Of a stretch of DNA of 58,952 bases, positions 1 to 58,952 are shown in pieces. Source of the DNA: Corynebacterium sp. Lineage in GTDB: Bacteria > Actinomycetota > Actinomycetes > Mycobacteriales > Mycobacteriaceae. Every line of letters begins with the position of its first letter. The first letter of the stretch is position 1. The notes under the pieces are model-generated. The model saw only the letters and a list, made by a program, of their open reading frames with translations, had not been told where the DNA came from and made no database searches. Position numbers and translations under genes: made by a program. The DNA lies in contig NZ_JAUNLS010000001.1 in NCBI RefSeq assembly GCF_030532325.1, positions 151,711-210,662 on the forward strand, read 5' to 3'.

Positions 1-1462
1 ACCAGCATCCTGGATGCCATCCTTATTGGCATCCACCCACGCATAATCACCAATCGAGAAAGTCTTCTCCACCGGAACCACACCAAAATCAACCGTGGTA
101 TCCGAAGCATCAGTCAACTCCACAGTCGACTTCACACCATTGGAATCCTTAGCCGGATCACCACCAGCCTCAGACTTCGTGACCTCAAAACCATCCGGAG
201 TCACAAACTCAACCTCATAAGAACCCGCCGGAAGATTCTCAAACAGGTACTTACCCGAAGCATCAGTCTTGGTACGAGCAACCTCACCATCAGCATCACG
301 CAAAATCACCGTGACACCCACAGCCGGATCCTCACCAGCATCCTGGATGCCATCCTTATTGGCATCCACCCACGCATAATCACCAATCTCGAAGAGTGAG
401 GCAGCCTTCACTCGGAACGGGGCCTCAACGCTCACGTCGGCGCCACGGTCACGGACACCAGAAATGACGTGGAAGTTAATCTGATAGTTCCAATCATAGG
501 GCCGGGCCGGATCACAGTTGCCATCTCGCATGTCCTGTTCCCAGTGAATGGTGGTGCCGTCAGTGATCCAGTTCCGTCCTGTAAAGGAATTAGGATCCGG
601 GTTAAACGGCCAGGAGTGCTTGTAAAGCCACGTTCCGTTGGGAAACGGCACAGAATCATCAACTGGAGGTATGTTCGGGTTATCGGACGCCGAACCCCTC
701 ATTACCTCTTCAGTGATGTCATTGTTGTTCTTGTCTGTAAACCGGAACTTCGGTTCGCCGATCAGCTGGAGACTTTGCTGGTCGGAGCCGATGAAGGCCT
801 CAACGATCCAGGCGCCGTAGCTGCCGCCATGGTAGGTGGTGCTTCCCGTGGCGTGTTGGACACATGCTTGGTCAGTCGGAACAATGTTCGGGTCTCGATC
901 TTCCCAATCTCCGATTGGGGAGATGTAACCCTCCGCGGCTCCCTGAACCTTCATTTCCTGCCCTGCTTGAACATCGGTATTTACGGTCGCCGGAACAGTC
1001 AGGGAGGCATTGAAATTGTCACCGATATGGTCTACAACATCGACGATCCAAGCGCCGGTATTCACATCCTTATAGATGTCCACCTTTTCAGGACGACCCG
1101 ACTTCCAAGTGATGTTATCTTGCGAAATCGGCGCATCGAAAGGGGCGTTGGGATCAGGATTGAGAGCGAAAAGTACCCGAGTAAGGTCCGATTCCCCATA
1201 GTTAGCATACGGATAACTTAGGGGATGCGGTGCAATGGCCTCTAGGTCGAAGGTGTACGAAATCTTCTGCCCCGGCTCAACCTCAGCATCAGAGACGGAT
1301 ACCTCCGCACGGACTTCTGGGCTCTCCCCATCTGGAGTACCGAAGCCATATTCGATAGTCGGATCTTCAATTATGGCTGAGGCAGGACTGCCCCCCCCCT
1401 ACAAACAATGCAACGGACGTTAAGAACGCCAGTGCCCCTTTAGATGATTTTGAAATTCTCAT
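1..1462 (-). pseudogene. SdrD B-like surface protein, frameshifted (possibly phase-OFF), truncated by window edge
   Basis: Read on the minus strand from an ATG at 1462, six bases after a clear GGAGGT ribosome site. The first 21 codons encode a signal-peptide start (MRISKSSKGALAFLTSVALF), then a run of nine G breaks the frame and a TGA follows ten codons later. With eight G the frame joins an uninterrupted reading frame running to position 1: signal-peptide end GGGSPASA, a large extracellular region of about 325 residues with no match I recognise, then SdrD B-type repeats (motif FxIGDYAWVDANKDGIQDAG, seen starting near 396 and again at 60). Such repeats are linkers in Gram-positive wall-anchored adhesins; an LPXTG anchor would lie beyond the left edge. 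I verified codon by codon that no other stop or shift lies between 1390 and 1. Either a contingency gene in the OFF state, a pseudogene, or a base-call error in the tract. Confidence 0.8.
1391..1399 (-). repeat. G9 homopolymer tract in signal-peptide codons
   Basis: Nine C on the plus strand, nine G in the coding strand of the surface protein. Lengths of 8 or 11 would place the gene in frame; 9 and 10 would not. Poly-G tracts of this length are classic slipped-strand contingency sites in other bacteria. Confidence 0.9.
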
Positions 1463-1715
1463 GCAGCGACCTCCACGGTCCCTTCCTGTACTGGAATTTG
1501 GAATGCAGTGACCTCATGCCTACGACAACTCAAACAGGCAGGAAAGTCTTAACTCACTATAAACCAACGATAAGGTAGGTTCCATTCCTAAGAGTTGTCA
1601 TTATGCCAGTTTGCTGCTACCACCTGCACTTTGCAGCGTCGCGCAGTATTAGCCACAGGGAGACTTTTAATCTAAAGCCACCACGCTCTCTGCATGCCTA
1701 GGTATCGTGGCAGCC

Positions 1716-2138
1716 ATGGAAATGAAAGACATGCTTGCCCCCGCCCCCATCAAGCTGCCGGCTGACCCCGGCGCTGAGCACACTGAGGATCTCACCGCGG
1801 GCATCGTAGCCCACCCAAACTCCCCGCTGCTGTGGGCGCTGCTGGCGGAGAAGGAGATTGCCCGCCTGCGCTCCGATGAGGCCATGCCCACCGCCTACAT
1901 AACCGCCTACGCCTACGCGCGTACCGGCTACCACCGCAGCCTGGACCGCCTCCGCGCCAACGGTTGGAAGGGCTGGGGGCCTGTCCCCTTCAGCCACGAG
2001 CCAAACCAGGGCGTGCTGCGTGCCATCGCCGCCCTTGCGCACGCAGCGCAGGCCATCGGCGAGCAGGATGAGTACGACCGCCTGCGTCAGATGCTCTCTG
2101 ATGCTGATCCGGAGTGCGTCGCCAAGCTCTTGGACTAG
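1716..2138 (+). CDS. DUF3151 family protein
   Basis: Soluble protein of 140 residues of unknown function. The pattern AYAYARTGYHRSLDRLRANGWKG followed by GPVPFSHEPNQGVLRAIAALA is the hallmark of the actinobacterial DUF3151 family, of which Mycobacterium tuberculosis Rv0360c is a member. No signal peptide or membrane segment is visible. The ATG at 1716 (MEMKDML) is chosen; a GTG at 1707 and an ATG at 1722 are alternatives, and there is no clear ribosome site, so the mRNA may be nearly leaderless behind the TAGGTAT at 1699-1705. It stands alone, followed by a strong terminator. Confidence 0.85.
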   Translation: MEMKDMLAPAPIKLPADPGAEHTEDLTAGIVAHPNSPLLWALLAEKEIARLRSDEAMPTAYITAYAYARTGYHRSLDRLRANGWKGWGPVPFSHEPNQGVLRAIAALAHAAQAIGEQDEYDRLRQMLSDADPECVAKLLD

Positions 2139-2150
2139 CTCTACTCCCCC

Positions 2151-2193
2151 ACCGGCTGCCGATGTACCCATGTACCCGGCAGCCGGTTTCTTT
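2151..2193 (+). terminator. Intrinsic terminator after the DUF3151 gene
   Basis: Perfect 11-base stem (ACCGGCTGCCG at 2151-2161 with CGGCAGCCGGT at 2177-2187), a 15-base loop, then a T-rich tail TTCTTTAT. Confidence 0.8.
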
Positions 2194-2452
2194 ATGGCTG
2201 CGGGTGTGGCGCCATCCCAAACAAGGCCTCAGAAGCTGTGCTTTCGGAAGCCTTGTTTGCAAGGAATCCACAACGCACGATCCCGCCGCGTCAAAGCGCA
2301 TCGCGTATTGAGCAGCCACGGCGGCCCAGGACCAGAAAACACTAAAATCCCGCGGACCCCAGCGGCAGTGTTGCTTGTGACGTACTGCTTGGGGTTCGCG
2401 GGATGCGTAGGTGAAGGCTCGGTGTTGGCCGGAGCCCACCACAGTGGGAGTC
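2194..2452. other. Intergenic stretch with two long hairpins, no gene seen
   Basis: Together with the terminator this forms a gap of 314 bases between convergent genes. It contains an imperfect hairpin at 2219-2258 (outer arms AAACAAGGC/GCCTTGTTT) and a three-tier hairpin at 2347-2404 (ATCCCGCG, ACCCCA and GCAGT, each with its complement, around a 14-base loop). Neither has a T-run. No convincing ORF or tRNA is present. A structured small RNA or a decayed element is possible. Confidence 0.55.
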
Positions 2453-3499
2453 TTAGCTCTCCTGCTTCTCCAGGATGTCACGGGTGTTCTCCGCGGTCTT
2501 AATGTTGGCCACGAAGGCCTCCAGAACAACGCGGACGGTGATGACGTAGAGGAAGAGCGCGATCGTGCCAAAGATGAGGTGACCGAAAATCATCATGACG
2601 CCGAGGACACCGCTGCCGGACGAGGAACCGAACACGTCGTAGTACGCGGCATCAAACATGCCGGCACCCGCGGCCGTCATGATGCTCATGATGAGACCGC
2701 CGATCCAGTTGAGCACGCCGATGACGAGCGCGATCATGTAGATCACCGAGGCGAACTTCACCGTGACGAAGTTCTGGAACTTGAAGTCAAAGAGCGCGGA
2801 GAAGAAGTTCGCACCCTGCTTCTTTGGCGACTCCGGGAAGCCCTGTGGGTTGAAACCCTGCTGGGGGTAGCCGTTGCCCGAGGCCATCTGCTGCTGGCCA
2901 AAGCCCTGCACCTGAGAACCCTGGTTCTGTTGACCAAACTGGCCGAAGCTCTGCGCCTGAGCGCCCTGCGGCTGGCCGAAGCCCTGGGAGGACTGCTGGC
3001 CAAAGCCCTGCTGCGCGTAGTTCTGCTGGCCGTAGCCCTGCTGGCCAAAGTCAGAAGTCTGCTCGTGGGACTCGCCGTGATTGAAGCTCGTGGAGTTCTC
3101 AGCGGAGGAGGACGCAGCGGAGCTGGAATCAGAGTTCGTAGAGTCAGACGTGGAGTTCTGTGCGGTGGACCCCTGCGCGAAGGTGTTCTGGGAGAAGTCG
3201 GACTGCCCAAAGCTGTTGTCGGAGCCCAAGCTTTAATCGGAACCGAACCCGCCTGTGCAACCGAAGCCGCTGTCGGAGCCGCCGAAGGAGCTGGTGCTAT
3301 CGGTGCCCTGATAGGAGGAACCCGGGTAGGAGGGCTCCTGCGCAGTGGCGTTGGCGGACTCGTCCTTGGTGCCCTCGCCGGAAGTGGAGTCACCGGAGGT
3401 GTTCTCACCGTAGTTCTTCGCATTTTCGCTGAAGTTCATCTCGCTGTAGTCGCTCTCGCCGAAGCCGCTGTCACCGTAGCGATCGTCCTGGTTGCTCAT
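2453..3499 (-). pseudogene. DUF4282 membrane protein gene interrupted by an in-frame TAA
   Basis: Two reading frames, 3499 to 3233 (88 residues, starting MSNQDDRYGDSGFGESDYSE) and 3232 to 2453, lie in the same frame and are separated only by one TAA codon at 3233-3235. Both halves share one low-complexity composition rich in Gln, Gly, Ser and Asn, so they read as one protein of about 348 residues: a disordered N-terminal region of about 230 residues, then a DUF4282-like region with two membrane segments (near VKFASVIYMIALVIGVLNW and VLGVMMIFGHLIFGTIALFL) and a charged tail. The second half has only a TTG at 3229 and no ribosome site before it, so independent translation is doubtful. The stop is one base from a Tyr codon. 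Confidence 0.75.
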
Positions 3500-3678
3500 G
3501 CGCGCGGTCCTTTCTGATAAAACTCACAAAACTCTTTAGGGAAATCTATGTTGTGTGTGACAACTTACATCACATGGGCAGCGCTGGCATGACGCAGCGC
3601 ACCCCCACCGCGGCCGTGGGGGCCACAATGGGGGTGTAAATCGGCGTCGAAAAGAGGCGAAAGCCTAGGCGTTTTAAA

Positions 3679-4740
3679 TTAGGCGTTCTTTGCCTCAACG
3701 CGGCGGATGGCCTCAGCAGCCACCTTCTCCTGGATGCCCATGTCGAGCTCAGAGGTAAAGCCAACACAGGAGCAGTTGATCTCGCCGAGGACGTAGGTGT
3801 CCTCGCCCTTTTCGTCGTCGTCAAGCATGAAGTCCGCGGTCCAGATGAGCGGGACGTTCTCGGTCTCACCCAGCTTGGAGGCAATCACCGGGCGGGCCTT
3901 CTCAAACATCGCGAGGAGCTCCGGCCAAGCCTCCGGCTTGTCGTAGGTGTACTTCGCGCCGGAGAAGAGGGTGGCGGAGAAGCTATCGCCGCCCTCAGCG
4001 GGCTTCTTGTGCACGATAAAGACCGGCTCGTTGCCCACCAGGAGGATGCGGATTTCGCCCTCGACGATGCGCGGCATGAAGCGCATGTCCACGAGCATGC
4101 CGTTATCGCCGATGATGTACTGATCACAGAAGTCCATGAACTCGCCCAGCTGGTAGTCGTGGGTCTGGTTGTCCACGGCCTCGGTGCACTTGAGGGCGGT
4201 GTCCAGCGGCAGCGCGGTGCCAGGCTCAACAGACTCGGCCAGGGAGGCATCGGCCAGGCGCACGCGCCAGATACCCTCGCCGGTGGAGCCGCGGTTCTGC
4301 TTGAGCACGCGCTCGCCGTAGGACAGGGAGGTCGGGAAGGTGTTGTGGAAGGCATCCACCTCGTAGTAGGCCGCGGTGTCAGCGGGAACCAGCGGGGTGT
4401 CATTGAGTTTGACCAGCGCGTCCTTGGCGCCGTAGGCCATCATGTCAGCCGGGGTGGACATGCCCACCAGGCCGGCGTCTGCCAGCTTGGTGAGGAGCTC
4501 AAAGTAGCCCTTCTCCCCGCCCGGGATGTTGCCGGGATTCACGCGGGAGATGTAGGCGTCAAAGTTCTCGGAGACCTTGGTGTAAATCTCTTCCGCCTGA
4601 TCCGGGTGGAAGTAGATGACCTCAGAGTGCCAGCCAGCCGCCTTGATGGCGTTGACGATGGGCATGGTGTCCTTGCGGTGGCCGTCCGGGCCCTTGTCGG
4701 AGCCGCCCTCAACCTCGAAGACAACGATTGCCTTGTGCAC
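3679..4740 (-). CDS. Cj0069 family ATP-grasp-like protein
   Basis: Cytosolic protein of 353 residues. It resembles the Cj0069 family, with an ATP-grasp-like layout: an N-terminal Rossmann-like segment (KAIVVFEVEGGSD), a nucleotide-binding stretch near 150 (LKQNRGSTGEGIWRVRL), a central EGEIRILLVGNEPVFIVHKKP strand pair, and a C-terminal metal-ligand-like LGEINCSCVGF. ATP-grasp enzymes ligate a carboxylate to an amine or thiol, but the substrate here is unknown. Translation starts at GTG 4740 behind GAAAGGGAA. Monocistronic. The 5' leader holds a small hairpin (CGCTTCC-gct-GGAAGCG, 4785-4801). Confidence 0.75.
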   Translation of the reverse strand: MHKAIVVFEVEGGSDKGPDGHRKDTMPIVNAIKAAGWHSEVIYFHPDQAEEIYTKVSENFDAYISRVNPGNIPGGEKGYFELLTKLADAGLVGMSTPADMMAYGAKDALVKLNDTPLVPADTAAYYEVDAFHNTFPTSLSYGERVLKQNRGSTGEGIWRVRLADASLAESVEPGTALPLDTALKCTEAVDNQTHDYQLGEFMDFCDQYIIGDNGMLVDMRFMPRIVEGEIRILLVGNEPVFIVHKKPAEGGDSFSATLFSGAKYTYDKPEAWPELLAMFEKARPVIASKLGETENVPLIWTADFMLDDDEKGEDTYVLGEINCSCVGFTSELDMGIQEKVAAEAIRRVEAKNA

Positions 4741-5063
4741 AGCTATTCCCTTTCGCTCGGGGGTTGTGAGTAAATACGGTCCGGCGCTTCCGCTGGAAGC
4801 GTGTAGCTCACCGCACCTCGTTTCCTAAAATATCTCAGGTTTCTGACCTTCGCGCGCCGGTTAACCCCGGGGTTAAAACTGCCGCTCAGAGCGCAAATCC
4901 GCCTGCTACCTGCAATGTTGTTATAACCAGTGCCGGTGAGTCGGGGTTCACAGGTTTGAAAATGTATCCAATGCCACAAAAGCGGCGCTCGCGTGACCAT
5001 TTTTAGCCAGATCAAGCTAGAGTAATAAGGGCTCATTAGACAATAAAGAAAGGCAGGCGGAAC
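4741..5063. other. Divergent intergenic region
   Basis: 323 bases between two divergent genes, so it must hold both promoters. It contains the leader hairpin at 4785-4801, a perfect 16-base palindrome at 4861-4876, and an AT-rich stretch before the sulfurtransferase. No ORF is convincing. Confidence 0.5.
4861..4876. promoter_or_regulatory. Perfect 16-base palindrome, candidate operator
   Basis: TTAACCCCGGGGTTAA is a perfect palindrome in the middle of the divergent region. It has the size of a homodimeric repressor site. The regulator is unknown. Confidence 0.45.
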
Positions 5064-5930
5064 GTGGCCGAGTTTGACCCGAATCCCCCTTTCCAGGACT
5101 ACGCGCACCCCGAGCGACTCGTGTCCGCACCGTGGCTCTCCGCACGCCTGGGCACCACCGGGCTGCGCGTCATCGAGGTGGACGAGGACTCCCTCCTCTA
5201 CGACATCGGACACATCCCCACCGCCTCGCGGATCAACTTCCAGACGGAGCTGCTTGATCCGATCACCCGGGATGTTGTCAGCCCGGAGAACTTCACCGCG
5301 CTCATGCGCGAGAAGGGCATCAACCGCGAGGACACCGTGGTCATCTACGGCGATAAGTCCAACTGGTGGGCCGCCTACGCCCTGTGGGTCTTCGAACTCT
5401 ACGGCCACCCGGACGTGCGCCTGCTCGACGGCGGCCGTGATGCCTGGATGACCGAGGAGCGCGACACCTCCTTCATGGTCCCTGACTTCCCCGCTTCCTC
5501 CTACCCGGAGGTGGAGCGCGATGAGTCCAGCCGCATCTTCGTCGACGAGCTACGCAGCTCCACCGCGATGTTGGTGGACACCCGCACTCCCGAGGAGTAC
5601 TTCGGCGAGGCCACCCACAACTCTGGCAGCGGCGAGTCTCCCTACGGCACGACGATGCGCTACGGCCATATCCCCGGCGCCTCCAACTTGGAGTGGGACC
5701 GCGCGGTCTATCCCAACGGCTGCTTCCGCGCGCTGAGCGAGCTGAAGATCAACTACGGCGAGCTGGAGCCGGCCACCGAGACCATCCTCTACTCCCACGT
5801 GGGCGCCCAAGGCGCGCACACCTGGTTCGTGCTCAAGTACCTGCTGGGCTTTGAGAACCCGCGGCTGTATGACGGCTCCTGGGCCGAGTGGGGCAACATG
5901 GTACGCATGCCCGTGGAAAGGGATGCGTAA
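5064..5930 (+). CDS. Rhodanese-like sulfurtransferase, active-site Cys replaced
   Basis: 288 residues with two rhodanese domains: N-terminal (residues 15-130, DIGHIPTASRINFQ) and C-terminal (about 150-285, VDTRTPEEYFG, GHIPGASNLEWDRAV). This is the layout of thiosulfate:cyanide sulfurtransferases. In catalytically active relatives the C-terminal loop reads YCR(I/V)GxR. Here it is YSHVGAQGAHTWF, with Ser at residue 244 where the persulfide Cys should be; the nearest Cys is in NGCFRAL, outside the loop. The family is clear, but thiosulfate sulfurtransferase activity is doubtful. GTG start with AAAGGCAGGCGG upstream. Monocistronic, with a strong terminator downstream. Confidence 0.85.
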   Translation: MAEFDPNPPFQDYAHPERLVSAPWLSARLGTTGLRVIEVDEDSLLYDIGHIPTASRINFQTELLDPITRDVVSPENFTALMREKGINREDTVVIYGDKSNWWAAYALWVFELYGHPDVRLLDGGRDAWMTEERDTSFMVPDFPASSYPEVERDESSRIFVDELRSSTAMLVDTRTPEEYFGEATHNSGSGESPYGTTMRYGHIPGASNLEWDRAVYPNGCFRALSELKINYGELEPATETILYSHVGAQGAHTWFVLKYLLGFENPRLYDGSWAEWGNMVRMPVERDA

Positions 5931-5953
5931 CGTCCCGCGTGACACGCCGATAC

Positions 5954-5987
5954 ATCCCGCATCACCCCTGGTGCGGGATTATTTTTT
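5954..5987 (+). terminator. Intrinsic terminator
   Basis: Stem ATCCCGCA/TGCGGGAT, extended by CA/TG across one mismatch, with loop CCCC, then TTATTTTTT. A TTGACA at 5986-5991, followed 19 bases later by TATCCT at 6011-6016, may serve as the accBC promoter directly after it. Confidence 0.85.
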
Positions 5988-6091
5988 GACACAAAAGCAC
6001 AACATGACGGTATCCTCATGTTTCAGTGTGCAAGAATAGTACGCAGTCCAATCCAAGTCCATCTCCAAGTTCATCGAGGAGGGTTCCTGCC

Positions 6092-7861
<1,770 letters not shown>

Positions 7862-7933
7862 CCCGCGCTCACGGACTCCGAGCACACGGAGTCTGAACTC
7901 GCCTACCCGTGAGTTCACGTACTCTGGGAAGGC

Positions 7934-8491
7934 ATGACTGCTAACGATTCCCAGTACAGCGTGCGGTTGGCCAAGGAGGCTGACCGCACGTACCTGTCTC
8001 GCCTGCTGTTCCTGGCCAATACGCTGGGGGATGAATCCGCCCGCATCGAGGACGCACACATCCCGGACGTCGAGCTCTCCGTCGAGCAATGGGCGCCGCT
8101 TGTCGACGGCGGCGTCATCGCCGTCTCCGATCACCTCGTGCCCGTCGGTGGTTCCTGGCTGCGCTACTACTCCACCGAAGCCAAGGGGGACGCCTACACC
8201 GGCAATCCGGACGCCGATCCCTTCGATGAATCCCAGTGGGCCACCGAGTTCGACCCGGAAGAGATCCCGGAGCTCTTCCTCGCGGTGGAGTCGCGCTACC
8301 GCGGTCTCGGGGCCGGACGGGTGCTGCTGCGCAACGTGTGCAACCTCGCCGAGGCCCAGGAGGCACCGGCCATCTCACTGTGGGTGGACCCGAATAACCC
8401 AAAGGCACGCGCACTCTATGAATCCGAGGGATTCACGGACGTGCGCGTGCCTGGCCGGCCCGATGCGCCGGTGATGGTCAAGCGTTTTTAG
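7934..8491 (+). CDS. GNAT family N-acetyltransferase
   Basis: 185 residues with a single GNAT fold. The acetyl-CoA-binding motif A appears as LFLAVESRYRGLGAGRVLL near residues 112-132 and the motif B region as WVDPNNPKARALYESEGF near 155-172. The substrate is unknown. Plus strand, 72 bases after accBC, with two small inverted repeats between them (ACTCCG/CGGAGT, TGAACTC/GAGTTCA). It converges on pyc. Confidence 0.85.
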   Translation: MTANDSQYSVRLAKEADRTYLSRLLFLANTLGDESARIEDAHIPDVELSVEQWAPLVDGGVIAVSDHLVPVGGSWLRYYSTEAKGDAYTGNPDADPFDESQWATEFDPEEIPELFLAVESRYRGLGAGRVLLRNVCNLAEAQEAPAISLWVDPNNPKARALYESEGFTDVRVPGRPDAPVMVKRF

Positions 8492-8502
8492 GCGCTGGCT
8501 TC

Positions 8503-11500
8503 TTAGGAGATCACGGCGATGAGGTCGCCACCCTCCACCTTGGTGGCAGCGCCGATGGCCACGCGCTCGATGGTGCCGTCCTTGGTGGCGGAAATGGAGG
8601 CCTCCATCTTCATGGCCTCGATGACGGCCACTTGGTCGCCGGCCTTGACCTCGTCGCCCGGCTTCACGGTGGCGTTGACCACGCCGGCAAACGGTGCGGC
8701 CACGTGGCCCTCGTTGCTCGGGTCGGCCTTCTCCACCGTGGCCACGGAGGACTCGACGTTGTTGTCGCGCACCTTCAGCGGGCGGATCTGGCCGTTGACG
8801 TTGAGCACCACGTTGCGGAAGCCCTTCTCATCCGGCTCACCCATGGCGTCGAGGCGCAGGGTGATCGGTTTGAGATCCGCGCGGTCGTTGGAGCCCTCCG
8901 GGAAGTAGTGGACCACGTACTCGTGGCCCTCCTCCAGGCCGTAGAGGAAGACGGTATCCGTCAGTGCCTCGGTGTTGCCGTAGGTGCGGCGGAACTCGTT
9001 GAACTCCTCGAACTGCTTCGGGAAGAGCAGGCGGTTGAGGGATGCGCGGCGCTCGTCGGAGTTATCGGAGGCCAGGTGAGCCTTCTCCTCCTCCGGCACG
9101 GGCTTGACGGAGACGTCGCCAGGCGTGCGGCCCTCGAGGACCTTGTCACGCAGCGGCGGCCAGCCACCGGGAGGGGTACCGAGTTCGCCGCGCAGGAAGG
9201 CGATGACGGAATCCGGGATGTCGTACTTGGTGGGGTTGGCCTCGAAGTCGGCCGGGTCCACGCCCGCGCCCACCAGGTGCAGGGCCAGATCGCCCACCAC
9301 CTTGGAGGATGGAGTCACCTTGGTGGGACGGCCGAGCATCTCGTTGACGGCGGCGTAGGTGTCCTCGATGACCTCGAAGCGATCCTCCAGGCCCAGAGCC
9401 GAGGCCTGGGCGCGCAGGTTGGAGAGCTGGCCGCCGGGGATCTCGTGCTTGTACACGCGGCCGGTCGGTCCAGGGATACCCTTCTCAAAGGGCTTGTAGA
9501 GCTGGCGCACGGCCTCCCAGTAAGGCTCGAGATCGGAAACGGCCTGCAGGTCGATGCCGGTATCGCGCTTGGAGTTGGAGAAGGCCGAGATGATGGCGGA
9601 GAGCGAAGGCTGCGAGGTGGTGCCCGCCAGCGGGGCCGAGGCGCCGTCCACTACATCGGCGCCAGAAAGCGCCGCCGCGTAGTAGGTGGCCAGCTGGCCG
9701 CCCGCGGTGTCGTGGGTGTGGACGTGCACCGGCAGGTCGAACTCCTTGCGCAGTGCCATGACCAGCTTGGAGGCGGACTCCGGGCGCAGCAGGCCGGCCA
9801 TGTCCTTGATGGCCAGCACGTGGGCGCCGGTGTTGACAATCTCCTCGGCCAGCTTCAGGTAGTAATCCAGCGTGTAGAGGTTCTCCTTGGGCGAGCACAT
9901 GTCGCCGGAGTAGGCCATGGCCACCTCGGCCACGGTGGTGCCGGTCTCGAGGACGGCGTCGATAGCCGGGCGCATCTGGGAGACGTCGTTGAGAGCGTCG
10001 AAGATGCGGAAGATATCCACGCCGGACTTGGCGGCCTCCTGGACAAAGGCGCGGCAGACGTCGTCAGAGTAGGGCGAGTAGCCCACGGTGTTGCGGCCGC
10101 GCAGCAGCATCTGGATGTTCTGGTTTGGCATGGCCTCGCGCAGCAGGTCGAGGCGCACCCACGGATCCTCCTTGAGGAAGCGCATGGCTACGTCATAGGT
10201 GGCGCCGCCCCAGGCCTCCACCGAGTAGAGCTCCGGGGTCATGCGCGCCACGGCCTCGGCCGCGGTGACCAGGTCGGTGCCGCGCACGCGGGTGGCTAGC
10301 AGGGACTGGTGGGCGTCACGGAAGGTGGTATCGGTGACCGCCAGCGCCTCCTGGGCGCGGATCTTCTCAGCCCAGGCCTTCGGGCCCAGCTCGAGAAGAT
10401 CGTCGCGGGAGCCGCGCGGCAGCGGCTGGGACTTGTCGAAGGTCGGAATCTTATCAAAGGGCCGCAGGGTGGTCGGGCGCTTGCCGTTGGGCTGGTTGAC
10501 GGTGACGTCCGCGATGTAGTCGATGATGCGGCCGGACTCGTCCACGGCCGGCGGGGCCTTGAGCAGGTCCGGGTGCTCCGGGATGAAGCTGGTGTCCACG
10601 CGGGTGCCCACGAAGTCCGGCTCGCGCAGCAGGGCGCGCAGGAAGCCGATGTTGGTGGCCACGCCGCCCACGGCGAACTCGTTGAGGGCGCGCTGGGCAC
10701 GGGCGACGGCCTGCTCGAAGGTGGCGCCGCGGCAGGTCATCTTGACCAGCAGGGAGTCGAAGTTCGGGGAGATCTCCGCGCCCACGGAGGTGGCACCGTC
10801 GAGACGCACGCCTGCGCCGCCCGGCGAGCGGTAGGTGGTCAGCGTGCCGGTATCGGGGCGGAAGCCGTTGGCGGGGTCCTCGGTGGTGATGCGGCACTGC
10901 AGGGCCGCGCCGGTGAGGTGTATGTTTTCCTGCTCCAGGCCCAGCTCCTTGAGGGAAGAGCCGGCGACGATCTGCATCTGGGTCTTGACGATGTCCACGC
11001 CGGTGACCTCCTCGGTCACGGTGTGCTCGACCTGCACGCGGGGGTTCATCTCGATGAAGACGTGGTTGCCCTTCTCATCGACGAGGAACTCCACGGTGCC
11101 AGCGCCCCGGTAGTTGATGTGCTCGCAGAACTTCACGGCGTCGGCGCAGATGCGGTCACGCAGCTCCGGATCCAGCGTGGGGGCCGGGGCGATCTCCACG
11201 ACCTTCTGGTGGCGGCGCTGCACAGAGCAGTCGCGCTCAAAGAGGTGGATGACGTTGCCCTGGGAATCAGCGAGGATCTGCACCTCGATGTGCTGCGGGC
11301 GGATGACGGCGGTTTCCAGGTACACGTGGGCGTCACCAAAAGCGGCCTCCGCCTCACGGGAGGCCTCCGCGCACTTGGCCTTGAGCTCTTCGGGGCTTTC
11401 GATAAAGCGCATGCCGCGTCCGCCGCCGCCGGCGACGGCCTTGACAAAGACCGGGAAGGAGAAGTCCTTGGAGTACTCGTAGAGCTCCTCCGGGTCGGTG

Positions 11501-11934
11501 GAGGGCTCGGAGTCCTTGAGCGTGGGCAGGCCCGCCTCCTGTGCGGCGTGCACGGCCGCGGCCTTGTCACCGGTCAGGTCCAGAGTCTCCGGGGTGGGGC
11601 CAATGAAGGTGATGCCGTTGTCACGGCACGCACGCGCGAGATCTGCGCGCTCGGAAAGGAAACCGTAACCGGGGTAGATAGCGTCGGCACCAGACTTCTT
11701 GGCTGCGCGGATGACCTCGTCGATGTCGAGGTAGGCCTTGACGGGCTGGCCATCAACGCCGATGCGCACGGCTTCGTCCGCAAAAGCGCGGTGGAAGGAG
11801 TTGCGGTCCTCCCGGGGGTAGATAGCAACGGTCTTCGCGCCCACCTCGAAGGCAGCACGGAAGGCACGCACCGCGATCTCACCGCGGTTGGCCACCAAGA
11901 TCTTGGAGAAGGATTTGGGGGCGGTATCAGACAC
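8503..11934 (-). CDS. pyc: Pyruvate carboxylase
   Basis: 1143 residues, the full length of the single-chain enzyme. Biotin carboxylase domain (1-460; [32 protein letters not shown]), carboxyltransferase domain (about 530-810; VTDTTFRDAHQSLLATR, HVHTHDTAGGQ, metal-binding His pair), allosteric linker, and biotinyl domain with EAMKMEA near the C terminus. It makes oxaloacetate from pyruvate, bicarbonate and ATP, the main anaplerotic step in corynebacteria. The GTG at 11934 (VSDTAPKSF) is taken as the start because GAAAGGATC lies about nine bases upstream; an upstream in-frame extension to 11973 is unlikely. Monocistronic. Confidence 0.97.
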   Translation of the reverse strand: MSDTAPKSFSKILVANRGEIAVRAFRAAFEVGAKTVAIYPREDRNSFHRAFADEAVRIGVDGQPVKAYLDIDEVIRAAKKSGADAIYPGYGFLSERADLARACRDNGITFIGPTPETLDLTGDKAAAVHAAQEAGLPTLKDSEPSTDPEELYEYSKDFSFPVFVKAVAGGGGRGMRFIESPEELKAKCAEASREAEAAFGDAHVYLETAVIRPQHIEVQILADSQGNVIHLFERDCSVQRRHQKVVEIAPAPTLDPELRDRICADAVKFCEHINYRGAGTVEFLVDEKGNHVFIEMNPRVQVEHTVTEEVTGVDIVKTQMQIVAGSSLKELGLEQENIHLTGAALQCRITTEDPANGFRPDTGTLTTYRSPGGAGVRLDGATSVGAEISPNFDSLLVKMTCRGATFEQAVARAQRALNEFAVGGVATNIGFLRALLREPDFVGTRVDTSFIPEHPDLLKAPPAVDESGRIIDYIADVTVNQPNGKRPTTLRPFDKIPTFDKSQPLPRGSRDDLLELGPKAWAEKIRAQEALAVTDTTFRDAHQSLLATRVRGTDLVTAAEAVARMTPELYSVEAWGGATYDVAMRFLKEDPWVRLDLLREAMPNQNIQMLLRGRNTVGYSPYSDDVCRAFVQEAAKSGVDIFRIFDALNDVSQMRPAIDAVLETGTTVAEVAMAYSGDMCSPKENLYTLDYYLKLAEEIVNTGAHVLAIKDMAGLLRPESASKLVMALRKEFDLPVHVHTHDTAGGQLATYYAAALSGADVVDGASAPLAGTTSQPSLSAIISAFSNSKRDTGIDLQAVSDLEPYWEAVRQLYKPFEKGIPGPTGRVYKHEIPGGQLSNLRAQASALGLEDRFEVIEDTYAAVNEMLGRPTKVTPSSKVVGDLALHLVGAGVDPADFEANPTKYDIPDSVIAFLRGELGTPPGGWPPLRDKVLEGRTPGDVSVKPVPEEEKAHLASDNSDERRASLNRLLFPKQFEEFNEFRRTYGNTEALTDTVFLYGLEEGHEYVVHYFPEGSNDRADLKPITLRLDAMGEPDEKGFRNVVLNVNGQIRPLKVRDNNVESSVATVEKADPSNEGHVAAPFAGVVNATVKPGDEVKAGDQVAVIEAMKMEASISATKDGTIERVAIGAATKVEGGDLIAVIS

Positions 11935-12160
11935 TAGGAGTGATCCTTTCAGATAGGAACAATACGAAGACAAGGATAGTGTCCGAGGCGAAACCGCGGG
12001 CGAGAATCGACATATAGGTCAACAGATTTCGATTGGGTTCTCGCCAGAATCCTAGGCGCTCTGAGAGGGGCCCACCCCCTCACGCGCAGCACCACTCCCC
12101 CCAACATGTAATAGTCAAAGAAGGAAAGAGTTAATTTTCTTTTAAAATCATATAAACCTA

Positions 12161-12190
12161 TTGACATGCGACATCCTCTGCCTCTACCTT
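12161..12190 (+). promoter_or_regulatory. Sigma-A type promoter of cassette 1
   Basis: TTGACA at 12161-12166 and TACCTT at 12185-12190, with an 18-base spacer, upstream of the secreted-protein start at 12241. Confidence 0.65.
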
Positions 12191-12196
12191 TCAATC

Positions 12197-12212
12197 AGGT
12201 TCACAAGAACCA
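12197..12212 (+). promoter_or_regulatory. Inverted repeat at the cassette 1 transcription start
   Basis: AGGTTCACAAGAACCA: arms GGTTC and GAACC around ACAA, beginning about seven bases after the -10. It is placed as an operator or a 5' mRNA hairpin. A related repeat lies before cassette 2 (36413-36428). Confidence 0.5.
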
Positions 12213-12240
12213 ACTTCATCTTTCACCCAAAGGACTCGCA

Positions 12241-12601
12241 ATGAAGATAAAAAAAATTGGCTGTAGGCTGCACTCTCGCCGCTAGCTCTCTCCTCGCCGT
12301 TCCAACTGCCCAGGCCGCCGACTGGGAGTGTGGCGGTAACCTCGTGTGCATCTTCGATCATGCAAACTACGGTGGTTTCCTTGGCTCTCGGGGCTCAGGT
12401 ATTGGTTTGATGAACGTTTCCCACAACGCAAACGATAAGACTTCGTCGTGGATCAACAACACGTGGTCGGACGCCGCTTGGTATCACGATGCCAACGGGC
12501 AGGGCAAATGTCACACCATGACCCAGCAATCTCGCAACAACTACGTCGGTTTCTGGAGTAACGACCGTCTGTCGTCGTGGCGAACTGACCGAGGCTGCTA
12601 G
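12241..12601 (+). pseudogene. Small secreted I36/crystallin-like protein, frameshifted in the signal peptide (possibly phase-OFF)
   Basis: AAAGGA lies eight bases before the ATG at 12241. As read, the frame ends after 14 codons because the A-run has eight bases. With seven A it reads MKIKKLAVGCTLAASSLLAV and continues through PTAQA into a mature protein of about 95 residues to the TAG at 12601. The mature part has four Cys and a crystallin-like pattern (CIFDHANYGGF, then NDKTSSWINNT, then VGFWSNDRLSSW), as in peptidase inhibitor family I36 and actinobacterial beta/gamma-crystallin-like proteins. A TTG at 12257 could start a shorter product, but it would lack the basic n-region. First gene of a cassette with an ABC transporter; lower GC than its neighbours suggests acquisition. 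Confidence 0.75.
12249..12256 (+). repeat. A8 homopolymer tract in signal-peptide codons
   Basis: Eight A at codons 3-6 of the secreted protein. Lengths of 7 or 10 restore the frame. Confidence 0.9.
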
Positions 12602-12615
12602 CCATCCCTTTTCCG

Positions 12616-12646
12616 CACACGCCTCGGTCAACGACCTGGGCGTGTG
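12616..12646 (+). terminator. Hairpin between the secreted protein and ABC genes
   Basis: Eight-base stem CACACGCC/GGCGTGTG with a 15-base loop, then TTTCTCTGTT. It is probably a leaky terminator that lowers transporter expression relative to the secreted protein. Confidence 0.55.
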
Positions 12647-12667
12647 TTTCTCTGTTGTAAAGAACTC

Positions 12668-13354
12668 ATGAATACAGTCACTATATCTAGCGTCCACAAG
12701 TATTTGGGCGAAGGCGCCCAGCGCACGCATGTTCTTCAAGGCGCAAGCCTAAAGGTTGATGAAGGCGAGTTTCTCGGAATTTCAGGAAAGAGTGGCTCCG
12801 GTAAAACCACTCTCCTGCGCGCAATCGCAGGCCTTCTTCCTATTGATGAAGGCTCAATCGCGGTCTTTGATACCTGTGTATCCACCGCTACCCCCAAGGA
12901 ACTACTTACCTTGCGCCGCAACACAATCGGCTTCGTCCATCAAGACGACTTGTTGATGAATGAACTCACCGCACTCGAAAATGTCGTGCTTGTGCTTGCA
13001 GCAGCGGGGTTCGATGAGAAGGCAGCGCGCGACAAGGCGTCCGAGGCATTAGCCCAAGTAGGACTTGCAGAACTCGCTCAACGGTTTCCCGCAGAGTTGT
13101 CGCGCGGCCAGTGCCAAAGAGTAGGAATCGCCCGAGCACTGTCCGGGAACCGGAGAGTTCTCTTGGCTGATGAGCCGTCTGCGGCCCTCGATTCCGAGAA
13201 CTCGCGTGGCGTTTTTCAACTCTTCAAGAAGCTCGCATCAACTGGCACAACTGTGATAGCGACCAGCCATGATCCCATCATGCTGGACTATTGCAGCACG
13301 GCGTACACGCTGATCGACGGCCAGCTTGGGAAAGCAGCCCCGCATGCTCAATGA
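12668..13354 (+). CDS. ABC transporter ATPase, LolD/MacB type
   Basis: 228 residues. Walker A GKSGSGKTTL near 40, a Q-loop (VHQDDLL), signature SRGQCQRVGIARAL (a variant in which the usual LSGG is LSRG), Walker B VLLADEPSAALD, and H-loop SHD. This class pairs with FtsX-like permeases, and the partner gene follows with an 11-base overlap. The ATG at 12668 is chosen over an in-frame ATG at 12644, which lies within the hairpin tail. In cassette 1 it may export the secreted protein, act in immunity, or drive release of envelope-bound material; none of these is shown by sequence. Confidence 0.9.
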   Translation: MNTVTISSVHKYLGEGAQRTHVLQGASLKVDEGEFLGISGKSGSGKTTLLRAIAGLLPIDEGSIAVFDTCVSTATPKELLTLRRNTIGFVHQDDLLMNELTALENVVLVLAAAGFDEKAARDKASEALAQVGLAELAQRFPAELSRGQCQRVGIARALSGNRRVLLADEPSAALDSENSRGVFQLFKKLASTGTTVIATSHDPIMLDYCSTAYTLIDGQLGKAAPHAQ

Positions 13355-15779
13355 ACTGATCACGAAAGTCGTGCAGTCTTCGAAAAGGTATCGTTTCGGC
13401 GTAGCGGCTATTGCAGTGTGCTTAGGATTGTTTGCATTTGCCGTCTCGGCCGATCTCTTCATGACAATGTCCCCGCAGCAGAAGACACAGTCAGAATTGG
13501 GAAACAACGCTGTGCGGGTGGACGTGCCTGTGTACACGCGGGCGGGAGTGATTGAACAAACCCTGCCGCAACTTGATTCCCCAGAGCGAGGATTCACTGC
13601 TCAACTCGAGACTTACGATCTCTATGTTGATAGCAATCCTTCAACCTCCCTTGTCTACAAAGAGTCTCATTGGGAAGCGCAAGCTCCCGATTTTGGGTTG
13701 GTATTGGTTCAGGGCCATTGGCCTCACGCTCCTGGCGAGGTAGTAGTCACCGAAGACGTGAACCTCAACGTCGGAGAACGCACAACTGCGTTCAACGGCA
13801 CGCTACCGCTCCGCATCGTTGGCGTTGCATCGAATTCCTTCCACAAACATGAAGAAGCTGTGTACGGCGCATCGGGAACGTGGAACACCATCGACGCCCG
13901 CGCTTTTTCCATGACCTCCGCTTCGGTCCGGCCGATTGTTTTCGGTTCCGAAGGAAAGACTCCTGCAGCCCTCACCGAGTTCATTAGCAGCCAGCTCGGG
14001 GATACAGACCTCGTCGATCACGCCGCGCTGAACGACGCCTTCTCGGCCTCGCTCCTCACCCGCGAAAGCCTCCTCTCAACGCCGCCTTCAGGGTTCGCCG
14101 ATAGCTATTCCTTCTTCTTCGGTCTGTCCGCCGTTGTCATCCCGTGCGCTTTGATCTTCTTTTTGTGGCGGGTTACGTACCACGTGCTTCAACCGTTAAA
14201 TCAGCGTTTCTTCGAGCTAGGAATCTCGCCTTTCCTGTTGTGGAAGTCCAGCACATCCACCCTGTTTCGTTCGGCTTTGGTGTACTCCGTCTTAGGCATC
14301 GTATTGGGTGCGGGCCTTGCACAATGTGCACGCACATTCATTTCAGGTCTTGCAGGGTTGCCTGATCCTGGAGTCCTCATCCCATGGAAATGGTTAGTGC
14401 TTCTTCTCACTAGCTCGCTAGCGGCACTCCTGATTGGTGGTGTCGCCACCGCGCCGTCAGCTCGGCCGCATCCGTTCTGGAAGGACATCCCGTTACCAGC
14501 CTCATCGGCAACAGTCTTGCGTTGGAGCGCGGTCGTCATTGCCCTCGTCTCTGCTCTCTTCACGTTCGCTGCTGCAATGCTGGGACCCGGCGTGTTCGAA
14601 ACATGGGCGCCAGCGCCAACTGTGGCATTATGCATCGTATTTTCTCTTCTTCTCGCACGCTTTCCACGAAGCAGTCGGCCCTACACTCCCGCAGGCGTGG
14701 CTCTACGATTTGCCGAGAAACATCGTCAACTCATTGGTACGGGTCTGACGTTGTTGGTCCTGTGCATGGGAACCGCCGTTTTTAGCAGTTCGATGTCAGC
14801 CAGCTTCACAGCCAGTGAGAACGACAGCTTGACGTCGACGATCGCCCCGAACCAGGCCCACGTCTTAGAGAAGACAGATAACGGGCTTTCCACACGTGCT
14901 GAATCCGTTCAGCACCTGGCCAACTCGCTGGGTGTCGCCGCCCCAGTTCGTGTTTCTTATGTTCAGGCTACGCTCACCATGCCCTCGGATATGTCTGGCT
15001 CGTTCGGCGTACTAACTGTCCAATCCGTTCATAATGTCGAGCAGCTCTTAGAGCATGAACTCACGGACCGTGAAAAAGATGTCCTTAAGACGGGAGCGTT
15101 AGTCCGCGATCACAGATTCATCAACCGAGACCACATCTCAATCGACACGAGCAAGAGTTCAGGCCGCACATCACTTCCAGCGGTGAGTATCGACTTCGGA
15201 CCCCACTGGGAGAAGCTGGCTGGAGGAATTATTCTCGAATCCACGGCGCAGCAACTAGACGCACCGGCAGGTAGAACACAATGGGTCTTTACTGGACTCA
15301 AGGAGGATGAAGAAAAGCGTTTTCTTGATAGCGCTGCACAAGCCCGAATCCCCCACGAGCTCGTCCTACTGCCACTGGTTCAAACTTCTTCGACGCCGCG
15401 AGCATTCTATATCAGCTTGGCGGCCGCCCTGCTCAGCGCGTTGGCCGTGACCTTTGTTTTCTCGCGGCACCTCGCTCGTACTACTGAGGCAATCCAGACC
15501 ACCTTCAGAGTACTGGGCCTCGATTCTTCCTGGCACCTAAAAATTGTTGTGTTCACGACGGCCACACTGGCATGTGCTGCAATCATTACTGGCTGTCTCG
15601 CTGGAATCCTCCCACTTGCCGGAATGGTATACGCAATGGGAGATAGCCTCGCTTTTGCCATCGATTGGAAGGCACTTCTCGTTGCCGCAGGCGCAATAGC
15701 ACTGGGCGCTGCAAGTGGCGTTGGCATGACATGCCTTCGCTACGTGCAGCGCCCGTCGGCAAGCACAGCCGCTAATTAG
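13344..15779 (+). CDS. FtsX-like ABC transporter permease
   Basis: 811 residues. Layout: one N-terminal membrane segment (residues 14-36), an extracytoplasmic domain to about 250, a cluster of membrane segments from about 260 to 490, a second extracytoplasmic domain (about 495-685), and three C-terminal segments. This is the ten-segment double-FtsX form seen in antimicrobial-peptide and lipoprotein transporters. The ATG at 13344 overlaps the ATPase end; an in-frame TTG at 13326 is less likely. Its stop overlaps the stop of the convergent prpC by four bases, so the cassette abuts housekeeping DNA without a spacer or terminator. GC content is visibly lower than in the flanking genes. Confidence 0.85.
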   Translation: MLNELITKVVQSSKRYRFGVAAIAVCLGLFAFAVSADLFMTMSPQQKTQSELGNNAVRVDVPVYTRAGVIEQTLPQLDSPERGFTAQLETYDLYVDSNPSTSLVYKESHWEAQAPDFGLVLVQGHWPHAPGEVVVTEDVNLNVGERTTAFNGTLPLRIVGVASNSFHKHEEAVYGASGTWNTIDARAFSMTSASVRPIVFGSEGKTPAALTEFISSQLGDTDLVDHAALNDAFSASLLTRESLLSTPPSGFADSYSFFFGLSAVVIPCALIFFLWRVTYHVLQPLNQRFFELGISPFLLWKSSTSTLFRSALVYSVLGIVLGAGLAQCARTFISGLAGLPDPGVLIPWKWLVLLLTSSLAALLIGGVATAPSARPHPFWKDIPLPASSATVLRWSAVVIALVSALFTFAAAMLGPGVFETWAPAPTVALCIVFSLLLARFPRSSRPYTPAGVALRFAEKHRQLIGTGLTLLVLCMGTAVFSSSMSASFTASENDSLTSTIAPNQAHVLEKTDNGLSTRAESVQHLANSLGVAAPVRVSYVQATLTMPSDMSGSFGVLTVQSVHNVEQLLEHELTDREKDVLKTGALVRDHRFINRDHISIDTSKSSGRTSLPAVSIDFGPHWEKLAGGIILESTAQQLDAPAGRTQWVFTGLKEDEEKRFLDSAAQARIPHELVLLPLVQTSSTPRAFYISLAAALLSALAVTFVFSRHLARTTEAIQTTFRVLGLDSSWHLKIVVFTTATLACAAIITGCLAGILPLAGMVYAMGDSLAFAIDWKALLVAAGAIALGAASGVGMTCLRYVQRPSASTAAN

Positions 15780-16924
15780 ATCTCGCGCGGCGGGACGGAG
15801 CGCTGCTCCTTGCCGTTGTACGCGGACAGCGGGCGGATGAGCGAGTTGGACTCGTTCTGCTCCACGATGTGCGCAGTCCAGCCGGTGATGCGGGCCATCA
15901 CGAAGATCGGGGTGAAGAACTCAATGTCGAAGCCCAGGATGTGGTAGGCCGGGCCAGCCGGGAAGTCCAGGTTCGGGCGGATCTTGATGGAGGTGTTCTC
16001 ATACATGGTCTTGGCCATGATGTCGAACATCTCCACCCACTTCTCCTGGTTGTGTTCCTTGGCCAGCTCGCGGAAGGCGGCCTCCATGGTGGGTACACGG
16101 GAGTCGCCGTTCTTGTACACGCGGTGGCCAAAGCCCATGACCAGTTCCTTGTTGGCCAGCTTGTTCTTGGTCCACTCCTCCACCTTGGCCGGGTCACCGA
16201 TCTCCAGGAAGTTCTTCATCACAGCCTCGTTGGCGCCACCGTGCAGCGGGCCCTTGAGGGCGCCGATGGCCGCGGTAACAGCGGAGTAGGTATCCGACAT
16301 GGTCGAGGTGACCACGCGGGCGGCGAAGGTGGAAGCGTTGAAGGAGTGCTCGGCGTAGAGGATGAGGGACTTGTCAAAGGCCTCGATATCGGAGCGGGAC
16401 TTCGCCGGGGAGCCTTCCTCGTCACCGAAGACCATCCACAGGAAGTTCTCCGCAAAGCCCTTCTTGCGGGAGGGCTCGATGTAGCCCTCGCCGCGGCGGC
16501 GGCGGATGTCCAGGGCGATGATGGTGGGGATCTTCGCCATGAGCTCCAGCGCGGTGCGGCGAATGTGCTCGGAGTCCTTGGTGTACTCCTCCGGGTCCTG
16601 GGAGCCGATGAAGGAGATGGCGGTGCGCAGCACGTCCATCGGGTGGCAGGACTTCGGCATGGAGGTAATCAGGTCGATGACGTGGCGGTCCAGGTGGCGC
16701 AGTGCCTTCTCACGGGCGGAGAAACGCACCAGCTCGCCCTGGCTGGGCAGCTCACCATTCCACAGCAGGTAGGCCACCTCCTCGAAGGAGCAGTAGCGAG
16801 CGAGCTCCTGCACCGGGTAGCCGCGGTAGGTCAGGGAGTTGGTCTCCGGGACAACCTTGGAGATTGCGGTCTCATCGACGACAACGCCGTACAGGCCCTT
16901 GCGGATTTCTGGGGTTTCAGACAT
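15776..16924 (-). CDS. prpC: 2-methylcitrate synthase
   Basis: 382 residues of the citrate synthase fold with family motifs: LHGGANEAV (active-site His) near 220, GFGHRVYK near 260, and catalytic Asp region PNLDFPAG near 315. It condenses propionyl-CoA with oxaloacetate in the methylcitrate cycle. The assignment as methylcitrate rather than citrate synthase rests on its length and its place behind prpD and prpB. ATG at 16924 with AAGGAG upstream. Last gene of prpDBC, 70 bases after prpB. Confidence 0.93.
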   Translation of the reverse strand: MSETPEIRKGLYGVVVDETAISKVVPETNSLTYRGYPVQELARYCSFEEVAYLLWNGELPSQGELVRFSAREKALRHLDRHVIDLITSMPKSCHPMDVLRTAISFIGSQDPEEYTKDSEHIRRTALELMAKIPTIIALDIRRRRGEGYIEPSRKKGFAENFLWMVFGDEEGSPAKSRSDIEAFDKSLILYAEHSFNASTFAARVVTSTMSDTYSAVTAAIGALKGPLHGGANEAVMKNFLEIGDPAKVEEWTKNKLANKELVMGFGHRVYKNGDSRVPTMEAAFRELAKEHNQEKWVEMFDIMAKTMYENTSIKIRPNLDFPAGPAYHILGFDIEFFTPIFVMARITGWTAHIVEQNESNSLIRPLSAYNGKEQRSVPPREI

Positions 16925-16994
16925 GGTGTTTTCTCCTTGTGAGGTGGCGGTGATGGGTGGGCCCGGGTGGACGGCGGGCCCTGAGCGGCTTGCT

Positions 16995-17924
16995 CTAGTC
17001 AAAGGTGGGCTTGTAGCTGTCCTTCGAATAGGTGAAGACGGCCTGGTCAAAGGCGTTGTACTCGTTGTAGCGAACCAGCTCGTAGAGGCGGGAGCGATGC
17101 TGCATGCGCTCGAGCCACTCGGTCTGGATGCCGGTCTCCTGCAGGTCGCGCAGGAAGTCCTCGGTGGCGCCCATGGCCACGCGCAGGGTGGACACTGGCC
17201 AAATGACGGCGTTGTAGCCCAGGTCCTCGATCTGCTGGGCGGAGAGCAGCTGGGTCTTGCCAAACTCGGTCATGTTGGCCAGCAGCGGGGTGTCCACGGC
17301 GGCGCGGAACTTCTCAAAGTCCTCCGGGGAGTACAGGGCCTCGGTGAAGATGAGGTCCGCGCCGGCGTCGGCGTAGGCCTTGGCGCGCTCGATGGCCTCA
17401 TCGATACCGTGGATGCCGGCGGCGTCGGTGCGGGCACAGACGATGAAGTTCTCATCACGGCGCTCATTGACCGCCGCGGAGATGCGGCGCACCATGAGGT
17501 CGGTGGGCACCACTTCCTTGCCGTCGAGGTGGCCGCAGCGCTTCGGGTTGACCTGATCCTCCAGGTGGCAGCCGGCCAGGCCGGCGTCCTCCAGGGCGGC
17601 CACGGTGCGGGCGGCGGACATCGGCTCGCCGAAGCCCGTGTCGGCGTCGACAAGCACCGGCAGGTCCGTAGCACGGGCGATCTGCCCGGCACGGGTGGCC
17701 ACCTCGGTGAGCGTGGTCAGGCCGATGTCCGGCAGGCCCAGGTCATTGGCCAGCACAGCGCCGGAGACGTAGACGCCGCCGAAGCCGCCGATGTCCTGGA
17801 TGAGCCGCGCGGTCAGCGGGTTGAAGGCACCCGGCAGGGTGGTAATACCCGGCGCGGAAAGGGACTCACGGAACTGCTTACGCTTCTCAGCGTTGGTGAT
17901 GGTGGAGCCAAAAAGACCAGCCAT
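16995..17924 (-). CDS. prpB: 2-methylisocitrate lyase
   Basis: 309 residues of the isocitrate lyase superfamily. It contains the catalytic loop KRCGHLDGKEVVP near 118-130 and metal-binding DADTGFGEP near 85. It cleaves 2-methylisocitrate to pyruvate and succinate. Starts at ATG 17924, one base after the prpD stop, with GGAGGG inside the end of prpD, so it is translationally linked. Confidence 0.95.
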   Translation of the reverse strand: MAGLFGSTITNAEKRKQFRESLSAPGITTLPGAFNPLTARLIQDIGGFGGVYVSGAVLANDLGLPDIGLTTLTEVATRAGQIARATDLPVLVDADTGFGEPMSAARTVAALEDAGLAGCHLEDQVNPKRCGHLDGKEVVPTDLMVRRISAAVNERRDENFIVCARTDAAGIHGIDEAIERAKAYADAGADLIFTEALYSPEDFEKFRAAVDTPLLANMTEFGKTQLLSAQQIEDLGYNAVIWPVSTLRVAMGATEDFLRDLQETGIQTEWLERMQHRSRLYELVRYNEYNAFDQAVFTYSKDSYKPTFD

Positions 17925-17925
17925 G

Positions 17926-19449
17926 TTAGAACACTCCCTCCGGGGTCTGCGGTGCGGCGGCCAGGGCCTCGTCGGTGACGCGAACGTTGAGCTCGGTGAG
18001 GTCGGTGAGGTTTTCCAGGTCCTGGGCGGCGGCGAGGAAGCGCTCCTGCTCCTCCTCGGAGACGATGCCCTGGGCCAGCTTCTTAAACTTGGCGATGTAC
18101 TGCTCGCGGCCGAAGGGGCGGGCGCCGAGCGGGTGGGCGTCGGCCACCGCGCGCTCGTCCTCGATGACGGTGCCGTCCTTGAAGGTGATGACGGCGCGGC
18201 CGCCGAAGGCCTTCTCAGAAAGGTCCAGAGAGTGGTAGCGGCGGGTCCACTCCGGGTCCTCCACGGTGGAGATCTTGTGCCACAGCTCCACGGTCTCCGG
18301 GCGCTGCGCGCGCTCCGGGGCGTAGGAGTCCACGTGGTGCCAGGTGCCGTCCTCCAGCGCCACGGCAAAGATGTACATGATGGAGTGGTCCAGCGTCTCG
18401 CGGGAGGCGGTGGGATCCATCTTCTGCGGGTCATTCGCGCCGGTGCCGATGACGTAGTGGGTGTGGTGCGAGGTGTGCAGGACGATGGACTCGATGTCGG
18501 CGGTCTTCAGGCCCTTCTCCTCCAGGGTCTTCTTGAGTGCGAAGGCCATGTCGATGGGTGCCTGTGCCTGGTACTCCGCGGAGTGCTCCTTGGTGTAGGT
18601 ATCCAGGATGGCGCGCTTCTCCTCGCCTGGGCCGGGCAGCGGGACGGTGTAGGTGCGCTCCGGGGAGTGGAGCATCCAGGCGATGAAGCCGTCCTCGCCC
18701 TCCCAGATCGGAGCCGGTGCCCCCTCGCCGCGCATGGCGCGGTCAACGGCCTCGATGGCCATCTTGCCGGCAAAGGCCGGGGCGTAGGCCTTCCAGGAAG
18801 AAATAAGGCCCTTGCGGGACTGGCGGGTGGCGGTGGTGGTGTGCAGCGCCTGGCCGATGGCCTGGTAGATGGTCTCTACCGGCAGGTTGAGCATGGTGCC
18901 AATACCCGCGGCGGCGGAGGGGCCGAGGTGGGCCACGTGGTCGATCTTCCACTCGTGCAGGCAGATGGCCTTGACCAGGTTGACCTGGATCTCGTAGCCG
19001 GTGGCGATGCCGCGGATGAGCGCCTTGCCGTCAAGGCCCTTGTGCTGGGCCACGGCGAGGATCGGCGGGATGTTATCGCCCGGGTGCGAGTACTCGGCGG
19101 CGAGGAATGTATCGTGGTAATCCAGCTCGCGCACGGCGGTGCCGTTGGCCAGCGCGGCCCACTCGGCGGAGTAGGCGCCGTCGACGCCGAAAATGCGGGC
19201 GCCGTGCTCAGCCACCGGGTGTGCCTGGGCGATGACGCGGGCGGAGGTGACAGGACGGCGGGCCACGGAGGCGACGGCCACGGAAGCGTTGTCGATGATG
19301 CGGTTGATGATCATCTCGGTGGTCTCAGCGGGGACCTCGACGGGGTCGGTGGCTACCTGCGCGATCTTGTACGCGAGGTGCTCTTCGATGGGGAAATCCT
19401 CAGCAGACTTGTGGGTCCGCACTTCATGGTTGATCAATTGCTGCTCCAT
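17926..19449 (-). CDS. prpD: 2-methylcitrate dehydratase
   Basis: 507 residues of the MmgE/PrpD family; it dehydrates 2-methylcitrate. Family segments include [19 protein letters not shown] near 105-122 and [12 protein letters not shown] near 145-157. First gene of the operon, divergent from prpR across 155 bases that contain the inverted repeat described separately. ATG at 19449 preceded by a weak site (CACGAGGAGT). Confidence 0.94.
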
Positions 19450-19531
19450 ACTCCTCGTGAATGAATGCGATAGCCATCACACTAATTTCCTGGCGGTGGC
19501 CCGTGCCACATGTGTAATCTGTGTAAATCTG

Positions 19532-19556
19532 TTGCAGGTTTTCGCAGATCCTGCAA
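19532..19556 (+). promoter_or_regulatory. Inverted repeat in the prpD-prpR intergenic region, candidate PrpR/RamB operator
   Basis: TTGCAGG at 19532-19538 and CCTGCAA at 19550-19556, extended to CTGCAAAA. PrpR and RamB sites in actinobacteria are built around TTTGCAAA. It lies midway between the two divergent starts, suiting joint control of prpDBC and prpR. Confidence 0.55.
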
Positions 19557-19604
19557 AATGTGTGGAAAAGGCACGTCAGAGGCACTATTCGGAAGGAAGA
19601 ACCC

Positions 19605-20912
19605 GTGAGCAAACACTATGCGGGGGCGAGAATCCACGCGCTGCGCAAGGAGCGCGGCCTCACCCAATCCGCCATGGCCAAGCAGCTGGGACTGTCCACC
19701 AGCTACCTCAACCAGCTGGAAAATGACCAGCGCCCGCTGACCGTGACGGTGCTCATGCAACTCGCGCAGCGCTTCGACGTGGACCCCACCTACTTCGCCG
19801 GCGACCGAGACCTGCGCGCCATCGCGGAGCTGCGCAGGCTCTTCCCGGAGGCCTCCGATCCCACGCTCTCCGATCTCAGCTCCCGCTTCCCCGAGCTCCT
19901 CCCCCGCCTCATGGAGGTCGCCGCCCACGCGCCCAAGGAGCAGGGCCCCTTCGAGGCGGTGCGCGACTTCTTCTACGATGCCCACAACTACGTCCACTCC
20001 CTAGACGTCGCCGCCGAGGAACTCGCCGGGCAGCTCGGGGATCGCGTGCTGCGCCGCGGGCGCTTGGCGGCCCGCCTGCACGAGGACTTCGGCGTGAGCA
20101 CCCGATTTTCCAGCGCCTACCCGCGGCGGCGCACCTTCATTGACCGGGAGCTTCACCTGCAGGCGGGCCTGACCGAGGCCCAGCTGCTCTTCGAGATGGC
20201 GTTGCAGTACTGCCTGCTCGCCTACAAGGATCACTGCGCGGAGCTGGTGGCGGAGCTGCCGCTTGGCGACGCCCAACGCATCGGCACCCTGGGCCTGGCC
20301 CAATACTTTGCCGCGGCGGTGACCATGCCCTACACCCAGATCCTGGAGACCGCCGAGGAGACCCGCTACGATATCGACCTCATCGCGCGCTCCTTCGGCA
20401 CCGGCTTTGAGACCACCGCCCAGCGGCTGGGCACCCTGCAGCGCCCGGGCAACCGCGGGGTCCCCTTCTCCTTCATCCGCACGGACCGGGCGGGCAACAT
20501 CTCCAAGCGCCAATCGGCCACGGCCTTCCACTTCGCGCGCAGCGGCGGCTCTTGCCCGCTGTGGGTGGTGCACCGCGCCTTCGAAACCCCCAACCGCATC
20601 ACCCGGCAGGTAGCCTCGATGCCCGATGACCACACCTACTTGTGGATCGCCCGCTTCGTGCAGGGTCCCGCGCAGGAATGGGGCACCCCGCGCAAGGAGT
20701 TCGTGGTGGGCCTGGGCTGCGATATCGCGCAGGCCGATCGCGTGGTCTACGCCGATGCGCTCAACCTCACACCCTCCGAGGCCACCCCCATCGGCCCCGG
20801 CTGCGCGGCCTGCCCCCGCCGCGGCTGCCCGCAGCGCGCCTTTCCGCAGGCAGGGCGGCCCGTCAAGCTCAACCTCGACGCCACTCCCGACGCCGCCTAC
20901 GACACCGCCTAG
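19605..20912 (+). CDS. prpR: Short-chain acyl-responsive transcription regulator, PrpR/RamB family
   Basis: 435 residues. N-terminal XRE helix-turn-helix (residues 5-60; LTQSAMAKQLGLSTSYLNQLE), a central ImmA/IrrE-like domain, then a DUF2083-type C-terminal domain with a cysteine cluster GCAACPRRGCPQRAF near 400-415 and a further Cys in GGSCPLW. In M. tuberculosis PrpR the C-terminal region binds an iron-sulfur cluster and acyl-CoA. GTG at 19605 with GGAAGGAAG before it; the in-frame extension to 19560 has no such site. Divergent from prpDBC, which it presumably controls. Confidence 0.88.
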   Translation: MSKHYAGARIHALRKERGLTQSAMAKQLGLSTSYLNQLENDQRPLTVTVLMQLAQRFDVDPTYFAGDRDLRAIAELRRLFPEASDPTLSDLSSRFPELLPRLMEVAAHAPKEQGPFEAVRDFFYDAHNYVHSLDVAAEELAGQLGDRVLRRGRLAARLHEDFGVSTRFSSAYPRRRTFIDRELHLQAGLTEAQLLFEMALQYCLLAYKDHCAELVAELPLGDAQRIGTLGLAQYFAAAVTMPYTQILETAEETRYDIDLIARSFGTGFETTAQRLGTLQRPGNRGVPFSFIRTDRAGNISKRQSATAFHFARSGGSCPLWVVHRAFETPNRITRQVASMPDDHTYLWIARFVQGPAQEWGTPRKEFVVGLGCDIAQADRVVYADALNLTPSEATPIGPGCAACPRRGCPQRAFPQAGRPVKLNLDATPDAAYDTA

Positions 20913-21019
20913 CGCAGGCGTTCGAAAATCCTGGGTTGTGCTGGCAGCAATGTCCAGTGGGCAGAGAAATATACATCCTGTTCGTTCTCTCAGATCTCGC
21001 AACACCAGGAGGTACTCTC

Positions 21020-21862
21020 ATGACCAACCCCTACGCTGCCTCGCAGTTCCCCTCTGATCCCCAGTCCCAGCAACAGCCTCAGGCTCAGCAGCAGGGCCAG
21101 CAAGAGTATGAGGCGCAGAAGCTCTCTCAGCCAAAGAAAAAGAAGGGAGGGTGCTTTAAGTGGGGTGCTGGTGCGGTGGCGGTGCTGGTACTCGCCAGCG
21201 CGGCTCTCAACGCCGGAAATTCCGATGACGCCGAGAACACCGCGGCGCAGGACTCCGCAGCTCCCACGGTGAGCAGCCAGGTCGAAGAGGTCGCCGCCGA
21301 GGCCACCACGGAGGATGCCGCGGTGGACGCCGCGGAGGATACCGGCAGCTCCCTCAAGGACTTGGCCAACGCCCTGGGCGGCGGCAGCGTGCCGGATGAC
21401 GGCGCTCCCACCGAGCACCACAACGCCCTGCGCGCGGCGCAGCGCTACATCAAGCACATGAACTTCTCCGAGGCCAAGCTCTTTGATCAGCTCACCAGCG
21501 AGTACGGCGAGGGCTACACCCCGGAGGCCGCGCAGTACGCCCTCGATCACATTGAGGCGGACTGGAACGCCGAGGCCCTGGGCTCCGCGCAGAGCTACGT
21601 GAAGACCATGAGCTTTTCCAAGGCCAAGCTCTATGACCAGCTCACCAGCGAGTACGGCGAGCAGTTCACCCCGGAGCAGGCCCAGTACGCGGTGGACAAC
21701 GTCAACGCCGATTGGATGGCGGAGGCCGTCGAGTCCGCCAAGAACTACCAGGAACTCATGCCCATGTCCGGCGCCGAGCTGCTTAACCAGCTCACCAGCG
21801 AGTACGGCGAGCAGTTCACCATGGAAGAAGCCCAGCATGCGGTGAACACACTGGGCCTCTAG
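21020..21862 (+). CDS. Ltp family surface protein with three tandem repeats
   Basis: 280 residues. A Gln-rich cytoplasmic N terminus, a basic stretch (QPKKKKGGCFKWGAG), one membrane anchor (AVAVLVLASAALNAG, about residues 53-67), an acidic Ala/Glu/Asp-rich linker, then three repeats of about 47 residues in the last half. Each repeat carries (F/M)SxAxLxxQLTSEYGExxT followed by A(Q/E)xA, the host cell surface-exposed lipoprotein (Ltp) domain; related phage Ltp proteins block DNA injection. There is no lipobox, so it is membrane-anchored rather than a lipoprotein. ATG with AGGAGGT seven bases upstream. Confidence 0.85.
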   Translation: MTNPYAASQFPSDPQSQQQPQAQQQGQQEYEAQKLSQPKKKKGGCFKWGAGAVAVLVLASAALNAGNSDDAENTAAQDSAAPTVSSQVEEVAAEATTEDAAVDAAEDTGSSLKDLANALGGGSVPDDGAPTEHHNALRAAQRYIKHMNFSEAKLFDQLTSEYGEGYTPEAAQYALDHIEADWNAEALGSAQSYVKTMSFSKAKLYDQLTSEYGEQFTPEQAQYAVDNVNADWMAEAVESAKNYQELMPMSGAELLNQLTSEYGEQFTMEEAQHAVNTLGL

Positions 21863-21894
21863 CTAGACCTGGCACCAGCCAGGCACAGGCGCGG

Positions 21895-23319
21895 TTACTC
21901 GAGGTCGTCGTGCGCCACCAGGCGGCGGGCGGCCTCGGTGATGGTGCCGGACAGCGAGGGGTAGACGGCGAAGGAATCGGCCAGCTGGTTCACGGTGAGC
22001 TGGTTGGTCACCGCCACCGCGATGGGCAGGATGAGCTCCGAGGCGGTCGGCGCCACGATGACACCGCCGATGACGCGGCCGGAAGTCGCCCGGCAGAAAA
22101 GCTTGACAAAGCCGTGCTGCAGGGAACGCATCTTGGCGCGCGGGTTGGTGCTCAGCGGCATCATGATGGTGCGCGCGGAGACCTCACCGGCCTCGATCTC
22201 CGCCTGGCTAAAGCCCACGGCGGCAATCTCTGGACGGGTGAACACGGCGGTGGCCACCGTCTTCAGGCGCAGCGGGGACACGCCCTCACCCAGGGAGTGG
22301 TACATGGCAATGCGGCCCTGCATCGCCGCCACCGAGGCCAGCGGGAAGAGATCGGAGCAGTCGCCTGCCGCGTAGATGCCCGCCACGTTGGTGCGGGAGA
22401 CGCGGTCCACCTCGATGTGGCCGGACTTGGTGGTCTTCACGCCCACGTGCTCCAGGCCCAGGTCCTGGGTGTTGGGGATGGAACCGATGGACATAATGAC
22501 GTGGGAGCCGCGGATCTCGCGGCCGTCCTGCGTCTTGACCACCACGCCGCCGTCCTCGGTGCGGGAAACGGTCTCCACGCGGCAGTTCTTCTCCAGCTCC
22601 ACGCCGCGCTCGGCCAGGACGGTCTCGAGGACGTCGGCGGCATCGGCGTCGTCATGCGGCAGAATGCGGTCACGGGAGGCCACCATAGTCACCTTGACGC
22701 CCAGCTCGGAGAAGGCGGAGACGAACTCCGCACCAGTCACGCCGGAGCCCACCACGATGAGGTGCTCGGGTTCCTCGGTGAGGTTATAGACCTGCTGCCA
22801 GGTCAGGATGCGCTCGCCATCCGGCTGGGCGCCGGGCAGGATGCGCGGGGTCGCGCCGGTGGCCACCAGCACGAGCTCGGCCTCGAGGGTCTCCTCGGTG
22901 CCGTCGGCCCGGGTGACGTCGATAAGGTGCGCGGTGCCGCGCATGGTGTGCTGATCCTCGGAGAACTTCGCGCGGCCGTCAATGACCGTCACGCCGATCT
23001 TCTCCAGGCCCGCGCGGATATCCGCGGACTGCTTGCCCGCCAGATCCTGCACGCGCTCGTTGAGAGCAGACAGGCGCACATTGAGGGAGCTGAGCTGGCC
23101 GCTGAGCCCCATGGCGTCGGCGCGGCGGAAGTCGGTGCGCACGTTCGCGCCCGCGATGAAAGACTTGGAGGGCACGCAGTCCAGCAACACGGAGGAACCG
23201 CCAGGACCCTGATCCTCAATCAGTGTGATCTGAGCACCGTACTTCGCGCCGGCGGTTGCTGCCTCATAACCTGCGGGGCCGCCGCCGATGATGACGATGC
23301 GGGGGGCTTCCTGTGACAC
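21895..23319 (-). CDS. lpdA: NAD(P)H-quinone dehydrogenase, flavoprotein disulfide reductase family
   Basis: 474 residues. FAD-binding GxGxxG (IVIIGGGPAGYEAA), NAD-binding region (LIVVGSGVTGAEFVS) and a second FAD site (GIYAAGDCSD). The redox-active pair of true lipoamide dehydrogenases (CxxxxC) is replaced by SSVLLDCVPSK with one Cys, as in M. tuberculosis LpdA, which reduces quinones. GTG at 23319 behind AAAGGAG. A CCTGGC/GCCAGG hairpin (about 21869-21884) separates it from the convergent Ltp gene. Confidence 0.85.
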   Translation of the reverse strand: MSQEAPRIVIIGGGPAGYEAATAGAKYGAQITLIEDQGPGGSSVLLDCVPSKSFIAGANVRTDFRRADAMGLSGQLSSLNVRLSALNERVQDLAGKQSADIRAGLEKIGVTVIDGRAKFSEDQHTMRGTAHLIDVTRADGTEETLEAELVLVATGATPRILPGAQPDGERILTWQQVYNLTEEPEHLIVVGSGVTGAEFVSAFSELGVKVTMVASRDRILPHDDADAADVLETVLAERGVELEKNCRVETVSRTEDGGVVVKTQDGREIRGSHVIMSIGSIPNTQDLGLEHVGVKTTKSGHIEVDRVSRTNVAGIYAAGDCSDLFPLASVAAMQGRIAMYHSLGEGVSPLRLKTVATAVFTRPEIAAVGFSQAEIEAGEVSARTIMMPLSTNPRAKMRSLQHGFVKLFCRATSGRVIGGVIVAPTASELILPIAVAVTNQLTVNQLADSFAVYPSLSGTITEAARRLVAHDDLE

Positions 23320-23381
23320 TGTCGCTCCTTTGCTGAAGAATTCATGGGTAAAATCCTTCTGACAGTGTAGTGCGTGGCCTT

Positions 23382-24563
23382 CTAATCCTCCACGTCGGCA
23401 AACTGCTGCGCCACTGAGCCGAAGAGCTTGATGCCAATGCCGATGGCGCGCTCATCCACGGTGAGATCCCCCATGTGCAGATCGTGCTGCTCGCCCTCGC
23501 CGGACCAGCAGCCCAGGCGAGCCATGGAACCCGGCACCTTTTCCAGGTACCAAGAAAAGTCCTCCCCACCGGAGGACTGCGGCGCCTGCACCACGGCCTG
23601 CGGGTCGATGGCCTTGGCCGCTGCTGCCAACAGGGCGGTAGAGACGTCGTCGTTGAGCACCGGCGGAACCCCGCGGTGATAGGTCAGCTCGTGCTCCACG
23701 CCCACCGGCGCCAGCACCTGCTCCACCAGCTCCGCGCACAGCTGCTGCATCTGGCGCCACACGGCGATGTCCGCGGTGCGCATCGTGCCAGACACCGAGC
23801 CGGACTCCGGGATGGCATTCGGCGCATAACCCGAGTTGACCTGGCCAAAGACCAAGACCGTGCCGGTGCGCGGATCCACCCGACGCGAAAGCAGACCGGG
23901 CAGCTCCGTGATGAGCTTGCCCAGCGCGTAGACCACGTCCGCGGACAGGTGCGGGCGCGAGGTGTGCCCGCCCGGGCCCTTGACCTCGATGTCCACCACG
24001 TCGGTGGCGGAGGTGATGGCACCGGCCCGCACGCCGATGCGGCCCACGCGCAGCTTGGGCTCCACGTGGACGGCAAAGATGGAGTTCACGCCCTCCAGCG
24101 CGCCCCACTCGATGACGTCCGTGGCGCCGCCCACCCATACTTCCTCGGCCGGCTGGAAGATGACGCGCACGCCGATGGGCAGCTCATGCACGCGCTGGAA
24201 ATCCGCCAGTGCGCAGGCCAGCCCCAGGGAGATGGTGGTGTGAACGTCGTGACCGCAGGCGTGCATGACGCCGGGTACCTCAGAGGTGTACTCCAGGCCG
24301 GTGACCTCGGTGACCGGCAGGGCGTCGATATCCGCGCGGAAGGCCAGCCGGCCCAGCTCGGTCTCCGGGCCGATGTCCACCATGAGGCCGGTCTCCGGGA
24401 AGAGCTGCGGCTCAAGCCCGTAGTCCTGCAGGACGCGCGCGATGAAGCGAGTGGTCTCCACCTCGTTGTTGGAGGTCTCCGGGTGGCGGTGGATATGGCG
24501 GCGCCACCCGATGACTTCTGCACGATGACGGTCGTACCACTCGCTCACGAATGCCGAGATCAC
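23382..24563 (-). CDS. M20 family amidohydrolase
   Basis: 393 residues. Metal and catalytic motifs of the M20D peptidase/N-acyl amino acid amidohydrolase group: RRHIHRHPE near 20, RADIDALPV near 75, MHACGHDVHT near 98 and FQPAEE near 132, with SGGEDFSWYL near 345. It probably hydrolyses an N-acyl amino acid or peptide conjugate. The GTG at 24563 is preferred over an in-frame ATG at 24596 because AGGAGG ends five bases before it. Between upp and lpdA on the same strand. Confidence 0.87.
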   Translation of the reverse strand: MISAFVSEWYDRHRAEVIGWRRHIHRHPETSNNEVETTRFIARVLQDYGLEPQLFPETGLMVDIGPETELGRLAFRADIDALPVTEVTGLEYTSEVPGVMHACGHDVHTTISLGLACALADFQRVHELPIGVRVIFQPAEEVWVGGATDVIEWGALEGVNSIFAVHVEPKLRVGRIGVRAGAITSATDVVDIEVKGPGGHTSRPHLSADVVYALGKLITELPGLLSRRVDPRTGTVLVFGQVNSGYAPNAIPESGSVSGTMRTADIAVWRQMQQLCAELVEQVLAPVGVEHELTYHRGVPPVLNDDVSTALLAAAAKAIDPQAVVQAPQSSGGEDFSWYLEKVPGSMARLGCWSGEGEQHDLHMGDLTVDERAIGIGIKLFGSVAQQFADVED

Positions 24564-24654
24564 TGCTGCCTCCTGACGTACTGTTCCTATCTGCATGAGT
24601 CTACAACTAGACCATGCGGTTCAGTTAGCCGGCCCGGTGGGAGCAGAGATTGCT

Positions 24655-25290
24655 CTAAAGATCGATGTTGCGCGGGCCGTAGAGGCGATCGCCGGCGTCG
24701 CCCAGGCCGGGGACGATGTAGGCGTCCTCGTTGAGCGAGGGGTCAATCGCCGCGGTGACCAGGCGCACCGGCAGCCCGGAGTTAGCCAACGCGTCCACGC
24801 CCGGCTGGGCGGAGACCATACAGATGGCCGTAATGTCCGTGGCGCCGCGCCCCGCGAGCAGCCGCAGCGAGTGCAGCAGGGAGCCTCCGGTGGCCAGCAT
24901 CGGATCCACCACGAAGACGCTGCGCCCAGAAAGATCCTCCGGCAGAGCCTCCAGGTAGGGCACCGGCTGGTGGGTTTCCTCGTCGCGGGCCATGCCGATG
25001 AAGCCCACCTGGGCGTCCGGGATCATCGACAGCGCCGGGTCAATCATTCCCAGGCCCGCGCGGATGATGGGGACGATGATCGGCGGATCCTGCAGGCGGG
25101 TGCCCCGGGCGGTATCCACCGGGGTGACGCAATCAAAGTGCTCGACGGCAAGGTCACGGGCGGCCTCGTACACCAGCATCATGCCGAGGTCCTTGAGGGC
25201 GGCGCGGAAGGCCGCGTTATCGCTGCGCGCATCCCGCATCAGGGTCAAGCGGGAGGCCGCCAGCGGGTGGTCTACTACGTGGATATCCAT
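24655..25290 (-). CDS. upp: Uracil phosphoribosyltransferase
   Basis: 211 residues of the type I phosphoribosyltransferase fold. The PRPP loop appears as [14 protein letters not shown] near 125, and the uracil-binding C-terminal end as [12 protein letters not shown]. It salvages uracil to UMP. The ATG at 25290 ([15 protein letters not shown]) matches the family N terminus; the longer upstream in-frame extension has no homology. Confidence 0.95.
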
Positions 25291-25385
25291 AGGCACCAGA
25301 ATATAAGCTTCCTCTCCCACCGGCAGCATTGCTCCGGTCACATGTGGCTGGGAACCGATCGCGGGTTTTCTCAGTCCAATAGAGC

Positions 25386-25655
25386 ATGACGACTTTTGCG
25401 ATTGACACCGAATACACTCGCCGACTTGCCCATGAGCTGCAGGACGCCGCCCAGGGCGCACCCATTCCCCTTCCCCACTTTCCGCAAGATCTCTCCGAGT
25501 TCGGCGCCCTCGTGGCGCAGGCCCTGTCCAATCTTGACGCCCGCACCGCGCAGCTGCGCGCGGACGCCAACGCCGTGGCGGAATCCTCCTTCATCATGGC
25601 GCGTGACGCCGAGCTTGGCGACGTCTCCCTGGCCACCGCCCTGGGAGGCCAGTGA
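25386..25655 (+). CDS. Small helical protein, EspC-like
   Basis: 89 residues, predicted as two helices ([16 protein letters not shown] and [24 protein letters not shown]) around a Pro-containing loop. The pattern resembles the EspC-like type VII secretion family of actinobacteria, but no WxG or YxxxD/E motif is present, so this is only a suggestion. Its stop overlaps the ATG of the NlpC/P60 gene (TGATG), implying coupled expression and perhaps a shared complex. Confidence 0.65.
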
Positions 25656-26590
25656 TGTTGGAGCTCGCACTGAAGAACATCGCCCGCCTGCAGCCCTCGC
25701 CGCTGCCGCAGGTCACCCTGCCGGAGCTGCCCGATCTCAGCGCGATTCCTCCCCTGGCGGAGATTGCCCACGGGGATCCGCGCAGGCTTCTCGACGCCGC
25801 CGGGGTCGCCGCCGAGGACCGCCAGACCATCGCCGAGGTGCTGGAGAAAGCCAAGGAGCTGCTCGTGGCCGCCGGCGGCGACCTGCTGCGGCTGGGCCTG
25901 GAGCTGGTGCAGCGCGGCTTCCCGCTGGCGCTGAGCCTCCTGGTGCCCAACCCGGCCGCGCAGGCCGCCGCGCGCGCCGGCTTGCAGGCACTGGCCACGG
26001 AGTACCTGGGCAAGGCCCTGGCCCGCGTCACGCAGCTCGGCACCGAGTTGCTGCAGGCGGCGGCTCCCCTGCTGCCCATTGCCCAGCGCGCGGTGGAGTC
26101 CGCGGTGGCGGGCCCGCAAGACTCGAAGCACCAGCTGCAGCAGGGCAGCGCGGGATCTCCCACGGCGCCAACGAAGGACTCAGAGGACATGGTGGTGCAC
26201 GAGGTGGCCCACAAATCGGGCACTGACGCTGCCACTTCCGGCGGCTCCGCCCAGGGCCGCGCCGCGGTGGAGGCCGCCAAGACCCAGCTGGGCACGCCGT
26301 ATGTGTGGGGTGGCACCGGCAACGGCGGCTTCGACTGCTCCGGGCTAACCCAGTGGGCCTGGCGCCAAGCCGGCGTGGAGCTGCCGCGCACCGCGGAGAA
26401 CCAGACGGTGGGCCGGCAGGTCAGCGCCGATGAACTGCAGCCCGGGGACTTGGTGGTGTGGGACGGCCACGTTGCCCTTTACTCCGGTGGCGGCCAGATG
26501 ATTGAGGCGGGCTCGCCGGTGCAGACCAGCCCGCTGCGCACCTCCAACATGGGCATGGCTTTTAAAGGCTTTTGGCGGCCCACAGGGTAA
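25655..26590 (+). CDS. NlpC/P60 family protein without a signal peptide
   Basis: 311 residues. An Ala/Leu-rich helical N-terminal half (about 1-170), a linker, and a C-terminal NlpC/P60 domain (about 205-311) with catalytic Cys in GGFDCSGLTQW and His in WDGHVALYSGG. Such domains cut peptidoglycan stem peptides. There is no signal peptide or membrane segment, so if it acts on the wall it needs another export route; coupling to the EspC-like protein hints at type VII-like export. ATG at 25655 is chosen, with GTG 25652 as the alternative. Confidence 0.82.
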   Translation: MLELALKNIARLQPSPLPQVTLPELPDLSAIPPLAEIAHGDPRRLLDAAGVAAEDRQTIAEVLEKAKELLVAAGGDLLRLGLELVQRGFPLALSLLVPNPAAQAAARAGLQALATEYLGKALARVTQLGTELLQAAAPLLPIAQRAVESAVAGPQDSKHQLQQGSAGSPTAPTKDSEDMVVHEVAHKSGTDAATSGGSAQGRAAVEAAKTQLGTPYVWGGTGNGGFDCSGLTQWAWRQAGVELPRTAENQTVGRQVSADELQPGDLVVWDGHVALYSGGGQMIEAGSPVQTSPLRTSNMGMAFKGFWRPTG

Positions 26591-26601
26591 ACTGTTCGCC
26601 C

Positions 26602-27840
26602 ATGAACTCCCGCGCAATTGTTCCCGTCCAGCTGTCCTTGTCCGAAGGCGACTTCTACACCCTCTGGGCGCCGAAGTGGCGCCAGAGCGGCTCCGAGTGG
26701 CAGGCCTTCCTTGGTGACGATGAAGCAGTCCTGCTCTTCCACACCGAGGCCGAGCTGCTGTGCTTCCTCGAGTCCGGCAAGAACCACGACCTCAAGGATC
26801 ATCCCAAGTGGGAGGCCTTCGAGAACAAGCCCGCGGACCGTGTGGCGGCCGCCGAGCGGGATCAGTACGACCTCGTCGGCCTGCCCGAGTACCTGGTGGG
26901 CCGCCCCAGCCACAAGAATGTCTCCACGGTGGCGCGCAACCTCGAGGTGGCCGAGGCGCTGGCCAACGTCACCGGCGCGGAGCACACCATCATCTTCTTT
27001 GCCTCCCACTCCATCCTGCGCAACGTGGCCCGCGGCGCGGATCACTACGCAGGGGATCAGGGCATGAGCGAGTGGTCCGGCGTGGGCCGCGTGGTGCTGG
27101 GCAACTGGCGCGAGGTCATCGCGGACCTGGACAAGGTGGTCAAGGTGGTGCCGAGCACCGACTTTGACGAGTCCGCCATCACCGACGCCGCCACCCGCAT
27201 CTCCGCCGCCCAGGAGGCCAGCGCCGAGGCGCAGAAGAAAGCCGAGGAAGAGCGCAAGGCACAGGCCGCCGCGGCCGATCCTTATGACAACTCGCCGTGG
27301 GCTGCCGCGGGCATCGACCCGGTGAAGATCACCGTGGACCTCAAGAGCGTGTACACGCTGCGCACTTACCTCGACGGCAAGCCATTCTTCCTGGGCAAGT
27401 GGGGTGAGATCTTCACCTTCTCTTCCCCGAAGACCCTGGTGCGCTGGATCATGGAAAATGACGAGCATGATCTCGCCCGCGTCTCCACCTGGGAGGAGCT
27501 GGTCTCCGCGGCCAACGCCGGCGAGCTGGAGCTGACCGTCCACCCGGATAACCAGTACACCTTCAACGGCATCGTGCGCGATATCGAAAAAGGCCCCGAG
27601 GCCGTCGATACCGACCAGATGGGCCGCTGCTACGAGGTTTGCGCGGACGCCGCGGACTGGGCTGGCGACGACTCCATCAACTCCTACATGCTGGAGCACC
27701 CGCGCTTCCAGGACTACCTGGGCTACATGCTCGGCTCCACCGAGCACGCGGGCTACGTCCCCTCCAAGCCCTACAACGAGCACGCAGAGTCCTGGAAGGG
27801 CCTGGAGGAGATGCTCACCAAGCGCTTCTCCCGCTTTTAG
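26602..27840 (+). CDS. Conserved hypothetical cytosolic protein
   Basis: 412 residues, family not recognised. The N-terminal half is soluble and mixed. A charged Ala/Glu/Lys-rich helical linker (EASAEAQKKAEEERKAQAAA) lies near 212-231, followed by a second domain with many aromatic residues (WGEIFTFSSPKTLVRWI). No signal peptide or membrane segment. It follows the NlpC/P60 gene by 11 bases on the same strand, so the three genes from 25386 probably form an operon. Confidence 0.75.
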   Translation: MNSRAIVPVQLSLSEGDFYTLWAPKWRQSGSEWQAFLGDDEAVLLFHTEAELLCFLESGKNHDLKDHPKWEAFENKPADRVAAAERDQYDLVGLPEYLVGRPSHKNVSTVARNLEVAEALANVTGAEHTIIFFASHSILRNVARGADHYAGDQGMSEWSGVGRVVLGNWREVIADLDKVVKVVPSTDFDESAITDAATRISAAQEASAEAQKKAEEERKAQAAAADPYDNSPWAAAGIDPVKITVDLKSVYTLRTYLDGKPFFLGKWGEIFTFSSPKTLVRWIMENDEHDLARVSTWEELVSAANAGELELTVHPDNQYTFNGIVRDIEKGPEAVDTDQMGRCYEVCADAADWAGDDSINSYMLEHPRFQDYLGYMLGSTEHAGYVPSKPYNEHAESWKGLEEMLTKRFSRF

Positions 27841-27852
27841 GATCCCGCGCGC

Positions 27853-28782
27853 TTAGTCGTCAGCGTCGAGTTCCTCGCGGTGCTCGTCCTCGGCGAATTC
27901 GGCGTCGGCAAGCTTCTCGTAGGCCGGCAGGATCTCCTCTTCGAGGAGGCGCTGCCGGTCTTCCTCGTTCATGAAGGAATTTTCCACGGCCTTGACGGTG
28001 AGATCGAAGAACTCCTCGAGGCCGTAGCCGAAGGTCTCGCTCAGAGCCACGAACTGCTCCGTGAGGCTCCCAGCCTCCGCCTGGCCGCTGGCGATGCTGC
28101 AGGTAAAGCCCAGCTGCTGCAGCAGCGGCAGTGGGTGATCCGATAGGTCGAGGTCCTCGTTTGCGTCCCACAGCGGGCACATCGTCACCGCGAGGTGGCG
28201 GTCGCGCACCCACACAGAAACTCTGCCCGGGCGCACGCCCTCCAGGTCGGCGCTGAAATCATCGATGAGATCCACCGGGCGCACCAGGCGCTGTGCCCCA
28301 GCCGTCACCGCGGCCTCAATGCCCGCGAAATCGCCAGCGAGCACCTGCCAGGGTACAAAGGACGCGCGCAGGCCGCTGGAAAGATCCTCGAGCTCAGCGC
28401 CACGCGCATCGGTAGCATCCAGCATGAAGCCGGCCACGCGCGGATCCGCGCTGAGCTGCGCTAGCTCCTCGGCCCTGCCGCCCTGCGCGTTGGCCGTCAG
28501 GATGATCGCCGCCTCGATGCCCGGCACCTTGGCCCCGGCCACGGCGGCGTCGAGAGCCTCCTCGGCGGGAAAGCCGTAGGCCTCGGGCCGCAGGCATAGC
28601 TCCGCGTAGAGCACGTGGTCGGCGGCGAGGGCCTCCACGGCAGCGCGGGTAGCGCTGCGCAGCTCCGCGGGACTTGCCGCCGTGGAGGGAAGCTCCTGGT
28701 AGAGGGTGACCTTGGGAAGGCCTGCGAGAACCTCCACACCAGTGTCTTTGTTTTCCGGGCTAATCAAAGGTGCGTCATGCAT
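27853..28782 (-). CDS. Adenosine deaminase-like protein lacking all catalytic residues
   Basis: 309 residues. The C-terminal half clearly follows the adenosine deaminase fold (HPLPLLQQLGFTCSI, then LSETFGYGLEEFFDLTVKAVENSF, then ILPAYEKLA). At the N terminus LPKVTLYQELPST aligns with the family LPKxELHxHxxGT, so the zinc HxH is Tyr28 and Glu30. The RIGHG motif reads RLVRP, and the NTDD metal loop reads ASGQ. About 45 residues after the first motif are also missing. It is intact as a reading frame, so it looks like a pseudoenzyme rather than a decaying gene. ATG 28782, with AGGATG upstream. Confidence 0.75.
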   Translation of the reverse strand: MHDAPLISPENKDTGVEVLAGLPKVTLYQELPSTAASPAELRSATRAAVEALAADHVLYAELCLRPEAYGFPAEEALDAAVAGAKVPGIEAAIILTANAQGGRAEELAQLSADPRVAGFMLDATDARGAELEDLSSGLRASFVPWQVLAGDFAGIEAAVTAGAQRLVRPVDLIDDFSADLEGVRPGRVSVWVRDRHLAVTMCPLWDANEDLDLSDHPLPLLQQLGFTCSIASGQAEAGSLTEQFVALSETFGYGLEEFFDLTVKAVENSFMNEEDRQRLLEEEILPAYEKLADAEFAEDEHREELDADD

Positions 28783-28821
28783 AGGGAACATCCTAGGGCC
28801 GGCTTTAAGATAAAGCACGCC

Positions 28822-30066
28822 ATGAGAAACGTTGCCGCCACTGCCTCGATTGCCCTGCTCCTGCTCAGCGCCGCGCCTTATGCCGCGGCCCAGGAGGACG
28901 CCCCAGGCAATGAGGCCTCCACCAGCTCCTCCCCCATCCGCACCGAGGCGCCCGATACCGATGACTGCCCCTTCGCCGAGCTGCCGGAACCGGCCATCAC
29001 CACCTCGGAGCGCCTCGCCCCAGGGCAAGCCGCGCCGACTCCCCTGCCGCCAGTGGCCACCGCCAACTGCGGGGTAAGCGCGCCAGAGGACTTCCGCGTG
29101 GACAAGGACGTGGTGGCCTCCGCGTGGATGGTCAGCGACATCGACACCGGCGAGATCATCGCCATGAAGGATCCCAATGGCCGCTACCGTCCGGCCTCCA
29201 TCATCAAGGCACTGCTGGCCCTGGTGGCCATAGACGAGCTACCGCTGGATAAGAAGGTGCACACCACCATGGAGGATGCCTCCGTGGAGGGCTCCGCGGT
29301 GGGCATTGGCCCGGACACCGACTACACCGTAGAGCAGCTCCTCCAGGGCTTGCTCATGGCCTCCGGCAACGACGCCGCCCACGCCCTGGCCCAGGCCCTC
29401 GGCGGCGACGAGGTAGCGCTGCGCAAGGTCAACGCACTGGCGAAGAAGCTGGGCACGCAGTCCACCTACGCCGCGAGCTACTCCGGGCTCGACGCGCCCG
29501 GCATGTCCACCTCCGCCGAGGACATCTCGCTGATTTACCAGGCGGCGTTTCACAACCCCACCTTCGCGCGCCTGGTGAACACCGAGCACGTGGAGTTTCC
29601 AGGCTGGGGTGAGATGCCCGGCTACCAGCTGTGGAACGATAACCGCCTCTACCTGGAGGATCCAGACGGCATCGGCGGCAAGACCGGCTACACGGAGGAC
29701 GCCCACCACACCTTCGTCGGCGCCCTCGACCGGGGCGGCCGACGCCTGCAGGCGGTCATCCTCAACACCACCGTCGAGCACGGCCCGCGCGCCTGGCAGC
29801 AGGCGCAGATGCTCCTCCACGAGGCCTACGAGGTTCCGGAAGGCCACGGGGTGGGCATGCTTGCCGACGCCGCCGCACCCCCCACGACCACCGTGCCGCC
29901 GACTCCTACCCCGGCGCCGGCGCCGAGCTCGACAGTCGCGGCGGAGGCCTCGCCGGAAGCGCCCAGCCGCCTGGGCAACATCGAGGGCTGGGTGGGCTGG
30001 GTCATCGCCGCCCTGGTGGGCGTGGCACTTATTGCGGGCGCTGGCGCTTCACTACTTCGGCGTTAG
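28822..30066 (+). CDS. dacB: D-alanyl-D-alanine carboxypeptidase, PBP family S11
   Basis: 414 residues. Signal peptide (residues 1-23, ending AAAQ), an acidic Pro/Ser-rich spacer, then a penicillin-binding domain with SxxK in RPASIIKALL, SGN in LMASGNDAAH and KTG in GIGGKTGYT. A Thr/Pro-rich stalk and a C-terminal membrane helix (VIAALVGVALIAGAGASLL) anchor it outside the cell. It trims the terminal D-Ala from peptidoglycan stems. Its 3' end overlaps the convergent RDD gene by 38 bases. ATG at 28822; no strong ribosome site. Confidence 0.92.
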   Translation: MRNVAATASIALLLLSAAPYAAAQEDAPGNEASTSSSPIRTEAPDTDDCPFAELPEPAITTSERLAPGQAAPTPLPPVATANCGVSAPEDFRVDKDVVASAWMVSDIDTGEIIAMKDPNGRYRPASIIKALLALVAIDELPLDKKVHTTMEDASVEGSAVGIGPDTDYTVEQLLQGLLMASGNDAAHALAQALGGDEVALRKVNALAKKLGTQSTYAASYSGLDAPGMSTSAEDISLIYQAAFHNPTFARLVNTEHVEFPGWGEMPGYQLWNDNRLYLEDPDGIGGKTGYTEDAHHTFVGALDRGGRRLQAVILNTTVEHGPRAWQQAQMLLHEAYEVPEGHGVGMLADAAAPPTTTVPPTPTPAPAPSSTVAAEASPEAPSRLGNIEGWVGWVIAALVGVALIAGAGASLLRR

Positions 30067-30913
30067 CCAGGCGGTCGTGCTGCCCGCGCAGCTCATTGTT
30101 CGGGTTGATGGTGGAAACCACGTAGACTGCGCAGGCCATCGAGGCCAGCGGGCCGATGCCCGGCACCAGCGAGACGAGGCGCCACCACTGGCGCTTGGCA
30201 GATTCGGTGATGCTCAGCTTCTCGCCCGTCTCGGCGTTGCGCACCTCGTAGCCCATGAGCATCTTGGCCGGGGTGGCGCCCAGCACGGACTCGAAGAGCA
30301 CGAAGTAGGCCACCCCGAGCAGCGAAGTGCCAAAGAGAGTGACAAAGTCACTCGAGGAGGCATCAAAGGCCACCGCCCCGACAATGCCCACCATGAACAG
30401 CGCAATGACGCTATCAATAAGGGCCATGGCCACGCGGGTGCCCATGGTGGCGCGCGGAGAATTCGGCCCCATGCCGTAGGCCACGCCGTAGGGCGCGAGC
30501 TGCGCCGCACCCTGCTGGAGGTTGTTCTGCCCGAAGGGATCCACGTGGAAGGGCGACTGGGACGCCGTGGCCGTCGGGGGCGCGGCCGGCGCGGCGAAGG
30601 GAGACTGCTGCGCCGAGGCAGAGGCCTGCATGCCGTAGGGCCATTCGCCGTAGGCGGCGACCTCACTGAGCTGGCTCCACGTGGGGCGCAGGCCCTCATC
30701 TAGCCCCTCGTCATAGGTGGCGCGGGTCTCCGGGGAGGAGAGGATGCTGTGGGCAATCTGCAGCTGCTGGCGCTGCTCGTCACCCAGGGAGACCCCCATG
30801 CCTTCGAGCCGGGCATCCTTGGCGGCCAACAGGATGCCGAGCTCGCGGGAAGTGGCGTGCGGGTCCAGCGAGAAGTGCGAGTAGAGGTTCGGTGCCAGGG
30901 CGTTCGAAGTCAT
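30029..30913 (-). CDS. RDD family membrane protein with a J-domain-like N terminus
   Basis: 294 residues. Residues 10-70 look like a degenerate DnaJ J-domain (LYSHFSLDPHATSRELGILL, then QLQIAHSILSSPETRATYDEGL) without the HPD tripeptide. An Ala/Pro/Gln-rich linker follows, then an RDD domain from about 150 with membrane helices near 160-185, 190-215 and 250-272. The role is unknown; RDD proteins are often transport-related or envelope accessory proteins. Confidence 0.8.
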   Translation of the reverse strand: MTSNALAPNLYSHFSLDPHATSRELGILLAAKDARLEGMGVSLGDEQRQQLQIAHSILSSPETRATYDEGLDEGLRPTWSQLSEVAAYGEWPYGMQASASAQQSPFAAPAAPPTATASQSPFHVDPFGQNNLQQGAAQLAPYGVAYGMGPNSPRATMGTRVAMALIDSVIALFMVGIVGAVAFDASSSDFVTLFGTSLLGVAYFVLFESVLGATPAKMLMGYEVRNAETGEKLSITESAKRQWWRLVSLVPGIGPLASMACAVYVVSTINPNNELRGQHDRLANAEVVKRQRPQ

Positions 30914-30962
30914 GCGTAACAGTCTAGGTCATGCACCGGACATCGCCTCCCCGCGGGAGGAG

Positions 30963-32045
30963 CTACTTGCGGCGCAGCAGAGCCCACGCCCCCGCGGCGG
31001 CAGCACCCAGGGCGGCCCCCACACCGAAGGTGGCCCCGGCGTTCGGGCCCTCCTTGACCTCGGTTCGCACGTGAATGACGGCCGGCTCCGGCACCGGCGG
31101 AACCACCAGGTCCAGGGATTCCTCAGTAGTCGCGGTCCAGGCGGAGACGTAGAGTACCACGCGCCAGACCAGGTACATGACCACCATGAGCACGATGACC
31201 GGGCCGAAGACCGCACCAGCCGGGTTGCCCGCGGCCGAGGACATGATGACGGTAGACAGCTGCTTGATCACCTCGAAGGCCACCGCGCCCAGCGCAGCGC
31301 CCTTCACACCGGACTTGCCCGGTACCTCGGTGCGCGGCAGGAAGGCAATGAGCCACCACATCACCAGGAAGTTGGCCAGCAGGCCGATGGCGATGCCGGC
31401 GAGGAAGAGCACCGCGCCCATGCCCGGGAAGGACTCGATGCCCACCAGCTCGAAGATCTTCTGGGTGAGCCCGGAGGTGCCGGCGGCGGTCACGCCGAAG
31501 GCCACCATGAGCGCGACGAGCAGGCCAATGAGCCCCAGCAGGTCGCTAAGCTTTTTGGTCACGAAGTTGCCGGGGGCGTCGTTCGGATCCAGCCCCCACA
31601 TCGCGGAGATGCCGATGCGCAGGTTCATCATCCAGCCCAGCCCGGACCACAGGGTGGTCAGGCCACCGATGCCGTACATCGCACTGCGCTGCGCAATCGC
31701 GGTTTCCAAAAGCTCGTTGATGGTATCGCCCAAGTCCCCGGAGACGGAGTCGGCGATGCGCTCCTGCAGCTGCATGAGCAGGTCCGGCCGGGAGGCCAGC
31801 ACCGTGGCGGCACCGGCCACCACGAGCATGAAAATAGGAAAGATAGCCAGCACGGAGAAGTAGGTAATGCCCGCGGCGTACTGGTTGCCGCCGTTGCTGG
31901 TGTAGCGCTCCTGCATGCGCATGATGTGGTCCAGAATCTCGGACTTCTCACGCACCTTGTCCACCGCGCCTGGTTCGTCGGCGTGGGCGCGCTCTATGCC
32001 GTAGTCGTCGGTCTTATTCTCGTCGCTGCGCGTCGAAGTCGCCAC
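30963..32045 (-). CDS. YihY/BrkB family inner membrane protein
   Basis: 360 residues with about six membrane segments and the YihY pattern (ITYFSVLAIFPIFMLVVAGAA, later GAVFGPVIVLMVVMYLVWRVVLY), ending in a glycine/alanine-rich helix and LLRRK. The GTG at 32045 (VATSTRSDENK) is chosen because GAGGGG lies just upstream; an in-frame extension to 32126 would add a non-conserved piece. Function unknown; the older label ribonuclease BN was incorrect for this family. Confidence 0.85.
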   Translation of the reverse strand: MATSTRSDENKTDDYGIERAHADEPGAVDKVREKSEILDHIMRMQERYTSNGGNQYAAGITYFSVLAIFPIFMLVVAGAATVLASRPDLLMQLQERIADSVSGDLGDTINELLETAIAQRSAMYGIGGLTTLWSGLGWMMNLRIGISAMWGLDPNDAPGNFVTKKLSDLLGLIGLLVALMVAFGVTAAGTSGLTQKIFELVGIESFPGMGAVLFLAGIAIGLLANFLVMWWLIAFLPRTEVPGKSGVKGAALGAVAFEVIKQLSTVIMSSAAGNPAGAVFGPVIVLMVVMYLVWRVVLYVSAWTATTEESLDLVVPPVPEPAVIHVRTEVKEGPNAGATFGVGAALGAAAAGAWALLRRK

Positions 32046-32186
32046 AACACACCCCTCAGAAATATCATTATCCGTCAATAAAACGTCCCCCCATGCTAAC
32101 CGGCGGCGGCCAGCATGGGGAGCCAAAGGGGGCCTCGGCAGCGGGAATGTTGCCGAAACTTTACGTGCCTTCTCTTGACGCGCTTT

Positions 32187-33715
<1,529 letters not shown>

Positions 33716-33760
33716 GGCGCCCAGCCTAACGCCTTGCGTGGCAGGGCCCCACCGCACACA

Positions 33761-33782
33761 AAAAATGCCCCTCCGAGGAGGG
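33761..33782 (-). terminator. Intrinsic terminator after the small membrane gene
   Basis: On the minus strand, CCCTCC-tc-GGAGGG then GCATTTTTTG. It closes the gene that starts at 33992 and separates it from the DinB gene. Confidence 0.8.
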
Positions 33783-33800
33783 ACAGGCAGGAGACCGCGC

Positions 33801-33992
33801 TTAGAGCTTGCGGGAGGTCGGGCTAATGACATCCATCATGCAGGCGAAACCAGCCACCATGAACGCGCCGCCGACGCCCTGCAGGACAATCGGGCCCAGG
33901 AAAGCGAAGGACGGGCCGACGATGGTCCACCACCAAATACCCAGTGCAAGCAAAACGGCGCCGAGGACAGAGTAAACAATTGCGCGGGTCAT
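33801..33992 (-). CDS. Small membrane protein, two helices
   Basis: 63 residues, with two hydrophobic helices (VYSVLGAVLLALGIWWWTIVG and LGPIVLQGVGGAFMVAGFACMM) and a short polar tail. AGGAG stands six bases before the second ATG (33992), so that start is preferred to the one at 33998. Function unknown; conserved placement cannot be judged here. Confidence 0.75.
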   Translation of the reverse strand: MTRAIVYSVLGAVLLALGIWWWTIVGPSFAFLGPIVLQGVGGAFMVAGFACMMDVISPTSRKL

Positions 33993-34054
33993 GAGCATCT
34001 CCTGCGGTTGAAAAGGATGAAAGAAAGGTTAAAAGACTGGCTACAGCATAGCAC

Positions 34055-34969
34055 TTAGCTGTACTCCACCAGCAGCGGGGAATGATCCGACCACCGCTGC
34101 TCCACCGTGGGTGCCTTCTCCACCCAGCTGCGCTGCGCGCGATTGAGCATCGCCCGGGTCGCCGCCTGGTAGTCGATGCGCCAGCCTGCATCGTTGTTGA
34201 AGGCCTGACCACGGTAGGTCCACCAGGTGTAGGGTCCCTCGGCCTCGGGGGCCAGGCGCCTGGCGACGTCGAACCACTGCGGGTCAGCCGCCGCCTCCCA
34301 CTCGGTCTTGGTGGCGTAGTCCACCACCCCCAGCCACTCCCCCAGGCCCTTCTTCTCCTGCGGCTCGGCGTCCGGGAAGGAGCCGAAGACGTGATCCATG
34401 AAGGCGCGCTCCTCCGGCAGGTGCCCGGACTTCTTCTCGTTGGGCTTGTTGTTCTTCAGGTCCTGGCCGCGGTGGCAGATGTTCCAGTCCCCGCCCACCA
34501 CGGCGTGCGGGTGCTCCGCGGCCAGCTGGGCCAGCACGCCGGAGAACTCGTCGAGGAAGGTGTACTTCTCATCCTGCTTCGCGGTGCCGGCGTCGCCGGA
34601 GGGCAGGTAGAGCGAGGCCACGCGCACTGATTGGCCCTGGGAGTCCTCCACGGTGGCGGCGATGAAGCGGCCGGCGTCGAGGAAGGAGCCGAAGCCCACG
34701 GAAACATCGCTGAGCGGAGTGCGCGCGAGGATGCCCACCCCGGCGCGCCCCTTGGCGGAGGACTCGGCCTGCTCCAGGTGCCATCCGGCCTCCAGGGAGG
34801 GAGCCAGCGCCTTGCGGGTTTCGGCCGGGGTGGCGCGCACTTCCTGCAGCAGGATGACGTCGGCAGGCGTGGTCTCCAACCAGGCGTTCATGCCCGGGTT
34901 GTTCTCGTTGCGCTGCTTGCAGGCCGCGCGGATTCCATTGACGTTGACGGAGGCGATGGTAATGGTCAT
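34055..34969 (-). CDS. xthA: Exodeoxyribonuclease III
   Basis: 304 residues of the exonuclease-endonuclease-phosphatase fold: ASVNVNGIRAA at the N terminus, LLQEVRATP (metal Glu) near 42, VVGGDWNIC (Asp/Asn) near 162, and the C-terminal SDHSPLLVEY (catalytic His). An AP endonuclease and 3'-5' exonuclease for base excision repair. ATG at 34969. Confidence 0.93.
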   Translation of the reverse strand: MTITIASVNVNGIRAACKQRNENNPGMNAWLETTPADVILLQEVRATPAETRKALAPSLEAGWHLEQAESSAKGRAGVGILARTPLSDVSVGFGSFLDAGRFIAATVEDSQGQSVRVASLYLPSGDAGTAKQDEKYTFLDEFSGVLAQLAAEHPHAVVGGDWNICHRGQDLKNNKPNEKKSGHLPEERAFMDHVFGSFPDAEPQEKKGLGEWLGVVDYATKTEWEAAADPQWFDVARRLAPEAEGPYTWWTYRGQAFNNDAGWRIDYQAATRAMLNRAQRSWVEKAPTVEQRWSDHSPLLVEYS

Positions 34970-35001
34970 GCTGGTCAGTCTAATGCCGCCCGGCGCGGAC
35001 A

Positions 35002-36258
35002 CTAAAGCTCGGTGGAGTCGACGATCTTCACCGCGCGCCGCGGGGCCCGGCGCCTCTTGTCCAGGATGGTGATAACCCAGGTCAGGCAGCCAGCCGCGGC
35101 GAGGGCCGCGCCCGCCAGCGCCGTGGCGTTGTAGGCGTAGCCCGCGCCGACCACCACGCCGCCGATGGCCGCGCCCGCCGCGTTGGCGATGTTGAGCGCG
35201 GATTGGTTGAGGGCGGCGGCGAGGGTTTGGGCGTCGCCAGCCACCTCCATCAGGCGCAGCTGCAGGGAGGGCACGAGGGTGGAACCGAAGAAGGCCAGGA
35301 CGCCGAAGCTTATCGACGCCGCCCACACGTTGTGCGCCACAAAGTAAAACAGGATGGACACGCCCATCATGCACAGCAGGGCAAAGATGATGCCGAACTC
35401 GAGGTTGCGGTCCGCCAGCGCGCCGCCGAAGGCGTTGCCCAGGGTCATGCCGATGCCGTAGGCCATGAGCACCGCCCAGGTCCACGTCGGATCCATGCCG
35501 GCGACCTCAGTCATGGTCCACGTGATGTAGGTGTAGACGGCAAACATGCCACCGAAGCCCACGGTGCCCAGGACCACGGTGAGCAGCACCTGCGGGTTGC
35601 GGAAGGCTCCCAGCTCGGTGAACATATCGGTCTGCTTCATCTGCGTCATGTGCGGGAAGAGGGCAAAGAGCAGCACCATGGTCAGCGCCGCGATGGCCAC
35701 GACGAGCAGGTAGGCCGCGTGCCAGCCCAGCGCCTGGCCCAGGGCTTGGGCGGCGGGCACGCCGGCCACCGTGGCCACGGCCAGGCCCATACCCACCAGG
35801 GCCATCGCCTTGCCCCGCGCACCCATCGGCGCGAGTGCGGCGGCGGAGAGATTCGCCACCGAGAAGTACGCGCCGTGCGGCAGGCCGGCGATGAAGCGGG
35901 CGGCCAGCAACAGGCCAAAGTTCGGGGCCAGTGCGGTGAGCAGGTTGCCGGCCAGCAGGAAGCCGATGAGCACGATGATGAGCCGGCGGCGTGGCAGCGT
36001 GCCGGTCACCGCGGCGATGGCTGGAGCGCCCACAACGACACCGAGCGCGTACACCGAAATGACAATGGAGGCGCGGTCCTCGGTGATGCCGAAGTCATCC
36101 GCGATGAGCGGCAGCAGGCCCATGGAGGTGAACTCCGTGGTGCCGATGGCAAACGCGCCCAGCGCCATGGCGAGCATGACCACACGCCTGCGGGCCGAGG
36201 AGATCTCGGTTTGGCGCGGCACACGGGGCTTATCGGAGGCAGCAAGAGAGTCAGTCAC
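35002..36258 (-). CDS. MFS transporter, AraJ/Cmx-like drug or sugar exporter
   Basis: 418 residues with twelve predicted membrane segments. Motifs of the DHA1 exporter group include LGAFAIGTTEFTSMGLLPLIA in segment 1, GLPHGAYFSVANLSAA in segment 5, and a basic loop (TGTLPRRR) between segments 2 and 3. The substrate cannot be told from sequence. GTG at 36258 (VTDSLAASDK) chosen, with AAGGTC about ten bases upstream. It lies 32 bases from xthA on the same strand. Confidence 0.82.
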   Translation of the reverse strand: MTDSLAASDKPRVPRQTEISSARRRVVMLAMALGAFAIGTTEFTSMGLLPLIADDFGITEDRASIVISVYALGVVVGAPAIAAVTGTLPRRRLIIVLIGFLLAGNLLTALAPNFGLLLAARFIAGLPHGAYFSVANLSAAALAPMGARGKAMALVGMGLAVATVAGVPAAQALGQALGWHAAYLLVVAIAALTMVLLFALFPHMTQMKQTDMFTELGAFRNPQVLLTVVLGTVGFGGMFAVYTYITWTMTEVAGMDPTWTWAVLMAYGIGMTLGNAFGGALADRNLEFGIIFALLCMMGVSILFYFVAHNVWAASISFGVLAFFGSTLVPSLQLRLMEVAGDAQTLAAALNQSALNIANAAGAAIGGVVVGAGYAYNATALAGAALAAAGCLTWVITILDKRRRAPRRAVKIVDSTEL

Positions 36259-36412
36259 GTGCGCAGACCTTAGCCCTCGGCGTGGAAGCTTGTCTAAGCT
36301 GCGGCGCGCTTTGCCAGTCAATCCCACAGTTGCGCGGGGCCGTGCAGCGCATCACACAGCTGAGTATTCCGGTAATTCCTTTACACGCACGTGTCAAGAA
36401 AACCTTAAAAGT

Positions 36413-36452
36413 AGGAACAAAAGTTCCTTGTGCGCAAATTATGGCTATAAAT
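36413..36452 (+). promoter_or_regulatory. Promoter of cassette 2 with an inverted repeat
   Basis: AGGAACAAAAGTTCCT at 36413-36428 is a perfect inverted repeat (six-base arms, AAAA spacer). The right arm occupies the -35 position of a -10 TATAAA at 36446-36451. The leader to the ATG at 36531 is about 75 bases. The repeat mirrors the one before cassette 1. Confidence 0.55.
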
Positions 36453-36530
36453 CACGCCAATGCGCCTATTCTGCTAATCGGCACTGCGAGCTGCGTGCTT
36501 TCCGCCTACTGAGTTTCGAAAGGAAATCTC

Positions 36531-37002
36531 ATGAAAAGAGCAACTTTTTTTCTCGATAGCCGCGTTTAGCGCTGCACTAAGCGTGGGCGCTCAAACAGCC
36601 GCCGCCGCCGAAGGGATCCGGCTGGCAGAAATACCGACCAAATGGGGCAATATCAGCGCCGCACGCACCCTCAGCGACGGCCCAGATTCCGACTCTGATG
36701 ACCATCGCATCACCCCCTTCGCGGTACAAGGTAGCGATAATGCAGGCGCTTGCCGCCTTGTGGTGTGGGACATCGGATGGGATAAAGCCAGCAACGGGCT
36801 AGGGGTCCAGGGAGGCCGTGAGAATTGCGCGAATGCAGCTGACTTCACGCTTGAGCTGAAAAAGGACGTGTCGTTTAAACCAGATCCGGTGTTGGGCTCC
36901 ACAACCGGCAGCGGGAATGGAACCGTCCGCGCTTTTAGTGCCTGCAAGGGGCGTGGCACGTACTTCGGCCGGATCAAAAGCACGACCGGCACGGTCCTTT
37001 AA
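36531..37002 (+). pseudogene. Small secreted protein of cassette 2, frameshifted in the signal peptide (possibly phase-OFF)
   Basis: AAAGGAAAT precedes the ATG at 36531. As read, the frame ends after 12 codons because the T-run has seven bases. With six T it reads MKRATFFSIAAFSAALSVGA and continues QTAAAA, a normal signal peptide, into a mature protein of about 130 residues ending at 37002. The mature protein is Gly/Ser/Asp-rich with three Cys (GACRLVVWDIGW, ENCANAADF, SACKGRGTYF) and belongs to no family I recognise. A GTG at 36583 opens the downstream frame but would remove the n- and h-regions. First gene of a cassette with an ABC transporter. Confidence 0.72.
36545..36551 (+). repeat. T7 homopolymer tract in signal-peptide codons
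   Basis: Seven T at codons 5-7. Lengths of 6 or 9 restore the frame. Confidence 0.9.
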
Positions 37003-37043
37003 GGCGACCGTTCCACGGTGTGTTAACACCCGCAATTAGTGCA

Positions 37044-37078
37044 GCCGTTCCTCCTCCCTACCGAGAGGAACGGCTTTT
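37044..37078 (+). terminator. Terminator between the secreted protein and ABC genes
   Basis: Ten-base perfect stem GCCGTTCCTC/GAGGAACGGC, an 11-base loop, then TTTTAA. It occupies the same position as the hairpin in cassette 1. Confidence 0.8.
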
Positions 37079-37099
37079 AACACTTGGCAAGGAATTTCT

Positions 37100-37858
37100 G
37101 TGATTGAGACTTTTGGACTGACAAAGAACTACAGACGTTGGGGAAAGAAGGCTCCCGCTCTCTTTGATGTTTCGGCGACGATCCCGAAAGGAGTCACAGC
37201 ACTCATCGGCCCCAATGGAAGCGGCAAGTCAACGCTTCTACGCGTCCTGACCGGCTTAGAAAAGCCCAGTTCCGGCTATTTTTCCTCAGATGGAACCACG
37301 ATCGATCATGCGGCACTGCCCCGCTACCGCGAGACCATCGGCTACGTTCCCCAGGATGTCCGCTTTGTTGCGCGCATGACTCTCACGGAGGCCCTGGAAT
37401 ACTCCGGCTGGGTAGCCGGGATGAGTCGAAAGGACTACAAAGACCGTGTTTTTGAGGTGCTGGAGCTTGTGGATCTTAGAAAAGCGGCGCAGCAGCGCGT
37501 AGGCACGCTGTCCGGAGGACAGAACCGTCGTCTCGGCATTGCTGCTTCGTTGATGCACTTTCCAACGACGCTTTTTCTCGATGAGCCCACTGCGGGGCTC
37601 GACCCCGGTGCACGTACCTCTTTACGCTCCGTGATCAAGAACATCACCCACGCTACGAGCATCGTTGTGTCCACTCACATCACGAACGACGTCACCGAAC
37701 TCAGTGACCACGTTATTGCGCTTAACGCGGGCTCAGTGGCATACGAGGGAGACTGGACGACTCTGCGCTCGCAGTCCAAAAATGCTGCAGCAGAAAGGTG
37801 CGATGCGGACCCACTGGAAGTGGCACTGGAGTACATCATGCGAGGTGAGCAGGCATGA
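37100..37858 (+). CDS. ABC transporter ATPase, ABC-2/CcmA type
   Basis: 252 residues. Walker A GPNGSGKSTL near 38, Q-loop GYVPQD near 85, signature LSGGQNRRLGIAASL near 138, Walker B TLFLDEPTAGLD and H-loop STH. Typical of the BcrA/NatA group that serves separate membrane subunits in efflux or self-immunity. GTG at 37100 with AAGGAA upstream. The following membrane gene starts inside its stop codon (ATGA). Confidence 0.9.
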   Translation: MIETFGLTKNYRRWGKKAPALFDVSATIPKGVTALIGPNGSGKSTLLRVLTGLEKPSSGYFSSDGTTIDHAALPRYRETIGYVPQDVRFVARMTLTEALEYSGWVAGMSRKDYKDRVFEVLELVDLRKAAQQRVGTLSGGQNRRLGIAASLMHFPTTLFLDEPTAGLDPGARTSLRSVIKNITHATSIVVSTHITNDVTELSDHVIALNAGSVAYEGDWTTLRSQSKNAAAERCDADPLEVALEYIMRGEQA

Positions 37859-39189
37859 TGCTTCGAACCTTTGCCTCTCCATGCGCCAAGTGGCTTGGAT
37901 TCGCTCACGTTATCCTCAGCGCCATCATCGCTTTTCGCATTGGTTCTGACGAAATCCACGTATCCTACGTGCGCTGGCCCGACCTTGCCCACGAGTGGAT
38001 GGAAGCAACGGCGTGGAGTTGTTTTAGCTTTTCCGGCCTCATAGCATTTAATTCAGCATCTCTGTGCCCAACGCGTTCCTTCTTTGCCACACATCCTGGA
38101 CGGCGCGGTCTGACGGCCCAATTGCTTTCCCTGGCTCTTGCTGGGGCGCTTTGGACGCAGGCCGGAATCCTCGTTGGTCAAGTAGCGGGCATTATTCGCG
38201 GATTCAGCTCCGAGCCCAGTGACTCAGTCGCCTTTATTCTCACTATCTTGTCCTGCACCATTTTTCTGTTTGTGCTCGGACTAGCGTGCGCTCTCATCGG
38301 GTTCTCGCTGAGTGCCTTTCACCCGGCGGTGGCAGCATTGTGCGCGGTATTCTTCGCATACGTGATTCTGGTGGTCACAGTAAATTCCGATTTTTGGAAG
38401 TCGATAGTCCCTTTGCGAAGCGATGTTGCTGATAGCTTCAGTTTGTTTAGTGCGCACAACGCCGCAGCGAACGCTCTCGAGCTTCTTATCGTCGGGGCCC
38501 TGGCGGTAGCACTCGTGCTTCTCGTCCTCCGGACACGTTCATCAGCATCACAACGGCTTTCACACCCCCTAGCGCTCGGTGCGGTGATCATCATGGGTGT
38601 CTCGGCCTGCGGTATCCAGATCCTCAGCGGCCCGCGCACTGCGGCCGATAACGATGTCTGCCAGCAAGGAAGCGAAGGGATAACGGTGTGCGTCAACCGC
38701 GCCGATTCCCCCGGGTTGTCTCGGGCACTCGACGACATCGACGCAGTACAGCGCCTGTCCCCAGCCGCACCTGTATACACAGAATTGGTTGAAGTTAACT
38801 CCCACCATTTCTGGACTTCTCAGGGAGACGAGGCATGGGTGTCTCTCGACAATGCCGAGCGCCGAATTGATGCATCCGATGTGGCACTTTCTTCTGCGGG
38901 CGTCCACAACTGCCATGATCTCAATAGCGAGGGCGCATTCGTCATCGAACGGGTGGCGGTGTTCTTCCTCACGAGTGCCCACGCCTATTCGGACAAACTT
39001 GAAAAGTACGGCGCGCTTTACCAATCAATCAACGAAGGTGGTACCGCCGTCACGCACAACACCTACCTGACAGACGCTGCACCCGAGGAAGCGCAGGAGG
39101 CTATCACACAGAATTGGGATGACATCTACTCCTGCACAGCCAGCATGGATCTCCTCCACAGGGCAACGTTGCGGGAGGTTCAGCGATAA
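37855..39189 (+). CDS. ABC transporter membrane subunit with a large C-terminal extracytoplasmic domain
   Basis: 444 residues, no family I can name. About six membrane segments in residues 1-260 (for example LLSLALAGALWTQAGILVG, ILTILSCTIFLFVLGLACAL and ALELLIVGALAVALVLLVL) and one at about 240-260 (LGAVIIMGVSACGIQIL), then a polar domain of about 180 residues with Cys pairs (NDVCQQGSEGITVCVN, HNCHDL, YSCTA), likely outside the cell. Translationally coupled to the ATPase. It is probably the permease, with the polar domain perhaps contacting the substrate or secreted partner. Confidence 0.7.
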   Translation: MMLRTFASPCAKWLGFAHVILSAIIAFRIGSDEIHVSYVRWPDLAHEWMEATAWSCFSFSGLIAFNSASLCPTRSFFATHPGRRGLTAQLLSLALAGALWTQAGILVGQVAGIIRGFSSEPSDSVAFILTILSCTIFLFVLGLACALIGFSLSAFHPAVAALCAVFFAYVILVVTVNSDFWKSIVPLRSDVADSFSLFSAHNAAANALELLIVGALAVALVLLVLRTRSSASQRLSHPLALGAVIIMGVSACGIQILSGPRTAADNDVCQQGSEGITVCVNRADSPGLSRALDDIDAVQRLSPAAPVYTELVEVNSHHFWTSQGDEAWVSLDNAERRIDASDVALSSAGVHNCHDLNSEGAFVIERVAVFFLTSAHAYSDKLEKYGALYQSINEGGTAVTHNTYLTDAAPEEAQEAITQNWDDIYSCTASMDLLHRATLREVQR

Positions 39190-39864
39190 GTGCCACTCCA
39201 CGCAATTCTAAAGACACTGCCCGTAGGCACAATCGCCGGGATTGTGGTCACCTCCATGCTATGCAGCGTGTTGCTCGATGGCACCTTCCGCATCGCGGGT
39301 TCCCCTGCGGAGCCGGTCAGCATCGCTTACCGCGAACTTGCTTGTGAACTCGCAGCACTGACGCTCGTCCTGCTGCTGACTTCGCCGATGGCTGAGCTCG
39401 ATCTCCGCAGGCGAAGAGCGCAAGTGCTGGCTGTCGGCCGCTTACTTATCGGCATAGTGTGTTGCGTCATCATGGCGGTCTGGGCTTCTGCTCTCACCAC
39501 AAGGGAGTTTGTCCTGTCACTTGGATTAGAGGTAGGCTCGAGCCCCACAGCCGTTCCGGAAAGTGAACTCATCATCAGCAACACCATCGTCCTGGCATGT
39601 GTTCTGGGACTGCTCATGCCATTCGTTGGGAGGCTGACTGCGCTTCCCTTTGTAGCAGCCGTCTGGCTCACATCCTATGCCCCCGTTGTCTTCGGCTGGT
39701 CAGAAACAACGTGGCCGCTGGACTACTTCCAAGAGCCAGGCCCATGGTTTTCCCTTCCACATTGCGCGGCCGCAGTCTCGCTTCTCGTCGGCACGTTGGC
39801 CGTGCACTGGCATTACGCCGGGATGAGCCCTGGCGCCACACACAACGAAAACGTTGGCAATTAG
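39190..39864 (+). CDS. Membrane protein of cassette 2
   Basis: 224 residues with about six membrane segments (for example TIAGIVVTSMLCSVLLDG, LLIGIVCCVIMAVWASAL, TIVLACVLGLLMPFVGRL and AAVSLLVGTLAVHWHY) and no soluble domain. GTG at 39190 directly follows the TAA of the preceding gene. Probably the second membrane subunit of the same ABC system. Lower GC than the siderophore operon that follows. Confidence 0.7.
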   Translation: MPLHAILKTLPVGTIAGIVVTSMLCSVLLDGTFRIAGSPAEPVSIAYRELACELAALTLVLLLTSPMAELDLRRRRAQVLAVGRLLIGIVCCVIMAVWASALTTREFVLSLGLEVGSSPTAVPESELIISNTIVLACVLGLLMPFVGRLTALPFVAAVWLTSYAPVVFGWSETTWPLDYFQEPGPWFSLPHCAAAVSLLVGTLAVHWHYAGMSPGATHNENVGN

Positions 39865-39979
39865 GCCATCCATTGCACGCTGACACTCTTTTCCCAGGCA
39901 CTCGGCACCTAGACTTTAGGAGGTGCCGCGTAGGCCACTGTAATGCAACCTACAGCACAAATTGCGCAACCCAAACACA

Positions 39980-39998
39980 GTAAAATAGGCTTACCTAA
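39980..39998 (+). promoter_or_regulatory. DtxR-like iron box
   Basis: GTAAAATAGGCTTACCTAA matches the 19-base DtxR consensus TWAGGTTAGSCTAACCTWA at 14 positions, with a strong right half. It lies about 55 bases before the siderophore-binding protein start, so iron repression is expected. Confidence 0.65.
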
Positions 39999-40050
39999 GT
40001 AACCATAGCTTTACCTTAGTTGAGGTTCCTAACCGTAAGGAGTTGCCATC

Positions 40051-41133
40051 GTGCTTAAACGCCAACTCGCCACTGCCTGCGCCGCCGCTCTCACCGCGGC
40101 GGCTACTGCCTTCACCCTTGCGGCTTGTTCGCCTGCAAAGGAACAGACGGGTGATGTCGCCGCGGAGAACTTAGACCGTGCGGAGCGTAATTCGCACGCC
40201 GACACCGCGGCCTTCCCAATGACCATCACTCACGCGCTGGGTGAAACCACCATCGAGTCCGCCCCGCAGCGCATCGCCACTGTGGGCTGGGCCAACCACG
40301 AGGTGCCGCTGGCCCTGGGGGTGGTCCCGGTGGGCATGTCCAAGGTCACATGGGGCGATGACGATAACAACGGCATGCTGCCGTGGACCGAGGAGAAGCT
40401 CGCGGAACTCGGCGGCGAGCAGCCAGTGCTCTTCGATGAAACTGATGGCATCCCCTTCGAGCAGATTGCGAACACTGCCCCAGACGTCATCCTCGCCTCC
40501 TACTCGGGCCTGACCAAGGAGGACTACGAGACGCTGAGCAAGATAGCCCCGGTGGTGGCCTACCCGGACAAGTCCTGGCAGACCTCCATGGAGGACATGA
40601 CCCGCATGAACGCCCAGGCCATGGGGTTGAGCGCGCAGGGCGACGAGCTGTTGACGAAGCTCAAGAAGCAGACCACTCAAGCCTTGGACTCCTACCCGGA
40701 CCTCAAAGGAAAGAAGGTGCTGTTCACCGCATTCGGCGGCACGAGCGACGCCTCGAAGCTCGGTTTTTACACCACCGCGGATCCCCGCATGGGATTCCTC
40801 GCGGACAACGGCTTGGGCGTGCCGGAGATCGTGCAAAAGCACTCCCAGGACGCTGAGGACTTCTGGGTGGAGGTCTCAGCGGAAAAGCCCGAGGACTTCG
40901 CCGATGTCGATCTCATCGTGGCCTACTCCTCCGGCAACGCCGCCGACGACGCCGCAACGCTCAAAGAAATGCAGGCAGACCCGCTCAAGTCCAAGATCCC
41001 CGCGATCGCTCAAGGCAAGGTGGCCTTCCTCGACAACGGCCCGCTGGGTGCCTCCGCCAACCAGTCACCGCTTTCTATCCCGTGGGGCGTCGACAAGTAC
41101 TTCGGTGAGCTCAACGCCACCGCAATGTCTTAA
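40051..41133 (+). CDS. Iron-siderophore ABC transporter substrate-binding lipoprotein
   Basis: 360 residues. Lipoprotein signal with lipobox TLAAC (Cys27), then a FepB/FhuD-type periplasmic-binding fold (RIATVGWANHEVPLALGVVPVG; DVILASYSGLTKEDYETLSKIAPVV). It captures a ferric siderophore outside the membrane. GTG at 40051 with AAGGAG upstream. First gene of a five-gene operon. Confidence 0.92.
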   Translation: MLKRQLATACAAALTAAATAFTLAACSPAKEQTGDVAAENLDRAERNSHADTAAFPMTITHALGETTIESAPQRIATVGWANHEVPLALGVVPVGMSKVTWGDDDNNGMLPWTEEKLAELGGEQPVLFDETDGIPFEQIANTAPDVILASYSGLTKEDYETLSKIAPVVAYPDKSWQTSMEDMTRMNAQAMGLSAQGDELLTKLKKQTTQALDSYPDLKGKKVLFTAFGGTSDASKLGFYTTADPRMGFLADNGLGVPEIVQKHSQDAEDFWVEVSAEKPEDFADVDLIVAYSSGNAADDAATLKEMQADPLKSKIPAIAQGKVAFLDNGPLGASANQSPLSIPWGVDKYFGELNATAMS

Positions 41134-41145
41134 TCGAGGGCGCCA

Positions 41146-42138
41146 ATGAACGTTCGCAACTCCGCCATCGTGGTGGGGCTTCTGGTGGCCACGGCGCTGG
41201 CCGTCGTTGCTTCCATCATGTTTGGCGTGCGCAGCATCGCGCCTGCCGACGCCCTCTCAGCCCTCACCGGCGCCACCAGCACCGCCGAGCAGGCCGCGGC
41301 TTATGTGCGCATCCCGCGCACGGTACTGGCCTTGTGCGTCGGCGCCGCGCTGGCGCTGGCCGGAACCACGCTGCAGGCGCTGACCCGCAACCCGCTGGCT
41401 GATCCCGGCATCTTCGGCATCCTGTCCGGGGCCTCTCTCGCGGTGGTCACGGGCATCGCATTCTTTGGGCTCAACCGGCCGGTACCGACCATGCTCGCGG
41501 CCATCTGCGGTTCCTTCGCCGCCGCTATTTTTGTCTACACCGTGGGCTCGCTGGGCCGCGGTGGCGCCACGCCCCTCAAGCTGGCGCTCTCCGGGGCAGC
41601 CACCGCTGCAGCCTGCTCCAGCCTGGTCAGTGCGATCCTGCTGCCGCGCACCGACGTCATGGACAAGTTTCGCTTCTGGCAGGTCGGCTCCGTCGGCGGC
41701 GCGCAATGGGAGCACCTCGGGATGGCCACTCCCTTCCTCGTGTTCGGCCTCATCATCGTGTTGGCCAGCGCTACCGCGCTCAACGCCCTCGCGCTGGGCG
41801 ACGACCTCGCCGCCAGCCTCGGCATTCACATCACCCGCTCACGGATCCTGGCCGGCGTCGGCGCGCTGCTGTTGTGCGGTGTGGCCACCGCCCTCGCGGG
41901 CCCTATCGCCTTTGTCGGACTCATCGTTCCGCACATCCTGCGCCTGCTCATGGGCACCGACCACCGTCTCCTCCTGCCCGCCTCTGCAGTGGGCGGCGGG
42001 CTATTACTCGTGGTGGCCGATACGCTCGGGAGGGTCATCGCCCGCCCCTCCGAGATCGCCGTGGGCGTGCTCACACCACTACTGGGCGCTCCCCTCTTCA
42101 TCTGGATTGTCCGCCGAACCAGGGTGCGTGAGCTATGA
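41146..42138 (+). CDS. FecCD-type siderophore permease 1
   Basis: 330 residues with the BtuC/FecCD fold of about ten membrane helices. Family motifs: RIPRTVLALCVGAALALAG near 52-70, NPLADPGIFGILSGASLAV near 83-101 and GPIAFVGLIVPHILR near 248-262. Its last codons overlap the next gene (ATGA). Confidence 0.93.
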   Translation: MNVRNSAIVVGLLVATALAVVASIMFGVRSIAPADALSALTGATSTAEQAAAYVRIPRTVLALCVGAALALAGTTLQALTRNPLADPGIFGILSGASLAVVTGIAFFGLNRPVPTMLAAICGSFAAAIFVYTVGSLGRGGATPLKLALSGAATAAACSSLVSAILLPRTDVMDKFRFWQVGSVGGAQWEHLGMATPFLVFGLIIVLASATALNALALGDDLAASLGIHITRSRILAGVGALLLCGVATALAGPIAFVGLIVPHILRLLMGTDHRLLLPASAVGGGLLLVVADTLGRVIARPSEIAVGVLTPLLGAPLFIWIVRRTRVREL

Positions 42139-43157
42139 GCAGCCCCAGCACAAGCACACTGCTACGCCACGCCCACCGCCGCCAACAGCGCGCCTACGCG
42201 CTACGCCTCGGCGCGCTACTCCTCGCGGTCATCGCCCTGTGGTGGCTCAACGTCCTCGTGGGAGAGAAGACCTATAGCTTTGCCCAGGCCTTCGCCGTCC
42301 TGCGTGGTGAGACGGTACCCGGTGCTTCCTTCACCTTGGGCGAACTGCGTCTTCCCCGCGCCACCATCGGGGCGGCCGCGGGCGTGGCCTTTGGCGTCTC
42401 CGGCGTGATCTTCCAGCGCTTGCTGCGCAACCAGCTGGCCTCGCCGGAAATCATTGGCATCTCCTCGGCCTCTGCGGCCTCCGGTGTCACCGCCATCATC
42501 GGATTTCATGCCTCCCAGTCAGCGGTCTCCGCCGCGGCGCTCGCAGCGGGCCTCGGGCTCAGCGCGCTGGTCTACGTGCTGTCGCTGAAGTCAGGATTCT
42601 CCGGCACCCGGCTGATCCTCATCGGCATCGGGTTCTCCGCGCTCTTGCAGGCCTGGATCAACCTCATGCTCACGGCGGCTCCTTCCTGGGACCTGCCCAC
42701 CGCGACCCGCTGGATTACCGGCTCGCTCAACTCCCTGACCTGGCAACGCGGCGCGCCGCTGCTAGGAGCCGTGGTACTGCTCGCCCCGGTAGCTGCCCTG
42801 CTGAGTGCTCGGCTCTCATTACTCCAGTTGGGCGACGAGCTGCCCGTAAGCTTGGGCGTTCGCCTGCCCTTAGTGCGCGTAGGCCTTATCCTCTGTGCTG
42901 TCGGGCTCATCTCGGTGGCCACGTCGGTCACCGGGCCCATCGCATTCCTAGCGTTCATGTCCGGGCCCATCGCCGCGCGGCTTTTCCCCCTGGGTTCGGC
43001 GTTGATTCTGCCCTCCGCAGCCGTGGGCGCAGCGCTCGTGCTGGGCGCGGACTTCGCCGGTCAGTATCTGTTGGGGCATCAATATCCCGTCGGCGTGGTC
43101 ACCGGCGCACTCGGCGCGCCCTTCCTCATCAACCTGCTCACCCGCATCAACCGCTAA
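42135..43157 (+). CDS. FecCD-type siderophore permease 2
   Basis: 340 residues, same fold as the preceding gene. LRLPRATIGAAAGVAFGVSG near 70-89, NQLASPEIIGISSASAASG near 99-117 and GPIAFLAFMSGPIARLF-like region near 265-282. The two permeases form the membrane heterodimer. Confidence 0.93.
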   Translation: MSSPSTSTLLRHAHRRQQRAYALRLGALLLAVIALWWLNVLVGEKTYSFAQAFAVLRGETVPGASFTLGELRLPRATIGAAAGVAFGVSGVIFQRLLRNQLASPEIIGISSASAASGVTAIIGFHASQSAVSAAALAAGLGLSALVYVLSLKSGFSGTRLILIGIGFSALLQAWINLMLTAAPSWDLPTATRWITGSLNSLTWQRGAPLLGAVVLLAPVAALLSARLSLLQLGDELPVSLGVRLPLVRVGLILCAVGLISVATSVTGPIAFLAFMSGPIAARLFPLGSALILPSAAVGAALVLGADFAGQYLLGHQYPVGVVTGALGAPFLINLLTRINR

Positions 43158-43165
43158 GCATCACC

Positions 43166-43951
43166 ATGACTCACCAGCTCTCTGCCCACGGCGTCTCCCT
43201 CGATTACGGTGGCGCCCCCATTATCGCCGACCTCAGCGTGGACATCCGCCCCGGCGCGATCACCTCGATTGTCGGCCCCAATGGCTGCGGCAAATCCACC
43301 CTCCTGCGCTCGCTCGCGCGCCTGCTCAGACCGGCCTCGGGAAGCATCGTGCTCGACGGCGCCGACATCGCACAGATGCCCACCAAGCTCCTCGCTCGGT
43401 CCTTGGGGCTTCTCCCCCAAACCCCGAGCGCTCCCGAAGGCATTACCGTGGGCGATCTCGTGGGCCGCGGACGCACCCCACACCAGGGGCTGTTGGGGCG
43501 CTGGAGCCAGGAGGATTACGACGTCGTCGCCGAGTCCATGGATGCCACCGGCGTGACCGAGCTGGCTGAGCGCCCCATCGACGAGCTATCCGGCGGCCAG
43601 CGCCAGCGCGTCTGGATCGCCATGGCCTTGGCCCAGCGCACCGACATCCTGCTCCTCGACGAACCCACCACCTACCTGGACATCAAACACCAGCTCGACA
43701 TTCTCGACCTCGTGTGCGAACTCAATGAGAAGCGCGGTACCACCATCGTCATGGTCATCCACGATCTCAACATGGCCGCTCGCTACTCGCACGAGCTCAT
43801 CGCCCTGCGCGGCGGCGCGGTCCGCGCCCAGGGCAGCCCCCGCGAGGTAATCACTGAGGACACCGTCCGCGATGTCTTCGGCATCGAGTCCGTCATCATC
43901 GACGATCCCGTCTCCGGTTTGCCCGCCGTCATGCCCCGCAGCACGCGCTAG
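43166..43951 (+). CDS. Siderophore ABC transporter ATPase
   Basis: 261 residues, FepC/FhuC type. Walker A GPNGCGKSTLL near 39, signature ELSGGQRQRVWIAMALAQ near 139, Walker B ILLLDEPTTYLD near 161, and H-loop VIHDLN. It powers the two permeases. ATG at 43166. Confidence 0.95.
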   Translation: MTHQLSAHGVSLDYGGAPIIADLSVDIRPGAITSIVGPNGCGKSTLLRSLARLLRPASGSIVLDGADIAQMPTKLLARSLGLLPQTPSAPEGITVGDLVGRGRTPHQGLLGRWSQEDYDVVAESMDATGVTELAERPIDELSGGQRQRVWIAMALAQRTDILLLDEPTTYLDIKHQLDILDLVCELNEKRGTTIVMVIHDLNMAARYSHELIALRGGAVRAQGSPREVITEDTVRDVFGIESVIIDDPVSGLPAVMPRSTR

Positions 43952-43974
43952 GCCCACGCACTTCGAAAGGAACC

Positions 43975-44871
43975 ATGCCCTACCAGCCCCACCTCGCCAC
44001 GGTCCTCGACTCCACGCGCATCAGCCCCTCCCTGCAGCGCGTCCGCCTCACTGGCCTCGATGCCATGGGCCCCGCCGGCTACATCCGAGACCTGCGCATC
44101 AAACTCATCCTTCCGGGCCCGGATGGCCTGCCCCAGTTCCCAGACCGTGGTGACTGGTACGCCGCCTGGCAAGGTCTCGATCCGGCTACCCGCGGGCACA
44201 TGCGCACCTACTCCGTGCGCGATCTCGACCGCACTCAGGGCATCCTCACCGTGGACTTCGTCCTCCACTCCGAGCCCGGAAGCGAGGGACCCGCCTCCAC
44301 CTGGGCTACCTCCACGCAGCCTGGCGCCCGCATTTACGTCATTGCCCCGCACGCTCAGGACGCATCCGGTCCCGGCATCGAGTTTCACCCGGCAGGCGCC
44401 ACTCGAGCCCATCTGTATGGTGACGAGACCGCGCTGCCGGCGCTCGCGCGCATCGCCGAGGAGTGGCCCGCTGGGCTCACCGGCTCCATCACCGTCGAAG
44501 TCCCCCACGCTGCGGATGCCCAAGCCCTGCCCGCCCGAGAGGGACTGAGCATTGAGTTTCTCCCCCGCGCGCAGCGCGAGCACGGAGCCCTGCTTATCGA
44601 CGCCCTCTCCTCCCACCTCGGCATCACGCCCACCGCCTGCTCTGAGCGCCGCCCCACCGCTTCCCCGCTGCTGTGGGAAACGCCCTCCTATTCCTCCAGC
44701 GGCGAGGCAACAGACCCCAACCCAACCCGCAGCGGCGGAACGTATTGGTGGATTGCGGGAGAAAGTGGCGTCGTCAAGCGCATGCGCCGCATGCTCGTGC
44801 AGGGAGCCGGGGTGGAGCGCGGGAACGTGTCCTTCATGGGTTATTGGAAGCGCGGCGCCGCAGAGGGGTAA
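43975..44871 (+). CDS. Siderophore-interacting protein (FAD-binding ferric reductase)
   Basis: 298 residues. FAD-binding domain (residues 1-130) with the RTYSVRD-type motif seen as MRTYSVRDLD near 76, and a C-terminal SIP domain (YWWIAGESGVVKRMRRML near 262-280). It reduces or releases iron from the imported ferric siderophore. AAAGGAACC precedes the ATG. Last gene of the operon. Confidence 0.92.
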   Translation: MPYQPHLATVLDSTRISPSLQRVRLTGLDAMGPAGYIRDLRIKLILPGPDGLPQFPDRGDWYAAWQGLDPATRGHMRTYSVRDLDRTQGILTVDFVLHSEPGSEGPASTWATSTQPGARIYVIAPHAQDASGPGIEFHPAGATRAHLYGDETALPALARIAEEWPAGLTGSITVEVPHAADAQALPAREGLSIEFLPRAQREHGALLIDALSSHLGITPTACSERRPTASPLLWETPSYSSSGEATDPNPTRSGGTYWWIAGESGVVKRMRRMLVQGAGVERGNVSFMGYWKRGAAEG

Positions 44872-44940
44872 TCGGCCACGCTGCCGCAGCAAGACAGGTA
44901 TCCTGTTTGGTCGAGACGTTTTCAATTCATTAGGAGAAAC

Positions 44941-47124
44941 ATGGCTAAGATTATCTGGACCCGTACGGACGAAGCCCCGCTTCTGGCTACCTACTCTTTC
45001 AAGCCGGTTGTTGAGGCTTTCGCCTCCACCGCCGACATCGAGGTCGAGACCCGCGACATCTCCCTAGCCGGCCGCATCCTGGCGCAGTTCCCGGAGCGCC
45101 TGGGTGACAAGAAGGTCGAGGATGCCCTCACCGAGCTGGGCAAGCTGGCCAAGACCCCGGAAGCAAACATCATCAAGCTGCCGAACATCTCCGCCTCCCT
45201 GGTGCAGCTGAAGAAGGCCATCGCCGAGCTGCAGGCTGACGGCTTCGACATCCCGGACTACGAGGACGCCCCCGAGAAGTACGCCGTGGTCACCGGCTCC
45301 GCTGTCAACCCGGTGCTGCGTGAGGGCAACTCCGACCGCCGCGCGCCGATCGCCGTGAAGAACTTTGCCAAGAAGTACCCGCACAAGATGGGCGCGTGGT
45401 CCGCTGATTCCAAGACCAACGTGGCCACCATGGACGCCAATGACTTCCGCCACAACGAGAAGTCCGTCATCATGCCGGAGGAAGACACCCTGCAGATCAA
45501 GCTGGTCTCCGGCGACTCCGAGCAGGTCTTGCTGGAGAAGCTGCCGGTGCTCAAGGGTGAGGTCGTGGACGGCACCTTCATGTCCGCCAAGGCTCTTGAC
45601 GAGTTCCTCAAGGCACAGGTCGCCCGCGCCAAGGAGGAGGGCGTGCTCTTCTCCGCTCACCTCAAGGCCACCATGATGAAGGTCTCCGATCCCATCATCT
45701 TCGGCCACGTGGTGCGCGCCTTCTTCGCTGACGTCTTTGAGAAGTACGGCGAGGAGCTCGAGGCCGCCGGTCTCAACGGCGAGAACGGCCTCGGCGCCAT
45801 CTACGAGGGCCTGAAGTCCCTGGACAACGGTGAGGAGATCAAGGCTGCCTTCGACGCCGCTCTGGAGAACGGTCCGGACCTGGCCATGGTGAACTCCGCG
45901 AAGGGCATCTCCAACCTGCACGTTCCTTCCGACGTCATCATCGACGCCTCCATGCCGGCCATGATCCGCACCTCCGGCCACATGTGGAACAAGAACGACG
46001 AGGAGCAGGACACCCTGGCTGTCATCCCGGATTCCTCCTACGCCGGCGTCTACCAGGCCGTCATCGAGGACTGCAAGGCCAACGGCGCCTTCGATCCCTC
46101 CTCCATGGGTACTGTGCCGAACGTCGGCCTCATGGCGCAGAAGGCTGAGGAGTACGGCTCCCACAACAAGACCTTCAAGATCCCGGCCGACGGCACCGTG
46201 CAGGTGGTCAACTCCGCCGGCGAGATCCTTATCTCCCACGACGTCGAGGCCGGCGATATCTGGCGCGCCTGCCAGACCAAGGACGCCCCGATCCAGGACT
46301 GGGTCAAGCTGGCTGTCAACCGCGCTCGTCTCTCCGGCATGAAGGCCATCTTCTGGCTGGATCCGGAGCGCGGCCACGACGCCAACCTCATCTCCCTGGT
46401 GGAGAAGTACCTCAAGGATCATGACACCGAGGGCCTGGACATCTCCATCGCCTCCCCGGTGGAGGCCACCAAGATTTCCGTCGAGCGCATCCGCCGCGGC
46501 GAGGACACCATCTCCGTGACCGGCAACGTGCTGCGTGACTACAACACCGACCTCTTCCCCATCCTCGAGCTGGGTACCTCCGCCAAGATGCTGTCTGTCG
46601 TTCCGCTCATGGCGGGCGGCGGCCTCTTCGAGACCGGTGCCGGCGGCTCCGCCCCGAAGCACGTCCAGCAGGTGCAGGAGGAGAACCACCTGCGCTGGGA
46701 TTCCCTGGGTGAGTTCCTGGCTCTGGCTGAGTCCTTCCGCCACGAGCTCAACGCCCACGGCAACTCCAAGGCCGGCGTGCTTGCCGACGCCCTGGATAAG
46801 GCCACCGAGACCCTGCTCGACGAGGGCAAGTCCCCCTCCCGCAAGGTGGGCGAGAACGATAACCGCGGCTCCCACTTCTTCCTGACCCTCAACTGGGCCA
46901 AGGAGCTGGCTGCGCAGACCGAGGACGCCGACCTCGCCGCCGCCTTCAAGCCGGTCGCCGAGGCCCTCGAGGCCAAGGCCGCTGAGATCGAGCAGGCTCT
47001 GCTCGACGTCCAGGGCTCCCCGGTTGACCTGGGCGGCTACTACGCGCCGGACGAGGAGAAGCTCTCCGCCGTCATGCGCCCGGTCGCTGCCTTCAACGAG
47101 ATCATCGACGGCTTGAAGAAGTAA
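44941..47124 (+). CDS. icd: Isocitrate dehydrogenase (NADP), monomeric type
   Basis: 727 residues, the length of the monomeric IDH class. It starts [20 protein letters not shown], as corynebacterial enzymes do, and carries [32 protein letters not shown] and LPLMAGG-type segments of the family. It oxidises isocitrate to 2-oxoglutarate in the TCA cycle. TAGGAGAAAC before the ATG. Monocistronic, with a candidate -10 TATCCT near 44898. Confidence 0.97.
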
Positions 47125-47141
47125 TTCTTCACAGCGCTGAT

Positions 47142-47174
47142 GCCCCGGACGGTCCCTCGCGGACTGCCCGGGGC
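47142..47174. terminator. Hairpin between convergent genes
   Basis: GCCCCGG/CCGGGGC outer stem and GTCC/GGAC inner stem after icd and just before the stop of the minus-strand gene. There is no long T-run; it could act on either strand. Confidence 0.5.
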
Positions 47175-47342
47175 TTAGTGTTCTTTGCGGGTGATAAAGA
47201 AAGCGGAGATCCACAGGATCGAAGTCAATAGGCTAATGCGTAGCATCCAGACATAATCCGCGGAGGGAAGGCCAACCACCACGATGGCCGCGCTGGACAG
47301 CCCCAGACCAAGTGCAAGCGATTGTGGTTTCATAGCCTTCAT
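47175..47342 (-). CDS. Small membrane protein, two helices
   Basis: 55 residues from ATG 47342, or 52 from ATG 47333. Two hydrophobic helices (SLALGLGLSSAAIVVVGL and MLRISLLTSILWISAFFI) and a basic C-terminal tail TRKEH. The upstream in-frame extension to 47432 is unlikely. No function is recognised. Divergent from the M3 peptidase gene. Confidence 0.6.
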   Translation of the reverse strand: MKAMKPQSLALGLGLSSAAIVVVGLPSADYVWMLRISLLTSILWISAFFITRKEH

Positions 47343-47434
47343 TGTGCAAGAAACCTGGTTCTCGCGCAGCCCCACCAATCCCGTTAAGTGAAAACGGTCA
47401 CATAGAGGGCCGCTAATGGGTACAGTCGTCACTT

Positions 47435-49531
47435 ATGAGTTCACTTGAGACGAATCCCCTTTTGCACCCCTCGCCACTGCCCTACCAGCTGCCGCCCTTC
47501 GCGGAGATCAAGGTCGAGCACTACCTGCCGGCCTTCGAGGAGGCACTCGCCCGTCACCGCGCGGAGATCGCCGCCATCACCGAGAACACAGACGCCCCCA
47601 CCTGGGAAAACACCGTCGAGGCCCTCGAGCGTTCCGGCCAGGACCTCGAGCGCGTCGTCTCCGTGTTCTCCAACCTCTCCGGCACCGACGTCACCGATGA
47701 GATGGAAGAGATCGGCGCCGAGCTCTGGCCGCGCCTGTCCGCGCACTACGACGCCATGTACCAGGACGCCGTCCTCTACGCGCGCCTCAAGGAGGCCCAG
47801 CCGCCTGCCGACGCCGAATCCCAACGCCTCCACGCCCACCTCCTGCGCACCTTCGCCCGCAAGGGCGCGGACCTCGACTCACCAGGCAAAGCGCGACTGT
47901 CCGAGATCAACCAACGCCTCTCCGCACTCAGCGAGGAGTTTGGCCGCAACCTCATGGCCTCCACCCGCGAACGCGCGGTGAGCTTCAGCGAGGAAGAACT
48001 CGCCGGCCTACCCGCCGAGCGCATCGCCTCCGCCGCTGCAGACGCCCAGGCCCTCGGCCGGGAGGGCTACGTCATCCCGCTGGAGCTGCCCTCGGTGCAG
48101 TCGGAACAGGCGCGGTTGAGTAGTGGGAACTCGCGGCGTCGGTTGTATGAGGCGTCGCTAAGCCGCGGAAGCGAAAACAACATCCCGGGGCTGATCGAGG
48201 CCGTGAAGTTGCGCGCCGAGCGCGCCGAACTGCTGGGGTATGCCACCCACGCGGACTACGTCATCGCCGAGGAAACCGCCGGCAGCGCCCAGGCCGCCCG
48301 CGACATGCTCTTCGAGCTCGCCCCCGCGGCCGCCGCCAACGCCGCCGGCGAGCAGAAACTTCTGGCCGAGGAATCCGAGCTGCGCGGCGAGGACTTCCAC
48401 GCCGCCGACTGGCCCTACTGGGAGTCCAAGGTCCGTGCCCGCGACTTCTCGCTGGATGAAGAAGAGCTGCGCAAGTACTTCCCGCTGGAGACCGTGCTCA
48501 CCGAGGGCGTGTTCGCCGCCGCCGAGCGCCTCTACGGCATCACGGTGGTCCCGCGCGAGGATCTGCAGGGCTACGCCGAGGGCGTGCGCGTGTGGGAGGT
48601 CTTCGACGCGCCCGCCGCTGAGGGAGCCGAGCCCGCCGGCATCGGACTGTTTGTCACCGATTACTTCGGCCGCCCCACCAAGCGCGGCGGTGCCTGGATG
48701 AGCGAGTTCGTGGGCCAGTCAGGGCTGTTGGAGCGCAAGCCGGTCATCGTCAACGTCATGGGTATTACCAAGCCCGCCGACGGTTCCCAGCCGCTGCTGA
48801 GCCTGGACGAGCTGCGCACGGTCTTCCACGAGTTCGGCCACGCGCTGCATGGCCTGCTTTCCGATGTCCGCTACCCCACCTTCGCCGGCACCAACGTCCC
48901 GCGCGACTGGGTGGAGTTCCCCTCGCAGATCAACGAGAACTGGGCACTGGATCCGACGCTGGTCAAGCGCTACGCCCGCCACGTGGATACCGGAGAGGTC
49001 ATCCCCGACGCGCTGCTGGAGGCCGTGGCGGAGGCCGCCGAGTTTGGCCAGGGGTTTTCCACTGCGGAGTACCTGGCGGCCTCGATCATCGACCTGGCCT
49101 GGCACTCGCTGAGTGCTGCGCAGGCCGCCGAGCTGGAAGCCACTCCGGAGGCCGTCGCAGAGTTTGAGGCCGCCGCCCTGCGGGAGGCTGGGCTGGATAA
49201 CCCCTACATTGCGCCGCGCTACCGCTCCACGTATTTCAACCACATCTTTGCCGGTGGCTACTCTGCGGGCTACTACTCCTACCTGTGGGCGGAGGCTCTC
49301 GACGCCGATGGTTTCTCCTGGTTTGAGGAACAGGGCGCGGCGGGCAGTGCGGCCGCGGAGGCCGATTCCACCTCGGCTGCTGAGGCGGCCCGCGCCGCCG
49401 GCCAGCGCTTCCGCGACATCGTGCTGTCCAAGGGCGCCTCGCGCGATTTCACCGAGGCCTACCGCGAGCTGCGCGGCCGCGACAAGGATGTCACGCCGCT
49501 GCTCAAGCGCCGCGGCCTCACCGGCGCCTAG
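47435..49531 (+). CDS. M3 family metallopeptidase (oligopeptidase A / Dcp type)
   Basis: 698 residues, cytosolic. Zinc motif in the sequence RTVFHEFGHALHGLL (HExxH) near residue 467, with the third ligand Glu in the following helix region (WVEFPSQINENW). It degrades short peptides. The ATG at 47435 lies about ten bases after a TACAGT -10 (47419-47424), so the mRNA is probably leaderless. Confidence 0.93.
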   Translation: MSSLETNPLLHPSPLPYQLPPFAEIKVEHYLPAFEEALARHRAEIAAITENTDAPTWENTVEALERSGQDLERVVSVFSNLSGTDVTDEMEEIGAELWPRLSAHYDAMYQDAVLYARLKEAQPPADAESQRLHAHLLRTFARKGADLDSPGKARLSEINQRLSALSEEFGRNLMASTRERAVSFSEEELAGLPAERIASAAADAQALGREGYVIPLELPSVQSEQARLSSGNSRRRLYEASLSRGSENNIPGLIEAVKLRAERAELLGYATHADYVIAEETAGSAQAARDMLFELAPAAAANAAGEQKLLAEESELRGEDFHAADWPYWESKVRARDFSLDEEELRKYFPLETVLTEGVFAAAERLYGITVVPREDLQGYAEGVRVWEVFDAPAAEGAEPAGIGLFVTDYFGRPTKRGGAWMSEFVGQSGLLERKPVIVNVMGITKPADGSQPLLSLDELRTVFHEFGHALHGLLSDVRYPTFAGTNVPRDWVEFPSQINENWALDPTLVKRYARHVDTGEVIPDALLEAVAEAAEFGQGFSTAEYLAASIIDLAWHSLSAAQAAELEATPEAVAEFEAAALREAGLDNPYIAPRYRSTYFNHIFAGGYSAGYYSYLWAEALDADGFSWFEEQGAAGSAAAEADSTSAAEAARAAGQRFRDIVLSKGASRDFTEAYRELRGRDKDVTPLLKRRGLTGA

Positions 49532-49543
49532 CGCCCTGCGCTT

Positions 49544-49580
49544 TGTGGATAACTTGTGCGGCGGCGCGGGGTTATCCACA
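49544..49580. repeat. Pair of inverted DnaA-box-like sequences
   Basis: TGTGGATAA at 49544-49552 and TTATCCACA at 49572-49580, both perfect to the DnaA-box consensus, 19 bases apart, in the gap between the M3 peptidase gene and the HNH gene. They also form a potential hairpin. Confidence 0.7.
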
Positions 49581-49644
49581 GTTTTCGCCGGGCGCCGGAA
49601 ATAGATCTGGTGGCGCGTGCGCGGGTGCCTTTAGTGTCAGGGCT

Positions 49645-50685
49645 ATGAGATTAGAGACGTTGTGCGCGCTGCTCGGCCAGGTCATGGACCGCCTGGCCGA
49701 GTGCTCAGGCATGAGCGAGGACGAGCTCGTGGCCCTGGGTGCTCCGCGTGACGACGCCACCACCCTCCTCACCCTCAACCACGTCTACTTCGGAGACACG
49801 GCGTTTAGCGGCAAGCAGCGCGCGGCGGTGGCGGCCGCGCGGGAGCGGGGCCACGGGCTGACCACGCTGCAGCTCATCGAGACCTTCGCGGCCAAGGTGC
49901 GCCACCAGCGCGAGGCCTGGGATCTGCGCGTGGAGCTGTGCGGGACCAGCGCCGAGTTGGTGGAGAAGGTGGCCCGCAAGCGCCTGCGGGAGAAGAAGAA
50001 GCCGCGCGAGTACGTCGAGCGGGCCACGCTCACCGAGCACGGCAATGGACTGGCCACGATTCAGGTCACCGCGGATTCCTTGAGGTTGGGCTCGGTGTTC
50101 CGCCGCATCGATCCCGCCCGCCCGGGCGAGAGCTTTTTCGAAGCACTCGGCGGCGAGGTCACCACCCCGCAGATAACCACGATGGCCGTGCTCACGCTGG
50201 AGGATTATGCCTCGCTGGTCGAGCGCGCAGAAGGCGCTGACGGTGTTGGCCCCGACGAGGACATCATCGTGCGCTGTACCAACGGCGCCACCATGACCGG
50301 CGCGCAGCTTGTCGAGCGCACGAGCCTGGAGCTGGGATTCGTGGCGATTGTCAGCCGCGAGCACGGCTCGCTCGACTTCTACCGCACCAGGCGCGTGGCC
50401 TCGCCGAAGCAGCGCATCATGCTCGCGGCGGAGTTCACCTGCTGCGCGTGGAAGGACTGCACGGTGCCACTGGAGAAGTGCCAGATACACCACATCATCC
50501 CCTGGGCCCGCGGCGGGCCCACCAACATCGCCAACCTGGTGCCCTTGTGCCCCTATCACAACGGCGTCAACGATGATTCCACCACGAACCCGCCCCGCCG
50601 GGGCCGGATGATTCGCGTGGGAGGAAGGGCGGCCTGGCAGCCGCCCTACCCGGCGAGCCCGGTGTTCACCAGCCCCTTCAACTAG
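49645..50685 (+). CDS. DUF222/HNH endonuclease-domain protein
   Basis: 346 residues. A charged helical N-terminal region of the DUF222 type (residues 1-250) and a C-terminal HNH domain (about 275-325): CCAWKDCTVPLEKC zinc-type cysteines, then CQIHHIIPWARGGPTNIANL and PLCPYHNGVND, with the expected His, Asn and His. These proteins are multicopy in corynebacteria and associated with mobile or repeat DNA; the target is unknown. ATG at 49645; an upstream in-frame ATG at 49543 overlaps the DnaA-box region and is not favoured. Confidence 0.85.
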   Translation: MRLETLCALLGQVMDRLAECSGMSEDELVALGAPRDDATTLLTLNHVYFGDTAFSGKQRAAVAAARERGHGLTTLQLIETFAAKVRHQREAWDLRVELCGTSAELVEKVARKRLREKKKPREYVERATLTEHGNGLATIQVTADSLRLGSVFRRIDPARPGESFFEALGGEVTTPQITTMAVLTLEDYASLVERAEGADGVGPDEDIIVRCTNGATMTGAQLVERTSLELGFVAIVSREHGSLDFYRTRRVASPKQRIMLAAEFTCCAWKDCTVPLEKCQIHHIIPWARGGPTNIANLVPLCPYHNGVNDDSTTNPPRRGRMIRVGGRAAWQPPYPASPVFTSPFN

Positions 50686-50755
50686 GGATTCCGCCCAGCG
50701 CCCGCACACCCCAGTGCGCGGCGCTACTCGGCGTTGCGCGGCAGGAAGTAGCGTC

Positions 50756-50785
50756 AGCGGTGCTCCAGTTTTAGCGGTGCTCCAG
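50756..50785. repeat. Tandem 13-base direct repeat at the pdxT 3' end
   Basis: AGCGGTGCTCCAG occurs at 50756-50768 and 50773-50785, separated by TTTT. The second copy encodes the last four codons and stop of pdxT; the first is a duplicate just downstream. Confidence 0.8.
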
Positions 50786-51403
50786 CCAGGCGGCGTGCAC
50801 GCGGGCGTCACCGTTTTCTTCCGGGTGGAAGCTCAGCGCCGTGACCCCTCCCTGGCGCACGCCCACAATGAGCTCTGTGCCGTCGGACCCTGCGCCGACC
50901 TCGGCATTATCGGCCGGTACCGTGGCGATGACCTCCACGCCCTCGCCCACCCGGGTAACGATGGGCGCGCGAATAAAGGAGGCCTCCACCGCGATCTCCT
51001 CGGCCGCGCCACCCTGCGTTGCGCCCCAATGCACCGGGACGGTGCGCTCCTCCGAGAAGCGCTGGTTGCCAAAGGCGTTGCGACGCACGGTGACGTCGAG
51101 CACGCCCAGCGTGTGCTGCCCCGGCGCGGGATTGTCCAGCTCGCGCGCGGCATAGATGAGCCCCGCGCAAGTGGCGAGGGTAGGCAGGCCCTCCTCGATG
51201 GCGGCACGCAGCGGCTGCGCCAGCTCGAAGGCGCGGGCCAGCTTGTCGATGGTCGTCGACTCCCCACCCGGCAACACAATCCCGTCGAGGCCCTCGAGAT
51301 CCCGCGGCAGGCGCACGCGGCGCACCTCAGCACCGAGCGACTCGAGAATCGCCAGGTGCTCCTCGACGCCGCCCTGCAGCGAGAGCACTCCGATACGTGG
51401 CAC
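50771..51403 (-). CDS. pdxT: Pyridoxal 5'-phosphate synthase glutaminase subunit
   Basis: 210 residues, class I glutamine amidotransferase. IGVLSLQGGVEEH at the N terminus, LPGGESTT near 49, catalytic Cys in TLATCAGLIYAA near 83, and His-Glu in SFHPEENGD near 193. It supplies ammonia to PdxS. GTG at 51403 starts four bases after the pdxS stop. Confidence 0.93.
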   Translation of the reverse strand: MPRIGVLSLQGGVEEHLAILESLGAEVRRVRLPRDLEGLDGIVLPGGESTTIDKLARAFELAQPLRAAIEEGLPTLATCAGLIYAARELDNPAPGQHTLGVLDVTVRRNAFGNQRFSEERTVPVHWGATQGGAAEEIAVEASFIRAPIVTRVGEGVEVIATVPADNAEVGAGSDGTELIVGVRQGGVTALSFHPEENGDARVHAAWLEHR

Positions 51404-51407
51404 CGGA

Positions 51408-52310
51408 TTACCAGCCACGTTCTGCCAGGCGGTGCGGGGCGGGGACGTCGGAGACGTTGATGCCCACCATGGCTTCACCCAGGCCACGGCTGATGCGGGC
51501 CAGCTCCGCGGGCTGGTCATAGAGGGTGGCGGCCTTGACAATCGCCGCCGCGCGCTTGGCCGGCTCGCCGGACTTGAAAATGCCCGAGCCCACGAACACG
51601 CCTTCGGCGCCCATCTGGCGGACGAGGGCGGCGTCGGCAGGCGTGGCCACGCCACCGGCCACAAAGAGCACCACCGGCAGCTTGCCGGTCTCAGCCACCT
51701 CCGCCACGAGGTCGTAGGGAGCCTGCAGCTCCTTGGCAGCCACGTAGAGCTCGTCGCGGTCCAGGTTGCGCAGGCGGGCAATCTCCCCGCGGATGGTGCG
51801 CAGGTGCTTGACGGCCTCGGAGACGTCGCCCGTGCCGGCCTCGCCCTTGGAACGGATCATCGCCGCACCCTCGGTGATGCGGCGCAGGGCCTCGCCCAGG
51901 TTGGTAGCGCCGCAGACGAACGGCACCTCGAAGTCCCACTTGTTGATGTGGTTGACGTAGTCCGCGGGGCTCAGCACCTCGGACTCGTCGATGAAGTCCA
52001 CGCCCAGCTCCGCCAGGATCTGTGCCTCGACGAAGTGGCCGATGCGGGACTTGGCCATGACGGGGATGGAGACGGCGTTGACAATGCCCTCGATGAGGTC
52101 CGGGTCCGACATGCGGGCCACCCCGCCCTGGGCGCGGATGTCAGCCGGCACGCGCTCGAGCGCCATGACGGCGGCAGCGCCGGCGTCCTCGGCGATGCGT
52201 GCCTGTTCCGGGGTGACGACGTCCATGATGACGCCGCCCTTGAGCATGTCTGCGAGTCCTCGCTTGACGCGCGTTGTGGCGCGCCCCTGGTTGTTCGTGT
52301 TCTCAGTCAT
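51408..52310 (-). CDS. pdxS: Pyridoxal 5'-phosphate synthase subunit
   Basis: 300 residues, a highly conserved (beta/alpha)8 barrel. [18 protein letters not shown] near 14-31 and [10 protein letters not shown] with the substrate Lys87. It builds PLP from ribose 5-phosphate, glyceraldehyde 3-phosphate and ammonia. ATG at 52310; divergent from pdxR across 81 bases. Confidence 0.97.
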
Positions 52311-52333
52311 GCATCACATCTTGACCCCAAGAA

Positions 52334-52383
52334 TTGGACTAAGACAAGAGCCATTTCCCGCGTGTTGGATTGGACCACTTAGA
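52334..52383. promoter_or_regulatory. Repeated PdxR-type motifs between pdxS and pdxR
   Basis: TTGGACTAAGA at 52334-52344 and TTGGACCACTTAGA at 52370-52383. Read on the other strand the latter is TCTAAGTGGTCCAA, close to the AAAGTGGWCTA-type site reported for Corynebacterium PdxR. The TTAGACT at its end also serves as a -10 for pdxR. Confidence 0.5.
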
Positions 52384-52391
52384 CTGGGGTG

Positions 52392-53702
52392 ATGAACATT
52401 CTCCTCGAGCCCGCCGATACCCGGGCCCTGCCGGTGCAGATTGCCGAGGCCATCCGGCAGCAGATCCACACCGGCTTCCTCCTGCCCGGCGAGCCGCTGC
52501 CCTCGACCCGCAGCCTAGCCTCTGAACTGGGCGTTTCCCGCGGCAGCGTGGTCACCGCCTACGAGCAGCTGGACGGCGAGGGCTACCTGGTTTCGCAGGT
52601 CGGCTCCGGCACCGTGGTCAACCCCCGGCTGCCCCACAGCTTCGCACCCGCCCCGCCTGTCGAGGCCCCCGCCCCGCCCCAGCCGCAGCTGCTCGAACTC
52701 ACCCCCGGACTGCCCGATACCGGGGGGATCATCACCCCCGAATGGCGGGCGGCGTGGCGCGCGGCAGTCTCGGCGCCAGACGGGGACCTGCCGGCGGAGA
52801 TCACCCACCACCTGCGGCACATGCGGGGGCTGCGGGTGGCGGCCTCACACATCCGCGTCACCGCTGGCGCGCGCGATGGCTTAAGCGTGCTGCTGCGCGC
52901 GCTCTCCGGCGGCGGGAGTCTGCGGGTGGGCGTGGAATCGCCGGGCTACCCCAGCTTGCGGCGCGTGCCGGAGACCTTGGGGCACACGCTTGTCGACGTC
53001 CCCACCGACGCCCACGGCGTCACCGTCCCCCGCGTACCGCTGGACGTGCTCATCGTGACCCCGAGCCACCAGTACCCCTACGGGGCCTCGCTGCCCGCAG
53101 AGCGCCGGGCCGAGCTAGTGGAGTGGGCGCGCAGCAATGACGCGCTGCTCATCGAGGATGACTTCGATTCCGAGCTGCGCTACGTGGGCCAGCCGCTGCC
53201 GGCGTTGAGTTCGCTCGCGCCGGAGCACACGGTGCTGCTGGGCACGTTCTCGACGGTGATCTCCCCCGACATCGCCTGCGGCTTTGTGGTGCTTCCCGCG
53301 CGCCTGCACGCGGCGGTGGACGCCGTGCGGGAGGTCTTTGGCCAGCCGGTGGGCGCCATCCCGCAGACCGCGATTGCAAACTACCTGGCCAGCGGCGCCC
53401 TGCGGCGGCACACGGCCAAGATGCGGCGGACCTACAAGCGCCGGCGCAACCTGGTGGCGCACACGCTCGGTGAGCTGGAGGGCGCGCGCCTGCTGCCCAT
53501 CAACGGCGGGCTGCACGCGGTGCTCTTGTGCGATACCTCCCTCGTGGAGCGCGCCGCCGCCCACGGCGTGCGGCTGACCCCACTGCGCGATTACTGGGGC
53601 GGCGTGGACGCCGAGGACGGCGTGGTGCTGGGCTTTGGCCACCTCAGCGACGTGGACCTGGCCACCAGCCTCGGCATCATCGCCCACCTAGTGGGAGGCT
53701 GA
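52392..53702 (+). CDS. pdxR: MocR-family (GntR plus aminotransferase) regulator of vitamin B6 synthesis
   Basis: 436 residues. N-terminal GntR winged helix (residues 10-75; PLPSTRSLASELGVSRGSVVTAYEQL) fused to a fold type I aminotransferase-like domain (about 100-430) with the PLP-Lys region and YPYGASLPAERRAELVEWA. It is the expected PLP-sensing activator of pdxST. ATG 52392 follows the TTAGACT -10 by only a few bases, so the transcript is probably leaderless. Its 3' end overlaps the convergent slipin gene by 15 bases. Confidence 0.9.
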   Translation: MNILLEPADTRALPVQIAEAIRQQIHTGFLLPGEPLPSTRSLASELGVSRGSVVTAYEQLDGEGYLVSQVGSGTVVNPRLPHSFAPAPPVEAPAPPQPQLLELTPGLPDTGGIITPEWRAAWRAAVSAPDGDLPAEITHHLRHMRGLRVAASHIRVTAGARDGLSVLLRALSGGGSLRVGVESPGYPSLRRVPETLGHTLVDVPTDAHGVTVPRVPLDVLIVTPSHQYPYGASLPAERRAELVEWARSNDALLIEDDFDSELRYVGQPLPALSSLAPEHTVLLGTFSTVISPDIACGFVVLPARLHAAVDAVREVFGQPVGAIPQTAIANYLASGALRRHTAKMRRTYKRRRNLVAHTLGELEGARLLPINGGLHAVLLCDTSLVERAAAHGVRLTPLRDYWGGVDAEDGVVLGFGHLSDVDLATSLGIIAHLVGG

Positions 53703-54539
53703 GTCCTCCTGGCTGGTCTGCCCGCCGACGAGTTTGGAGAAGTTCTGATTGAAATCCTGGAAGCCCTTGGAGAAGGACCCGAGGTTCTCCATGAACCCAC
53801 CCATGATGTCCATGGGCAGCGGGAAGACAATCGTGGAATTCTGGTCCGCGCCCAGCTCCAAGACAGTCTGCATGTAGCGCAGCTGCAGCGCCGCCGGAGC
53901 CTTGGCCAGCTCCTCGGCCGCCTCGCGCAGCTCGTGGGAGGACTGCAGCTCGCCGTGCGCCGAGATCACCTTGGCGCGGCGCTCACGCTCGGCTTCCGCC
54001 TCGCGGGCGAGGGCGCGCTGCATCATCTCCGGGATCTCCACGTCCTTAATCTCCACGATCCGGGTGATGACTCCCCAGCGCTCCGTCTGCCCGTTGATGA
54101 TCTTGGCCAAATCCTCGTTGAGCTCCTCGCGGTGCGCGAGCAGGTCATCCAGGCTCGCCCGGCCCAGCAGCGAGCGCAGTGTGGTCTGCGCAATCTGGGA
54201 GGTGGCCACCGCGTAGTTTTCCACCTGGACCACGGCTTTCTCCGAGTCGATGACCTCGAACATCACCACCGCGTTAACGCGCACGGACACGTTGTCCTTG
54301 GTGATGATCTCCTGCGGCGGAATCGTCAGCGTCACCACGCGCAAGTCCACCTTCTGCAACTTGTCCACGCCCGGCCACAGGAAGTGCAGCCCCGGTTGCA
54401 GCAGCGGGCGCAGGTGACCAAAGCGGAAGGTCACGCCGCGCTCGTACTGCTTAATCACCTTGAGCGAGTAGGACAAAAAGACGCCGATGAGCGCAATGAT
54501 GATGCCAATGACGATTGGCCAAAACACAGGTGCGGACAC
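53688..54539 (-). CDS. Slipin (SPFH/stomatin-like membrane protein)
   Basis: 283 residues. One N-terminal membrane helix (residues 6-26), then an SPFH domain (VIKQYERGVTFRFGHL, LTIPPQEIITKDNVSVRVNAVV) and a charged coiled-coil region (RALAREAEAERERRAKVI). Such proteins scaffold membrane microdomains. Starts at GTG 54539, directly after the stop of the upstream gene. Third gene of the norB operon. Confidence 0.88.
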   Translation of the reverse strand: MSAPVFWPIVIGIIIALIGVFLSYSLKVIKQYERGVTFRFGHLRPLLQPGLHFLWPGVDKLQKVDLRVVTLTIPPQEIITKDNVSVRVNAVVMFEVIDSEKAVVQVENYAVATSQIAQTTLRSLLGRASLDDLLAHREELNEDLAKIINGQTERWGVITRIVEIKDVEIPEMMQRALAREAEAERERRAKVISAHGELQSSHELREAAEELAKAPAALQLRYMQTVLELGADQNSTIVFPLPMDIMGGFMENLGSFSKGFQDFNQNFSKLVGGQTSQEDSASH

Positions 54540-55181
54540 TTACTTTCCTTCCATCGACTGGCGCACCGAACGGTAGCGCGTTGACTTTCCATACTTCGAG
54601 CCGTAGCGGTCCACCTGCGCCGCCAACTCAGCCTCTCGGTTTGTCATCTCGGGAACCACGATCTTCGGCGCGTTCGAGGGCGTATTCCACAGATGCCGCG
54701 CCAGCGGGTAGACCCCACAGCCGGTGATGAGCAAGATGGTGGCGGCGGTGAGGAGGGCGTCGGCAAGCGAGTGGTTGTGTATCAGCGAGGCCAGCGGCAG
54801 CAGATAGCCCATCGCGGCCACCGCCAGGGCGATGCCACGGTGGAAGCGCCCCGAGTCCGAGTGGGGCCACGGATCCAGCTGGCGGGTGACCTCGCGGCCA
54901 TGGTGGGAGACCGTGCACTGCTGCTTCACCGGGCAGGTGTTGCACACCGTGGGATTGGCCCGGTAGCGCATGACGCGGTTTTCCGGATCAAAACTCGACG
55001 GCCACAGCCACTGGTCTTCCGGGCATTGCCAGGCGTCGTGCTCTTCGAGGTAGCGGAAGGTACCTGACTGGTTAGCCATGGTGCGGTTCGCTGTCTGCTT
55101 GGCCATGACGTCGAATGCCCAGGCCACCACGAGCAGGAACAGGCCGTAGCAGGTGGCCAGCATGGTCAACATACTCGGCAT
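54540..55181 (-). CDS. Membrane protein with a cysteine-containing loop, norB operon
   Basis: 213 residues, family not recognised. An N-terminal helix (TMLATCYGLFLLVVAWAFDV), a soluble region with Cys in AWQCPEDQW and a cluster PTVCNTCPVKQQC near 80-92, two further helices (about 118-160), and a basic C terminus. The ATG overlaps the norB stop (TAATG). The CxxCxxxxxC cluster could bind a metal or an iron-sulfur centre; that is inference. Confidence 0.75.
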   Translation of the reverse strand: MPSMLTMLATCYGLFLLVVAWAFDVMAKQTANRTMANQSGTFRYLEEHDAWQCPEDQWLWPSSFDPENRVMRYRANPTVCNTCPVKQQCTVSHHGREVTRQLDPWPHSDSGRFHRGIALAVAAMGYLLPLASLIHNHSLADALLTAATILLITGCGVYPLARHLWNTPSNAPKIVVPEMTNREAELAAQVDRYGSKYGKSTRYRSVRQSMEGK

Positions 55182-57748
55182 TAGTCGTCCTTCTTGTCGG
55201 AGCGATAGGTGCCGCCCCACCTGGTTCGCGTCTCGAATTGCGGGGTGGTCTCCCCGGCGGAGTCGCCGCGGCCGGCGTCGGGATCCTGCTCCTCCACGAA
55301 GGCACCGCGCTCGTCGATGTAGCCATACCGGCGCCCCGAGGTGTGCATGCGCTTGTCGACGCGCCCCTTTCCACCCGAGACCAATCCCACCGAGGAGCCC
55401 ACGGGGATTTCACCGGCGTGGTCGTCCTCGTCGGGGGCGATGATGCTAAACAACGGGTTGGTGGGGTGCTCGTCGACGGTGGGGATGTGTTTGTTGTAGA
55501 GCACTCCGCGCAGGGCCATCCACAGGAAGGGGATGATGCCGGCGAGGAAGAGGACGTCGCCAGGCATGCGCAGCCACTCCATGACGAAGTTGCCGGGCTG
55601 GGTGATGTAGCCCAGGGAGCGGGCTTCGACGTAGCCGGTGGCCACGGATTCGTAGAGCTGCATGATGCCCAGCGGTAGCAGCGAGATGACCACCATCCAC
55701 AGCAGGCCAATGTTTTGCAGCCAGAAGGCCCAGGCCATGGCCTTATCGGACCACTTTTCTTGGGGGATGAGGTAGCGCAGCGCAAAGACCGACAGGCCGA
55801 CGGCCAGGAAGCCGTAGACGCCCATCATGGCGCCGTGGGCGTGGTTGGCGGTCAGGGCCGTGCCGATTTCGTAGTAGGAGACGATGGGCAGGTTGACCAG
55901 GAAGCCAAAGATGCCCGCACCCAGGAAGTTCCAGAAGCCCACAGCCACGAGGAACATGACCGCCCAGCGGTGCGGGAAGGGGCGCTCGCCCGAGGCGCGC
56001 TGGCGCGAGCCCAGCTGCATGAAGGTCCAGGCCTCCACGGTGAGCAGGGTCAGCGGCACGACCTCGGCGGCAGAGAAGAACGCGCCCAGGGCCATGTGCT
56101 CCACCGGCGTGCCGGAGAAGTACAGGTGGTGCATGGTGCCGAGGACACCGCCTGTGGAATAGAGGATGATATCCAGGAAGATGATTCCCAGGGCGATCTT
56201 TTCACGGATAACGCCCAGCAGCACAAAGACGTAGGCCACCATAACGGTGGTGAAGAGCTCCAGGAAGTCCTCTACCCACAGATGCACCACCCAGAAGCGC
56301 CAGAACTCGGCCACCGAAATGTGCGTCTCGGAGCCCGCGAGGTTACCCACGGCATAGAAGGCCGGGATGGCGATACCTGCGTAGAAGAACATCCACGGCA
56401 TATTGGACTTGTGCTCGTTCTTCAGGCGCCCGCGCAGCTGGCGGAAGATGATGCCGATCCACACAAACATGCCCACGGTGAGCAGAATTTGGAAGAAGCG
56501 CGGCAGGTCCAGGAACTCCCACTGCTGGGAGAAGAGGGTGCCTTCCTTGATGTAGCCCATGGTGGACAGCCACTCGAAGGCCATGGAGCCAAAGACCACG
56601 AAGGCGATGGCGCCGAGGAGGAACCACACGAGCCAGTGCTGGCCCTTGGGCTCCTTCTTGCCCACGAAGGAGGCGAGGAAAATACCGGCCGCCAGCAGGC
56701 CGCCCGCGGTCCACAGCAGGGAGAGCTGGAGGTGCCAGGTACGCGAGACGTTGTAGGGCAGGATCTCCTGCAAGGGGATGCCAAAGAAGCCGGTGAGCTC
56801 GGTGCGATAGTGCTCGCTGGCCGCGCCCAGCAGCGCCTGGATGAGGAAGAGCAAGGCGATGACGAGGACGAACCACGCGACGACCTTCTGGGACTTGGTC
56901 AGGCCCACCTCGCCGGGCTGGGTGAAGTCAAGGTTCGGAGCCTCCTCGGAGTGCCAGCCAATGGACTTGGACCAGCGCCCATAGATGGCAAAAATCAGGC
57001 CGGTGCCGCCGATGAGTGCGATGAGAGAGAGCACCGACCACACCACGAGATCCGCGGTGGGGCCGTTGTCCACGCGCGGCTCTGCGGGCCAGTTGTTGGT
57101 GTAGGAGTAGTCGTGCCCAGGGCGCTCGGCCGCCGAGGCCCAGGCAGTCCAGCCAAAGAAGCCGACGAGGTTGTTGATCTCCTTTTCGTCGGTGATGAAG
57201 TTCGAGGGCAAGCCGTACTGGTTGGAGTCCTCCCCAAAGTACGCGGCGTAGTGATCCTTGATGGCCTCGAAGGCGGAAATCTGGTTATCGGTCCACTCCA
57301 GCACGCCGCTTTCGGTGTCGTAGCGGTTGGTGCGGAACTCCTCGACGACGGCTTCTTCTGGGGTGGCGTGGGGATCCACGACGTCGGGAAGCCCGTGTTC
57401 TTGGTTCTGCTCGCGGGCGTGGTCGAGGGAAAGCCTCAGGTACTCGGCGGTGTAATCGGGGCCGAGGTACGCGCCGTGGCCCAGCACGGATCCATATTGC
57501 TGCAGGCCGCGCGCCTGGTAGAGAGCCTGACCATTGCGGATTTCATCTTTGGTCAGAATCGTCTCACCGGTGGATTGGGAGACGATCTTCTCGGGCAGCG
57601 GCATCGACGCCGTGTACGTGCGATACGCCAAGAAGCCCATGACGAGGAAGCCGAAAATCATGACGAGCGCAACGCCTTGCACCCAGACGTTGCTCAGTGT
57701 GAGCACCGGTTTTGAGCGATCCGGCGCTCCCGCAGGAGAGGTGGCCAT
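55181..57748 (-). CDS. norB: Quinol-dependent nitric oxide reductase (qNOR)
   Basis: 855 residues. An N-terminal extension with one helix and a cytochrome c-like fold without heme sites, then a twelve-helix heme-copper oxidase-type core. Likely heme and FeB ligands lie in RTWHLQLSLLW, WVVHLWVEDFLE (His and Glu), TMHHLYFSGTP (His pair) and TANHAHGAMMG. It reduces NO to N2O using quinol, giving nitrosative-stress defence. The ATG at 57748 is chosen because AAAAGGAA lies eight bases before it; an in-frame GTG at 57766 would overlap that site. First gene of a three-gene operon. Confidence 0.93.
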   Translation of the reverse strand: MATSPAGAPDRSKPVLTLSNVWVQGVALVMIFGFLVMGFLAYRTYTASMPLPEKIVSQSTGETILTKDEIRNGQALYQARGLQQYGSVLGHGAYLGPDYTAEYLRLSLDHAREQNQEHGLPDVVDPHATPEEAVVEEFRTNRYDTESGVLEWTDNQISAFEAIKDHYAAYFGEDSNQYGLPSNFITDEKEINNLVGFFGWTAWASAAERPGHDYSYTNNWPAEPRVDNGPTADLVVWSVLSLIALIGGTGLIFAIYGRWSKSIGWHSEEAPNLDFTQPGEVGLTKSQKVVAWFVLVIALLFLIQALLGAASEHYRTELTGFFGIPLQEILPYNVSRTWHLQLSLLWTAGGLLAAGIFLASFVGKKEPKGQHWLVWFLLGAIAFVVFGSMAFEWLSTMGYIKEGTLFSQQWEFLDLPRFFQILLTVGMFVWIGIIFRQLRGRLKNEHKSNMPWMFFYAGIAIPAFYAVGNLAGSETHISVAEFWRFWVVHLWVEDFLELFTTVMVAYVFVLLGVIREKIALGIIFLDIILYSTGGVLGTMHHLYFSGTPVEHMALGAFFSAAEVVPLTLLTVEAWTFMQLGSRQRASGERPFPHRWAVMFLVAVGFWNFLGAGIFGFLVNLPIVSYYEIGTALTANHAHGAMMGVYGFLAVGLSVFALRYLIPQEKWSDKAMAWAFWLQNIGLLWMVVISLLPLGIMQLYESVATGYVEARSLGYITQPGNFVMEWLRMPGDVLFLAGIIPFLWMALRGVLYNKHIPTVDEHPTNPLFSIIAPDEDDHAGEIPVGSSVGLVSGGKGRVDKRMHTSGRRYGYIDERGAFVEEQDPDAGRGDSAGETTPQFETRTRWGGTYRSDKKDD

Positions 57749-57969
57749 AGGTTGATTCCTTTTCACGATATAGAGACCGGGACCACCTCATTATGTACGG
57801 CTCGAGGCGTCTTAAATAGAGCCTCCACTGCGCCTCACCCCCACCGGGTGTGACAGTTCGCGGGCCACACGGCGCCGTTTCCACACCGCTTGGCCCATTT
57901 TTCACCCCGCGCGCGCCAATCTCACCCCCGACTCTTGTTTACCCCCGGTTTTTCCGTAACAATTAAGCC

Positions 57970-58164
57970 ATGACTTTCGCAGAACACACCAAGCGCAATT
58001 GGCTCATCACTTTGTTCGCGGCGATCTTCCTCGCGGCGATCACGTCGATGATCTTCCTCAACGACCCACACGCGACCATCGTCGTCGCCATGGTTTTCAT
58101 CGCCTCGGCCCTCATCCTCTTCGGCGTCATCCTCGGCGGCTGGTACCTGCTGCGCAAGAAGTAG
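57970..58164 (+). CDS. Small membrane protein, two helices
   Basis: 64 residues, with two hydrophobic helices (WLITLFAAIFLAAITSMIFL and IVVAMVFIASALILFGVILG) and ending LLRKK. Divergent from norB across 221 bases. Function unknown. Confidence 0.7.
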   Translation: MTFAEHTKRNWLITLFAAIFLAAITSMIFLNDPHATIVVAMVFIASALILFGVILGGWYLLRKK

Positions 58165-58257
58165 CGCGGCCCGGGATCTTTCGTGGCCCGCAAGCTTTCG
58201 CGGCTCGGGAACTTTCGTCCCCTTGGCCAGCCCGCCGCGGGCATTTAGTCTCGAGGC

Positions 58258-58419
58258 ATGGCAATCACGGAAGCACTCATTATCATCGCGGTTCTACTGG
58301 TCTCGTTTCTCCCGCTCATCGCCATTATGGCGTGGCTGTTCATGCTCACCAAGCGGCTCAATGAGATCAAGCGCGGTCTCCACAACGCCGGACTGCTGCC
58401 GCCGGATGCCCCGCGCTAA
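58258..58419 (+). CDS. Small single-helix membrane protein
   Basis: 53 residues from ATG 58258 to TAA at 58417-58419. A long N-terminal membrane helix (ITEALIIIAVLLVSFLPLIA and on to MAWLFML), then a polar tail with KRLNEIKRGL. GAGG lies just before the start. Same strand as the preceding small gene; no function recognised. Confidence 0.6.
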   Translation: MAITEALIIIAVLLVSFLPLIAIMAWLFMLTKRLNEIKRGLHNAGLLPPDAPR

Positions 58420-58459
58420 AGCCATCGCGCCGCCTAGCCCAGGCGCCCAATTCAGGTGC

Positions 58460-58952
58460 CTAGCTCAGGCGGACCTCCGCGAGCGTGCGGCCGGTCGGCT
58501 CCGCGCTGCCGGCCATGGGCTCCTCGGTCACCATGACCTTGACGGCCTCGCCCTCGAAGGGCATCCACACGCCGTCGTGCGGATCCTGGCCGATCACCCC
58601 CGCCGAGGTCACCGTGCCATCCGCGGAGACCGCCCACACCTGGGCGCCCATGCCTGCGTCGAGGCGGGGTTGGCCGTCTACCATCGCGCCAGACTTGTCC
58701 ATCTCCGCGGAGGACACGATGTCCAGCGTGGCCCCGGAGGCGTTCGCGTTGGCGGTCATGAGATCCTCGGCCGCCATGATGGCGTGCATGGATTTCTCCC
58801 CCGCCGATTCCGCCACCACGCGCTCACCGCTGTCCGGGCCGCTGGCTCCGGGGCCGCCGGTCCACAGAGCGAACCCCGCGACGAGCACCGCCGCGGCCAC
58901 CGGCACGGCGACGAACGCGCGCCAGCGGCGGCGGGGCAGCTCGATGATCTCG
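58460..58952 (-). CDS. RskA-like anti-sigma factor, partial (N terminus beyond window)
   Basis: The frame runs off the right edge. The visible 163 codons begin inside a basic segment (ELPRRRWRAFVAVP), enter a membrane helix (about VPVAAAVLVAGFALWTGG) and an extracytoplasmic RskA-type domain (ATLDIVSSAEMDKSGAMV, QVWAVSADGTVTSAGVI, VKVMVTEEP), ending at 58460. Such proteins hold an ECF sigma factor at the membrane. An N-terminal anti-sigma (zinc-finger-type) domain is expected outside the window. Confidence 0.75.
   Translation of the reverse strand, partial: EIIELPRRRWRAFVAVPVAAAVLVAGFALWTGGPGASGPDSGERVVAESAGEKSMHAIMAAEDLMTANANASGATLDIVSSAEMDKSGAMVDGQPRLDAGMGAQVWAVSADGTVTSAGVIGQDPHDGVWMPFEGEAVKVMVTEEPMAGSAEPTGRTLAEVRLS

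What the first reader, a model, noticed from the sequence alone, without database searches (positions are those of the whole stretch)
1..1462. Surface protein gene switched by a G9 tract in its signal peptide
A strong ribosome site and signal-peptide start at 1462 are joined to a long intact SdrD B-repeat protein only if the poly-G at 1391-1399 has 8 (or 11) bases rather than 9. The tract sits exactly in the signal-peptide end, and everything downstream to the window edge is open, including the cleavage motif. That favours a selected ON/OFF switch over decay. A phase-variable wall adhesin would be notable in Corynebacterium.
Basis: partly seen in the sequence, partly recalled or inferred. Interest (0 to 1): 0.85.

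Follow-up and report, generated by a model that had tools for sequence, protein, structure and literature searches.

The report
Surface protein gene with G9 switch
In one Corynebacterium genome a gene for a cell-wall protein is put out of frame by a run of nine Gs in its secretion signal, and a second wall-protein gene in the same genome has the same layout, which suggests a slippage-driven on/off switch of a kind already known from Cutibacterium acnes.

Summary
On the minus strand a good ribosome site, ATG 1462 and a signal-peptide start run into G9 (1391-1399), and this frame stops after 31 codons. From the tract another frame stays open through a Corynebacterium-type N-terminal domain and SdrD_B repeats to a 100-N assembly gap at the window edge. 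Beyond the gap an open piece ends in a sortase signal (LANTG). Relatives read the region as one protein without the tract. The gene is an addition between maf and DUF3151. Of 11 G>=8 tracts in the genome, two (both G9) lie near the 5' end of sortase-anchored wall genes and both break the frame; a G8 does the same in an MFS transporter gene. The genome has NucS and no detectable MutS; in mycobacteria NucS does not repair small indels. A slippage contingency locus is the best explanation (0.6). Length change itself is not shown: no reads or second isolate were available, so slow lineage-level loss and a miscounted homopolymer stay open. The kind is known from C. acnes adhesins; nine searches of a held paper library listed no Corynebacterium case.

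The parts
1470..1474 (-). Ribosome-binding site GGAGG, 7 nt before the ATG
   Evidence: sequence
1367..1462 (-). Leader ORF, 31 codons: signal-peptide start that ends out of frame after the tract
   Evidence: L005 13078-13173
1391..1399 (-). G9 tract at the end of the hydrophobic part of the signal peptide; a TAG at its 5' edge closes the downstream frame towards the start
418..1392 (-). Downstream frame: end of signal peptide (ASA) and N-terminal domain of a Corynebacterium surface-protein family
82..390 (-). SdrD_B repeat domain
   Evidence: PF17210, residues 335-437 of window:1-1392:-
1..57 (-). Start of a further SdrD_B repeat, cut by the window edge and the 100-N assembly gap; the gene continues outside the window to a LANTG sortase signal
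1716..2138 (+). Neighbour gene DUF3151 (PF11349), divergent; with maf on the other side it marks the place where the surface gene was added

Best explanation
A slipped-strand contingency locus. Replication slippage changes the number of Gs in the signal-peptide codons of a sortase-anchored surface protein. At the present length the ribosome leaves the protein's frame inside the signal peptide and stops after 31 codons, so no wall protein is made (OFF); at lengths in register with the downstream frame it is secreted and anchored (ON). Shown here: the anatomy, the out-of-frame state, the single-frame reading in relatives, a second wall gene with the same layout, NucS without detectable MutS. Inferred: that the length changes often enough to switch expression within a population, and that the protein is an adhesin.
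For: Tract exactly between signal peptide and mature protein. Downstream frame open for 464 codons and, past the gap, 405 codons to a sortase signal. The pieces before and after the tract, kept as separate rows, align to consecutive parts of five intact relatives. Second wall gene at C4:33188-33196 with G9 about 36 codons after its signal peptide, also out of frame, followed by 677 open codons to LANTG; six of seven relatives of it read across in one frame and the seventh, G149, is interrupted by a stop codon. Two of nine LPXTG-type hits (chance 2e-5 to 1e-3). NucS present, MutS not found. NucS does not repair 1-2 base indels in M. smegmatis (PMC11551767, passages). Precedent in C. acnes DsA1.
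Against: No length variation was observed. None of 21 homologous loci has the tract at the signal peptide. In C. acnes tract lengths mostly follow clades, read as slow accumulation (PMC4746626). All three 5'-proximal tract genes of this genome that break a frame are OFF at once, which also fits decay or miscounting. The chance estimates are post hoc. Two other genic tracts (G10 in an MFS gene, G7 in a recA-like gene) are in frame and show that genic tracts need not be switches.
Confidence: 0.6

Rival explanations
1. Lineage-level inactivation: the frame breaks at the tracts were fixed by drift or by one-way selection for loss, and the genes are young pseudogenes.
For: Tract lengths in C. acnes mostly follow clades (PMC4746626). 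Two wall genes and one transporter are out of frame together. Homologs of both wall genes are broken elsewhere too: one match in G050 has a TGA, one in G149 a TAG.
Against: No second lesion in 464 and 405 codons of this gene or in 677 codons of the second. The break is at a long G tract in both wall genes, although G>=7 runs are rare, 23 in 2.49 Mb.
Confidence: 0.2
2. Assembly or sequencing error: the true homopolymers are of other lengths and the genes are simply ON.
For: Draft assembly in 33 contigs, with a 100-N gap about 1.4 kb from the tract. Homopolymer indels are a known fault of some platforms in Corynebacterium genomes (PMC5406005, passages). Three genes are broken at G8-G9.
Against: A G10 in another MFS gene and a G7 in a recA-like gene are in frame, so the assembly does not fail at each run. 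An error would still leave a long, slippage-prone G tract in two signal-peptide regions.
Confidence: 0.15
3. Programmed or spontaneous slippage of RNA polymerase or ribosome at the G run gives some protein without any DNA change.
For: A long homopolymer lies directly between the two frames.
Against: No tract in relatives, so no conserved recoding signal; slippage in bacteria is best known at A/T runs (recalled).
Confidence: 0.05

Closest known systems
Cutibacterium (Propionibacterium) acnes DsA1 / PPA2127 (PA-25957) and PPA1880
   Same: Secreted adhesins of an actinobacterium with a G/C homopolymer at the 5' end; DsA1 has a signal peptide, an LPXTG motif and frameshifts in the signal sequence, with strain-specific expression (PMC3224659, PMC5527093; passages).
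   Different: Another genus and another protein (PT repeats there, SdrD_B repeats and a Corynebacterium domain here). Length variation is documented there and not here.
Staphylococcal Sdr proteins (SdrC/SdrD)
   Same: SdrD_B repeats and a sortase signal.
   Different: Unrelated N-terminal domain; whole-protein NCBIfam cut-offs not reached (191 bits against 2500 for SdrD, 181 against 1700 for SdrC).
Homopolymer phase variation in the Mycobacterium tuberculosis complex
   Same: Actinobacterial homopolymer indels left unrepaired in a NucS background (cited in PMC11551767, passages).
   Different: The primary paper is not held; known to me only through that passage and recall.

Membership tests
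Slipped-strand contingency locus (homopolymer phase variation) | Homopolymer at a place where its length sets the reading frame | tested here: met
Slipped-strand contingency locus (homopolymer phase variation) | Otherwise intact gene on both sides of the tract | tested here: met
   the 100-N gap remains unread
Slipped-strand contingency locus (homopolymer phase variation) | Length differs between cells or isolates | not testable with these tools
   no reads held; one genome per species; no match to the domain in genome contigs
Slipped-strand contingency locus (homopolymer phase variation) | Reversible expression change | not testable with these tools
   needs culture work
Slipped-strand contingency locus (homopolymer phase variation) | Indels at the tract escape mismatch repair | tested here: inconclusive
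   NucS present, MutS absent; the inability to repair indels is shown for M. smegmatis, not here
Sortase-anchored wall protein | Signal peptide and C-terminal sorting signal | tested here: met
   TIGR01167 23.1 bits, cut-off 15.9; signal-peptide start seen by eye and by alignment; at present in different frames
Staphylococcal Sdr/MSCRAMM family | SdrD_B repeats | tested here: met
   PF17210
Staphylococcal Sdr/MSCRAMM family | Whole-protein match to SdrC or SdrD | tested here: not met
   191 of 2500 bits and 181 of 1700 bits for the C-terminal piece; the two pieces were scanned apart
Staphylococcal Sdr/MSCRAMM family | Ligand-binding A region of Ig-like domains | tested here: inconclusive
   no Pfam family for the window's own domain; one of 14 members hits Big_8 at E 0.056 and two hit Cohesin at best E 0.0024; structure job not finished

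The most novel reading that the evidence does not exclude
This Corynebacterium carries a small repertoire of G-tract switches (two sortase-anchored surface proteins and an MFS transporter) that slippage flips independently in a cell that has NucS but no MutS, and similar tracts in signal peptides arise repeatedly in the genus, so that surface phase variation is a general but overlooked trait there.
Probability: 0.3. Interest if true: 0.65.

Novelty: new member of a known kind. Interest (0 to 1): 0.48.

Why it matters
If tract lengths vary within populations, a Corynebacterium has stochastic surface variation. Studies on single isolates would then miss proteins that are merely switched off, and annotation would call them pseudogenes. 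It would also make testable whether actinobacteria with NucS and no MutS tolerate more homopolymer switches.

Tried and rejected
Named relatives of the domain: the first genome-contig scan with the N-terminal domain gave none; the second and last went to the DUF3151 neighbour, so homologs of the domain bear no species names. Tract in homologs: none near the start of the match in 21 loci. Three of these (L035, L040, L045) match only from residue 175 on, so their signal region is not covered by that look. Over the whole 21 loci the only G/C run of 7 or more is a G8 in L041, 438 nt before its first match and outside its open frame. Conservation of the G033 tract: only two genomes have that gene, and the G010 copy has no tract. 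Plasmid copies of the domain: none. Promoter and terminator consensus scan of 1300-1800: nothing. Solved structures with the family profile: best E 0.011, ScaE scaffoldin, too weak to use. Genus survey: 76 G/C>=10 tracts in 74 loci from 28 genomes with a rough codon score. The list of places is capped, so this is a partial sample; L063 and L074, from genomes with very many G runs, were left out. Ten genus tracts plus the genome's own C4 tract were read in detail, and I give no rate. An earlier print of the 30 loci was cut. The 25 loci in which maf and DUF3151 lie farther apart hold no match to this gene and no sortase-type end by a simple pattern.

Full report
What is there. The window is contig 33, bases 151711-210662, of a 2.49 Mb draft in 33 contigs. 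It is from a Corynebacterium: the DUF3151 neighbour is 81-90% identical to that of relatives such as C. striatum, C. minutissimum, C. aurimucosum and C. tuberculostearicum. On the minus strand GGAGG lies 7 nt before ATG 1462. The ATG frame encodes a basic start and a hydrophobic stretch, enters G9 at 1391-1399 and ends as a 31-codon ORF. The frame of the large protein has a TAG at the 5' edge of the tract, so no upstream start can enter it; after that it is open for 464 codons to the window edge. The first start codon in it is a GTG at 1083, which would give a protein without a signal peptide.

Left of the window. The window edge is an assembly gap of 100 N (L005 11612-11711) between SdrD_B repeats; 55 nt are identical on its two sides, which explains it and means that the number of repeats is unknown. 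Beyond the gap the same strand has 405 open codons with two more SdrD_B domains, ending in LANTG, a hydrophobic stretch and RRKES, above the cut-off of TIGR01167. So the gene does end in a sortase anchor, and no further disruption was found in what is sequenced.

Which reading is ancestral. The N-terminal domain has matches in 18 other genomes of the 242 searched, at 24-49% identity over the listed stretches; one of them, G050, is itself interrupted by a TGA. In 21 homologous loci no run longer than 6 lies near the start of the match (three of the 21 do not cover the signal region). With the piece before the tract and the piece after it as separate rows, both align to consecutive parts of five intact relatives: signal peptide, AxA, mature domain. 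The present state is therefore a frame break, at the tract, in a protein that relatives read in one frame.

The second gene. The genome has 11 G>=8 tracts (20 overlapping matches): five of 8, four of 9, one of 10, and one of 11 beside an N run. There are 12 of exactly 7. By my reading most of these 23 lie outside genes. One G9, at C4:33188-33196, comes about 36 codons after the signal peptide of another gene; after it a different frame is open for 677 codons to LANTG and RRKES. That domain has matches in 7 other genomes; six of the seven read across the site in one frame, and the seventh, G149, is interrupted by a TAG. None of the seven loci has a G/C run of 7 or more. The N-terminal domains of the two wall proteins are distantly alike (E 3e-6 in a two-sequence comparison). 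Of nine LPXTG hits over cut-off in this genome two are these genes; two others pass only with their neighbours counted. Chance estimates for two of five genic tracts in wall genes are 1.5e-4 by gene count, 9.7e-4 by bases and 1.8e-5 by first 110 codons, with an assumed coding density of 0.88 and 2,300 genes. They are post hoc.

A third frame break, and two tracts that do not break. An MFS transporter gene at C6:12146-12153 is out of frame at a G8 near its 5' end, where the 11 relatives printed read through in one frame. A G10 in another MFS gene (C24:143573) and a G7 in a recA-like gene (my reading of the sequence) are in frame. So the assembly does not fail at each long run, but three OFF genes at once also fit decay or miscounting.

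How it got here. In 38 of the 72 loci fetched with the DUF3151 protein, maf and DUF3151 are less than 250 nt apart; in 25 they are farther apart; in nine one of the two was not found. None of the 72 has a match to this surface gene; two have a G/C run of 8 or more elsewhere. Here 3,245 nt lie between the two genes. The gene is 53-55% G+C against 64% for the window. A gain in this lineage is the simplest reading.

Why slippage is plausible. The genome has NucS (control rings in 7 of 14 genomes) and no MutS match (control rings in 11 of 14). In Mycobacterium smegmatis NucS does not repair 1-2 base indels, and its authors connect this with phase variation at homopolymers (PMC11551767, passages). 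In C. acnes 54 variable tracts were found, 96% G/C and 72.2% between genes, with lengths mostly following clades (PMC4746626; passages and one section). DsA1 there is an LPXTG adhesin with frameshifts in the signal sequence and strain-specific expression (PMC3224659 and PMC5527093, passages). This is the best precedent and also the best caution, since the authors of PMC4746626 favour slow accumulation over active change.

The wider genus. G/C runs of 10 or more occur in 184 of 242 genomes. A partial sample of 76 such tracts from 28 genomes was given a rough codon score, and ten were read in detail. Two of the ten separate gene pieces in different frames: in G033 a C11 right after MKK of a secreted protein, whose only other relative (G010) has an intact signal peptide without a tract, and in G014 a G11 in a DnaE-like gene (my reading). 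So a tract inside a signal peptide occurs at least once more in the genus, but I have no rate.

In print. Nine searches of the held open-licence library with Corynebacterium and terms for phase variation, homopolymer, poly-G, slipped-strand mispairing, LPXTG or sortase listed no paper whose title or abstract start describes a G-tract-switched surface protein in Corynebacterium. I saw listings, and passages of six papers. Most subscription papers are not held, so this is a weak negative.

Verdict. The switch is likely but not shown, and its kind is known.

Noticed in passing
G000:C4:33188-33196 (L006, L207): Second sortase-anchored wall-protein gene with G9 shortly after its signal peptide, also out of frame.
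   Followed up: yes
G000:C6:12146-12153 (L008): G8 near the 5' end of an MFS transporter gene; the frames before and after it do not match, while 11 printed relatives read in one frame.
   Followed up: partly
L082 1501-1511 (genome G033): C11 right after the MKK start of a secreted protein, out of frame; the homolog in G010 has no tract and an intact signal peptide.
   Followed up: partly
L181 1989-1999 (genome G014): A DnaE-like gene (my reading) changes frame at a G11.
   Followed up: no
L041 1062-1069 (genome G199): A homolog of the surface gene has a G8 about 180 nt before its open frame, possibly in the promoter region.
   Followed up: no
L005 10150-10205: A tandem near-duplicate of about 25 nt at the 3' end of maf, at the border of the added gene.
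   Followed up: no
G000:C22, about 5228-5238 (L010): The longest G run of the genome (11) lies beside a run of N upstream of a murI-like gene (my reading), probably an assembly effect.
   Followed up: no
25 of the 72 loci (for example L111, L112): Other Corynebacterium loci hold 0.6-7 kb of unrelated DNA between maf and DUF3151, so the junction may be a frequent place of gain.
   Followed up: partly
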